A stretch of DNA of 36,514 nucleotides from a virus. The stretch lies in the IMG/VR virus record IMGVR_UViG_3300011116_000181, positions 1 to 36,514 of that record, one strand, 5' to 3'. Below, one piece after another: positions 1 through 36,514 of this stretch (its first letter is position 1; the number at the start of each line of letters is the position of its first letter). The notes under the pieces were generated by a model. The model was not told the origin of the DNA and searched no databases. It saw only the letters and a program-made list of their open reading frames with translations. A program made the translations under genes and the position numbers.

Positions 1-238
1 CCATTTCCTCGGCCTTGGTTGCCGCTTCACCCGCTTTCTTGCGCTGACGGGCGCTCATAAACGATTGCAGGGCAGCAACAAGTGGAGCAGCAGCAGGGGT
101 CGGAGCGTCAGAACCAGAGAGCGGGCGATACGCTTGCGCTTCTAGGGCTTCTGCCATTGCCTGACGGCGGCGAGCTTCGGCCATCTGGCGCTCATATTCG
201 CTCGGGGCTGCAAAGGTCGGTACATAGTTAATCGGCAT
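1..238 (-). CDS. Probable internal virion protein, 5' part (cut by window edge)
   Basis: This is the first 79 codons of the gene that is complete at 34982-36127. It starts at the ATG at 238 and runs off the left edge. The sequence begins MPINYVPTFAAPSEYERQM, whereas the right-hand copy reads AEPSAYERQI at the same place. These changes sit in the most diverged patch of the terminal repeat (about 128-222). A GGAG lies 9 bases before the ATG, which favours this start over an upstream in-frame TTG. The function is discussed under the complete copy. Confidence 0.75.
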   Translation of the reverse strand, partial: MPINYVPTFAAPSEYERQMAEARRRQAMAEALEAQAYRPLSGSDAPTPAAAPLVAALQSFMSARQRKKAGEAATKAEEM

Positions 239-494
239 TTTCAAAGTCTCCCCTGTAACTGCCGCCCTGCGGCGTCGTCATACCGGGTGATTTAGGCTTG
301 AGTTGGGTTAGCGGCGTTTTGGGGAAAACGCGACCAAACTGCGGTTGTGCCGGAACCATTGTCATCGGGTTCGGCGTGTACTGCATATCTTGGGGAGGCG
401 TAAAGTTGTCCATGCTGCCGCGCTGCTGAAGGGCGTTAGCCAACTTCTGCTGTCGGCTCATAGGGCCACTAAAGGTCTGGTATCTGCCGTTCAC
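228..494 (-). CDS. Small Pro/Gln-rich hypothetical protein (left copy)
   Basis: This 88-residue protein has no recognised domain. It is rich in Pro, Gln, Thr and Met, looks mostly disordered and has no membrane segment. It starts with GTG directly after the TAA of the upstream 716-residue gene, with a strong GGAGGT at 6 bases spacing. Its end overlaps the start of the next gene by 11 bases. The right-hand copy at 36117-36383 differs by one residue (LKPKSP here, QPKPKSP there). Position among virion genes suggests a minor structural or assembly protein, but that is inference only. Confidence 0.7.
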   Translation of the reverse strand: MNGRYQTFSGPMSRQQKLANALQQRGSMDNFTPPQDMQYTPNPMTMVPAQPQFGRVFPKTPLTQLKPKSPGMTTPQGGSYRGDFENAD

Positions 495-2645
495 TTATCG
501 ACCTCCAAAGAAGCCGCCACCGGCTGCTGCTCCGGCTGCACCCGCAAGACCGCTTAACAAGCCCATTTTGGCGTTATAAGCGGCGGTTTGGTTAGCGTAG
601 TTACGCTGTGCGAAGTCGCCTGCCGCTTGCGTTCCGGCAAATATCGGGGCTGCCGCGACGTTTGCGCCTTGGTAGCCTTGGAACTGCGGCATATTGACTT
701 GTACGCCTGACATGAGCGCTGCAATCTCGTTGATCGGCTGATTGCGTAGCGCCAACTGCTGCTGCAACGACTGTTGCAAAGCGGTGTTGCCAAACTGTGC
801 GTTCTGCAAGGCTTGGTTGTACTGCTGCAACTGTGCGGCATTGGCAAGCTGCTGTTGCTGGGCGGCAATGGCTTGGTTCTGGGCAAGTGCCGCATTGCGG
901 GCTGCCTGCACATCCATCTGCTGACCAAACGCCTGACCCTGACCGGCCAGCAACGCTTGATAGGCTCGCAGCGCAGCGTCTTGATTCTGCGCGATGGCCT
1001 GATTCTGCATCTGCTGGGCGGCTTGGCCCTGTTGGAAGTTCTGCGCCACGGCAGCGTTGCGAGCGGCCTGTGATTGCATCCCTGCGCCAAACAAAGCTTG
1101 TTGGGCGGCGTTGCCAAACTCGCCTGCGGCTACGCGCTGTGCAAAATCCTGCTGCTGGGCGACGTTTTGCGCCTGCTGCTGTGCCAACGCCGTACCCACG
1201 TTCTGCTGCAACGCACGGTTGTAAACGTCGGTGGCTTGCGTACCCATGCCAAACTGCCCGAGGGCGGCCTGATTGGCAAATTGGGCGGCAGCCTGCTGCT
1301 CGCCAAAGCCCTGCGCTCGAGCAGCCATATCCAACTGCAAGCCTTGGAGGGCGGCCTGCTGGATGGCGTCGTTTTCCTGCTGCTGTTGTTCGGTGATCGC
1401 CTCGTTGTAGGCTTCCGATCCACGCGGGATGCCCTGATTAGCAAGCTGCGTTTCCAAAGCTTGACGGCGGCGCTGCAACTGCGGCTCAATACGCGACAGG
1501 ATCGCCTGCTGACCCGTCGTACCCGCCTGCACCGGCATGGCGGCAAGACCTGAAGTATCAATACCGCGCTGCAACTGCTCCATCGGCACTCGGCCTTGGG
1601 CAAATCCGAGGCGCGAGAGGTTCGGCGCGTACTGAACGTCAGCCACGCCCGAGGTATCAATACCCGTCTGCTGTCGAAGCGGGCCTGCGTCACCGCGAGC
1701 CAAGCCAAACAACCCACCGGCAGGGCCACCACCCGCAGCGCCAAACCCAAAGAGGTCAGGCGCACCACCAAACTCGTAGGCGCTAACGTCAGCACCGGCT
1801 CGGCCCATGCCCGCCAAGTCAGGCGCACCCTGCACGTTGCCGTAGCCACCAAGCTCGGTTTGCAGGTTACGCAGGTTGGGCTGGAAAGGCTGCCCTATAA
1901 CGCGCTGCGCGGTTCCTAGGGCGGTTTCGCCAAGACCCGAAAGGCCAAGGTCAACCCGCTGCTGCGCCTCTAGAATCTTCTGCTGTTCTGGCGACAAAAA
2001 CTGCTCAATAAACGGCGTATCAAGGTCGGTCATCGTGGTGAACTGTTCGCGGGTCGGTGCAACCAACTCGCCTTTCTCGTTCACATACGGGGAATAGCCC
2101 TGTACCGCAAACTGACTGTAATCGGGGGCTGTTTCTGGCGTTCTCGGCTGCATACCGAGCAAGCCGCCAGCGCCAACGCGGTTGCCGGTAGTCGGGTCGT
2201 ACTGGAAGTTGTCCGATACGCCTAATTGGGCAAACTGATCCTCTGGCAGCGCACCGCCGTATTGCGGTTCAAACCCCTCAATACCACGCAACCCCGGTGG
2301 GCCACCTACAGCGCCGCCAACGGTCTGCTGGGCGGGGGGCGTGGTCGGCAACGGGCCGGTGGTCGGAAACTGGCCGGGGCTGACGCTAGGCGTCTGTGCG
2401 CGGCGTTCTTGGGCGGCTTTTTGCGCGGCAACGGCTTGGTTATAAGCCTCCATTGCCTTGTTGTACGCAGCCTCATTTACGGTTGGCTTGCCAAAGCTGA
2501 CGCGCTGGCCGCCGTACGGTGTGGAAATGTTCGGGTTAGAAATACGGGCGGTAAGACGCGCCGCATCCAGATTGGCCTGCCCCTGCGCTTGTGCCGCAGC
2601 GGCGTAATCAGGAGCCGGAGGAGGTTTCGGTGAACTTTTGCCCAT
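495..2645 (-). CDS. Large Ala/Gln-rich virion protein, probably internal or tail-tip
   Basis: This 716-residue protein starts MGKSSPKPPPAPDYAAAA. Residues from about 390 to 650 are an Ala/Gln/Asn-rich helical tract with loosely repeated units (AARNAA, AQNQA, AAQQQ), likely coiled coil. The C-terminus is hydrophobic and Gly/Ala-rich (GLLSGLAGAAGAAAGGGFFGGR). An N-terminal Pro-rich start followed by NPNISTPYGG is familiar from uncharacterised virion proteins of short-tailed phages. A role as ejected core or tail-tip protein is inferred from length, composition and position after the tail genes. It starts with ATG and overlaps the upstream GNAT gene by 38 bases. Its C-terminal part is repeated at the right window edge with 5 fewer residues. 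Confidence 0.75.
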   Translation of the reverse strand: MGKSSPKPPPAPDYAAAAQAQGQANLDAARLTARISNPNISTPYGGQRVSFGKPTVNEAAYNKAMEAYNQAVAAQKAAQERRAQTPSVSPGQFPTTGPLPTTPPAQQTVGGAVGGPPGLRGIEGFEPQYGGALPEDQFAQLGVSDNFQYDPTTGNRVGAGGLLGMQPRTPETAPDYSQFAVQGYSPYVNEKGELVAPTREQFTTMTDLDTPFIEQFLSPEQQKILEAQQRVDLGLSGLGETALGTAQRVIGQPFQPNLRNLQTELGGYGNVQGAPDLAGMGRAGADVSAYEFGGAPDLFGFGAAGGGPAGGLFGLARGDAGPLRQQTGIDTSGVADVQYAPNLSRLGFAQGRVPMEQLQRGIDTSGLAAMPVQAGTTGQQAILSRIEPQLQRRRQALETQLANQGIPRGSEAYNEAITEQQQQENDAIQQAALQGLQLDMAARAQGFGEQQAAAQFANQAALGQFGMGTQATDVYNRALQQNVGTALAQQQAQNVAQQQDFAQRVAAGEFGNAAQQALFGAGMQSQAARNAAVAQNFQQGQAAQQMQNQAIAQNQDAALRAYQALLAGQGQAFGQQMDVQAARNAALAQNQAIAAQQQQLANAAQLQQYNQALQNAQFGNTALQQSLQQQLALRNQPINEIAALMSGVQVNMPQFQGYQGANVAAAPIFAGTQAAGDFAQRNYANQTAAYNAKMGLLSGLAGAAGAAAGGGFFGGR

Positions 2646-3051
2646 AACGCCTACCTAAAAAGCGGCACGACTCTCGTGCCATAGTTAAAAACACGATGTC
2701 CCCGTTGGTGTCGGCGTTATGGATACGCGCTTCCTCGGTGAACCCCATTTTACCCACTAATCGCAATGCTTTGCTATTCCCGCTTGACACGGGAGCGATA
2801 ATTTTGTCAACCCCACACACGTTAAACGGGTAATCAAACACGGCTGCCAAATACGCAGGGGTCATGCGGCCTTCGATGGCAATGTGGCAAAACACGGAAC
2901 GCCCGTTCCAGTTCTCGTACACCACACCTGCCACAATCTCCCCGTCCTTACGCAGCCCAAGGGCATTGGAGCGAGCTTCGTGGTAGCCGCCCCCGGTATG
3001 AGAGCAGACCCACTCGCCCACCTCTGTGCTGCTTTCTATATGCCAGCCCAT
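2608..3051 (-). CDS. GNAT-family N-acetyltransferase-like protein
   Basis: The start is placed at the ATG at 3051 (MGWHIESSTEVGEW), overlapping the upstream tail gene by 16 bases and giving 147 residues. A longer frame reaches 3219, but its first 56 residues lie inside the tail gene and look like a shadow. The segment APVSSGNSKALRLVGKMGF resembles the GNAT acetyl-CoA-binding helix and following strand, where Asn precedes an amphipathic helix ending in GF. Such proteins transfer an acetyl group from acetyl-CoA to an amine. The substrate is unknown. Similar GNAT genes occur among phage tail genes, where they may modify virion or host proteins. Family assignment is fairly firm, role is not. Confidence 0.75.
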   Translation of the reverse strand: MGWHIESSTEVGEWVCSHTGGGYHEARSNALGLRKDGEIVAGVVYENWNGRSVFCHIAIEGRMTPAYLAAVFDYPFNVCGVDKIIAPVSSGNSKALRLVGKMGFTEEARIHNADTNGDIVFLTMARESCRFLGRRYGQKFTETSSGS

Positions 3052-4601
3052 CCGATTTGATACACGATGTCGGTGGATGCCCATTGCAGCGACAAATTGC
3101 GGCTGCTGCTGTTTAACTGGATGCCAGCGCAGTACCCAATGCCGGTAACGCCCTGCCAGTTGTTGCTGATTACCGCGTCCTGACCCCACAGCCCTACATC
3201 CCATGTGGAGGTATCCCAAGTGGCATAGGTTGACGGTGAATACGCCAACGCTGCCGTGCTAGGGGCAAGGTCAAAGTCCACGTTGATGTCGATATTGATG
3301 GCGGGTTGGCCGTTGCTAAACAAGCTAGGCCGTGCGCGGGTAAAATACTTTTTCACGCCACGCGAATCAAAGTAGTTAAACGCCTGCAACGCTCGCGCTT
3401 CGATGTTGCCGGTGTCGTCTTTGTACCCAGCCGTGCCGCTAACCGTCCACGCTTTTGCAACGTATTGGTTGCCGCCGAAGTACAACTCCTCGTTGAGCAG
3501 GTTAAAGCAATTGGCGTACCAGTTCGTGAACCGGCACCACGCTTTAGTGATGTTGTTCATCACAAACTGCTCTTGGCCGCCCGTGGCTACCGGCACGTTT
3601 ACCACCAACGCATTGTTGTTGGCGTTGTAAACCATGCCCCAACCAAAGTTGTTTCTGTAATTCTGGGCTGCGGTCGCAAATGCGCCTTGGATTTTGTCCG
3701 ACAGCGCCACGTTAGGATCAAGTCGGGACGATTGCAGCGCAGAGGCAAGCGGGAATAACCCGTCTAACGTCAACAGCAACAAATCGCCGCCGTACTTCAT
3801 CATGCAACGCTTGGAAATGGGTGAACCCACCATCCAAACACCGATCAACGCCCATGTGGAGGCGCTAGAGGGATCGGTGCCGCGATAGACGATGATTTCG
3901 CCCTTGTCCGTAACAAATACGAGGTTGTCGTCTACACCATAGCCTGCGTCGATTGTCCATGTACCGAGGGCTACCAGAGTGCCACCCAGCTTCGCAACGG
4001 CAGACAGGTCGAGTTCCTGCGCCGCACCGCCTACCGATAGCGTTGGCAAATACCATGCTTTTAGGGTGTCTTTCTGGATAAACCACAAACGGTTTTTAAA
4101 CAGCGTAATGTTAGACAGCGTTGTAGTCGTCACGCCCGTAATGGCAGGCGTAGATGCCCCGTCAATCGCTGTCCACGTTGTGCCGTTGTACAACTGCGGC
4201 TTGTTTGTGCCGTTTACGCACATCATGTAGTTGCCGCCGGGAGTCGTAACGTTCACATACTCCCAACGCGCATTGCTCAAACCGCTTACAACCGCAGCGC
4301 CAACCGCACCGGCTGACGTTACGTCGTAGAACGCCGTACCCGAGGCCGCAAACAGCTTGTTGCTTGCAGCACCGGCATAGCTGAACAGGCTCTCTACCTG
4401 CCCCGGTAAGCCCGTCGCGTGTTTGCTATACCCGCCTCGTAGATTGACGTTAGAGACGCCGGGGAAAAGGTTATCCAGCGAGACGGCATCGGTGGGTGCC
4501 ATGTTGGCGAGCGAATCGCGGGCGTTCCAGCCGCCGATAGGGGCGGGCAGGGATGCCACGTTGGCGTTGGCTCGCTGGACGAGACGACGCACCCGAGCCA
4601 T
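3036..4601 (-). CDS. Tail tubular or stabilisation protein (podovirus gp12/gp10-like)
   Basis: This 521-residue protein is rich in Gly, Thr, Asn and Trp, with a predicted all-beta character. Near the start it carries PIGGWNARDSLANMAPTDAV and then DNLFP, an opening typical of beta-rich tail stabilisation proteins in short-tailed phages. It has no signal peptide or membrane segment. It directly follows the tail adaptor gene (start codon at 4601, previous stop at 4602), an order matching the tail tubular A/B pair of T7-like phages. I infer that it forms the distal part of the short tail. Assignment rests on general features, length and order rather than a catalytic motif. Confidence 0.7.
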   Translation of the reverse strand: MARVRRLVQRANANVASLPAPIGGWNARDSLANMAPTDAVSLDNLFPGVSNVNLRGGYSKHATGLPGQVESLFSYAGAASNKLFAASGTAFYDVTSAGAVGAAVVSGLSNARWEYVNVTTPGGNYMMCVNGTNKPQLYNGTTWTAIDGASTPAITGVTTTTLSNITLFKNRLWFIQKDTLKAWYLPTLSVGGAAQELDLSAVAKLGGTLVALGTWTIDAGYGVDDNLVFVTDKGEIIVYRGTDPSSASTWALIGVWMVGSPISKRCMMKYGGDLLLLTLDGLFPLASALQSSRLDPNVALSDKIQGAFATAAQNYRNNFGWGMVYNANNNALVVNVPVATGGQEQFVMNNITKAWCRFTNWYANCFNLLNEELYFGGNQYVAKAWTVSGTAGYKDDTGNIEARALQAFNYFDSRGVKKYFTRARPSLFSNGQPAINIDINVDFDLAPSTAALAYSPSTYATWDTSTWDVGLWGQDAVISNNWQGVTGIGYCAGIQLNSSSRNLSLQWASTDIVYQIGWAGI

Positions 4602-5519
4602 TTATTGGCTCTCCGTGCCATAGCCGCTGTCGGGGATGTTGTCGTAGCCGATCAGCACCGTACCCGGACGCGGGGCAAACGACAGGTTGGCTGCTGCCAC
4701 ATCCTGTGCAATGGCCGTCTCCAATTCCATCAAATAGTCGCGGTACAGAGCCGTCGTATCAAAACCCTTGGCCTCAAAATACTTGAGCTTGGTAGACAGC
4801 ACCATTACGCGATCTGGGTAAATGCACGTATCGCTGTCGGCGGTAAAGCTCGTCTTTGGGCTGCCATCAGCGGCCTGCGCCCAACCGTTGCTGCGGTACT
4901 CAAACCCGAGCAACTCGCCTGCGTTCATGCCTGGCCAAATCTGGAAGTAAGCGCCGAGCAAACGCCAGCGAATACGCGGGCCGGTGGAGATATAGCCCGA
5001 GAGCAGCCATTCCCATTGCTGCGGTGACTCGGGGCCAAGCATTTCCCAACGCTTGCTCTTGTCCCAATGGGTGCGGTTGACTGTGCTGTAGTAGTCCGAG
5101 GGAAGGTTGTATTTAACCTTCTGGAATATCAGTTCACCGTTGACTTGCCCCTCGGTTGGTTCGTAGTTGAGCGTGACCTGCGTGGCGCTATCAACGCTTG
5201 TGACGTAGGTAGCGTTAGGGATGCCCACGCCCTGCACTTGGTAGGCCGTGGACAACCCTGCCGTTGAGGGGATGCCGGTGATCGTATACGCGCTATCCGT
5301 CCACGTTCCCGTGGTGGAGATAGCCTCGGTATAGAACGTATGCTGCTTGGTCAGTTCACGCCAATCCGCACGACGCATCAACTCGTAACCAGAGGCGTTC
5401 ATCAACGCCAAAATCTGGATTACGTCTTGGTTGCTATTGCCAGCGACCGTTGCCGGTGTCGCAATACCCAACTCGTTAGTAACCTGCTGGACGAGTTGAA
5501 GCATCGTGGTTGTGGACAT
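4602..5519 (-). CDS. Head-tail adaptor / tail tubular A-like protein
   Basis: This 305-residue protein has a helical N-terminus (MLQLVQQVTNELGI, then QILALMNASGYELMRRADW) followed by a beta-rich central part. The ending has a Tyr/Asp-rich helix (YRDYLMELETAIAQD). The pattern of a helical start with NASGYELMRR and a middle motif LPSDYYSTVNRTHWD is typical of adaptor proteins that sit below the portal in short-tailed phages. It lies immediately upstream of the tubular gene, without a gap. It is expected to join the portal to the tail tube. Confidence 0.7.
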   Translation of the reverse strand: MSTTTMLQLVQQVTNELGIATPATVAGNSNQDVIQILALMNASGYELMRRADWRELTKQHTFYTEAISTTGTWTDSAYTITGIPSTAGLSTAYQVQGVGIPNATYVTSVDSATQVTLNYEPTEGQVNGELIFQKVKYNLPSDYYSTVNRTHWDKSKRWEMLGPESPQQWEWLLSGYISTGPRIRWRLLGAYFQIWPGMNAGELLGFEYRSNGWAQAADGSPKTSFTADSDTCIYPDRVMVLSTKLKYFEAKGFDTTALYRDYLMELETAIAQDVAAANLSFAPRPGTVLIGYDNIPDSGYGTESQ

Positions 5520-5522
5520 GAT

Positions 5523-6080
5523 TTATCCCTCTGCGATGGATTCTTTCGGCGGTCGGCCTCGACGCTTCTGATCGCCCTGCGCTGCCAGCAGCGTAGCCAT
5601 CTGCGCCTGCAATTCGGCCAACTGTTTCTTGGTATCTTGCAGCTCTGCGCTGGCGTCTGAACGGTTCTTGCGGTTGAGGTACTGGCGGGCGCGTTCACGC
5701 AAACCCACACCGCCCATGCCAACGCGCTGCAACTGCGAATCAGAAGCCAAAGCCAACTGCTCCACGGTCAAAAACTTGAGGATGGCGAGTTCTGCAATCT
5801 GATCCCGATTGATTTCCTCGGGATAATCGCGGTGCCATTGTGATAGCGGGGTGCCGATCTCGCTTGCGGCTCCCTCGTTCTGCTGCATCTGAAAATACAG
5901 CCATTGGCGGGGGAAACGCTCTTTGTGGTCGTCACGCACCGGCTGGTCGATGATGTTGGTTTTGTCACCGGGGGCCATGATACGGACGTAGGGCTTGCCT
6001 TCGTTTACACCAGAGTCCTTAACGTAAAACTCTACGTGCAACTGGGCGTCGGCGTTGTTGATGTCGCTATCTAGGGGCAT
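5523..6080 (-). CDS. Hypothetical virion-associated protein with C-terminal coiled coil
   Basis: This 185-residue protein has a compact N-terminal part (residues 10-90) containing VEFYVKDSGVNEGKPYVRI and a probable coiled coil near the end (AELQDTKKQLAELQAQM). It finishes with a basic KRRGRPPKE, which resembles an AT-hook core. The start is an ATG preceded by AGGAG inside a 17-base leader repeat that also occurs before the scaffold gene. It lies between decoration-type genes and the tail adaptor. It is probably made in quantity as an assembly or minor head protein. Function is unknown. Confidence 0.65.
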   Translation of the reverse strand: MPLDSDINNADAQLHVEFYVKDSGVNEGKPYVRIMAPGDKTNIIDQPVRDDHKERFPRQWLYFQMQQNEGAASEIGTPLSQWHRDYPEEINRDQIAELAILKFLTVEQLALASDSQLQRVGMGGVGLRERARQYLNRKNRSDASAELQDTKKQLAELQAQMATLLAAQGDQKRRGRPPKESIAEG

Positions 6081-6087
6081 TTTCCTT

Positions 6088-6104
6088 TCTCCTGTGGGGA
6101 TTGG
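6088..6104 (-). repeat. 17-base leader repeat with Shine-Dalgarno core, copy 1
   Basis: The minus strand reads CCAATCCCCACAGGAGA. The same 17 bases occur at 10227-10243 before the scaffold gene. The ACAGGAGA portion is the ribosome-binding site of the gene starting at 6080, and the CCAATCCCC part is an extra shared leader. Confidence 0.6.
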
Positions 6105-6106
6105 GG

Positions 6107-6934
6107 TTAAAGGTTATTGACTTGGGTTAAAGTACAAATAACCGAGGGAATCGCAGGCCATACGCTTGTCGCGCTGGCTGCTTGCAAAACTATGCTTGTA
6201 TCATCAACTGCCCACATAAGCTCAACGTAATTTGTTGGCTCAAGTTGGATAATAAAATTCCACGCAGCAACCACTTCTGCAGCGGTGCCTTGAATAACAA
6301 TTTTACTCGCGGTATTAGGCACATTTGTGCCGTTTTTTCGCAACCAAATGTGAATAGTTCCAGCCGCGCCAGAAGCCTTGTCTAACTGCGCCGAAAACTG
6401 GACGTTGTAAACGCCTTGGTTTGCCACAACGAGGCGGGAGGTGGGCGATCCAACGCTAACCCCATTTGCCGCGTCCGTGGTATTGAACGTCATCGCATAA
6501 GCGGTGTTAGTGGCCGCTGCCGTTTGCGTCGTAGTGTCCGAAAACGCACCGTAGTGCAGGATTGGAACCGAACGGCCAAACCCCTGCAATTCCTCCCACA
6601 ACGTGTTGCTAACGGCAAAAAACAAAGCAGAACAGTCGGGATTGATTGTTCCATAGCCTGCGTTGTTAATGGTGCTGTTGGCATCGTAGGCGTACACCGT
6701 AAGCGGGTTTGCGCCGCTGTTTTTAACGATGATGGTTTCGCCCATTTCGGTCTGCGGCAGCTTAACTCCCGTACCCGATCCCGCCGTCGTGACGTTGTTG
6801 TAAACGTACGTCAGTTGCGTAGCGTTACCGGCTGACGTTCCCGCCGCCGTTAAAGACGCCGTACCATCGCCGCAAATGGAAACGGTGGAAAGCTGGCTAA
6901 TACCGCTACCAAGTACGCGGGAGGGAATCGCCAT
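6107..6934 (-). CDS. Beta-rich virion surface protein (C1q/TNF-like jelly roll suspected)
   Basis: This 275-residue protein is dominated by Thr, Ala, Val and Asn. Residues about 120-270 carry the layout of a C1q-like jelly roll as used in phage fibres and head decorations: YGAFSDTTTQTAAATNTAY, NQGVYNVQFSAQLDK, IHIWLRKNGTNVPNTAS and TNYVELMWAVDDTSIVL. Its ATG overlaps the TAA of the upstream DUF115-like gene (TAATG), implying coupled translation. It may be a head fibre or decoration protein that contacts host surfaces. The fold call is from pattern only. Confidence 0.65.
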   Translation of the reverse strand: MAIPSRVLGSGISQLSTVSICGDGTASLTAAGTSAGNATQLTYVYNNVTTAGSGTGVKLPQTEMGETIIVKNSGANPLTVYAYDANSTINNAGYGTINPDCSALFFAVSNTLWEELQGFGRSVPILHYGAFSDTTTQTAAATNTAYAMTFNTTDAANGVSVGSPTSRLVVANQGVYNVQFSAQLDKASGAAGTIHIWLRKNGTNVPNTASKIVIQGTAAEVVAAWNFIIQLEPTNYVELMWAVDDTSIVLQAASATSVWPAIPSVICTLTQVNNL

Positions 6935-7704
6935 TAGGCTGCCCTCGCTTCACGTACTCGCATGATTTCGGCAATCAGTCCCGGCCCTTTGACATCAACC
7001 TTGATGTCGGCCATGACCTCAAACAGCTTTTGGAATTCGTTAGCCTGCTGCGCCATAGCAGCGTTGCAGTTGAATTTGCGGCCACCGGGGCCGCCTACAT
7101 ACACATCAACTGACGGGCCTGTTGTTTCACCCGTGAAACGCTTAACGCCGTCAGCCCGATTGCATGAGTCGTAGCCGTACAGCGTAAAAGTGCGAAACCC
7201 AAGCAAGTAGCCAATGTTGATGGCTCGCAATCCAGAGGTAGTGCCACCGCCTACGGCTAGTTTGCCGGGGCCAATCGCTTCCATTTCCTCGCCCGGTGAC
7301 CATGAGTGCCACAGCAACACTTTGCGCCCCTTAAGGTGGTCAAACGTCGAGGGCGGGCAGCGTGAGGCGGGCATATACACGGTGTGATCGTTTAACCGCT
7401 GTATACCGCTGGTGCGGTCGCGTGGGTCAAGGTTAACCCACAGGTCGGGTTCTACCCCGTTTTCAACCAGAAAATCGTGTGCGGCCTTAATAGCCACAAT
7501 GGGGCGACCGGCTCGGCGGTGCGCCTTAATTTCGTCAATGTAGTCCGGCATAGACCACCCGCTCGCCACCAAGACGATGTTGCCATCGTGCTTGATGGGA
7601 GCGAGGGTCAGTTCTGGCAAACCACGGTCTGACGCAGAGCGGATATTGGAGCAAAGCTCCTCCTTCTCGCCTGCGGCTACAACCGTAATTTCCAGAGGTT
7701 GCAC
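6934..7704 (-). CDS. DUF115 / MptE-like protein
   Basis: This 256-residue protein shows the DUF115 (6-hydroxymethylpterin diphosphokinase MptE-like) pattern. It has VLVASGWSMPDYIDEI near residue 50, then IVAIKAAHDFLVENGVEPD and LWVNLDPRD, and later GGGTTSGLRAINIGYLLGF with FTLYGYDSC. Relatives include MptE-like kinases and the Maf flagellin glycosylation factors, so a nucleotide- or nucleotide-sugar-related reaction is likely. The substrate cannot be told. It uses a GTG start 3 bases after the decoration-like gene and is coupled to the next gene. An enzyme of this type inside the head module is unusual. Confidence 0.7.
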   Translation of the reverse strand: MQPLEITVVAAGEKEELCSNIRSASDRGLPELTLAPIKHDGNIVLVASGWSMPDYIDEIKAHRRAGRPIVAIKAAHDFLVENGVEPDLWVNLDPRDRTSGIQRLNDHTVYMPASRCPPSTFDHLKGRKVLLWHSWSPGEEMEAIGPGKLAVGGGTTSGLRAINIGYLLGFRTFTLYGYDSCNRADGVKRFTGETTGPSVDVYVGGPGGRKFNCNAAMAQQANEFQKLFEVMADIKVDVKGPGLIAEIMRVREARAA

Positions 7705-7706
7705 GG

Positions 7707-8183
7707 TTAGGTGCCAGCCACACCCGTCAGGATGTGCGGGTAACCTGCAATGCAGGCCACGTTGGAGGCGGTGACCGTTGAGGTCTTTGCCACCAAGCCT
7801 GCAACGAGGCCACCAGACACAACGGCGTCATCAAGGACGCCAGCCGTTCCGGTGGTGTACAGCGGCACATTCGGCTGACAGTTTGCCGCCACCAACACGC
7901 GAGGCTTACCGCCCAACTGCACCCACCCGTAATAGAGCGGGGCAATGGACACCTGCGCGAACCCGACCGCTTTGGAGCCAGCCGAGTTGGTGGTGGTCAA
8001 CGGAACAACGGTGTCGTCCAACTGCACGGCAACAGCCGCGTAAGTGGGGACTGCCGACGCCGCCTGCACGTAAACAGCCTGACCGCCATCGTCAAGATTG
8101 ACGGTGGTGCCAAGGTTGAATGACGGCGACGAGTCCGTGTAGTCAAGGGAAACGCCAATGAGATTGCTAGTAGAAATTGCCAT
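7707..8183 (-). CDS. Capsid decoration / cement-like protein
   Basis: This 158-residue, all-beta, Val/Thr/Ala/Gly-rich protein directly follows the capsid gene. It has the character of small head decoration proteins: SFNLGTTVNLDDGGQAVYV, then a conserved-looking VGFAQVSIAPLYYGWVQLGG and VLVAANCQPNVPLY. A strong AAGGAG lies before the ATG at 8183. Decoration proteins bind the outside of the expanded capsid and stabilise it. The call depends on position and composition and is probable, not certain. Confidence 0.65.
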   Translation of the reverse strand: MAISTSNLIGVSLDYTDSSPSFNLGTTVNLDDGGQAVYVQAASAVPTYAAVAVQLDDTVVPLTTTNSAGSKAVGFAQVSIAPLYYGWVQLGGKPRVLVAANCQPNVPLYTTGTAGVLDDAVVSGGLVAGLVAKTSTVTASNVACIAGYPHILTGVAGT

Positions 8184-8196
8184 TGTCGTTTACTCC

Positions 8197-9216
8197 TTAA
8201 GCAATCAACACGCCTTGGAACTGGCTGCCCGAGCAGGTGAGGTTACCGGCCCAGCCAATCAGTTTAACAATGGCGTCTTGGTTGACGGCCTGACGCTCGC
8301 CACCGATCGGAACAAAGTTGCGATCTTTGTGGGGACGGAACATCAGGTACTTGGTGTTGAGGAACCACATATGGTTCGCGTTGCCAGCACCGCTGTTGTA
8401 CGTGGACGAGCCGATACCACCGTCCAGCACAACGTCGGAGGCCATGCCCGCGCCGTAGTACTTGAGGGAGGCAAAGCCCGCGCCCGCCATGCCCGAACCA
8501 GCGTCCGTAATGCGCTGGATGGCCTGCAACGACTGCAGATACAACCGATAGTAGTTGTTGTCTGCAACGATCAGGTCAGGCTTGTCGGTGCCACGAACGA
8601 GCTGCACGGCGAGAGCGTCCATGTAGCCTTGGATGTTGGTCGCCGAAACGGCAGCCAGACCATCGGTCAAGCCGCTGTACTTCTTCGACTGCCAGAACGT
8701 CCAAACTGCACGGTTGATACCGCCGTAGGTTCCCGTGGTCGGGTCATCCGGCACAGCAGCAGCAAGACCCGTGAGGTTCTTACCCGCGTTGCCGGTGCCG
8801 TCGCCGTACAGGTCACCGCTGATGCGGTTGGCAAGCTGCGCTTCAGCCACTTCCATGCGACCGTCAAGAAGGTCAATGATGGCCTCCTTGCCCGAGTTCT
8901 GGATCATTTCCAGACCCGAAATGGTCACAGCAGAAGCGTACTGCGTGATCGAGAACTGCGCCGAGCTGATCGGGCTGTTCTGTCCCACGTTCAGCACTTC
9001 ATAGCCGCTGTACGAGTTGGTGTTGTTCGTGGTCGGATCGGTGTACATGATTTCCTGCAAAATCACGTTACCGCCCGAGAACGTCTTGACGTTCCCACGA
9101 TCCTTAAGACGACGCAACAACGCATTGTTGTTGGTCACGTTATCAGCAAGCTCACCGCTACGGCTCTGGATCGTAGTAGCGATGATGTCGCTGATACTTG
9201 AGTTGGCAAATGCCAT
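8197..9216 (-). CDS. Major capsid protein (HK97-fold type)
   Basis: This 339-residue protein follows the scaffold and has the features of a P22-like or T7-like major capsid protein. The N-terminal arm (MAFANSSISDIIATTIQSR) leads into an E-loop-like region (VKTFSGGNVILQEIMY) and a spine-helix-like segment (GKEAIIDLLDGRMEVAEAQ, then ANRISGDLYGDGTG). The later domain contains KPDLIVADNNYYRLYLQSL, and the C-terminus carries KYLMFRPHKDRNFVPIG. A good GGAG ribosome site precedes the ATG. It should form the icosahedral shell. This is the firmest of the head assignments. Confidence 0.85.
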   Translation of the reverse strand: MAFANSSISDIIATTIQSRSGELADNVTNNNALLRRLKDRGNVKTFSGGNVILQEIMYTDPTTNNTNSYSGYEVLNVGQNSPISSAQFSITQYASAVTISGLEMIQNSGKEAIIDLLDGRMEVAEAQLANRISGDLYGDGTGNAGKNLTGLAAAVPDDPTTGTYGGINRAVWTFWQSKKYSGLTDGLAAVSATNIQGYMDALAVQLVRGTDKPDLIVADNNYYRLYLQSLQAIQRITDAGSGMAGAGFASLKYYGAGMASDVVLDGGIGSSTYNSGAGNANHMWFLNTKYLMFRPHKDRNFVPIGGERQAVNQDAIVKLIGWAGNLTCSGSQFQGVLIA

Positions 9217-9240
9217 TTAAATTACTCCTATATCAGTTGG

Positions 9241-10224
9241 TTACAACCGAGCATTAGTTTCCTCGAACGCCTGTTCAAGTAATGCCCGACGGTCATTCGC
9301 TTTGGGAGCCGTGTTAGCGCCGGGTGTGGCACTTCTGACACTCACAGCAGCGGCCCGAGCAGCTTTCGCCGCCCGGTTTTTCTCTGCGGCAATTTGAGCG
9401 TTCTGCTGTGCCTGTTGGGCTGACAGAACCCTTTCCCGCAAATCTCTGTTGCCATAAACCGCTCTATCATAAGCATCTTCCAATGTCTCGGCTACGCCGC
9501 TTTGGAGGAGCTTGATCATTTCCGGTCTGGCTTCTTCAAAAAACTCGGCCTTTTGGGCAAAGCTATCAATTTCGTTGGCAAGAACCGCTTGTTCTGCGGC
9601 TTCCTGCTGTTGTTTCCATGTCATAACCTCGCCACGCACGTTGGCAAGCTCATTTTTAAGCGCAAATACGGTCGGATCGACCATTTGCTGCTGACCCTGC
9701 GGCATACCTTGGAGGTTAACGCCGTATTCGTTCGCCAACTGCATGAAATACTGCAATCGGGTCTGCGGATCAGAGGTACGCAACGTGTGGTCGGCCTTCA
9801 GCAACGCCGAAATGGCCTGTTCTGGCTTCATTCCGAGGCCGTTTAGCGTTGTCATGTAGGGGTTAATGACCTCCTGCATGGAATCGGCAAATTGCTTGGC
9901 TTGGAGCAACGGTTCCACGCCCCGGCGCATCTGTTCTTCGCGCTGGTAGGCGTATTCCTGCAACCGAGGGTCGGCTTTTTGCCAAACTTCGTGGTAATCC
10001 TTCTTCCACGACAGCGGAGGGCGCTTCCAAACGGGTTCCTCAACGGGTTCCGGTGCGGGGGCTTCTTCCTGTACGGTGGTTTTGGCGAATCGACCCGCTT
10101 CGTCACGGCCAGCGGGGGCGTTTGTCTCGGCTTCTTCAAACTGCTGCGCTAGTAATTCCTTGCGGTCTAGCGTTTCGGTCGCCTCTGTGGAGGCTTGGTC
10201 AACGGTTCTCTCGTCCATCATCAT
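9241..10224 (-). CDS. Capsid scaffold protein
   Basis: This protein of about 327 residues is acidic, Glu/Gln/Ala-rich and strongly helical, located just before the capsid gene. The N-terminal 70 residues look disordered (EEAPAPEPVEEPVWKRPP). A helical core follows with SWKKDYHEVWQKADPRLQ, and a basic Ala-rich C-terminus (AAEKNRAAKAARAAA) could contact capsid subunits. Three ATG codons lie in tandem at 10224, 10221 and 10218. The AGGAG spacing (3, 6 or 9 bases) suggests the second or third is used. Scaffolds guide procapsid assembly and then leave. Confidence 0.78.
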   Translation of the reverse strand: MMMDERTVDQASTEATETLDRKELLAQQFEEAETNAPAGRDEAGRFAKTTVQEEAPAPEPVEEPVWKRPPLSWKKDYHEVWQKADPRLQEYAYQREEQMRRGVEPLLQAKQFADSMQEVINPYMTTLNGLGMKPEQAISALLKADHTLRTSDPQTRLQYFMQLANEYGVNLQGMPQGQQQMVDPTVFALKNELANVRGEVMTWKQQQEAAEQAVLANEIDSFAQKAEFFEEARPEMIKLLQSGVAETLEDAYDRAVYGNRDLRERVLSAQQAQQNAQIAAEKNRAAKAARAAAVSVRSATPGANTAPKANDRRALLEQAFEETNARL

Positions 10225-10568
10225 CCTCTCCTGTGGGGATTGGTAAAGTTGGCGTGTTGGCGCAGTTCGCGCAGCAAACGATCAGCTTGATCGTTGGTCA
10301 GTCGGTTATTGACCTCCCATTTCAGGCGTTCCAACCGCGAGGTGTCGGGTTTTTCACGCCGGATATGCTTGGAAGGATCTTCGTTACCGACCTCAATGCA
10401 GTTGTTCGCCTTGAGGTGGCGTCGATGCTCCGAGCGAGACGTAACCATCTGGCCGTCAATCATGGATTTGTACGGCGTAATGTCAGGGACGACGTAGTGG
10501 TAACGCCCCTTTTCGTCCTTTTTGCGCTCTACAAACTCACCGTCAACAAGAATGTACGTTCGTTTCAT
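10221..10568 (-). CDS. Conserved-looking small head-region protein
   Basis: This 115-residue basic protein has a beta start (MKRTYILVDGEFVERKKD), a central DITPYKSMIDGQMVTSRSEHRRHLKANN and a helical basic end. I do not recognise a named family, but a short protein with this ITPY...SRSEHRRHLK core is often found beside scaffold genes of short-tailed phages. Its stop overlaps the scaffold start region. Its start overlaps the end of the upstream gene (ATGA-type junction), so the genes are translationally coupled. Function is unknown. Confidence 0.65.
   Translation of the reverse strand: MKRTYILVDGEFVERKKDEKGRYHYVVPDITPYKSMIDGQMVTSRSEHRRHLKANNCIEVGNEDPSKHIRREKPDTSRLERLKWEVNNRLTNDQADRLLRELRQHANFTNPHRRG
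10227..10243 (-). repeat. 17-base leader repeat with Shine-Dalgarno core, copy 2
   Basis: Identical to 6088-6104 (minus strand CCAATCCCCACAGGAGA). It supplies the ribosome site of the scaffold gene and also codes the last residues (NPHRRG region) of the upstream 115-residue protein. Confidence 0.6.
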
Positions 10569-10954
10569 ATAAGCAACAATACTTCTTCATCGTCCATTTC
10601 TTCAAGTTCCCGATACAGCGCCTCAACCCGAGCCACATCCGCAAGAAGGGCGTCAAAGTCGATGGCGTTTACCGGGGGGATCTCAAACTTGGCCTGTTCC
10701 TCTACGAACGGAGCAACGATCTCGGCCACCACACGCGGGCGGCCTTCAACCAGCTCCTCGTAGATGGCGATAACTTCCTTGCGCCGTGCCTCACGCCGCT
10801 TGGAGTCCTCGTCGTATCGCGGCTCCTTGACCTTTTTGTGCGTGTTCTTGCCGCCGTCGTGCATATCCATGACGACGATGGGCGGCGGCGGCGGTGGTGC
10901 CGTGACCTCGGCAACCGCAAACGGCAAAACGCAAAATGGTGCGACAGCAAACAT
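10565..10954 (-). CDS. Hypothetical protein with hydrophobic Pro-rich N-terminus
   Basis: This 129-residue protein has residues 1-17 hydrophobic (MFAVAPFCVLPFAVAEV), followed by a run of seven prolines. A charged basic stretch (GGKNTHKKVKEPRYDEDSKR) comes next, and then an acidic helical C-terminus (ALYRELEEMDDEEVLLLI). The start could instead be the ATG near residue 29. The first start is favoured because TAATG couples it to the upstream gene. The hydrophobic start could be a signal or membrane anchor, which would be odd in a head-region gene. No family is recognised. Confidence 0.55.
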   Translation of the reverse strand: MFAVAPFCVLPFAVAEVTAPPPPPPIVVMDMHDGGKNTHKKVKEPRYDEDSKRREARRKEVIAIYEELVEGRPRVVAEIVAPFVEEQAKFEIPPVNAIDFDALLADVARVEALYRELEEMDDEEVLLLI

Positions 10955-11256
10955 TAGAGGGTGCTAACCGCCGACATGGCTGACATGGTGGATACGGTTG
11001 CAATCGGCTCAATGACGGACAGCTCGGAGTCGGTTACCAGAAACACACACTCCACCCAATCCCGTGCGTCATGGTTCCAATTCCATTGGAAGCCGGGACG
11101 ATCCTCTGGCTTCGGCTCACGCACGACCCACTCGCCGTTGAGCCACGCAACTTGCTTACCCTCCGGTGCCTCGGGCTTTGCCGGAACCTCGTACCAACCC
11201 TTGTTGTTGTCGATCTGCTCGACGGGGTAGTGGCCTTTGAAACTATAGAGTGTCAT
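10954..11256 (-). CDS. Small hypothetical protein downstream of adhesin gene
   Basis: This 100-residue protein is Trp-rich in its middle (GWYEVP, AWLNGEWVVREPKPEDRPGF, QWNWNHDARDWVE). It ends with a Ser/Thr/Met-rich low-complexity tail (SVIEPIATVSTMSAMSAVSTL). The position just after a large fibre gene and the short Trp/Pro-rich body recall tail fibre assembly proteins. The similarity is only suggestive. The ATG at 11256 follows the adhesin stop by 8 bases. Confidence 0.55.
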   Translation of the reverse strand: MTLYSFKGHYPVEQIDNNKGWYEVPAKPEAPEGKQVAWLNGEWVVREPKPEDRPGFQWNWNHDARDWVECVFLVTDSELSVIEPIATVSTMSAMSAVSTL

Positions 11257-11264
11257 GGGTTATC

Positions 11265-13256
11265 TCACAGAAGCGGGAATGCCACAGTCGGGGGCGTAAA
11301 GTTAGCGGTATAGCGGGCGACGCCTTTGGTGATGCGGAGGTCGTTAATAAACCCGTTTAAATCGTTTGTAACAGTATGAGTCCTGCCAACTTGCAATCCA
11401 GTGTTAGTCGTATCTACTGCGCTTGAGACAGTATGATTTGCCCCAACTTGAGTACCGTCCACAAACGACCGTAGAGTTGTCCCAGATTTTGTCCAAGCGA
11501 TGTGATACCAAACGCCCGTGCTTAACGAAGCAGAGTTAGAGATAACGGTTGACGCGCCGCCCGTGCCGTAAGAAAACACAACTGTCGTTGTATCGAGGCG
11601 AACAACCCATCCATTATTTGTCGTAAAACTGCTAACAAGGCCGACGTTGGACTGCGAAGCAGCCAACCTTACCCACATCTCAACGGTGAAGTCGCCACTC
11701 ATTAAACGGCAAAGCGGATTTGCGGGGCTAGTTAAGTAATCCCCCGTCCCATCAAACGCTATCGACGAGCCGCCGAACTTGCTTTGCGTCGTGCTGATCT
11801 GCGCGTTGCCGACCGTCTCCAGATCGTTCTTGGACGTAGCGTCGTAGATGCCTGCGTTGGTGAAGTTGAGCAGCATATTGGTGCCGCTAATAGCCGTAGC
11901 AGGAGCAGTCGGAGGGGTGGCGCTTTCCGCAGAGCCAGCCACCAATCTAAAGTCAGCCATATATCCGGCATAAGGCCACGTAGTGCCTTGCTGTGCGCCG
12001 ATATAAACGACCTTGGTTGCAGAGCCGACCGTGCCGGTCAGCGTATAAGAGCGGAACGATGTTCCATTGACGTAACCAGTCAGCGTATTGCCGGTGCGAC
12101 TAATAGACAGAAACTGCCATTGATTTAGTTTGATAACGCCAGCGGCGCTAAACGTGCTGTCCGTTGTGGTCAAGAAACGAATTGCGCCCGTGTTGTCGTA
12201 TTGAATAAGCCATTCGTCGCTGGTTCCAGTATTCCAAGAACCAGCCAAGACATAATAGGCCGCTGCAAATGATGTGGGATAAATCCACATGGAAATCGTA
12301 AAGTTCCCAGTCGGCGCAAACTGTCCTGTTGATGGGCCATTGAGGTAATCCCCACTCCCATCGAAATACCCGCTGCCGCCATTCGTCGCCGCACTCCACG
12401 CTGCCGTGGGGTTGAACGGAGAGAAAGCCTGCACCGATACGTCACCGTTGCGGGTGATCGTAAAGTTGTTGGTGCTGTTGTCGATGAAGCGGTTGCTCTG
12501 ACAGGTCAGCAACGAGGTGCCGCTGATGGCTGTGAGCGGGGCGGTTGGAACCGTAAAACTTGCTTGCGTAGGATCGTAAACAGACGAACCAACCACGAGC
12601 CTCGTATTGCTCAAATAGCCAGTCACATATTCCGAGTTGTCGCCATTGCGACCCACATTCACCGTGCTTGAACTATTTACAATGCTGGCGGTAAAACTGG
12701 CGTTTGTTGAAACCCGCGTACCGTTTACATATGCACTCAAGGTGTTTCCGCTACGAACAAACGCAATATGGTTCCACGCGTTATTAAGAACCGTAGCCGA
12801 CGCATTAATGGCATTGGTTGTAGTGCTTCCGTTAGTTGAGTAATACATCAGCAACGCATTGCTGCGGTACTGAAATATCCAACCGTAAGAGCCAGCGCTC
12901 CATTGCCCAAGAATAGATTCAGAAGCGCCCGTTCCCGCGTTTACTGGGTATACCCAAGACTCCATGCAAAAGTCAGACGTTCCAAGCGTAAACGCCGCCG
13001 CATCAGGGACGCTTAAATAGTCGCCCGTACCGTCAAAATACGCACCCCACCCCGTCTGCGAGAATGGCGAGAACGTACCCTGCGTCGTGTTGCCGTTGCG
13101 GGTGATGGTGAAGTTGTTGGTGCTGCTATCAAGGAACGTGTTGTTCTGTGCGCCGTTCGTCCCGTTACCGGGCAGCAGCAGCGTGGTGTACTCAAAGTTC
13201 GGGTCTGATGCGACCTGCGGACGGCCACTCAGCAGCAATTGCATGATGCCCGACAT
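11265..13256 (-). CDS. Adhesin/fibre with three LamG (concanavalin-like) repeats
   Basis: This 663-residue protein consists mainly of three LamG_3-type lectin-like units. Each has a signature near FDGTGDYL or YFDGSGDYL, then an MESWVYP, ISMWIYP or VEMWVRL strand, then GNTLSAYVNGT-like and ADFRLV or NDLRIT strands. Units one and two are also preceded by a near-identical STNNFTITRNG segment, so internal DNA repeats exist around 12447-12500 and 13091-13145. Such domains bind glycans. As a virion fibre this protein likely recognises host surface sugar. It lies between tail fibre genes and the head genes, an unusual place. Confidence 0.8.
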   Translation of the reverse strand: MSGIMQLLLSGRPQVASDPNFEYTTLLLPGNGTNGAQNNTFLDSSTNNFTITRNGNTTQGTFSPFSQTGWGAYFDGTGDYLSVPDAAAFTLGTSDFCMESWVYPVNAGTGASESILGQWSAGSYGWIFQYRSNALLMYYSTNGSTTTNAINASATVLNNAWNHIAFVRSGNTLSAYVNGTRVSTNASFTASIVNSSSTVNVGRNGDNSEYVTGYLSNTRLVVGSSVYDPTQASFTVPTAPLTAISGTSLLTCQSNRFIDNSTNNFTITRNGDVSVQAFSPFNPTAAWSAATNGGSGYFDGSGDYLNGPSTGQFAPTGNFTISMWIYPTSFAAAYYVLAGSWNTGTSDEWLIQYDNTGAIRFLTTTDSTFSAAGVIKLNQWQFLSISRTGNTLTGYVNGTSFRSYTLTGTVGSATKVVYIGAQQGTTWPYAGYMADFRLVAGSAESATPPTAPATAISGTNMLLNFTNAGIYDATSKNDLETVGNAQISTTQSKFGGSSIAFDGTGDYLTSPANPLCRLMSGDFTVEMWVRLAASQSNVGLVSSFTTNNGWVVRLDTTTVVFSYGTGGASTVISNSASLSTGVWYHIAWTKSGTTLRSFVDGTQVGANHTVSSAVDTTNTGLQVGRTHTVTNDLNGFINDLRITKGVARYTANFTPPTVAFPLL

Positions 13257-13259
13257 CGT

Positions 13260-14135
13260 TTAACTCACGTTGCCGGAAATCACGCAGACCGTACCAGAGA
13301 GGAACAGAATCGTTGCCACACCTCGCGTTGCCAGAGTCACACTCGCCTTGTCCACATCCGTACCAGCGATGTACGCGGTCGTAATGGTGCAGGTAATAGT
13401 CACGTTGCCCGAGGTGTTGTTAAACACCGACACCACATCGCCTGCTGCAAACGTAGCGTCAGGGATCGTCACAGACCCGCCTGACCCGACGTTAATGAAC
13501 TCGCCCACATCGCCTGTGACTAGCGTGTAGCTCGTCGTCTTGGCCGAGCCTGACTGTGGGATGTTCCGATAACCAATCGGGTTAGTGCCATCAACCGTAC
13601 AGTTGGACAGGTTGCCCGAGGTCGGCGTACCCAACACAGGGGTCGTCAGCGACGGGCTAGTGGATAGCACCACGCTACCCGTACCTGTGGAGGTCGTGAC
13701 GCCCGTACCGCCGTTAGCAACCGGCAGCGTTCCGCTAACTTGCGTGGCAAGGTTGACGTTACCAACGGTTTGCTTAAGCGACCCCGTGCTGTCAAACGTG
13801 CCGTCTGTCGTCCACGTATCGCCAACCTGCAACGTAACCTTGGCGATGGTTCGCAGGGTGCTGTTGTTGTTGTACGAGACGGTGACCGTTACCGCTGCGG
13901 TATCGCGGTTCTGGATCGTGATGGTTTTGATTGCACGGCGGGTGGACGATGCCGGGGCAGCTACCAGCGTGACGCTGCTGGTGCCGTTTAGCGCACCGTC
14001 AGTAGCGCCCTCGGTAAAAGCCGAACCGGTGTTATCTGCCCACGCAGCCGTAAAGTCTGGGTTGGTCGTTGCCGCCGACCCAGACATGGTGCAGACGATG
14101 GATTTGGTAGTTGCGTCGAGTACAAGTAATGCCAT
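13260..14135 (-). CDS. Tail fibre protein with NGGTG repeat
   Basis: This 291-residue protein is very rich in Thr, Ser, Gly and Val. It contains the fibre signature SGTLPVANGGTGVTTSTGTG and a later run LTTPVLGTPTSGNLSNCT. The C-terminal domain with GDVGEFINVGSGGSVTIPD and FAAGDVVSVFNNTSGNVTI is a common phage fibre tip. It starts with ATG preceded by AGGAC and follows the 567-residue fibre closely, so the fibres form one block. It probably assembles as a trimeric fibre that contacts the host. Confidence 0.75.
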   Translation of the reverse strand: MALLVLDATTKSIVCTMSGSAATTNPDFTAAWADNTGSAFTEGATDGALNGTSSVTLVAAPASSTRRAIKTITIQNRDTAAVTVTVSYNNNSTLRTIAKVTLQVGDTWTTDGTFDSTGSLKQTVGNVNLATQVSGTLPVANGGTGVTTSTGTGSVVLSTSPSLTTPVLGTPTSGNLSNCTVDGTNPIGYRNIPQSGSAKTTSYTLVTGDVGEFINVGSGGSVTIPDATFAAGDVVSVFNNTSGNVTITCTITTAYIAGTDVDKASVTLATRGVATILFLSGTVCVISGNVS

Positions 14136-14144
14136 GGTGATGTC

Positions 14145-15848
14145 CTACGAGATAAACCACGCATAGGCTTCACCACCGCCGCCACCTGTGGCTGCAATCG
14201 TGATGCTTCCAGCGCCATTTGTAACAGAGATGCCGCTGCCTGCGGTCAAGGATGCAAGGGTATAGCCAGTACCGTTCCCAATCAAAAGCTGGCCGTTTGT
14301 CGGTGCGCTGGTTGACCCGGTGCCGCCTAAATTGACCGCTACCGGAGCCGTCAGCGAGAACGTCGTATTGGTCAGCGTTAGGCCGGTGCCAGCAGAGTAA
14401 ATCTGCGTGGCCGATACCTGCACAAAGTTGATGGCCGTGGTGCCAAAGGTAATCGTGCCTTGGGTGTTACAGACGTAAGTTTCGCCTGCGCCCGTGTTGC
14501 CCGAGGTAACAAAGAACGCATCGCCTTCGCCAAGGCCGTTTGGGCTTTTGAGGGCGTACGTGTCGGCGTCTGTAGCACGGGTCAGAACCCACGGCGTTGA
14601 GCCGTTACCGACCGTTGTAACCGTGTATACGCCGTTTTCGTACGCGTTGGTCTGGCTATAGACGAGGATGCGGTCACCGGGTGCGGCAGTCGGGCCGTCT
14701 GGGGCAAACGCGGCCAGCGTTCCTGCATTAGTGAGCGTAGCGCCTACGCCTGACGCACCGTTGTTGTACGTCGCGTTGAGGTTGCCCGTCGTGTTGGGAA
14801 CCTCGTACTTGACCGGGGCGTGGTACGTGATGCCGCTGGCTACGAGGGCGTCAACGTACTGCTTGGTAGCCGCATCGCTGTTAGCGGTCGGTGAGGCCAG
14901 ATTGGTGATCTTGGCCGACGACACATCCACCGAGCCTGTCCCGTTGGGGTCAAGGACGATGTTGCCGTTAGTGTTCGTTGAGGCAATCGTGTTGCCGTTG
15001 AGGTTGAGGTTATTAACGTCAACTGCGGTAAAGGTGCCTGCTGCTGGGGTTGAGCCGCCAATGACGGTGTTGTTGATTGTGCCAGCAAGGATGTTGGCTG
15101 AGGTAATAGACGCTGATGCAGCAACCAGATTGGTCGCCGTAACGTCCGTCACAATCGCCACAGCACCCGTCAAAGAACCAATGGACGCACCAGAGGCCGT
15201 GACGTTGGTGAACGTACCGGCAGCCGCCGTAGATGCGCCAATCGTCGTGCCGTTAATCGACCCGCCTGTGATCGCTACGTTGTTAGCGTTTTGGGTCGCC
15301 ATTGACCCAAGGCCAGTGATGTCGCCTGCGGGGATGGTGGCAACGGCAGTAAAGGCGGACGTTCCTGACGCTTTAACGTATCCCGTTAAGGAGTTGGCAC
15401 CTGTACCGCCGTTGCCGACCGGAAGTGTACCCGTTACACCCGTAGTGAGCGGCAAACCCGTTGCATTGGTCAGCACACCAGCGATCGGGGTGCCGAGGTC
15501 GGCGTTGGAAAGCGTCTTGTTTGAGAGCGTCTGTGCGGTATCTAACGTAACCGCCTTTTCGGCTGGATACGCTACGAATACGTCCTTGCTGCCTGCCGCA
15601 AACGGGACTTTGCTGCCGCCGCTGCTAGACGCCAGCACCGTGTCACGGGTCAGCGTTCCCGTGTTGTAAGTGCCGATACCGACTTCCCACTCGCCAGTCG
15701 CGCTATCTACCGCTGTGTAATAGGTTTCGTTGCCGTTACCAATCACCGAGAACGGCACAAACCCGGTGGACGTACCGCCGAGCGCAAACGTGCCGATTCC
15801 GACCGTTGATGTCGTCTCTTTGACGCGATCCTGTAATACAAACGCCAC
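14145..15848 (-). CDS. Tail fibre protein
   Basis: This 567-residue fibre starts with GTG just after the portal stop. The N-terminal domain (MAFVLQDRVKETTSTVGIG, then FALGGTSTGFVPFSVIG and TRDTVLASSSGGSKVPFAAG) matches a widespread virion-attachment domain of phage fibres. The middle repeats segments such as LSNKTLSNADLGTPIAG, TGTLPVGNGGTGANSLTGY and AAAGTFTNVTASG. A central DAATKQYVDALVASGITYH is a usual fibre linker. The protein ends in a Gly-rich strand and AYAWFIS. It is a structural host-contact protein of the virion. Confidence 0.82.
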   Translation of the reverse strand: MAFVLQDRVKETTSTVGIGTFALGGTSTGFVPFSVIGNGNETYYTAVDSATGEWEVGIGTYNTGTLTRDTVLASSSGGSKVPFAAGSKDVFVAYPAEKAVTLDTAQTLSNKTLSNADLGTPIAGVLTNATGLPLTTGVTGTLPVGNGGTGANSLTGYVKASGTSAFTAVATIPAGDITGLGSMATQNANNVAITGGSINGTTIGASTAAAGTFTNVTASGASIGSLTGAVAIVTDVTATNLVAASASITSANILAGTINNTVIGGSTPAAGTFTAVDVNNLNLNGNTIASTNTNGNIVLDPNGTGSVDVSSAKITNLASPTANSDAATKQYVDALVASGITYHAPVKYEVPNTTGNLNATYNNGASGVGATLTNAGTLAAFAPDGPTAAPGDRILVYSQTNAYENGVYTVTTVGNGSTPWVLTRATDADTYALKSPNGLGEGDAFFVTSGNTGAGETYVCNTQGTITFGTTAINFVQVSATQIYSAGTGLTLTNTTFSLTAPVAVNLGGTGSTSAPTNGQLLIGNGTGYTLASLTAGSGISVTNGAGSITIAATGGGGGEAYAWFIS

Positions 15849-15851
15849 GGC

Positions 15852-18056
15852 TTACTGCCTCGTCATCGGCATCGGGGGCTGCGGCTGCTGTAACGGGAGC
15901 GGCTGCTGTACCAACTCCACACCAGCGGCGCGGCCATCCGGGCCACGGATAATGCGTTTCGGTGCCGTCATAGCGCGTAATGCAGCCTCCAGCTTTGCCA
16001 TCATTTCGCCGTACAGCTGCGTCGTTTGCTGCTGCATCTGAATGATAGCTTGAGTGGACGCCGCTACGCTGCTTTCCACATTCTCCATCATGCGCTCGGT
16101 ATTGGCCTTGGTGACCTCCAGCATGGGGATATCCACGCCGGGGTTGGCCGAAATACGAGCCACGTTAATCTTGGTTTGCGCGTCCAAATCGGCTTTGTAC
16201 TTGTCCATCTGCGCTTGCATTTCCAACTCGCGCTGCTTCAGTTGCGCCTCTACCTGCGCTTCCTGCTGCTTCATCTGGAGTTCCATCTGCATACGCTGCT
16301 GGTCGGCTTGCATCTGGGCCTGCTCCGCTTCGGCTTGAGGATTGGGTTTCGGCTGCGCTGCGGCCTGCTTAAGCTGCTCCATCGCCTGATCAATTTGACC
16401 CTCAATTGGGCGCGATGCCTTGAACGCCTGCGTACCAAACTTCATCAATTCCATCATCACGGGGACAAGCTCTGGCGAGGCTTGGCCGACCGGCAGGGCT
16501 TGTTGCAAGAACCCACCGAACGCTTGGATAAATTGCAGCCGATCCTGCTTCATCTGCGTTTCGTCAATCTGGACGAGGCTATCGGCAGCGATATCCACGC
16601 GGAAGTTACGCAGCGGGCGATCCTGCAACAACTGCATGGCCTGCGGGATCATCTGTTGATCCACCTGCGTCATCTGCTGTGCGGCAGCATACGAAAGGAT
16701 CGTCTGCGGCTGGAACTTGGCGCACATGACCTGCGCTTTAAGGCGAATCAATTCAGATGCAAAAAGGGCTACGTCCTCCTGCATCGAACGCAGTCTTAAT
16801 CCCGCGTACTGGCCTTTGATTTGCTGTGCCGTCGCCGTCTCAGATGCGGCGCTCTGACCACGGATGATATCTGCAATGCCCGTGATTTCGTAGATTTGGC
16901 CTTTGATGTCGGCTCGGGCTTGGTAGCAGTTGAGGAGGGCTTGAGCAATTTGCTCCAGCGGAAGGAGGTCAATTGAGCCTTTAAGTCCTCCCTTTTCGCT
17001 GAAAGCCATCCACTTATCAACTGGAATGAGAGCATTGTTATCACCTTCGGTCAGTAGACGCTGCAAAGCCGGTTGGCTGGCGTCGTAAACACCACGGACG
17101 CGCAACGCCTTAACCAACCCGTCAATGCGGTCGGACAGAATGTCCAACTCCATTGCCTGATCTTGGTACAGGATGAAGTCGGCAACGGGAACAAGCGTGT
17201 CGCTGGTCGTGGTGGCGTAAAGCGGCTTCGGGCAGGGGAAGAAACCTTCCAGTCCCAAGGGGTCATCCCGCACATCAATCATCTGCGGCATACCCTTGCA
17301 GAACCAGTAGACCTTCAGCGTCTCCTTGTCCCAAAGTTCACAAATCTTTGCGCGGTTATAGGAACGCTTGGACTCGTTGTAGGCGTTCAGCGGCTCCGGG
17401 CCTTGGTCAAGCGGAATCTTCCGCGCCATTTCCTCGCCAAAACGCTCTGCAAGGGCTTCCTTGGTCATGTAGACCCAGCGCCATACCTGACTCACTTCCT
17501 CCCATGTGCGGGCCTGTGAGTGGCCAAAATCGCGCCAATGGACGTAATCCACCGGGGCGCGTTCGTAATCAATTTCCTCGGGAACGTCGGCAAGCTCGCC
17601 CGCCTCTACGTCCTCGGTGATCTGTAGGCCGTCATCCTCAATGCCTTGCGGGCGTACGTGGGGTTCATAGCGCACCCATGCCGTGCCGCGTCCACCGAGG
17701 AACCGATCCTCCACGCAGTACCGCATGGTGTTGCGGAAATCGGGGTAATGCTCAATTTCAAAGTCGATGGCGCGTTCCAGCAGTTGTGCGGCAACGCGGC
17801 CTACTTGGTCGTTATCGCCAAAGCGACGGCTGATGTCGGCTTTGGGTAGTTTGGCGTAAACAGCCGGGATCAACGTCTGTACGTTTGACCACAGAATGTT
17901 GAACTTGGCCGTTTCGTTGCCCGTCTGCCCACGGGTGTCATCGCGGTAACGCTTGATGATCTTCTTGGTACGTGCTTGCCACTTAGCAAACTCGTTGTCA
18001 TACGCTCCGATAACTCGGAGGTACTTATCCACTTCGGGGCTGACGATGTTTTCCAT
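15852..18056 (-). CDS. Portal protein
   Basis: This 734-residue protein is of the size of P22-like portals. It has KWQARTKKIIKRYRD and QTLIPAVYAKLPKADISRRFG near the start, then WRDFGHSQARTWEEVSQVWRW and YQDQAMELDILSDRIDGLVK. The C-terminal 150 residues form a Gln/Met-rich helical barrel-like tail (KQAAAQPKPNPQAEAEQAQM and on). Twelve copies should form the DNA entry ring of the head and dock the terminase. It lies downstream of the terminase, as expected, and couples to the upstream small gene through TAATG. Confidence 0.88.
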   Translation of the reverse strand: MENIVSPEVDKYLRVIGAYDNEFAKWQARTKKIIKRYRDDTRGQTGNETAKFNILWSNVQTLIPAVYAKLPKADISRRFGDNDQVGRVAAQLLERAIDFEIEHYPDFRNTMRYCVEDRFLGGRGTAWVRYEPHVRPQGIEDDGLQITEDVEAGELADVPEEIDYERAPVDYVHWRDFGHSQARTWEEVSQVWRWVYMTKEALAERFGEEMARKIPLDQGPEPLNAYNESKRSYNRAKICELWDKETLKVYWFCKGMPQMIDVRDDPLGLEGFFPCPKPLYATTTSDTLVPVADFILYQDQAMELDILSDRIDGLVKALRVRGVYDASQPALQRLLTEGDNNALIPVDKWMAFSEKGGLKGSIDLLPLEQIAQALLNCYQARADIKGQIYEITGIADIIRGQSAASETATAQQIKGQYAGLRLRSMQEDVALFASELIRLKAQVMCAKFQPQTILSYAAAQQMTQVDQQMIPQAMQLLQDRPLRNFRVDIAADSLVQIDETQMKQDRLQFIQAFGGFLQQALPVGQASPELVPVMMELMKFGTQAFKASRPIEGQIDQAMEQLKQAAAQPKPNPQAEAEQAQMQADQQRMQMELQMKQQEAQVEAQLKQRELEMQAQMDKYKADLDAQTKINVARISANPGVDIPMLEVTKANTERMMENVESSVAASTQAIIQMQQQTTQLYGEMMAKLEAALRAMTAPKRIIRGPDGRAAGVELVQQPLPLQQPQPPMPMTRQ

Positions 18057-18355
18057 TAGTCCTTACCCTCGTTGCGAGAGCTAATTGCCTTGGCCTTGGC
18101 CTTGGCATCTTCCTTCGACGATGCGCCCCATGCGCGGAGGGCAAGCGCCAACCGAGTCGGTTTACCGCTGTCGTCCTTCATCGGCCCCGGCATATTGCCC
18201 ATACGAGCGAGGAACGAGGCGCGGCGCGGATTGTCACCAGCCTTGACTGGCGGCTTGAGGGTTCCCCCTGTCTCACGCTTGTAAGAGGCGCGACCCTCGG
18301 CGTTTAGCCCGCCCTTGGGGTTCTTGCCTTCCTTACGCTGCCACGCTGCGCTCAC
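18056..18355 (-). CDS. Small basic DUF6321-like protein
   Basis: This 99-residue, Lys/Arg/Gly-rich protein has the pattern SAAWQRKEGKNPKGGLNAEG, SYKRETGGTLKPPV and RRASFLARMGNMPGPMKDD, known from short phage proteins between terminase and portal (DUF6321). It starts with GTG overlapping the upstream stop (GTGA). The role is not established. High basicity suggests DNA contact, by inference. Confidence 0.7.
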   Translation of the reverse strand: MSAAWQRKEGKNPKGGLNAEGRASYKRETGGTLKPPVKAGDNPRRASFLARMGNMPGPMKDDSGKPTRLALALRAWGASSKEDAKAKAKAISSRNEGKD

Positions 18356-18510
18356 TTGTTTTCCTTCTTGGCCGTTTTGGCCGATTCACGGAAAGCGGCG
18401 GCAGTCGGTGCGCCTTTCTCGCCGGGTTTACGCATCCTCTCACCCGAGCCAGCGGCTATACGCTCGCGCTTGGCAAGGATTGCCGCATATAAACCCGGCT
18501 TACGGCTCAT
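18352..18510 (-). CDS. Very small basic protein (52 residues)
   Basis: An ATG at 18510 opens 52 codons reading MSRKPGLYAAILAKRERIAA and then GSGERMRKPGEKGAPTAAAF, closing in TGA at 18352-18354. Both ends overlap neighbours by 4 bases (ATGA and GTGA), the usual coupling in this operon, which argues that it is real. It shares a Lys/Arg-rich KPGEKG style with the next protein. Function is unknown. Confidence 0.65.
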   Translation of the reverse strand: MSRKPGLYAAILAKRERIAAGSGERMRKPGEKGAPTAAAFRESAKTAKKENK

Positions 18511-18773
18511 GGCGACCAGAACACCGTGCAGTCAACCGTGCCGCCAATGGTCACGACGAGGCTGGTGCTGAAGCGAGCAGGGATCGTGTAGAACGTCGCG
18601 CCTGCCGGGGTAAAAGTGTTCACAACGGTCGTTGCGCCGTCGCTAACCTTGATGGTCGGGGTGTTGGAAGCAGAGGCCACGAAAATTCCGAACATACCGC
18701 CCGAACCCGTGTAAACGGTGCCCGTTGCGGTCAGATTTTTGAAATTCTGGGCCTGTGTGACGGGTAAACTCAT
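18507..18773 (-). CDS. Small beta-rich hypothetical protein
   Basis: This 88-residue protein is Thr/Val/Gly-rich with strand-like segments (TVYTGSGGMFGIFVASA, PTIKVSDGATTVVNTFTPAG, SLVVTIGGTVDCTVFW). It starts inside the last codons of the large terminase (4-base overlap). The composition fits a small virion or decoration protein. No named family is recognised. Confidence 0.65.
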   Translation of the reverse strand: MSLPVTQAQNFKNLTATGTVYTGSGGMFGIFVASASNTPTIKVSDGATTVVNTFTPAGATFYTIPARFSTSLVVTIGGTVDCTVFWSP

Positions 18774-20104
18774 ATTCTCGCCCTCCGTGCCGTCTGTCGT
18801 TCATGCACGGCCCACATATCGTTAAGGGTAACCGTGTTCTCGGGGCCAACTATCAACGGCTTCGGCTCCGCTGAAGCTGGGGACTTGTCAGAATGTTCTT
18901 GCCATGATACCGCAAGCATACGGAAGGCGTCACTAGGGTGGCTCGTCCAGTCGTGGCGCGGTGACTGCCTAAACGCTTTCTTGTCCTCGTCGTACTCACG
19001 TTGGTACTGACGCAGCGCCTCAATGCCGTCGTGGCATTTCTCGGCGTCAAAGTACACCCGAGGCAGCATCATACGAACGGCTTGGATACCCGATTGAAGG
19101 CCAATATCAGGCACAACGGCCAGCTTTTTAACGTCAAGGTAGCTCGCTAGTTGCTCCACCACGCTGCGCCCGGTCTGCAAGCTCTTGGCTCTAGCGTCAT
19201 GCGGCAGGTAGTGGCGGGCGTACTCGTAAGGTTTTTTCCTTACCACATCGGCAATGTAGTGAATGTCTGCGCCCGAGACGGCGTAGAAGTCAATAACTCG
19301 CACCTCGCCACGCAGCACTTGGTAGAACCAAATGGCCGTGTCGTCTCGGTAGCCCAAGTCCCATGCCGTGTAAACGGGCAGAGACGGATCGTAAGGGATA
19401 GTACCAATACGGCCTTGGTCTTGCGCTTGGCGCATTTCCGTACCGTAAAAAGCTCCGAGGATGGCAGCCTCAAAGCTGCACTCGTACTCCTGCAAGTACT
19501 GATCCTCGGACAATTGCGCTTTAGCGGCGGCTAGCTCTGACGCCGGGAGAAGCCCGCTGGATGAGGCGGGTAAGCGCAGCAGGAACCACTCGCTAGGGAT
19601 TCGAGTGGCTGTATCAAACACTTCCCAAAACTGGTTTTTGCCTTTCGGTGTACCAGCAAACACAGCCCAACCCTGCTTATCTGACAAGGCAGGGCGTATG
19701 ACGTTCCCAAATACAGACGGTTTGAAGTCGCCGTACTCGTCAAGGTAGATGCCCGAGAAGCCCAAGCCACGCATAGCGTCAGCGTTGTCAGCGCCGAACA
19801 GGCTGATCTTGACGCCGTTGACCAGCATAAGGGTCATCTGGCTCTCGTTGGCTTCCTTCGTGATCGGTTGGGCGTAGTACTTGAAGTAATCCCAAGCAAT
19901 ACGTCGCGCTTGGTTCATGTACGGTGCGACATAACCAAATAACCCATTTGGCCCTTGGTACGTGATGGCTGCCCGGATGATGTCGTTTACGGCTGCAACC
20001 GTCTTACCGGCTCGGCGGTGAGCGACGATGCAAGCCCACCGTTTCGTGCGGTTGTGGAACGGCATGAACGCCTTACGTGGCTGGTAAGGCATTTCGATTT
20101 CCAC
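18770..20104 (-). CDS. terL: Large terminase subunit
   Basis: This 444-residue packaging motor is placed from a GTG at 20104. AAGGAG lies 8 bases before that codon, and the GTG overlaps the TAG of the small terminase gene. A TTG at 20122 and an ATG at 20092 are weaker options. The ATPase part has Walker A AHRRAGKT near residues 28-35 and Walker B with catalytic acid in GIYLDEYGDF near 118-127. The nuclease part shows TAWDLGYRDD near 247-256 and a final HPSDAFRML acid. It translocates and cuts DNA at the portal. All key residues look intact. Confidence 0.93.
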   Translation of the reverse strand: MEIEMPYQPRKAFMPFHNRTKRWACIVAHRRAGKTVAAVNDIIRAAITYQGPNGLFGYVAPYMNQARRIAWDYFKYYAQPITKEANESQMTLMLVNGVKISLFGADNADAMRGLGFSGIYLDEYGDFKPSVFGNVIRPALSDKQGWAVFAGTPKGKNQFWEVFDTATRIPSEWFLLRLPASSSGLLPASELAAAKAQLSEDQYLQEYECSFEAAILGAFYGTEMRQAQDQGRIGTIPYDPSLPVYTAWDLGYRDDTAIWFYQVLRGEVRVIDFYAVSGADIHYIADVVRKKPYEYARHYLPHDARAKSLQTGRSVVEQLASYLDVKKLAVVPDIGLQSGIQAVRMMLPRVYFDAEKCHDGIEALRQYQREYDEDKKAFRQSPRHDWTSHPSDAFRMLAVSWQEHSDKSPASAEPKPLIVGPENTVTLNDMWAVHERQTARRARI

Positions 20105-20343
20105 TAGGTCGGCTCCTTCCAACGGATAACCAGTTCCTGTGGGCCACCTTCGTCCCCGGTTACCTCGGTTCTAGCGAGGTCAGGTAGGGTCTTGCGTAGG
20201 ACTATCTCGGCTGCCTTAAGCGCAGAGGGGGTCATTTCGATCTCCCCTAGGGCTGCTTGCTCTAGGCGCGAAAGGATAACCCCTGACTTGATGCGTTCTC
20301 GCCACTCGTTGGAAAGACGCGGTGTGTTTTTCCGTGCTGCCAT
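20104..20343 (-). CDS. terS: Small terminase subunit
   Basis: This 79-residue helical protein precedes the large terminase. The N-terminus (MAARKNTPRLSNEWRERIKS) and the following SRLEQAALGEIEMTPSALKA with AEIVLRKTLPDLA match small terminase-like DNA-recognition proteins. It ends with a short acidic Gly-rich linker and LVIRWKEPT. The ATG at 20343 has no ribosome site. Seven bases upstream lies TACAAT, which could be a -10 box for a nearly leaderless transcript. It should recognise phage DNA and load the large subunit. Confidence 0.78.
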   Translation of the reverse strand: MAARKNTPRLSNEWRERIKSGVILSRLEQAALGEIEMTPSALKAAEIVLRKTLPDLARTEVTGDEGGPQELVIRWKEPT

Positions 20344-20443
20344 GGCTTTGATTGTAAACGACTATTGGCGCATACCTGCAACAATCAGGTAGTGAAAGCC
20401 GACACGTACACGGGTGCAGAGGTGTCGGGCGTATTGTGATTCA
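20344..20443 (-). promoter_or_regulatory. Intergenic region with two hairpins and possible -10 before terS
   Basis: This is one of the few gaps in the leftward operon. It holds ACCTG/CAGGT (20374-20378 and 20386-20390) and CCGACAC/GTGTCGG (20399-20405 and 20422-20428). On the minus strand TACAAT ends 7 bases before the terS ATG, with a poor TTGCAG 19 bases upstream of it. It may hold a late promoter or an RNA structure that separates early-leftward from late genes. Support is modest. Confidence 0.35.
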
Positions 20444-21448
20444 TTACTTTCGCTCCAATATGCGCACCTTCTTTTCCTCGCCGGGGAATACGACAAAGTT
20501 GCGGGTGGCGGTGCCGCCTTGGCCTCGGCTGCCTGCATCTAGGTAGCGGATACCGGGGATGCCTAGTGATTTCAAATAGGCCGACGTTTCGGCTTGAGTA
20601 TTACCCCTTGCCAGCAATTCGTACAACGCTTGGCCTTTTAATGACTCGGCGGTGGTTTCTTTTTGCGCTAATTTGCCAATTACCGGATGGGACAGTCTTT
20701 TTGGGTTTTGCGCGTTTAACGCTTCTCGTTGTGCGTTCAGCCGCTTAACTTCTTTCGCAACAACCGGATTTTTTAACAACGCTTCGCGCACCGCCGCTGG
20801 TTGCTCGCTCAACGGCTTATCCCAATCAAGCATACGGTCAATTATTTCGTCGGGTAGGTCGGCTTTGTAGAGGGAACCAAGCCCTTCCTTTGCAAGGTTG
20901 TCGTAATGCTTCCATTCAGCAGAGCCTTGTGGGGCTTGATCTCGCAAACGGATAAACGAAGCGCGGGAAGGGGCTGATGCTTGGTTCATCGTTGCGTAAG
21001 AACGGGCTACATCTGGGCTTTCAGCATAGTAAATCCCATGCCCGTAAGCCTGCGCTCCCTCACCCGTACCGATCTTGCTGGCGTCAAACTCACCGAGCGG
21101 ATTGGCCTCTGTAGCCGGGAAGCGGTGCGGGGTGCCGTGGTACACATCCAACTGCTGCATTACGGGGTCGTAACGCTTTAGGAGCTTGGCAAGGCGTCCA
21201 CCGGGGATAGCCCCCATACTAGCCATAGCCATGCCAGCGGGGTCGTTAGCGCGTCTGGCGCGTTCTACGTCACGGGCGGCAAGTGCCTGACCCACGCCCG
21301 GTACAAAGCTCGCTGCCGTCTCTACGGCAATATCGGCCATGTCTTGCTCTTGGGGGTCTAGCGAAGTGGCGCGTTCAAACCGCTGCCGCAAATTGGCTTT
21401 ATCCCCCATGTACTTGAGGGCGGCTGCAATCTGCTCCCGGCTAGGCAT
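20444..21448 (-). CDS. ADP-ribosyltransferase-like protein (ART-PolyVal type)
   Basis: This 334-residue protein has in its centre DVYHGTPHRF (about residues 101-110) followed by FDASKIGTGEGAQAYGHGIY with YAESPDVARSYA (about 121-152). Near the end come YLKSLGIPGIRYLDAGSRGQ and TRNFVVFPGEE. This pattern is that of ADP-ribosyltransferase domains of polyvalent phage proteins. The YHGT histidine and the GIYYAE tyrosines would bind NAD, and a later acidic residue would complete the site. The N-terminal 95 residues are helical with a hydrophobic, Gly/Met-rich stretch. It probably modifies a host target, perhaps after ejection. The target is unknown. Confidence 0.8.
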   Translation of the reverse strand: MPSREQIAAALKYMGDKANLRQRFERATSLDPQEQDMADIAVETAASFVPGVGQALAARDVERARRANDPAGMAMASMGAIPGGRLAKLLKRYDPVMQQLDVYHGTPHRFPATEANPLGEFDASKIGTGEGAQAYGHGIYYAESPDVARSYATMNQASAPSRASFIRLRDQAPQGSAEWKHYDNLAKEGLGSLYKADLPDEIIDRMLDWDKPLSEQPAAVREALLKNPVVAKEVKRLNAQREALNAQNPKRLSHPVIGKLAQKETTAESLKGQALYELLARGNTQAETSAYLKSLGIPGIRYLDAGSRGQGGTATRNFVVFPGEEKKVRILERK

Positions 21449-21817
21449 TTACGACAGGTTCTCCAACTTGTAGAGCGTGGCGGCAATCAGGCCGACGATC
21501 TCATCGTGGATATTGGTCAGGTCGGGGTCGTCGGGGAGTTCTTCCCGCATACCCTGTGCGAACTTCAGCAATCCCTTCACGTACGCCTTGGCGTCTTTCT
21601 GCACCTTGAAGTCGTCGATGTAGGCGTTGATCGGGATGATGCCGTAATGGCCTTGGAAAGCCTCTGCATAGCTGTCAGCGAGGTCTAGGATGTCCTCGTA
21701 GTAGCTGCCAAGTGCCTTGTGTTCGGCGTAGGACTTGGTGGACAGGTGCAAAAAGTGAGCCGCTGTGCTGCTGTGCAGTAGGGCTGAAACGAAAATACCG
21801 GCCTGTTGGTGTTTCAT
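21449..21817 (-). CDS. Ferritin/Dps-like small protein (DUF5856-like)
   Basis: The start is the ATG at 21817, with GAGG 7 bases upstream. A TTG two codons earlier is less likely. The 122-residue product is predicted to be a four-helix bundle: STAAHFLHLSTKSYAEHKAL, then SYYEDILDLADSYAEAFQGH, KDAKAYVKGLLKFAQGM and a final helix. The spacing of H, E and D residues (AEHKAL...YYEDILDLAD) resembles Dps/ferritin relatives found in phages (DUF5856). Metal or DNA binding is possible but unproven. It lies just upstream of the ADP-ribosyltransferase-like gene. Confidence 0.65.
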   Translation of the reverse strand: MKHQQAGIFVSALLHSSTAAHFLHLSTKSYAEHKALGSYYEDILDLADSYAEAFQGHYGIIPINAYIDDFKVQKDAKAYVKGLLKFAQGMREELPDDPDLTNIHDEIVGLIAATLYKLENLS

Positions 21818-21862
21818 ACTCAAACCTCGCGGCTACAGAGCGAGGGTAGCCATTTCTACATT

Positions 21863-22183
21863 TTACCGCAACTGCTCGGGTTTGATGGCAGAAATGTACC
21901 GATCCATGAGTTCCCGCACAGTCACTTCGGGGTCACGGGCAACGTAGAACTCACCCCTTGGCTCAAAGACTTTGCGGAACGCTTCCTGACTTTCAGTTAA
22001 GCGGCCTTTCGGCGTTTTGATTTCGACCCAGCAGACCCACGCAACACCATCCGGTAAAGCTTTTGTAACGAGTTTGTCGGGGACACTTCCCACTTGAGCG
22101 TAATCGTAGACCACGAAGCCCGCAGCTCGGAGAGCTTCCGAGATGATGGCGTCGTTGGCGTCTCGTCTGGCAGCGTGTCGCAC
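21863..22183 (-). CDS. PD-(D/E)XK nuclease-like protein (VRR-NUC type)
   Basis: This 106-residue protein starts with GTG preceded by GAGG. It shows the short VRR-NUC arrangement: an N-terminal helix with AIISEALRAAGFVVYD, then SVPDKLV, then WVCWVEIKTPKGRLTESQ. The E and K of VEIK and the upstream D are the expected metal-binding residues. A final helix VRELMDRYISAI completes the fold. Such enzymes cut branched DNA and could resolve recombination or packaging intermediates. The specific substrate is unknown. Confidence 0.75.
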   Translation of the reverse strand: MRHAARRDANDAIISEALRAAGFVVYDYAQVGSVPDKLVTKALPDGVAWVCWVEIKTPKGRLTESQEAFRKVFEPRGEFYVARDPEVTVRELMDRYISAIKPEQLR

Positions 22184-22231
22184 TCTCTAGCCTCGTTGAT
22201 ACAGCGGATAAGCCATATTTGCCACCAAACC

Positions 22232-22558
22232 CTATTGGCCTTTTTCAGCGGTGGTACGCGCACGTTTCAACCTCTCCACAGCCCTCTCACCCCATAACTG
22301 GCGTACTAACCCAATGGCATCCCGATCAGACAAGACAGCAGCAGGGCCAGCCTCTCGCACTAATTCAGCCACCCGGTCTTTGTTTACGTCTATCCCACGG
22401 GCTAACTGTGCGTCGTAGAAGCGTAGCCGGTTCAGCGGGGATTGTCGTACCAGTTCATTCCACGTTGCTGAATTGGAGTGCAACTGGTGTTCTAGGTTAT
22501 GACTGGGTTTAGCCTTTTCAGTAGTAACAGTCGGAGAGTAAGTGTATTCGTCACCCAT
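22232..22558 (-). CDS. Hypothetical protein, helical
   Basis: This 108-residue protein starts at the ATG at 22558 with AGGTG before it. After a polar start, helices run through WNELVRQSPLNRLRFYDAQL, KDRVAELVREAGPAAVLSD and DAIGLVRQLWGERAVERLKR. It ends basic. No family is recognised. It may act with the adjacent nuclease gene, from which it is separated by 48 bases. Confidence 0.6.
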   Translation of the reverse strand: MGDEYTYSPTVTTEKAKPSHNLEHQLHSNSATWNELVRQSPLNRLRFYDAQLARGIDVNKDRVAELVREAGPAAVLSDRDAIGLVRQLWGERAVERLKRARTTAEKGQ

Positions 22559-22575
22559 GTATCACCTATAAACCC

Positions 22576-22651
22576 TGATGACTGATGGTGATTCCGCACG
22601 GTTAAGACGGAGTACGCCTAACGTGGATCGTGCGGAATTGATGACTGACGG
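22576..22651. repeat. Structured non-coding element with inverted and direct repeats
   Basis: A perfect 10-base inverted repeat, ATTCCGCACG (22591-22600) and CGTGCGGAAT (22629-22638), encloses 28 bases in which GTTA and TAAC can pair further. It is flanked by a near-perfect 13-base direct repeat, TGATGACTGAYGG, at 22576-22588 and 22639-22651. The element lies just upstream (minus strand) of the 108-residue gene, in a stretch with no convincing gene (22559-22674). A regulatory RNA, protein-binding site or replication element is possible. Confidence 0.6.
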
Positions 22652-22674
22652 AGCCATCCGCTGTCGGCTACTTT

Positions 22675-23061
22675 TCACAGGTTTCCCTGTTGCCATTTGC
22701 GCTTCCCGACGATACGCCGCGCACCTACAGGCTGGCCGCCCCAGTGTAGGTTTAAGGTCACTCTGCGCGTTGTTTCCCCGTCCAGAGTTCCCGAGCGACG
22801 AGGTAAAGGCCTGTTGACAACCATATTCCCCATGGTTATCTTGGCTCTACCTCGACTAGCATCCCGAGAGTAAGGCCGTACCCCCGGCTGCGTCAAGCCC
22901 CCGAAAGGGGGTTTGTCGTTTCTGGCGTCTGTCACGGCTTCACAGACGATGCGGATAACCGCTTGCCATTCCCTCGCCTTACGCCTTGCGGCTCTAGCAG
23001 AGGCTCTACGGCGTTCTACGTTGGCGTAGTAATACGCACGGTGGTAGGCGGTACGGCTCAT
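22675..23061 (-). CDS. Small basic hypothetical protein, C-terminal extent uncertain
   Basis: The frame gives 128 residues from an ATG at 23061 that overlaps the methyltransferase stop (ATGA). The N-terminal 50 residues are basic and helical (MSRTAYHRAYYYANVERRR, then ASARAARRKAREWQAV), as in many small phage DNA-associated proteins. The second half is less protein-like, and a GC-rich hairpin lies inside the frame at 22895-22914. The coupling supports translation of the start. The last part may be non-coding or recently changed. Confidence 0.5.
   Translation of the reverse strand: MSRTAYHRAYYYANVERRRASARAARRKAREWQAVIRIVCEAVTDARNDKPPFGGLTQPGVRPYSRDASRGRAKITMGNMVVNRPLPRRSGTLDGETTRRVTLNLHWGGQPVGARRIVGKRKWQQGNL
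22895..22914 (+). terminator. CCCCC-GAAA-GGGGG hairpin, possible terminator
   Basis: The plus strand has a 5-base GC stem (22898-22902 with 22907-22911) closed by GAAA, flanked by AAG on the left and TTT on the right, followed by a T-containing tail. It resembles an intrinsic terminator for rightward RNA, yet no rightward gene precedes it. It lies in the frame of the basic protein. It might stop stray antisense RNA. Confidence 0.3.
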
Positions 23062-24398
23062 AGTTCGCTGACTTGTTGGATGCGCTTACCGATCCACGTC
23101 ATAACAGGCACAGCCATGCTGTTGCCCAATGCTTTGTAGCGTGGGCCGTCTGGACTTTCCGTAGCCTTACGCCAAGGAATATTCGTGTAGCCGTCAGGGA
23201 AGCCTTGGAGGCGCTCGCACTCTATGGGTGTGAGGCGGCGCACTTGCATAGCGGTCTGGATCGTTGCGTGTGCAGCGTTATCCCGTGCAAGGGTGTGGCA
23301 AGGATCGCCCGGTTTACGTGACTGACGGTTGACTGGGGCGGTTATTTGGAAGAAGTCATACGGCACAGGTTGAGCCACCACATTCTGCCCACGATCTGCA
23401 CAAGGGCTGCTGTCGTGTCGTGCGGTCAAACTCCCTGCAATGCTGCCAAATTGGGTAATTGGCTGCGCAACAGCATGAACATCCGTTTTGGTTTGGCACG
23501 GCGCTACGTCAAGCATCGGCTCAACCGCATTGCCGCCGTTCTCTGGCGCTCTGCCAATCCAATTTCCCGGAATACCGTAAGTCGGTTGGACAACCGCTGG
23601 CACTTGGCATACTTGCAACTGTGCGGTGTCTTTAGGATCAAGCCCTTGAGCATCGCCGCCTGACTGCCAATTAAAGGCAACGGGCAACGTTTCTGTTTCT
23701 GGATCAAACCGTAAACCTGTGCCGGCTGTTAGACATTGTGCGACTTGCATATAACCGCCTGCCGCTAAATCTACGTCTTGGCTCCAGCCACCGCTGTTAG
23801 CGCGAGCCGTAAAGGTTCCGGCAACGTCTTTCCGCGCTTCTCGGCTCGGCGCAGGATGCCCTTGCAAGCTGTGGGACTCAAAAAGAACCGCTGCGGCACG
23901 TTGCCAACTTCTAGCGTTTGCGACAACGAACACACGGCGGCGTCGCTGGGCCACTCCGCAGTATTGAGCGTCCAGAACCCGGTAGGCGAACCCATACCCG
24001 AGTTCTGCCAACATTCCGAGGAAGGTTCCAAAATCCCGTCCTCCGTTAGACGACAAGACACCGGGGACGTTCTCCCATACCAACCACTCGGGCCTATATC
24101 GGCGAGCAATTGCGCCGTAGGTGAGCATGAGGTTGCCACGCGGGTCAGCCAGTCCTTTTCGCAGTCCTGCGACGCTGAAGGATTGGCAGGGAGTTCCTCC
24201 CACAAGAAGGTTGATTGGTTCATCAGGCCATTCCTCGTATTTGGTCATGTCGCCGTAGTTAGGCACGGCGGGATAATGGTGTTTCAGCACGGCGCACGGA
24301 AACGGCTCTATTTCGCTATACCAAGCCGCCTCCCACCCGATCGGATGCCATGCCACCGTAGCTGCCTCAATGCCGCTACAGACGCTTCCGTAACGCAT
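23058..24398 (-). CDS. dcm: DNA 5-cytosine methyltransferase
   Basis: The start is the ATG at 24398, overlapping the stop of the Cro-like gene (TAATG). A longer frame to 24470 would overlap that gene. The 446-residue enzyme has motif I (SVCSGIEAATVAW), motif IV with catalytic Cys (GGTPCQSFSVAG), motif VI (VWENVPG), motif VIII (QRRRRVFVV), and motifs IX-X (LTPIECERLQGFP, RYKALGNSMAVPV). It moves a methyl group from S-adenosylmethionine to cytosine C5. No partner restriction gene is seen, so protection from host restriction or a regulatory role is likely. Sequence specificity cannot be read. Confidence 0.92.
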   Translation of the reverse strand: MRYGSVCSGIEAATVAWHPIGWEAAWYSEIEPFPCAVLKHHYPAVPNYGDMTKYEEWPDEPINLLVGGTPCQSFSVAGLRKGLADPRGNLMLTYGAIARRYRPEWLVWENVPGVLSSNGGRDFGTFLGMLAELGYGFAYRVLDAQYCGVAQRRRRVFVVANARSWQRAAAVLFESHSLQGHPAPSREARKDVAGTFTARANSGGWSQDVDLAAGGYMQVAQCLTAGTGLRFDPETETLPVAFNWQSGGDAQGLDPKDTAQLQVCQVPAVVQPTYGIPGNWIGRAPENGGNAVEPMLDVAPCQTKTDVHAVAQPITQFGSIAGSLTARHDSSPCADRGQNVVAQPVPYDFFQITAPVNRQSRKPGDPCHTLARDNAAHATIQTAMQVRRLTPIECERLQGFPDGYTNIPWRKATESPDGPRYKALGNSMAVPVMTWIGKRIQQVSEL

Positions 24399-24556
24399 TA
24401 CGGCTTTGCCACCTTGCCAGCGTGTAACTGCCAAAGGCGAGCATCTGGCAATTTGCCCGCCTTGACCCATTGCTGTACCGCCGCTCGAGTTACCCCGAAA
24501 GCCTTGGCAACAGCGTATTGGGAGCCATATTTCTTGATGAGTTGTTGCGGTTTCAT
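24398..24556 (-). CDS. cro-like: P22 Cro-like DNA-binding repressor
   Basis: This 52-residue gene starts at the ATG at 24556. It reads MKPQQLIKKYGSQYAVAKAF, then GVTRAAVQQWVKAGKLPDAR, then LWQLHAGKVAKP. The helix-turn-helix (QYAVAKAFGVTRAAVQQW) and the PDARLWQL end match P22 Cro-type regulators (PF14549), which are about 60 residues long. No ribosome site precedes it, and the predicted -10 box ends 8 bases before the ATG, so the mRNA would be almost leaderless. It is first in the leftward unit, next to the mirror-image palindrome, and is the natural candidate to bind it and regulate both directions. Confidence 0.85.
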   Translation of the reverse strand: MKPQQLIKKYGSQYAVAKAFGVTRAAVQQWVKAGKLPDARLWQLHAGKVAKP

Positions 24557-24564
24557 GGGATGGG

Positions 24565-24606
24565 AGGATAGGGGGCTTGACAGCGCAATGTCAAGGCAAC
24601 TATCCT
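24565..24606. promoter_or_regulatory. Mirror-symmetric crossing divergent promoters with palindromic operator
   Basis: The 42 bases are AGGATA-N5-CTTGACA-N6-TGTCAAG-N5-TATCCT, perfectly symmetric in the written parts. Rightward: -35 TTGACA at 24577-24582, 18-base spacer, -10 TATCCT at 24601-24606. Leftward (minus strand): -35 TTGACA at 24594-24589, 18-base spacer, -10 TATCCT at 24570-24565. The promoters cross, so only one polymerase could fit. The palindrome CTTGACA/TGTCAAG (24576-24595) is a likely operator. Another TTGACA lies at 24615-24620 in the rightward leader. Promoter activity is inferred from sequence. Confidence 0.75.
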
Positions 24607-24641
24607 ATCAACCGTTGACAAACACAACAGGAGCAATAGAT

Positions 24642-24908
24642 ATGTTCAAGGATAAATACAGCGCCCTCGGCACCTTCTACGCCCTCGGCAACAAATTCCA
24701 AGTTGACGTTGAGTATTCGCAGGACATGGATAACTCCGTGTTCGTTGAAAAAGCCACCATCATTGGCATTTACTTGGATAACGATAAATACGCCACCGCA
24801 CTTAACCACGACATCAAGTTAGACCTTTGCGATCTGACCGAGGATGAGGAATTCGCGCTCAACGAGATTGCCACCCTTGATGCGCTGCGTAACGGGGGTT
24901 GGGAATGA
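24642..24908 (+). CDS. First early gene, small acidic hypothetical protein
   Basis: This 88-residue acidic protein (MFKDKYSALGTFYALGNKFQ and VDVEYSQDMDNSVFVEKATI) starts at the ATG at 24642. CAGGAG lies 8 bases upstream, about 29 bases after the predicted start of transcription. A much longer open frame to 23778 runs antisense to the methyltransferase and is not credible. First place in the early unit suggests an immediate-early host-takeover role, by inference. Its stop overlaps the next start (ATGA). No family is recognised. Confidence 0.72.
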   Translation: MFKDKYSALGTFYALGNKFQVDVEYSQDMDNSVFVEKATIIGIYLDNDKYATALNHDIKLDLCDLTEDEEFALNEIATLDALRNGGWE

Positions 24909-25027
24909 AATCTCCTTGGCCGCAATTCATTGCCATCGCCATCCTGTTTCTGATCGCTGCCGCCTGTGACCCGTGTGGTGACGGCGGTTGCACCGCAGCC
25001 GAGGAGCGAGCTTCCCATGCACGATGA
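24905..25027 (+). CDS. Tiny membrane or lipoprotein-like peptide
   Basis: This 40-residue product starts with ATGA overlap. It has a short polar start (MKSPWPQ), a hydrophobic segment FIAIAILFLIAAAC and a Cys-rich tail (DPCGDGGCTAAEERASHAR). The hydrophobic segment ending in a Cys resembles a weak lipobox (AAAC). It may be a lipoprotein or single-pass peptide in the inner membrane. An early superinfection-exclusion role is conceivable. Its start codon lacks a good separate ribosome site. Confidence 0.5.
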   Translation: MKSPWPQFIAIAILFLIAAACDPCGDGGCTAAEERASHAR

Positions 25028-25157
25028 TATTTGGAATGACGACATGACTTGGTGGCATCACCAAGACGAGCTGATGCAGCAGCTTGAAGAACAAGAACGC
25101 ATAGACGCCTGTAACCGGGCATTGGATGAATTAAAGGAGCAAGACGATGCAGAGTGA
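25017..25157 (+). CDS. Small acidic hypothetical protein
   Basis: This 46-residue protein from the ATG at 25017 (MHDDIWNDDMTWWHHQDEL, then a helix with MQQLEEQERIDACNRALDEL) overlaps its upstream neighbour by 11 bases and the ERF gene by 11. GAGGAG lies 10 bases upstream. It is very acidic with a likely helix. Function is unknown. Confidence 0.55.
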   Translation: MHDDIWNDDMTWWHHQDELMQQLEEQERIDACNRALDELKEQDDAE

Positions 25158-25791
25158 AACCATCGGCGCATTGGCCGCCGCGTTATCCAAGGCGCAAGCC
25201 GACATTACGGGGGCGCTGAAAGACAGCAGCAACCCGTTCTTTAAATCCAAGTACGCCGATCTGGCGTCGTGCTGGGATGCCTGCCGCAAGCAGCTTGCTG
25301 CTAACGGTTTGTCGGTGATCCAGACCACGCAGATGACCGAGCAAGGCTTGATGCTGGTCACCACGCTGGCTCATAGCAGCGGCGAGTGGATCGCAGGGCA
25401 AATGCCCGTGCTGACCAAGGACAACAGCCCACAGGGGCAGGGCAGCGGCATTACTTACGCCCGTCGCTATGCTCTCGCCGCCATCGTGGGGCTGGCGCAG
25501 ATTGACGATGACGCAGAGGCTGCCCAAGGCCGAGCGTTTACCAACGACCCGCGTGGCGATCTGGGCAAGAAGTTTGACCAGACCAAGCGTGACCAGTTCG
25601 TGCAGCAGTTCCGTGGCGCGTTCGACCTAGACGCCGAGGAAAAAGACATAGCCCTTGCCGTGTTGGCGGTACATGAGGCGCTGAACCCAGACCATGACCT
25701 CTACATTGCCGTGGCAGATGTGCTGACGGCAAAGGAGCGGTCAGCAATCAAGAAGTACATTCAAATGGCAAAGGAGCAAAACCGTGGATAA
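25147..25791 (+). CDS. erf: ERF-family single-strand annealing protein
   Basis: This 214-residue protein has the ERF pattern: IGALAAALSKAQADITGALK, NPFFKSKYADLASCWDACRK, then LSVIQTTQMTEQGLMLVTTL, and GSGITYARRYALAAIVGLA with QIDDDAE. ERF proteins (named after P22 Erf) pair complementary strands and allow recombination-dependent replication or circularisation of permuted genomes. The C-terminal helices are partly unique. AAGGAG precedes the start. It partners naturally with the next gene, which may be SSB-like, and with the NinB protein. Confidence 0.9.
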   Translation: MQSETIGALAAALSKAQADITGALKDSSNPFFKSKYADLASCWDACRKQLAANGLSVIQTTQMTEQGLMLVTTLAHSSGEWIAGQMPVLTKDNSPQGQGSGITYARRYALAAIVGLAQIDDDAEAAQGRAFTNDPRGDLGKKFDQTKRDQFVQQFRGAFDLDAEEKDIALAVLAVHEALNPDHDLYIAVADVLTAKERSAIKKYIQMAKEQNRG

Positions 25792-26068
25792 GTTTGACCC
25801 AAATATGCGTGGCGTCCTGTTCAAGAACGACAAGGGCGACAACGCCAAACGTCCTGACTTTCGTGGATCGTGCGTGATTAACAACGTCGATTTTAACGTG
25901 TCTGGCTGGAAGAAAGTTAGTCAGAAAACCGGCGACACTTACTTGTCGTTGAAGTTTGAGGCGAAGGGGGAGGGCAAGTTATCCCGCAGCGGAGAGCCGC
26001 AGCATCAACCGACGAAGAAGCCCGAAATAACTGAAAAGAACTGGGACGATTTGGACACGCCGTTTTGA
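25784..26068 (+). CDS. Small protein with SSB-like acidic C-terminal tip
   Basis: This 94-residue protein overlaps the ERF gene by 8 bases. The body (MRGVLFKNDKGDNAKRPDF and RGSCVINNVDFNVSGWKKV, then GDTYLSLKFEAKGEG) is like short beta-barrel proteins common in phages. It ends in WDDLDTPF, close to the acidic tip (DDDIPF) with which bacterial SSB recruits partners. A single-strand binding or partner-recruiting function is plausible. The body is shorter than a standard OB-fold SSB. Confidence 0.62.
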   Translation: MDKFDPNMRGVLFKNDKGDNAKRPDFRGSCVINNVDFNVSGWKKVSQKTGDTYLSLKFEAKGEGKLSRSGEPQHQPTKKPEITEKNWDDLDTPF

Positions 26069-26108
26069 AGTGTATAAATGCGAGTGCAAAACAACAGGAG
26101 CAACCGCA

Positions 26109-26369
26109 ATGAACCGCGATGACATCCACACCTGTAGTTACTCGTGCGAACGTCCCGCGTGTATCAAGGCGCAGCGTGATGAATTAGTGCAAAAGTTGCC
26201 TAAATTGGTGGCGGAAGCAGTAGCCGCCGAGCGGGAGGCGTGTGCGAAGATTTGTGACGAAACACGCTACACAGGGTATGTCCCTGCAGAAGATGGGGGA
26301 GCACGGCAGTATTACGATGGCGCCGCAGAGGATTGCGCCGAACAGATTCGGGCGAGGGGTGAGACATGA
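26109..26369 (+). CDS. Small hypothetical protein with Cys-rich start
   Basis: This 86-residue protein is taken from the ATG at 26109, preceded by CAGGAG in the same CAACAGGAGCAA context as the first early gene. The first 24 residues contain three Cys (HTCSYSCERPACIKAQRDEL), followed by a helix with Glu/Ala (AEAVAAEREACAKICDETRY). A short DGGARQYYDG then leads to a second helix. It resembles many uncharacterised phage proteins in which AAEREACAKICD is a common core. Function is unknown. Confidence 0.62.
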   Translation: MNRDDIHTCSYSCERPACIKAQRDELVQKLPKLVAEAVAAEREACAKICDETRYTGYVPAEDGGARQYYDGAAEDCAEQIRARGET

Positions 26370-27034
26370 AAATCTTTATCGGTTGGGATAGCCGCGAGGA
26401 CATCGCATATCAGGTATGCAGAGCGTCCATCCTGCGGCACACCAGCATCCCAGTGGACATTCAGCCTATCGTGCAGTCAGAGCTTCGGGAACGAGGCGTG
26501 TATACCCGAGAGACTGATCCGCTTTCGTCTACGGAGTTTTCGCTTACCCGCTTCTTGACCCCGTATCTGACTGGATACACCGGCTGGGCGGTGTTTGTAG
26601 ACTGCGATTTTCTTTTCCGGGGGGACATTGCGGGACTGATGGACTACGCCGACGGGGCAAAGGCTTGCCTTGTGGTACAGCACGACTACAGGCCGACCGA
26701 AACGGTCAAAATGGACAACAAGGCGCAGCATCAGTATCCACGGAAGAATTGGTCAAGTTTCATGTTTATCAACTGCGCCCACCCGCAAGTCAAGACGTTG
26801 ACACCCGAGGTGGTGAACCGTGAAAGTGGAATGTTCTTGCACCGTTTTCAATGGCTCACAGACGACGTTATCGGCTCTCTGCCGATAGCGTGGAACTATC
26901 TTGAAGGGTGGTATACCCGTGACCATTGCCCCAATCCTATAGCCGTCCATTACACCCGTGGTGGCCCATGGTTTAAGGACTGGATGGATGTGGAATATGG
27001 AGAAGAGTGGCTAGAGGCGAGTCGTCTCGCATGA
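26366..27034 (+). CDS. Glycosyltransferase (GT-A/GT8-like)
   Basis: This 222-residue protein has MKIFIGWDSREDIAYQVCRA at its start and WAVFVDCDFLFRGDI near residue 85-99, where DCD is the metal-binding DxD motif of GT-A enzymes. Later IAVHYTRGGPW resembles the C-terminal part of GT8-like folds. These enzymes move a sugar from a nucleotide-sugar donor. Placed among recombination genes, it may modify phage DNA or a host component. The acceptor is not known. Its start overlaps the upstream gene by 4 bases. Confidence 0.78.
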   Translation: MKIFIGWDSREDIAYQVCRASILRHTSIPVDIQPIVQSELRERGVYTRETDPLSSTEFSLTRFLTPYLTGYTGWAVFVDCDFLFRGDIAGLMDYADGAKACLVVQHDYRPTETVKMDNKAQHQYPRKNWSSFMFINCAHPQVKTLTPEVVNRESGMFLHRFQWLTDDVIGSLPIAWNYLEGWYTRDHCPNPIAVHYTRGGPWFKDWMDVEYGEEWLEASRLA

Positions 27035-27435
27035 AGCGCATATTTCCGCCCAACACCCGCAAGGCGGCCATGGTGGAGTCATTCACCGTATTGCTTCGTC
27101 AGGTGGACGAAACCCGCGCATGGGTCGTGACCATTGAGGAATTCAAGCGACCGCGCACCGATCAGCAGAATCGGTTTCTGTGGGGCGTTGTGTACCCATG
27201 CGTTATCGAAGCCGGGAACCTTGAAGGATGGACACCCAATGACCTACATGAGTATTTCCTAGGTGAGTGCTTTGGGTGGGAGACGCTAGAGGGCATGGGT
27301 CGCAAGAAGGTCAAACCGCTGAAACGATCTAGTCGTATGAACAAACAAGAATTCAGCGACTACCTAGAGTTTATTTCCATGAAGTGCGCCGATATGGGCA
27401 TCGTGATACCGGAGCCGACGTATGAACCTGCGTAA
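27031..27435 (+). CDS. ninB: NinB-like recombination protein
   Basis: The start is the ATG at 27031, overlapping the glycosyltransferase stop (ATGA). The frame could extend to a GTG at 27007. The 134-residue protein has TIEEFKRPRTDQQNRFLWG, then GWTPNDLHEYFLGECFG and MNKQEFSDYLEFISMKCAD, matching NinB (lambda Orf) proteins. NinB binds single-stranded DNA and SSB and helps load annealing proteins, so it can work with the ERF protein and the SSB-like protein upstream. Confidence 0.88.
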   Translation: MKRIFPPNTRKAAMVESFTVLLRQVDETRAWVVTIEEFKRPRTDQQNRFLWGVVYPCVIEAGNLEGWTPNDLHEYFLGECFGWETLEGMGRKKVKPLKRSSRMNKQEFSDYLEFISMKCADMGIVIPEPTYEPA

Positions 27436-27706
27436 AGAGGCCAGAGGTCGGGCGTGTACGGTGCGTTTAGAGGGTATCTGCAACCACAACAGCGAAACGG
27501 TCGTGCTGGCGCATATCCGTATGCCGGGACTCTCTGGCATGGGCATTAAAGCCGACGATTTGCTCGGTGCGTGGGCGTGTAGCGCCTGCCACGACGCCAT
27601 TGACCGACGCTCCAATACCGACCTTGACCGGGACTACGTGCGGCTGTCTCACCTAGAAGGCATGGCTCGCACCATCGCCCAGTTACGCAAAGAGGGCAAA
27701 GTGTGA
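27422..27706 (+). CDS. DUF1364 protein, HNH-nuclease-like
   Basis: This 94-residue protein starts MNLRKEARGRACTVRLEGIC and continues with TVVLAHIRMPGLSGMGIKAD and GAWACSACHDAIDRR. The CxxxxxxxxC/AH and CxxCH pairs and the AHIR and HDAID residues match DUF1364, a family of small zinc-containing proteins related to HNH nucleases in lambdoid phages. It overlaps NinB by 14 bases and has GGAG upstream. It may cut recombination intermediates. Confidence 0.82.
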   Translation: MNLRKEARGRACTVRLEGICNHNSETVVLAHIRMPGLSGMGIKADDLLGAWACSACHDAIDRRSNTDLDRDYVRLSHLEGMARTIAQLRKEGKV

Positions 27707-28320
27707 CGTTCCTTGTAGATACGCCGTACATATCCGCTTACGTCCGTAACGAGTACCTGTTTGACGAGCAGGAGGGGCATGGAGACTTCACCCCCTGCAC
27801 CGTGTTTGGGTTCCGCGCTGAACCTGCCCGAGTGCCTATGTTTCAAATCATGTTGGAATCAGGCGCACAATGGGCGCGAGTGCCAATTCACATGATCTGC
27901 TCCAAACCGTGCGAACCGCTGCCGTTAGAGGTTTGCGTGTGGTGGGACAGCTTTTCCCGCCATTGCACGGTTCACGAATTTAGTTTCCTACGCAATCACG
28001 CCGTGGATTGCATGGGACGAGATAAGAAGATTCGACACGGCAATTACCTGTTCACGATTGACTGGTGCAACGGTGGATGGTCAGAAATCCCCGATCAGCA
28101 CAAGAACCATCACATCATCGTAGAGGAATCAGGACAATGGCTAGCCTATCCAAACAACAGACTGATCTGGAAAGACCCTTCGTGGATTCGCACGGACTTC
28201 CCACTACCGAAGTGGAAGTCACCCTCGCGGATTTATTCAGCCGAGTTTTTGGCACCGCAAACTTCAAGCTCTACCGCCCAGACGACCCAGAAACCAGCAA
28301 GGAAGCAGGTCGATCTATAG
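27703..28320 (+). CDS. Hypothetical protein, partly overprinted at its 3' end
   Basis: This 205-residue protein starts with GTG overlapping the upstream stop (GTGA). It contains FTPCTVFGFRAEPARVPMFQ and IMLESGAQWARVPIHMICSK, then RDKKIRHGNYLFTIDWCNGG and KNHHIIVEESGQWLAYPNNR. The body resembles uncharacterised phage proteins. The final 33 residues are low-complexity (LAPQTSSSTAQTTQKPARKQ). From 28137 onward the same DNA is also read in another frame by the next gene, so its end may have arisen by overprinting. No catalytic motif is recognised. Confidence 0.7.
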   Translation: MTFLVDTPYISAYVRNEYLFDEQEGHGDFTPCTVFGFRAEPARVPMFQIMLESGAQWARVPIHMICSKPCEPLPLEVCVWWDSFSRHCTVHEFSFLRNHAVDCMGRDKKIRHGNYLFTIDWCNGGWSEIPDQHKNHHIIVEESGQWLAYPNNRLIWKDPSWIRTDFPLPKWKSPSRIYSAEFLAPQTSSSTAQTTQKPARKQVDL

Positions 28321-28535
28321 ATACATCCCGGCTGGAGCAACTCGTATATGAAACTATTAAAAGCTACGGTACGACAGGTTGCATTAGCGACGATGTTAGA
28401 GCCGCCCATCCGACCCTTGCTTACAGCAGCGTTACGGCGCGGTTTAAGGCGTTGGCTGAAAAGGGACTGATACGATACGAGGGACGACGCAAAGGGGCTT
28501 CTGGGCGCTCACAGCGCGTTATGGTGTCCGTATGA
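28137..28535 (+). CDS. Winged-helix DNA-binding protein, overlapping upstream gene by 184 bases
   Basis: This is taken from the ATG at 28137 with AGGA before it. The 132-residue product begins MASLSKQQTDLERPFV, and its second half is a winged helix: TSRLEQLVYETIKSYGTTGC, ISDDVRAAHPTLAYSSVTAR, FKALAEKGLIRYEGRRKGA. Such domains bind DNA and often regulate transcription. The unusual 184-base overlap with the upstream gene is in a different frame. An upstream in-frame start at 28065 is less likely. It may be a regulator of late events in the early unit. Confidence 0.72.
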   Translation: MASLSKQQTDLERPFVDSHGLPTTEVEVTLADLFSRVFGTANFKLYRPDDPETSKEAGRSIDTSRLEQLVYETIKSYGTTGCISDDVRAAHPTLAYSSVTARFKALAEKGLIRYEGRRKGASGRSQRVMVSV

Positions 28536-28645
28536 GGTGGTTACTTGACCTTTGGCGACGTAGACAAGAATTTCGTGATGCAGAATGGCGTCACGTACCC
28601 CCGCCTAACTGGAACTGCAAACGCGGAGGGGTGGAGGTATGGTAA
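28532..28645 (+). CDS. Tiny hypothetical protein (37 residues)
   Basis: An ATG overlapping the upstream stop (ATGA) opens MRWLLDLWRRRQEFRDAEWR, then HVPPPNWNCKRGGVEVW, and ends at TAA 28643-28645. It overlaps the next gene by 7 bases. It is Trp/Arg-rich. The tight coupling on both sides supports it, though it is short. Function is unknown. Confidence 0.5.
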   Translation: MRWLLDLWRRRQEFRDAEWRHVPPPNWNCKRGGVEVW

Positions 28646-28812
28646 GCGACGAGGACGAGGCGTTTGAGCAGGAGCTAAAAGCAGCCCCATGGGCTTTTGG
28701 TCAGAGCAAACCCTTAACTATCTTCGAAGTGTTGTACCGGATGCGTAAGCAGGGTTTAGGGCAAGAGGCCGACTGGCTGCTGCGTGAGTGGACGATTTTA
28801 AGCCAGCGTTGA
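28639..28812 (+). CDS. Small acidic helical hypothetical protein
   Basis: This 57-residue protein is taken from the ATG at 28639 with GGAGGT immediately before it. It reads MVSDEDEAFEQELKAAPWAF and continues through KPLTIFEVLYRMRKQGLGQE to ADWLLREWTILSQR. It is acidic at the front and helical at the end. It is the last coding gene before the tRNA. Function is unknown. Confidence 0.58.
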   Translation: MVSDEDEAFEQELKAAPWAFGQSKPLTIFEVLYRMRKQGLGQEADWLLREWTILSQR

Positions 28813-28834
28813 CGGGTCGTCTAAAGGTAGGACA
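28810..28834 (+). tRNA. Possible relic of a tRNA 5' half
   Basis: Bases 28814-28834 (GGGTCGTCTAAAGGTAGGACA) show a D-arm (GTCT/GGAC closing AAAGGTA) with T at position 8, A at 14 and GG at the usual 18-19 place. No anticodon stem or matching 3' acceptor follows. It may be a remnant of a second tRNA broken upstream of the intact tRNA-Gln. Chance resemblance is possible. Confidence 0.3.
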
Positions 28835-28844
28835 TTTGCTATAA

Positions 28845-28919
28845 TCACCTGTAGTTTAACCGGCAAAACCTCGGACTTTGACTCCGATAATCCTCGTTCG
28901 AACCGAGGCAGGTGATCCA
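28845..28919 (+). tRNA. tRNA-Gln (anticodon TTG), encoded CCA
   Basis: The 75 bases fold into a full cloverleaf. The acceptor is TCACCTG/CAGGTGA, the D-arm GTTT/AAAC. The anticodon stem is TCGGA/TCCGA with loop CTTTGAC giving anticodon TTG. The T-arm is CCTCG/CGAGG around TTCGAAC, followed by discriminator T and CCA (28917-28919). It decodes CAA. The gene lies in the early unit, so it would supply Gln tRNA early in infection. The last A of CCA is also the first base of the HNH start codon. Confidence 0.92.
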
Positions 28920-29506
28920 TGAAACAACGAAACATAGGCGCTGAAATAAAATCACTTCTTTTGCAAAAAACTTCCAATCGTGAAATTAGGAAGCGATTAA
29001 ATTGTTCTGGCGCTACCGTTAGCTATCACGCTAAAAAATTAGGAATTTTTAAAACGCATAGACCGACTTACGATTGGTCTTTAGTGCAAAACGACATTGA
29101 TGCTGGGATGTCAATGTATGAAATCATGAAAAAACATGGTTTCTGTAAAGCGTCTTGGTCTAAAGCTATAGCAACAAGGAAAATTACTCGTCGCAGCAAA
29201 TTTAATGAGCTTTCTTTTTACGAATTAATCGCGCTTTTTTCTGGGAAACGCATCAATTCTTATCGCAAGCGGTTGTTAAGAAATCACATAGCCACGGAAC
29301 TTGGTGCGTATGTTTGTAGCGAATGTGGATTAGGGGAATGGCGTGGCAAAAAGCTTTCTTTAGAGCTTGATCACATTGACGGAAACCCAAGAAACAACGC
29401 TAGAAGCAATTTGCGCTTACTTTGCCCAAACTGTCATTGCACGACAAATACTTGGCGCGGCAGAAACAATCGAAAAATCAGCCATCCCCCTCGGGAGGCC
29501 ACTTAA
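28919..29506 (+). CDS. HNH homing-type endonuclease
   Basis: This 195-residue protein has an N-terminal helix-turn-helix (NREIRKRLNCSGATVSYHAK), a second short HTH-like region and a C-terminal HNH domain. The HNH domain has YVCSECGLGEW, LELDHIDGNPRNNARSNLRL, LCPNCHC. Two CxxC pairs bind zinc, and DHIDG with N and H are the catalytic elements. The ATG begins on the last base of the tRNA CCA. AGGTGA in the tRNA acceptor strand is its only ribosome site. The gene is clearly AT-rich compared with its neighbours, so recent transfer is likely. It would cut an allele lacking itself. Confidence 0.88.
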   Translation: MKQRNIGAEIKSLLLQKTSNREIRKRLNCSGATVSYHAKKLGIFKTHRPTYDWSLVQNDIDAGMSMYEIMKKHGFCKASWSKAIATRKITRRSKFNELSFYELIALFSGKRINSYRKRLLRNHIATELGAYVCSECGLGEWRGKKLSLELDHIDGNPRNNARSNLRLLCPNCHCTTNTWRGRNNRKISHPPREAT

Positions 29507-29672
29507 AGGAACGGGTCTGTAGGAAGTAACGACCGTTGCACTTACAGACCCCCTTTAGGTAGTCCTCTACCTCGGGGTGAGAACAATAGTACCCCTGCCC
29601 GTTAGCGGGGCAGAAGAACACGCACATCTGGCACGGATCAAACCGTTTCCAATCTACCGACTTCTCATCCAT
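29478..29672 (-). CDS. Small Cys-rich zinc-binding-like protein
   Basis: The start is the ATG at 29672, inside the end of the metallophosphoesterase gene. The 64-residue product has KRFDPCQMCVFFCPANGQGY, then YCSHPEVEDYLKGVCKCNGR. It holds six Cys in CxxC, Cx9C and CxC spacing, suggesting zinc binding. A longer frame begins at 29708 but adds only a basic shadow. Its last 29 bases overlap the end of the HNH gene on the opposite strand. Function is unknown. Confidence 0.65.
   Translation of the reverse strand: MDEKSVDWKRFDPCQMCVFFCPANGQGYYCSHPEVEDYLKGVCKCNGRYFLQTRSFKWPPEGDG
29504..29557. terminator. Long imperfect stem-loop at the convergence of the two units
   Basis: GGGTCTGTA (29513-29521) pairs with TACAGACCC (29543-29551), and outside it TAAAGG (29504-29509) pairs with CCTTTA (29552-29557), with a 3-base bulge. 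The stem starts at the HNH stop codon and lies inside the Cys-rich gene. There is no T-run, so it is not a standard intrinsic terminator. It may still slow or stop opposing transcripts or protect mRNA ends. Confidence 0.4.
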
Positions 29673-30718
29673 CGCAGGTATTCCGCGCCTTCTTCGGGTT
29701 CCCACCAAACCTTAATTAAATCAGGATGGTTGGGCGGTAAATCAGGGTTAATTGTTGTCAGGGCGCACGGAGACAACGAATTGTCCCTAAAGCCCCTCTC
29801 CTTGGCGTAGCGGTCATATACCTTATAACTCGCCACTTTCATCGTGTGCATCGTAATGCCCGTTATAGGGTCTTTAAGAACGCTATAAGCGCTTTCGTGC
29901 TTGTGTCCTGCCACGTACAGGTGGTCGCGTGTACCCATTAGGGCGGCCTTCATAGGCCCGTGGGCGGGGTTCCATATGCTAGATCCCGCATGATCGTGGC
30001 GGGCGTTGACGCGCACCTCTAGCCCGTTGGGAAACCGCAACGCAATGCGAGCCTCGGACGACTTGTAGAGGGCGTTCTGCTGCTTGGCTATCCACTTCAG
30101 CGGATCGCCAGACCCAGACCACAAATCGTGGTTACCACCAATCATGTACAGCCAGTCGCAGCGGTTGACGAACCACTCTGCAAGCTTCCACGCCTGCGCC
30201 GCTGACGTACTCTGGTCGGCGTAAAGCCTTGCCAAACGTCCCGTCCAGTTATTCGTGGTATCGCCTACGTTGCAGGCAAACAGCCCCTCTGTGGCGTTGA
30301 CAAGGGCGGTATGGCGCTCAATGGCCTCAATGTCACAGCCGTCATCGTCTACGTGCGGGTCGCCAAAGTGCAGCAAGCCGATAGCGCCTGACAGCTTGAC
30401 CCGAATCGGGATGAGCTTGGACGCCTCCTCATGCTCGCGCTTGTGGGCAAACTTGCGCTTGCGCTGCTCAATCAGTTCTTCGATGGAAACGTCGTCATCC
30501 GGCAGCGGGGTGAACTCAAACGCCCCGCGCTCAACAATCGGGCGACCGGGATGGTACGTGGATTCGGGGACAACAACGCCTTGATCCTTTAGCCGCTTAA
30601 GCCGCAGCAACAAGGTGCGCTCATTCATGCCAAGCTTGGTGGCAACGATGGCGCGGATGCCGTTGGCTTCTTCTAGGAGTTTAAGTATCTGCTCATCAGT
30701 CGCTTTTTTTGCTACCAC
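29654..30718 (-). CDS. Calcineurin-like metallophosphoesterase with N-terminal HTH
   Basis: This 354-residue protein starts with GTG, with GGAAGG before it. The first 50 residues form a Fis/HTH-like helix-turn-helix (QILKLLEEANGIRAIVATKL, GMNERTLLLRLKRLKDQGV). The phosphoesterase domain follows with all metal motifs: LLHFGDPHVDDD, CNVGDTTNN, IGGNHDLW, an ARHDHAG histidine and VAGHKHES. These enzymes use two metals to cut phosphodiesters. The fused DNA-binding start suggests a DNA or RNA substrate. It sits in the lysis end of the operon, which is unusual. Confidence 0.82.
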   Translation of the reverse strand: MVAKKATDEQILKLLEEANGIRAIVATKLGMNERTLLLRLKRLKDQGVVVPESTYHPGRPIVERGAFEFTPLPDDDVSIEELIEQRKRKFAHKREHEEASKLIPIRVKLSGAIGLLHFGDPHVDDDGCDIEAIERHTALVNATEGLFACNVGDTTNNWTGRLARLYADQSTSAAQAWKLAEWFVNRCDWLYMIGGNHDLWSGSGDPLKWIAKQQNALYKSSEARIALRFPNGLEVRVNARHDHAGSSIWNPAHGPMKAALMGTRDHLYVAGHKHESAYSVLKDPITGITMHTMKVASYKVYDRYAKERGFRDNSLSPCALTTINPDLPPNHPDLIKVWWEPEEGAEYLRWMRSR

Positions 30719-30929
30719 GATTTGCCTTCCGTTTTACCGTAATGCCGAGTTCCTTTCGGCGCTTTTCGGTTCTGTCCGGGGCTAACACGGCCCGCCACTC
30801 CAGATGGCCGTCAACAAGGCGATATTCTTCTTTGTGCGTTAGCGCACAGTCGCAGCACTCGGTGTAGGTATAGCCCTTGACCCTATACCAAGTGCCTTCG
30901 TTCATCTGCACAACAGGAATTTTCTTCAT
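30696..30929 (-). CDS. Small basic hypothetical protein
   Basis: This 77-residue protein overlaps the endolysin stop (ATGA) and the next gene's start. It has MKKIPVVQMNEGTWYRVKGY, then YTECCDCALTHKEEYRLVDG, with three Cys and one His that could hold a metal. It ends in basic KRRKELGITVKRKANRGSKK. No membrane segment is seen, so it is not an obvious spanin. Function is unknown. Confidence 0.65.
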   Translation of the reverse strand: MKKIPVVQMNEGTWYRVKGYTYTECCDCALTHKEEYRLVDGHLEWRAVLAPDRTEKRRKELGITVKRKANRGSKKSD

Positions 30930-31381
30930 AACAAGCGTGCCTCTGCCTGTCTGCGCCTTACAAGTCCGGGTAGTACTTTACCCCCGCCACGAACCCATTT
31001 TGCTAACTGCTCTTTTGCCCCTTCCCAATCTTTTACGTCAATTCTTCGGCGCAATGTAGATGCTCTATATCGCCCTACGCCGAGGTTATACGCAAAATCT
31101 ATCATAGCCGCTAGTGCTTTCGGCTCTGTGACAAGCCCCGGCGATGCCTTTAGCACCCTTTTTGCGTAGTTATGCCGCAATTCTTGGATCAGCCAAAGAT
31201 TGGCCGTTTCTTTGGTAATAGGCGGGTCATCCATCGTGACCTTGGTTCCGTCCGGCTTGTAGACGGTTCCGTAGCCTATGGTGGGATAGCCAGCGGGGCA
31301 GATATACGGCTTGCTTCGGAATCCCTCAAAGTGTCTGCATAACTCTGCCGCTATCTCTATGGCCTCATCGAGTGCGCTCAT
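30926..31381 (-). CDS. Endolysin, GH24 (T4-type) lysozyme
   Basis: From the ATG at 31381 the product is 151 residues. A frame to 31396 adds 5 residues. The catalytic pattern E-x8-C-x5-T (E19, C28, T34 in HFEGFRSKPYI, C, PAGYPT) matches GH24 lysozymes, with Cys at the place of the usual Asp, as in some relatives. Later AMIDFAYNLGVGRYRASTLR and KVLPGLVRRRQAEARLL complete the family features. No signal or anchor is seen, so release should need the holin. It hydrolyses peptidoglycan at lysis. Confidence 0.9.
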   Translation of the reverse strand: MSALDEAIEIAAELCRHFEGFRSKPYICPAGYPTIGYGTVYKPDGTKVTMDDPPITKETANLWLIQELRHNYAKRVLKASPGLVTEPKALAAMIDFAYNLGVGRYRASTLRRRIDVKDWEGAKEQLAKWVRGGGKVLPGLVRRRQAEARLL

Positions 31382-31832
31382 AGACGCGACCCACAAACCA
31401 GAATGACAGGATCATGTTGAGTACGGCCATATCGTCCACGCTCCACATGGACGTTAAAACTTGCTTCCAATCACCGTTTTGCTCAAGGGCGATCAGGAAC
31501 GCGGCGACTTTAACGGCGGCGTAAGCAATAACGAACAGGTACGTTACGAACGGCCTAACAAGGGCAGATACGGCAGCCACCCATTTACCGGCTGCTTGTG
31601 CGGTGGCGCTCTGTTCCTTGAACGCCTCCCCAATTGCATCTACCTCGGCCATCGTCATCTGGGCTTCGGTCTGCCGCATGGCGATTTCGCCCCTTACTTG
31701 GGCAAACCGCATTTCGGCATCTAGCATGGCTAATTCGTGTTTACGCTCGTTCTTCTGGTCAAAAAACTTGAGGGCTTCCGGCGCTAATCGCAGGAGGCCG
31801 CCAAACACGCCGCCAAGCAAGGTTTCCATCAT
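31365..31832 (-). CDS. Holin-like membrane protein
   Basis: Translation is taken from the ATG at 31832, overlapping the upstream stop (ATGATG context), giving 155 residues. The first 20 residues (METLLGGVFGGLLRLAPEAL) are amphipathic, followed by a charged helix (KFFDQKNERKHELAMLDAEM). Hydrophobic segments lie at WVAAVSALVRPFVTYLFVIA with AYAAVKVAAFLIAL and at DDMAVLNMILSFWFVGRVYE. This arrangement is known from three-segment holins of short-tailed phages. Its neighbours on both sides are lysis genes. It should open the inner membrane for the endolysin. Confidence 0.75.
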   Translation of the reverse strand: MMETLLGGVFGGLLRLAPEALKFFDQKNERKHELAMLDAEMRFAQVRGEIAMRQTEAQMTMAEVDAIGEAFKEQSATAQAAGKWVAAVSALVRPFVTYLFVIAYAAVKVAAFLIALEQNGDWKQVLTSMWSVDDMAVLNMILSFWFVGRVYERTR

Positions 31833-32035
31833 TTCCAGAGCCAATCAATGACTTTGACAAAAACGCCGCCAATAACCGCCGCAAACCCACCTACGGCCAT
31901 AAGCGTTTTCCAGCCGCCTTTAGCCTGCGCCAGCATTAACTTGATTTCGTGTACGTCCTTCTTCATTTCGGCCATATCCGCTTGCAAGGTCTCAATCTGT
32001 GCGTCGTGGCGGCCAATGTCCCGTGCCATTTCCAT
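31829..32035 (-). CDS. XhlA-like small coiled-coil membrane protein
   Basis: This 68-residue protein has a coiled-coil region (DAQIETLQADMAEMKKDVHE, IKLMLAQAKGG) and a C-terminal membrane segment (WKTLMAVGGFAAVIGGVFVK, VIDWLWK). This is the XhlA/haemolysin-accessory pattern of phage lysis modules. AAGGAG precedes the ATG. It likely helps the holin-like protein in membrane disruption. Confidence 0.78.
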   Translation of the reverse strand: MEMARDIGRHDAQIETLQADMAEMKKDVHEIKLMLAQAKGGWKTLMAVGGFAAVIGGVFVKVIDWLWK

Positions 32036-32046
32036 CGTCTAGCTCC

Positions 32047-33477
32047 TTACGGGTGGGTCGCTTTGTAAGCGTCAAATTCGGCTTTGAGTTCTTGGATTGC
32101 CTTAATTAGCGGGGCAATCATTTCCTCATAGCCAATCGACATAACGGCGTCACCGCCTTTGATCGTGTGATCTTGGTAACCGCCAAAGTCCACGCCCATG
32201 CTGTCCATTACGGCTTTAACCTCTTGCGCCACTAAACCGTGGTGCAATCGACTGCGCTTATGGGTGCCATCGTGGGTTATGTTGGCGAGCTTGCAGGCTT
32301 CCTGCCACGCTTCAATTTCTTCCGGCGTTGCATCTGGGCTGGGGGCAGGTGGGCGGTAATCCTCACGCATATCCCATCGGAACATACGCGGCTGCAATTG
32401 CATCACAAAATCCAATCCTAAATTGGTTGTTTGGATGTCGGCTTTATCACGCTCATCGGAGCGATTTTGCACAGCGCCATAGGCATACGTTGTGGTTGAC
32501 GAATTGCCAAGCTGAACTTGATTAGAACCCGTAATTTCAGCCTGATAACCAAGGCAAGTGACGTTATCTTGCGTGGTTACTGACGAATAACCTGCGGCAG
32601 AACCGATAGCGGTATTGTTAGCGCCAGAGGTAATAACGCGCATCGCCCAAAAACCAACAGCGGTGTTATCGGCTCCAGTAGAGGATGAGCCAACACCTTG
32701 GATTGCCGAGTTGCCAATGCCGGTATTGCCATTGCCCTGCATATTTCTGCCGGTTTGATTACCGACATAGGCATTGAAAGAAGCGTTATAAGCAGCGCCC
32801 GCGTCATACCCAACATAAGCGTTTGAAACGCCGGTGGTAACAGCCGTTCCCGCATTAACGCCAACAAATGCGTTTAGTGTTCCAGTTGTAATGCTGTCGC
32901 CTGCGCCAACACCAAGCCCAGTATTAGACGCTCCTGTAAAACCCGTTAAATTAAAAACAGCAGGATTAACCATTTGGAACCGAGTACCGTCGTAAATAAC
33001 GGCAACGGTTTGTCCTGACTTAATTTCTGCCGCCGACAGCGCCGTAGTGCCGTTCTTGGTAACGCTTTTTGCGCCAAGGCTGTTGATGTTGAGCGTAACA
33101 GCGCCGGTATTGTCGCCAGCGGCCACGAAGTAAAACATCTGTCCTGCGGCATAGGCGGCAAGCGAGGGCGTCAGAGAGCCTGTAATCGTGTCTGTGCCGC
33201 TAATTGAGCCAATCAACTTGACCGTGGTGCTTTGCACCTGCCCGAGCGTGGCGGCATCCGTGGCATCCGTGCCGACAGCAAGACCCGTGAGCTTGTTGCT
33301 ACCCATCGGGATGTTGGCGGTCGGGGTGGTCTGACCGTCTTTGGTAAGACAGGTGGAGAGGCCAGTAGCAAGGTCAGCGGTCAGGGCGTTAAACGCCGTG
33401 CTGCTAATGACGGTGCCTGATACGACAGGCTGACCTGCCGTGTTGATTACAAATGTGCCGGAACCGTTAAAACTCAC
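32047..33477 (-). CDS. Tail fibre/spike with C-terminal S74 chaperone
   Basis: This 476-residue fibre starts with GTG (GGAG 8 bases before). The N-terminal part (MSFNGSGTFVINTAGQPVVS and GTVISSTAFNALTADLATGL) is a virion-attachment type. The middle is Gly/Ala/Asn-rich beta repeats (TGIGNSAIQGVGSS, NTAIGSAAGYSSV). The C-terminal about 130 residues form a Peptidase_S74 intramolecular chaperone with NRSDERDKADIQ (catalytic Ser/Lys pattern), FRWDMREDYRPP and HHGLVAQEVKAVMDSMG. The chaperone trimerises the fibre and then cuts itself off. It lies by the lysis cassette, apart from the other fibres. Confidence 0.88.
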   Translation of the reverse strand: MSFNGSGTFVINTAGQPVVSGTVISSTAFNALTADLATGLSTCLTKDGQTTPTANIPMGSNKLTGLAVGTDATDAATLGQVQSTTVKLIGSISGTDTITGSLTPSLAAYAAGQMFYFVAAGDNTGAVTLNINSLGAKSVTKNGTTALSAAEIKSGQTVAVIYDGTRFQMVNPAVFNLTGFTGASNTGLGVGAGDSITTGTLNAFVGVNAGTAVTTGVSNAYVGYDAGAAYNASFNAYVGNQTGRNMQGNGNTGIGNSAIQGVGSSSTGADNTAVGFWAMRVITSGANNTAIGSAAGYSSVTTQDNVTCLGYQAEITGSNQVQLGNSSTTTYAYGAVQNRSDERDKADIQTTNLGLDFVMQLQPRMFRWDMREDYRPPAPSPDATPEEIEAWQEACKLANITHDGTHKRSRLHHGLVAQEVKAVMDSMGVDFGGYQDHTIKGGDAVMSIGYEEMIAPLIKAIQELKAEFDAYKATHP

Positions 33478-33482
33478 GAGGC

Positions 33483-34979
33483 TTACTCCTGTTCTTGCGC
33501 TGCCAATGCGCCAGCGATTGCGCCTGTTGTGCCACGGGGCATTTGGCCGGGTTGTTTAGTTAAACCGCGTTGCAATGCCTTACTTAATGCCAAGTTACGC
33601 GCCCCATAACGCAGCGCCGGGTAGGTCAAAGCGAGATAAGGGTCTTGGCCGATAAACGGCAATGTCGCAGCGCCACCTGCCGTCATCGCAAAATCCAATG
33701 CACTAACGCCGGGGCTACCTGACTTTTCGGGAACCGCAGCGGCTTTGGGGAAAGCACCTGCAAACCGCGCCGCTTGCTCTAACTCGGGCGACAGCGGTTT
33801 ACCTTTTTTCAGTAACGCGGCTAGTTTGGCGGCATTGACGTTGCCCGTGGTCTCTAACGCGCCCTCAACCGTGTAGGTTTTAGCAATAGTGCGTCGAGCA
33901 TCATCAAACTTGCGGGCCAAATCGGCACGGCCAATCTGCTGTAAATGGCGATTTACCATTTCTTCCAATGCTTCCGCTGCGTCGCGCTGCGCCCTACCAA
34001 GCGCCTTATTGGAGGGAACAGCCGAACTTGCACCAGATAAGTTATCAGTTGCTGCTTTACGCAGTTCCTTGATGTATTCAATCGCTGATTCAGCATCAAA
34101 CGATTTTTTACGCATTGAAGTAACTAAATCTTGGATTTCCTCAACGGAACCAATATTTGCTTCTGGAAAATCTTTAGATATGCGCGAAGATGCTTTCTTT
34201 AAATTTCTTAAATCTCGGAAATACGGACGATCCGCAGTAATTCGACCAGCATCTTTAAGGTCTTTATAAACTTCACCCGCTTGCGTACGCAATTCGGACA
34301 AAGATTCTCGCGTAATCGGCTGGTTTTGCGACAAACCGACTGATTTAGCGGCAAGAGCATTGGTAATGTCTTGGTTGCGACCAGACGCGATCTGCTGCGT
34401 TGCGGCTTTGCCTGCCACACTTTCTAACGCCACATTACGCACAGACGGCTTAACAGAAGCCGGGGGAACCACGTAGCCAGCAGGCTGCGCTTTGGCAAAC
34501 TCTCGCTCTGCCGTAGTCGGTGCGCGTTGGAAATTCTCTGGCGCTTGGCGTCCAACTTGCGGCATAGGTACGCGGGAACCGGCCATAGCCGACTGCACTA
34601 CGCCTAACCCACGCTCCAGACCAGTCTGCGGCTCTGGCAACCCAATTTGCGTCATGGTGCGCTGCAATGCTTCTGACGGCATTTGCTGTTGCGAACCCGT
34701 TGTCATGTTGTAGAGCGACATAGCCGCATCTGCTGCCATGCCGGGGATGCCGGTAACGCCAGTCACAATGTTTCGAGCGGCTAGTCCACCCTGACGCAGC
34801 ATATCTTGCGGCAATGTGCGTATTTGGTCGCTCAATGACGGGCCTTGTGGCGCAGCAGGCGCTTGCGGCATTTGCGGAGCGGCAGGCGTTTCTATTGGCT
34901 GCCACCGACCGTTTCGGTAAACGATCCGTTCACCCGTTTTTCGGTTGACTGCGGTACGCCCTTCCAAAGACTCGGCCAT
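33483..34979 (-). CDS. Large virion protein, probably ejected internal protein
   Basis: This 498-residue protein starts MAESLEGRTAVNRKTGERIV and continues YRNGRWQPIETPAAPQMPQA. A hydrophobic segment near residues 68-88 (NIVTGVTGIPGMAADAAMSL) leads into helical regions (SIEYIKELRKAATDN-like core: AESAIEYIKELRKAA). The C-terminus has Gly/Ala-rich possible membrane segments (SALDFAMTAGGAATLPFIGQ). Long helices with hydrophobic ends are typical of proteins ejected with DNA by short-tailed phages. The assignment is by position and composition only. Confidence 0.65.
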   Translation of the reverse strand: MAESLEGRTAVNRKTGERIVYRNGRWQPIETPAAPQMPQAPAAPQGPSLSDQIRTLPQDMLRQGGLAARNIVTGVTGIPGMAADAAMSLYNMTTGSQQQMPSEALQRTMTQIGLPEPQTGLERGLGVVQSAMAGSRVPMPQVGRQAPENFQRAPTTAEREFAKAQPAGYVVPPASVKPSVRNVALESVAGKAATQQIASGRNQDITNALAAKSVGLSQNQPITRESLSELRTQAGEVYKDLKDAGRITADRPYFRDLRNLKKASSRISKDFPEANIGSVEEIQDLVTSMRKKSFDAESAIEYIKELRKAATDNLSGASSAVPSNKALGRAQRDAAEALEEMVNRHLQQIGRADLARKFDDARRTIAKTYTVEGALETTGNVNAAKLAALLKKGKPLSPELEQAARFAGAFPKAAAVPEKSGSPGVSALDFAMTAGGAATLPFIGQDPYLALTYPALRYGARNLALSKALQRGLTKQPGQMPRGTTGAIAGALAAQEQE

Positions 34980-34981
34980 CG

Positions 34982-36127
34982 TTATTGCTCCAAGTCAAAA
35001 CCGTCGGGCAACTCCGTCGCAGGCGCGTTGAAATACGTGCCTTCGCGCAGTTGTGAAGATTTCTGCCTATTGAATTGCAATCGGCGTTCAGCGGCTTGCA
35101 AAGCACGGTCAAGCACCGCATTGCGAGTCTTAATTGGCAGACTTGAGGAACCTTGCAATTCCAACAAGATTGCGCGTTCGCCTTCGGTTGGTGCTGCGCC
35201 GAAAATTGATCGCAACTGCGGCAACACTTGCTGTTTGAGCAACAAATCAAACTCAAGCGTTTCCTTTGCGCCCGCTGGCTCAATGGAATCCGGCAGCAAG
35301 GTAGCGGCCTGCGCTCGCTGACCCGCTCCCAAACCCTCAAACGATTTGTCACTCAAAGCGCGAGCTTGTTTGAGGAGGTCAATGCCCGTTTCCGTGGCAA
35401 GGATGTTTTCGTCAGTCTCAAAAACTTCATTTTGTACGGTGGGCGAGAGCGCCTTACCGCCACGGCCACCCGTGCGCTCACGGAGTGATATTTCCCGACC
35501 TTTATAACCAAGCATGGCTTGCTGATATGGCGTTAGAGCGCCTTCTTCTGGCAATTCAATACCAAGTTCTTTAACCGTTCCGCGTTTGCCAACAATGACG
35601 CCCTTTCCGTCTTTAGTACGCACAACCGTAGTGCCAAATTCTTCGGCTTCGGTCGGCGTCATGGAACGCTCAAGGGCGGCAGCCAACAGCGGTGCGCGGC
35701 GCAATGCAGCTGTGCCAACCGGGGTCATCGCCACATTCATTGCGTCCTCTAGATCGCGGCGATATTGCGAGGTCGGCTGGAATTCTTCCAGCGTGGTTTG
35801 TTCGGGAATAGCAGCAGGAGTAGCCGCTTTCGGGTCGTACACATACCCACCGCGCAATCGACCGGCAATCTGCCGTCCTGCGGCGCTTTCCATTTCCTCG
35901 GCCTTGGTTGCCGCTTCACCCGCTTTCTTGCGCTGACGGGCGCTCATAAACGATTGCAGGGCAGCAACAAGTGGAGCAGCAGCAGGGGTCGGAGCGTCAG
36001 AACCAGAGAGCGGGCGGTAAGCCTGTGCCTCTAAGGCTTCTGCCATCGCCTGACGGCGGCGAGCCTCGGCAATCTGACGCTCGTATGCAGATGGTTCTGC
36101 AAAAGTCGGTACATAGTTAATCGGCAT
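34982..36127 (-). CDS. Internal virion-like protein, complete copy
   Basis: This is taken from the ATG at 36127, since GGAG has a good 9-base spacing. A TTG at 36133 is 3 bases from it and less suitable. The 381-residue product begins MPINYVPTFAEPSAYERQIA and has a helical N-terminus, then RGGYVYDPKAATPAAIPEQT. Later come GYKGREISLRERTGGRGGKA, DILATETGIDLLKQ-like helices and PAGAKETLEFDLLLKQQVLP. It is probably a minor virion protein ejected with the DNA. Its first 79 codons are repeated at the left window edge in a diverged version. Confidence 0.65.
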   Translation of the reverse strand: MPINYVPTFAEPSAYERQIAEARRRQAMAEALEAQAYRPLSGSDAPTPAAAPLVAALQSFMSARQRKKAGEAATKAEEMESAAGRQIAGRLRGGYVYDPKAATPAAIPEQTTLEEFQPTSQYRRDLEDAMNVAMTPVGTAALRRAPLLAAALERSMTPTEAEEFGTTVVRTKDGKGVIVGKRGTVKELGIELPEEGALTPYQQAMLGYKGREISLRERTGGRGGKALSPTVQNEVFETDENILATETGIDLLKQARALSDKSFEGLGAGQRAQAATLLPDSIEPAGAKETLEFDLLLKQQVLPQLRSIFGAAPTEGERAILLELQGSSSLPIKTRNAVLDRALQAAERRLQFNRQKSSQLREGTYFNAPATELPDGFDLEQ

Positions 36128-36383
36128 TTTCAAAGTCTCCCCTGTAACTGCCGCCCTGCGGCGTCGTCATACCGGGTGATTTAGGCTTGGGTTGGGTTAG
36201 CGGCGTCTTGGGGAAAACGCGGCCAAACTGCGGTTGTGCCGGAACCATCGTCATTGGGTTCGGCGTGTACTGCATATCTTGGGGAGGCGTGAAGTTGTCC
36301 ATGCTGCCGCGCTGCTGAAGGGCGTTTGCCAGCTTCTGCTGTCGGCTCATGGGGCCACTAAAGGTCTGGTATCTGCCGTTCAC
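36117..36383 (-). CDS. Small Pro/Gln-rich hypothetical protein (right copy)
   Basis: This is the right-hand version of the gene at 228-494, 88 residues with QPKPKSP instead of LKPKSP. The GTG start follows the stop of the large Ala/Gln-rich gene with GGAGGT at 6 bases. Most differences from the left copy are synonymous, showing selection on the protein. It overlaps the next gene by 11 bases. Function is unknown. Confidence 0.7.
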   Translation of the reverse strand: MNGRYQTFSGPMSRQQKLANALQQRGSMDNFTPPQDMQYTPNPMTMVPAQPQFGRVFPKTPLTQPKPKSPGMTTPQGGSYRGDFENAD

Positions 36384-36514
36384 TTATCGACCTCCAAAAT
36401 AACCGCCAGCCGCACCGGCAAGGCCGCTTAACAGCCCAAGCTGGGCGTTATAAGCGGCGGTTTGGTTAGCGTAGTTACGCTGTGCGAAGTCGCCTGCCGC
36501 TTGCGTTCCGGCAA
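36384..36514 (-). CDS. Large Ala/Gln-rich virion protein, 3' part (cut by window edge)
   Basis: This is the C-terminal 43 residues of the protein that is complete at 495-2645. It ends AQLGLLSGLAGAAGGYFGGR, where the left copy reads AKMGLLSGLAGAAGAAAGGG and then FFGGR. The difference includes a 15-base deletion. It runs off the right edge and continues logically into the left copy at about 640. Confidence 0.8.
   Translation of the reverse strand, partial: AGTQAAGDFAQRNYANQTAAYNAQLGLLSGLAGAAGGYFGGR

Follow-up and report, generated by a model that had tools for sequence, protein, structure and literature searches.

Does a mirrored pair of crossing promoters, placed where the genes of a wild phage diverge, set the direction of transcription of the whole genome at random, or does it time the expression of two gene blocks? 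The question was raised by a sequence-only reading of the window (i.e. the whole stretch of DNA analysed here, the 36,514-bp IMG/VR record IMGVR_UViG_3300011116_000181), which described two mirrored, crossing sigma70-like promoters and proposed that this single site controls both directions, with a choice made random by equal promoter strength. The element itself, AGGATAGGGGGCTTGACAGCGCAATGTCAAGGCAACTATCCT, is present at 24565–24606 without a mismatch, and its parts are as follows:

24565–24606, no strand assigned: 42-bp mirror-image element, predicted to comprise two interleaved divergent promoters (exact match, unique in the window, in 55 of 63 relatives)
24577–24582, plus strand: predicted early (rightward) promoter −35 box TTGACA, arm 1 of the palindrome
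24601–24606, plus strand: predicted early promoter −10 box TATCCT
24589–24594, minus strand: predicted cro (leftward) promoter −35 box TTGACA, arm 2 of the palindrome
24565–24570, minus strand: predicted cro promoter −10 box TATCCT, 8 bp from the cro ATG
24571–24575, minus strand: C-tract next to the cro −10 box, kept in the main clade and absent from the opposite side

Each predicted promoter reads TTGACA-18-TATCCT, as had been reported, and matches the sigma70 consensus at 10 of 12 positions in both directions; three sigma70-like sites in 36.5 kb reach this score, and the element supplies two of them. Both combine conserved −35 and −10 boxes at a distance within the 16–18 bp typical of sigma70-type promoters, and the −35 boxes are indeed the arms of one palindrome. 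The mirror is exact over 13 + 13 bases but does not include the 5 bp next to each −10 box (GGGGG and GCAAC). No second copy of AGGATAGGGGGCTTGACAGCGCAATGTCAAGGCAACTATCCT occurs in the record even at three mismatches, and none of 100 shuffles contained a match. All 13 of 13 mirrored pairs at this fixed geometry are found once in the window (the runner-up place has 11) against a chance expectation of about 0.0006, and these results, together with control geometries, led us to reject an artefact of chance or composition. The window likewise has one copy of the palindrome TTGACA-N4..6-TGTCAA, and each of eight relatives searched has one or none.

Relatives were collected from 61 IMG/VR contigs encoding the 52-aa protein next to the element and from an alignment-based search that added L141–L143, among which L141 and L142 are clear relatives. 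The sequences with upstream DNA thus number 63 (the window itself, L141, L142 and 60 of the 61 contigs, L005 being too short). The symmetry that the earlier reading expected in relatives with the same gene layout is there: the crossed pair is kept in 55, with spacers of 17/17 bp in 43 and 18/18 bp in 12. Since the centre belongs to both spacers, any change in its length affects both, and the two change together. Among the 37 distinct crossed sequences, the promoter-box columns are 92–100% identical, whereas 16 four-fold degenerate positions of the adjacent cro gene average 0.70 identity; such a difference marks both promoters as targets of selection. Between the boxes, several bases vary.

In the remaining eight relatives, the boxes overlap and the exact crossing is lost. 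L055–L060 have TTTACA-N4-TGTCAA, with the cro −10 box lying further out, 17 bp from TTGTCA, and the opposing promoter using the overlapping TGTCAA; in L141, too, the boxes overlap in this way, with a perfect TTGACA-N5-TGTCAA palindrome still in place; L142 contains one TTGTCAAC only. The wider relatives L155 and L177 encode other Cro-like genes preceded by TTGTCA-17-TATTCT-6-ATG, with TTGTCAA boxes (L177 also has CGTTGA near the opposing start). Together with the exceptions, they suggest that the general plan may be one of overlapping −35 boxes, of which the mirror-crossed form, belonging to one large clade, would be a variant; that form may, if we infer the direction of change correctly, have evolved from an overlapping-box arrangement.

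From this pattern of conservation and spacing, the element is very probably a pair of overlapping divergent promoters that exclude each other: each −35 box lies within the spacer of the other promoter, so one RNA polymerase would cover both, and the two directions would alternate. Competition between polymerases is documented at overlapping bidirectional promoters, although those of Escherichia coli show little of it at basal level and compete only when one side is strongly active (PMC12825309). Exclusion would therefore matter only if these two promoters are strong, as their consensus −35 boxes suggest. An alternative, that the palindrome works as a hairpin in DNA or RNA (a replication, packaging or termination signal) and not through promoters, could draw on the 7-bp arms and 6-base loop seen in the window. 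We regard it as extremely unlikely: the predicted transcripts begin outside the palindrome, the arms are invariant without covariation and their flanks unpaired, one arm is mismatched in L055–L060, and the spacing follows the 17–18-bp rule of promoters.

What the two promoters would serve depends on the genes around them, of which the nearest, with one candidate regulatory site, are:

24398–24556, minus strand: gene for a 52-aa P22/N15-type Cro-like repressor, with a predicted leaderless mRNA
23058–24400 (open frame to 24470), minus strand: predicted C5-cytosine DNA methylase gene after cro, start approximate
24613–24620, plus strand: CGTTGACA at the predicted early start site, a candidate half-operator or initial transcribed sequence
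24642–24908, plus strand: opening gene of the early operon (88 aa, without a family match)

Apart from the block 24642–29506, every convincing gene points leftward, a layout common to the relatives, so that the genome diverges chiefly at this element. The rightward block carries Erf, SSB and NinB-like genes, and the leftward block cro, methylase, terminase, portal, capsid and lysis genes; both are expected to be needed for lytic growth.

The two sides differ in how their messages would begin. The predicted starts lie about 56 bp apart. On the cro side, the −10 box is 6–8 bp from the ATG in every sequence examined, which leaves no room for a ribosome-binding site, and the cro mRNA should be leaderless; the start codon is backed by an alignment with N15 Cro, which also starts MKP. 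The cro and cI mRNAs of phage PY54 begin at their AUG, as determined for cro by RACE (PMC4488713). The 88-aa early gene, in contrast, has a leader with GGAG at 24630–24633, so the mirror symmetry stops at the initiation sites. It is broken by the spacer C-tract, by the initial sequences, by a leaderless start as against a leader with a ribosome-binding site, and by a CGTTGA motif present at the early start only. With a 17-bp spacer, the sequence of the cro promoter is CTTGAC-N17-CTATCC and resembles CTTGAC-N17-CTATAT, the sigma70 consensus of Sinorhizobium (PMC2873474).

These asymmetries bear directly on the proposal of a symmetric bistable switch, in which two promoters of equal strength would set the direction of the whole genome at random from one site, biased by Cro bound to the palindrome. 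The perfect mirror of both boxes, the single divergent junction in this genome and its relatives and the adjoining cro gene agree with such a switch, yet we consider it quite improbable. The spacer, start sites and leaders are asymmetric, lytic-growth genes lie on both arms, a second conserved promoter-like element (described below) lies in the leftward operon, and neither CI nor an integrase was found. Searches of four genomes returned no tyrosine integrase, resolvase or S24 repressor; no CI-type repressor was found, with Cro itself the sole HTH_3 match. Thus, of the features of a lambda-type immunity switch (CI opposite cro and several operators), the locus shows no S24 protein and one palindrome. 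Among 84,980 bacterial and archaeal species genomes, there was no convincing relative, and prophage relatives were rejected as well, the sole genome match being a 28-residue HTH stretch in a longer protein. The overlap, mirror symmetry and predicted exclusion of the two promoters thus stand, and the random choice at equal strength is not supported. The gene content points to a lytic lifestyle, and as both arms would be needed for lytic growth, a lasting exclusive choice between them would be self-defeating; alternation or timing fits better.

We therefore suggest, as the probable reading, that interleaved and mutually exclusive sigma70-type divergent promoters, with feedback from Cro, provide timed and self-limited early expression in a lytic phage. 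Leftward transcription would begin on the cro ATG or no more than two bases away and yield a leaderless mRNA for Cro, the methylase and probably later genes, and rightward transcription would start at CGTTGA and express the recombination and replication genes through a normal leader. Cro would then most likely feed back on the region, either by binding the TTGACA/TGTCAA arms and shutting both promoters or by binding CGTTGACA at the early start, shutting the early promoter and freeing the cro side. The outcome would be timed, self-limited early expression and not a random choice between fates.

The small DNA-binding protein that the sequence-only reading had noted beside the site is a genuine Cro relative by Pfam, by the sequences of solved structures and by fold. 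It scores 40.2 bits against PF14549 (P22_Cro; curated cut-off 30.2) and also passes the cut-off of YdaS_toxin (PF15943). Its nearest solved relatives by sequence are N15 Cro, at the top, and P22 Cro. An AlphaFold model (mean pLDDT 78.5) has the all-alpha Cro fold, with N15 Cro as the best fold match (query-normalised TM 0.81–0.82, Foldseek E 3.5e-3), at 52 aa here and 71 aa for N15 Cro. All 13 representatives compared share the stretch TRAAVQ, which falls where the recognition helix is predicted.

Whether Cro binds the palindrome is a separate matter. The palindrome is a plausible Cro operator, and arm 1 is retained where the cro promoter no longer needs it (as TTGACA in L141 and TTTACA in L055–L060), which counts for an operator role, although common descent alone could also explain it. 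The gap between the arms, however, is 4, 5 or 6 bases across relatives with a near-identical Cro, and switches between 5 and 6 in phages whose Cro proteins differ by very few residues; a rigid Cro dimer on the palindrome is hard to reconcile with this variation, and a dimer operator of fixed spacing is not supported, since no change in Cro accompanies the shift between 5 and 6 (L004 versus L002 and L011). At the early start, CGTTGA is fixed 5–6 nt past the −10 box in nearly all relatives, on the early (plus) side only. An inverted repeat, CGTTG-N7-CAAC, is found in 28 of 40 distinct leaders; it was rejected as a strict operator, as the repeat fails in the L015/L018 group and CGTTGA alone is fixed.

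It may accordingly be asked whether the symmetry is a mere by-product of two good sets of boxes close together, with the palindrome no operator at all and Cro binding elsewhere, e.g. at CGTTGACA. The variable gap and the fixed CGTTGA favour this explanation, as does the precedent of PY54 Cro, which acts at a single operator over the opposing promoter (PMC4488713); the persistence of arm 1 where it is dispensable for the cro promoter speaks against it, and we rate its chances as a little short of even. A more ambitious scheme takes the palindrome of interleaved −35 boxes to be the operator of the leaderless Cro, so that polymerase (in either orientation) and repressor would compete for 18 bp in a one-site circuit, derived from an overlapping-box ancestor, that would divide up most of a lytic phage's transcription, with crossed boxes of this kind having arisen independently in other phage lineages. 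We offer it tentatively, and think it rather more apt to fail than to hold.

The closest known systems are those of phages N15 and PY54, which share the all-alpha Cro family; the PY54 cro mRNA is leaderless, as predicted here, and PY54 Cro works through one operator, which covers the opposing promoter (PMC4488713). There, however, the opposing gene is of the cI type and the cro promoter lies up to 40 bp from the operator, whereas here no cI was found, the opposing gene opens the early operon, and the promoters are interleaved. The bidirectional promoters of E. coli (Warman, Grainger and colleagues) resemble the element in that pseudo-symmetric DNA is bound by polymerase in two exclusive orientations, as proposed here. 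In them, a −10 element is common to both directions, and the distance between starts is typically 10, 18 or 23 bp; the phage element falls outside that definition, having separate −10 boxes, interleaved −35 boxes and widely spaced predicted starts. The Pc/Pr conjugation promoters of pLS20 also form an overlapping divergent pair beside an autoregulated regulator, but there the −35 and −10 boxes of one promoter fall on the −10 and −35 boxes of the other, the two differ greatly in strength, and regulation uses a looping activator-repressor. Like lambda OR (with PR and PRM), the element joins divergent promoters to a Cro-type repressor and one leaderless message (that of cI in lambda). Lambda OR has three operators and the CI protein, and its promoters are not interleaved, unlike those of the phage element. 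Among overlapping divergent promoters with a regulator of the Cro type, the element represents a new geometry; it is not a demonstrated switch. Whereas divergent promoters that overlap are familiar, this pair is interleaved in perfect mirror image and kept by selection in dozens of wild phages. Its natural spacing variants are a ready-made test system for polymerase competition and regulation, and the series from overlapping to crossed boxes suggests an evolutionary route to such sites.

The same geometry occurs in other viruses. With free inner bases, exact patterns in IMG/VR were found in 67 stretches at 17/17 and 11 at 18/18, compared with one stretch for the same arms at 21/21 and none for permuted arms. 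Outside this Cro family, there are 24 stretches in about six groups, and crossed mirror promoters thus appear to recur, though rarely. In L066 (7400–7440), L071, L093 and about 11 more contigs, a crossed TTGACA/TGTCAA palindrome at promoter spacing lies immediately 5′ of a T4-like DNA polymerase gene, and transcription the other way would probably be antisense to the adjacent gene. The unrelated phages L073, L075, L076 and L083 have a crossed mirror of TTGACA-17-TATAAT on both sides at a divergent junction between terminase and holin, likely an independent origin of the same geometry. Another group lies at a gene resembling a T4-type single-strand-binding protein (judged by eye only), and the remaining groups are three single cases. 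The polymerase-upstream sites, with one direction antisense, lend something to the idea that at our locus, too, only one direction is a real promoter and the other boxes are a by-product of an operator palindrome. We think this unlikely to be so, as conservation is equal for the two −10 boxes, which are not part of the palindrome, and each promoter has a gene start ahead of it at a plausible distance.

The claim that one site governs the whole genome is made doubtful by a second conserved element, about 1.65 kb into the leftward operon:

22556–22921, minus strand: conserved structured non-coding element at the start of the late genes

Copies of about 360 nt are present in relatives (L003:3355–3720, L052:4190–4556, L142:2997–3364 and others). 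Of the 63 pairs predicted by RNAalifold, 26 have both partners changed in one or more sequences, and the window copy folds with z = −3.67. There is no Rfam match for the element, and it is possibly a new large phage RNA family. Within it, at 22896–22867 (minus strand), lies the promoter-like TTGACG-18-TACTCT, found across relatives as TTGACG-N17/18-TACGCT or TACTCT, which could be a late promoter; an inverted repeat in its spacer covaries as RNA would. A conserved 20-mer of the element occurs in at least 119 viral stretches, and most of the newly found ones lack this Cro. Contigs that have the RNA but not this Cro are without the crossed site, and L155 and L177 have their TTGTCAA boxes next to Cro-like genes of other kinds; the idea that all of the wider phage group carries the site was therefore rejected. 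The downstream RNA may prove a more interesting discovery than the promoter element.

In L017, L026, L027, L047 and L055 (starts at 1654, 4138, 4696, 3188 and 3188, respectively), the same 5′ module is followed by a different shared downstream sequence, which carries a GGGGGGTAGGGGGG-like run and is seemingly a second RNA type. The window copy also contains TTGACA-17-TATCTT at 22814–22842 on the plus strand (10 of 12 matches), directed rightward and antisense to the leftward operon, and a terminator-like hairpin with a GAAA loop at 22894–22915 lies close to it.

Leads to the host are diverse: the promoter consensus is Sinorhizobium-like, the capsid has relatives in phages of Myxococcus, Stenotrophomonas and Bradyrhizobium, and the terminase has relatives in Rhodoferax and Pelagibacter phages. 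A tRNA-Gln gene (TTG anticodon) is located at 28845–28919 on the plus strand, within the rightward operon. The ends of the record (1–640 and 35890–36514) match at 91% over 640 bp without being identical, reflecting either a strain-mixed wrap-around assembly or a true imperfect repeat; the relatives G002 and G003 have exact 127-bp end repeats.
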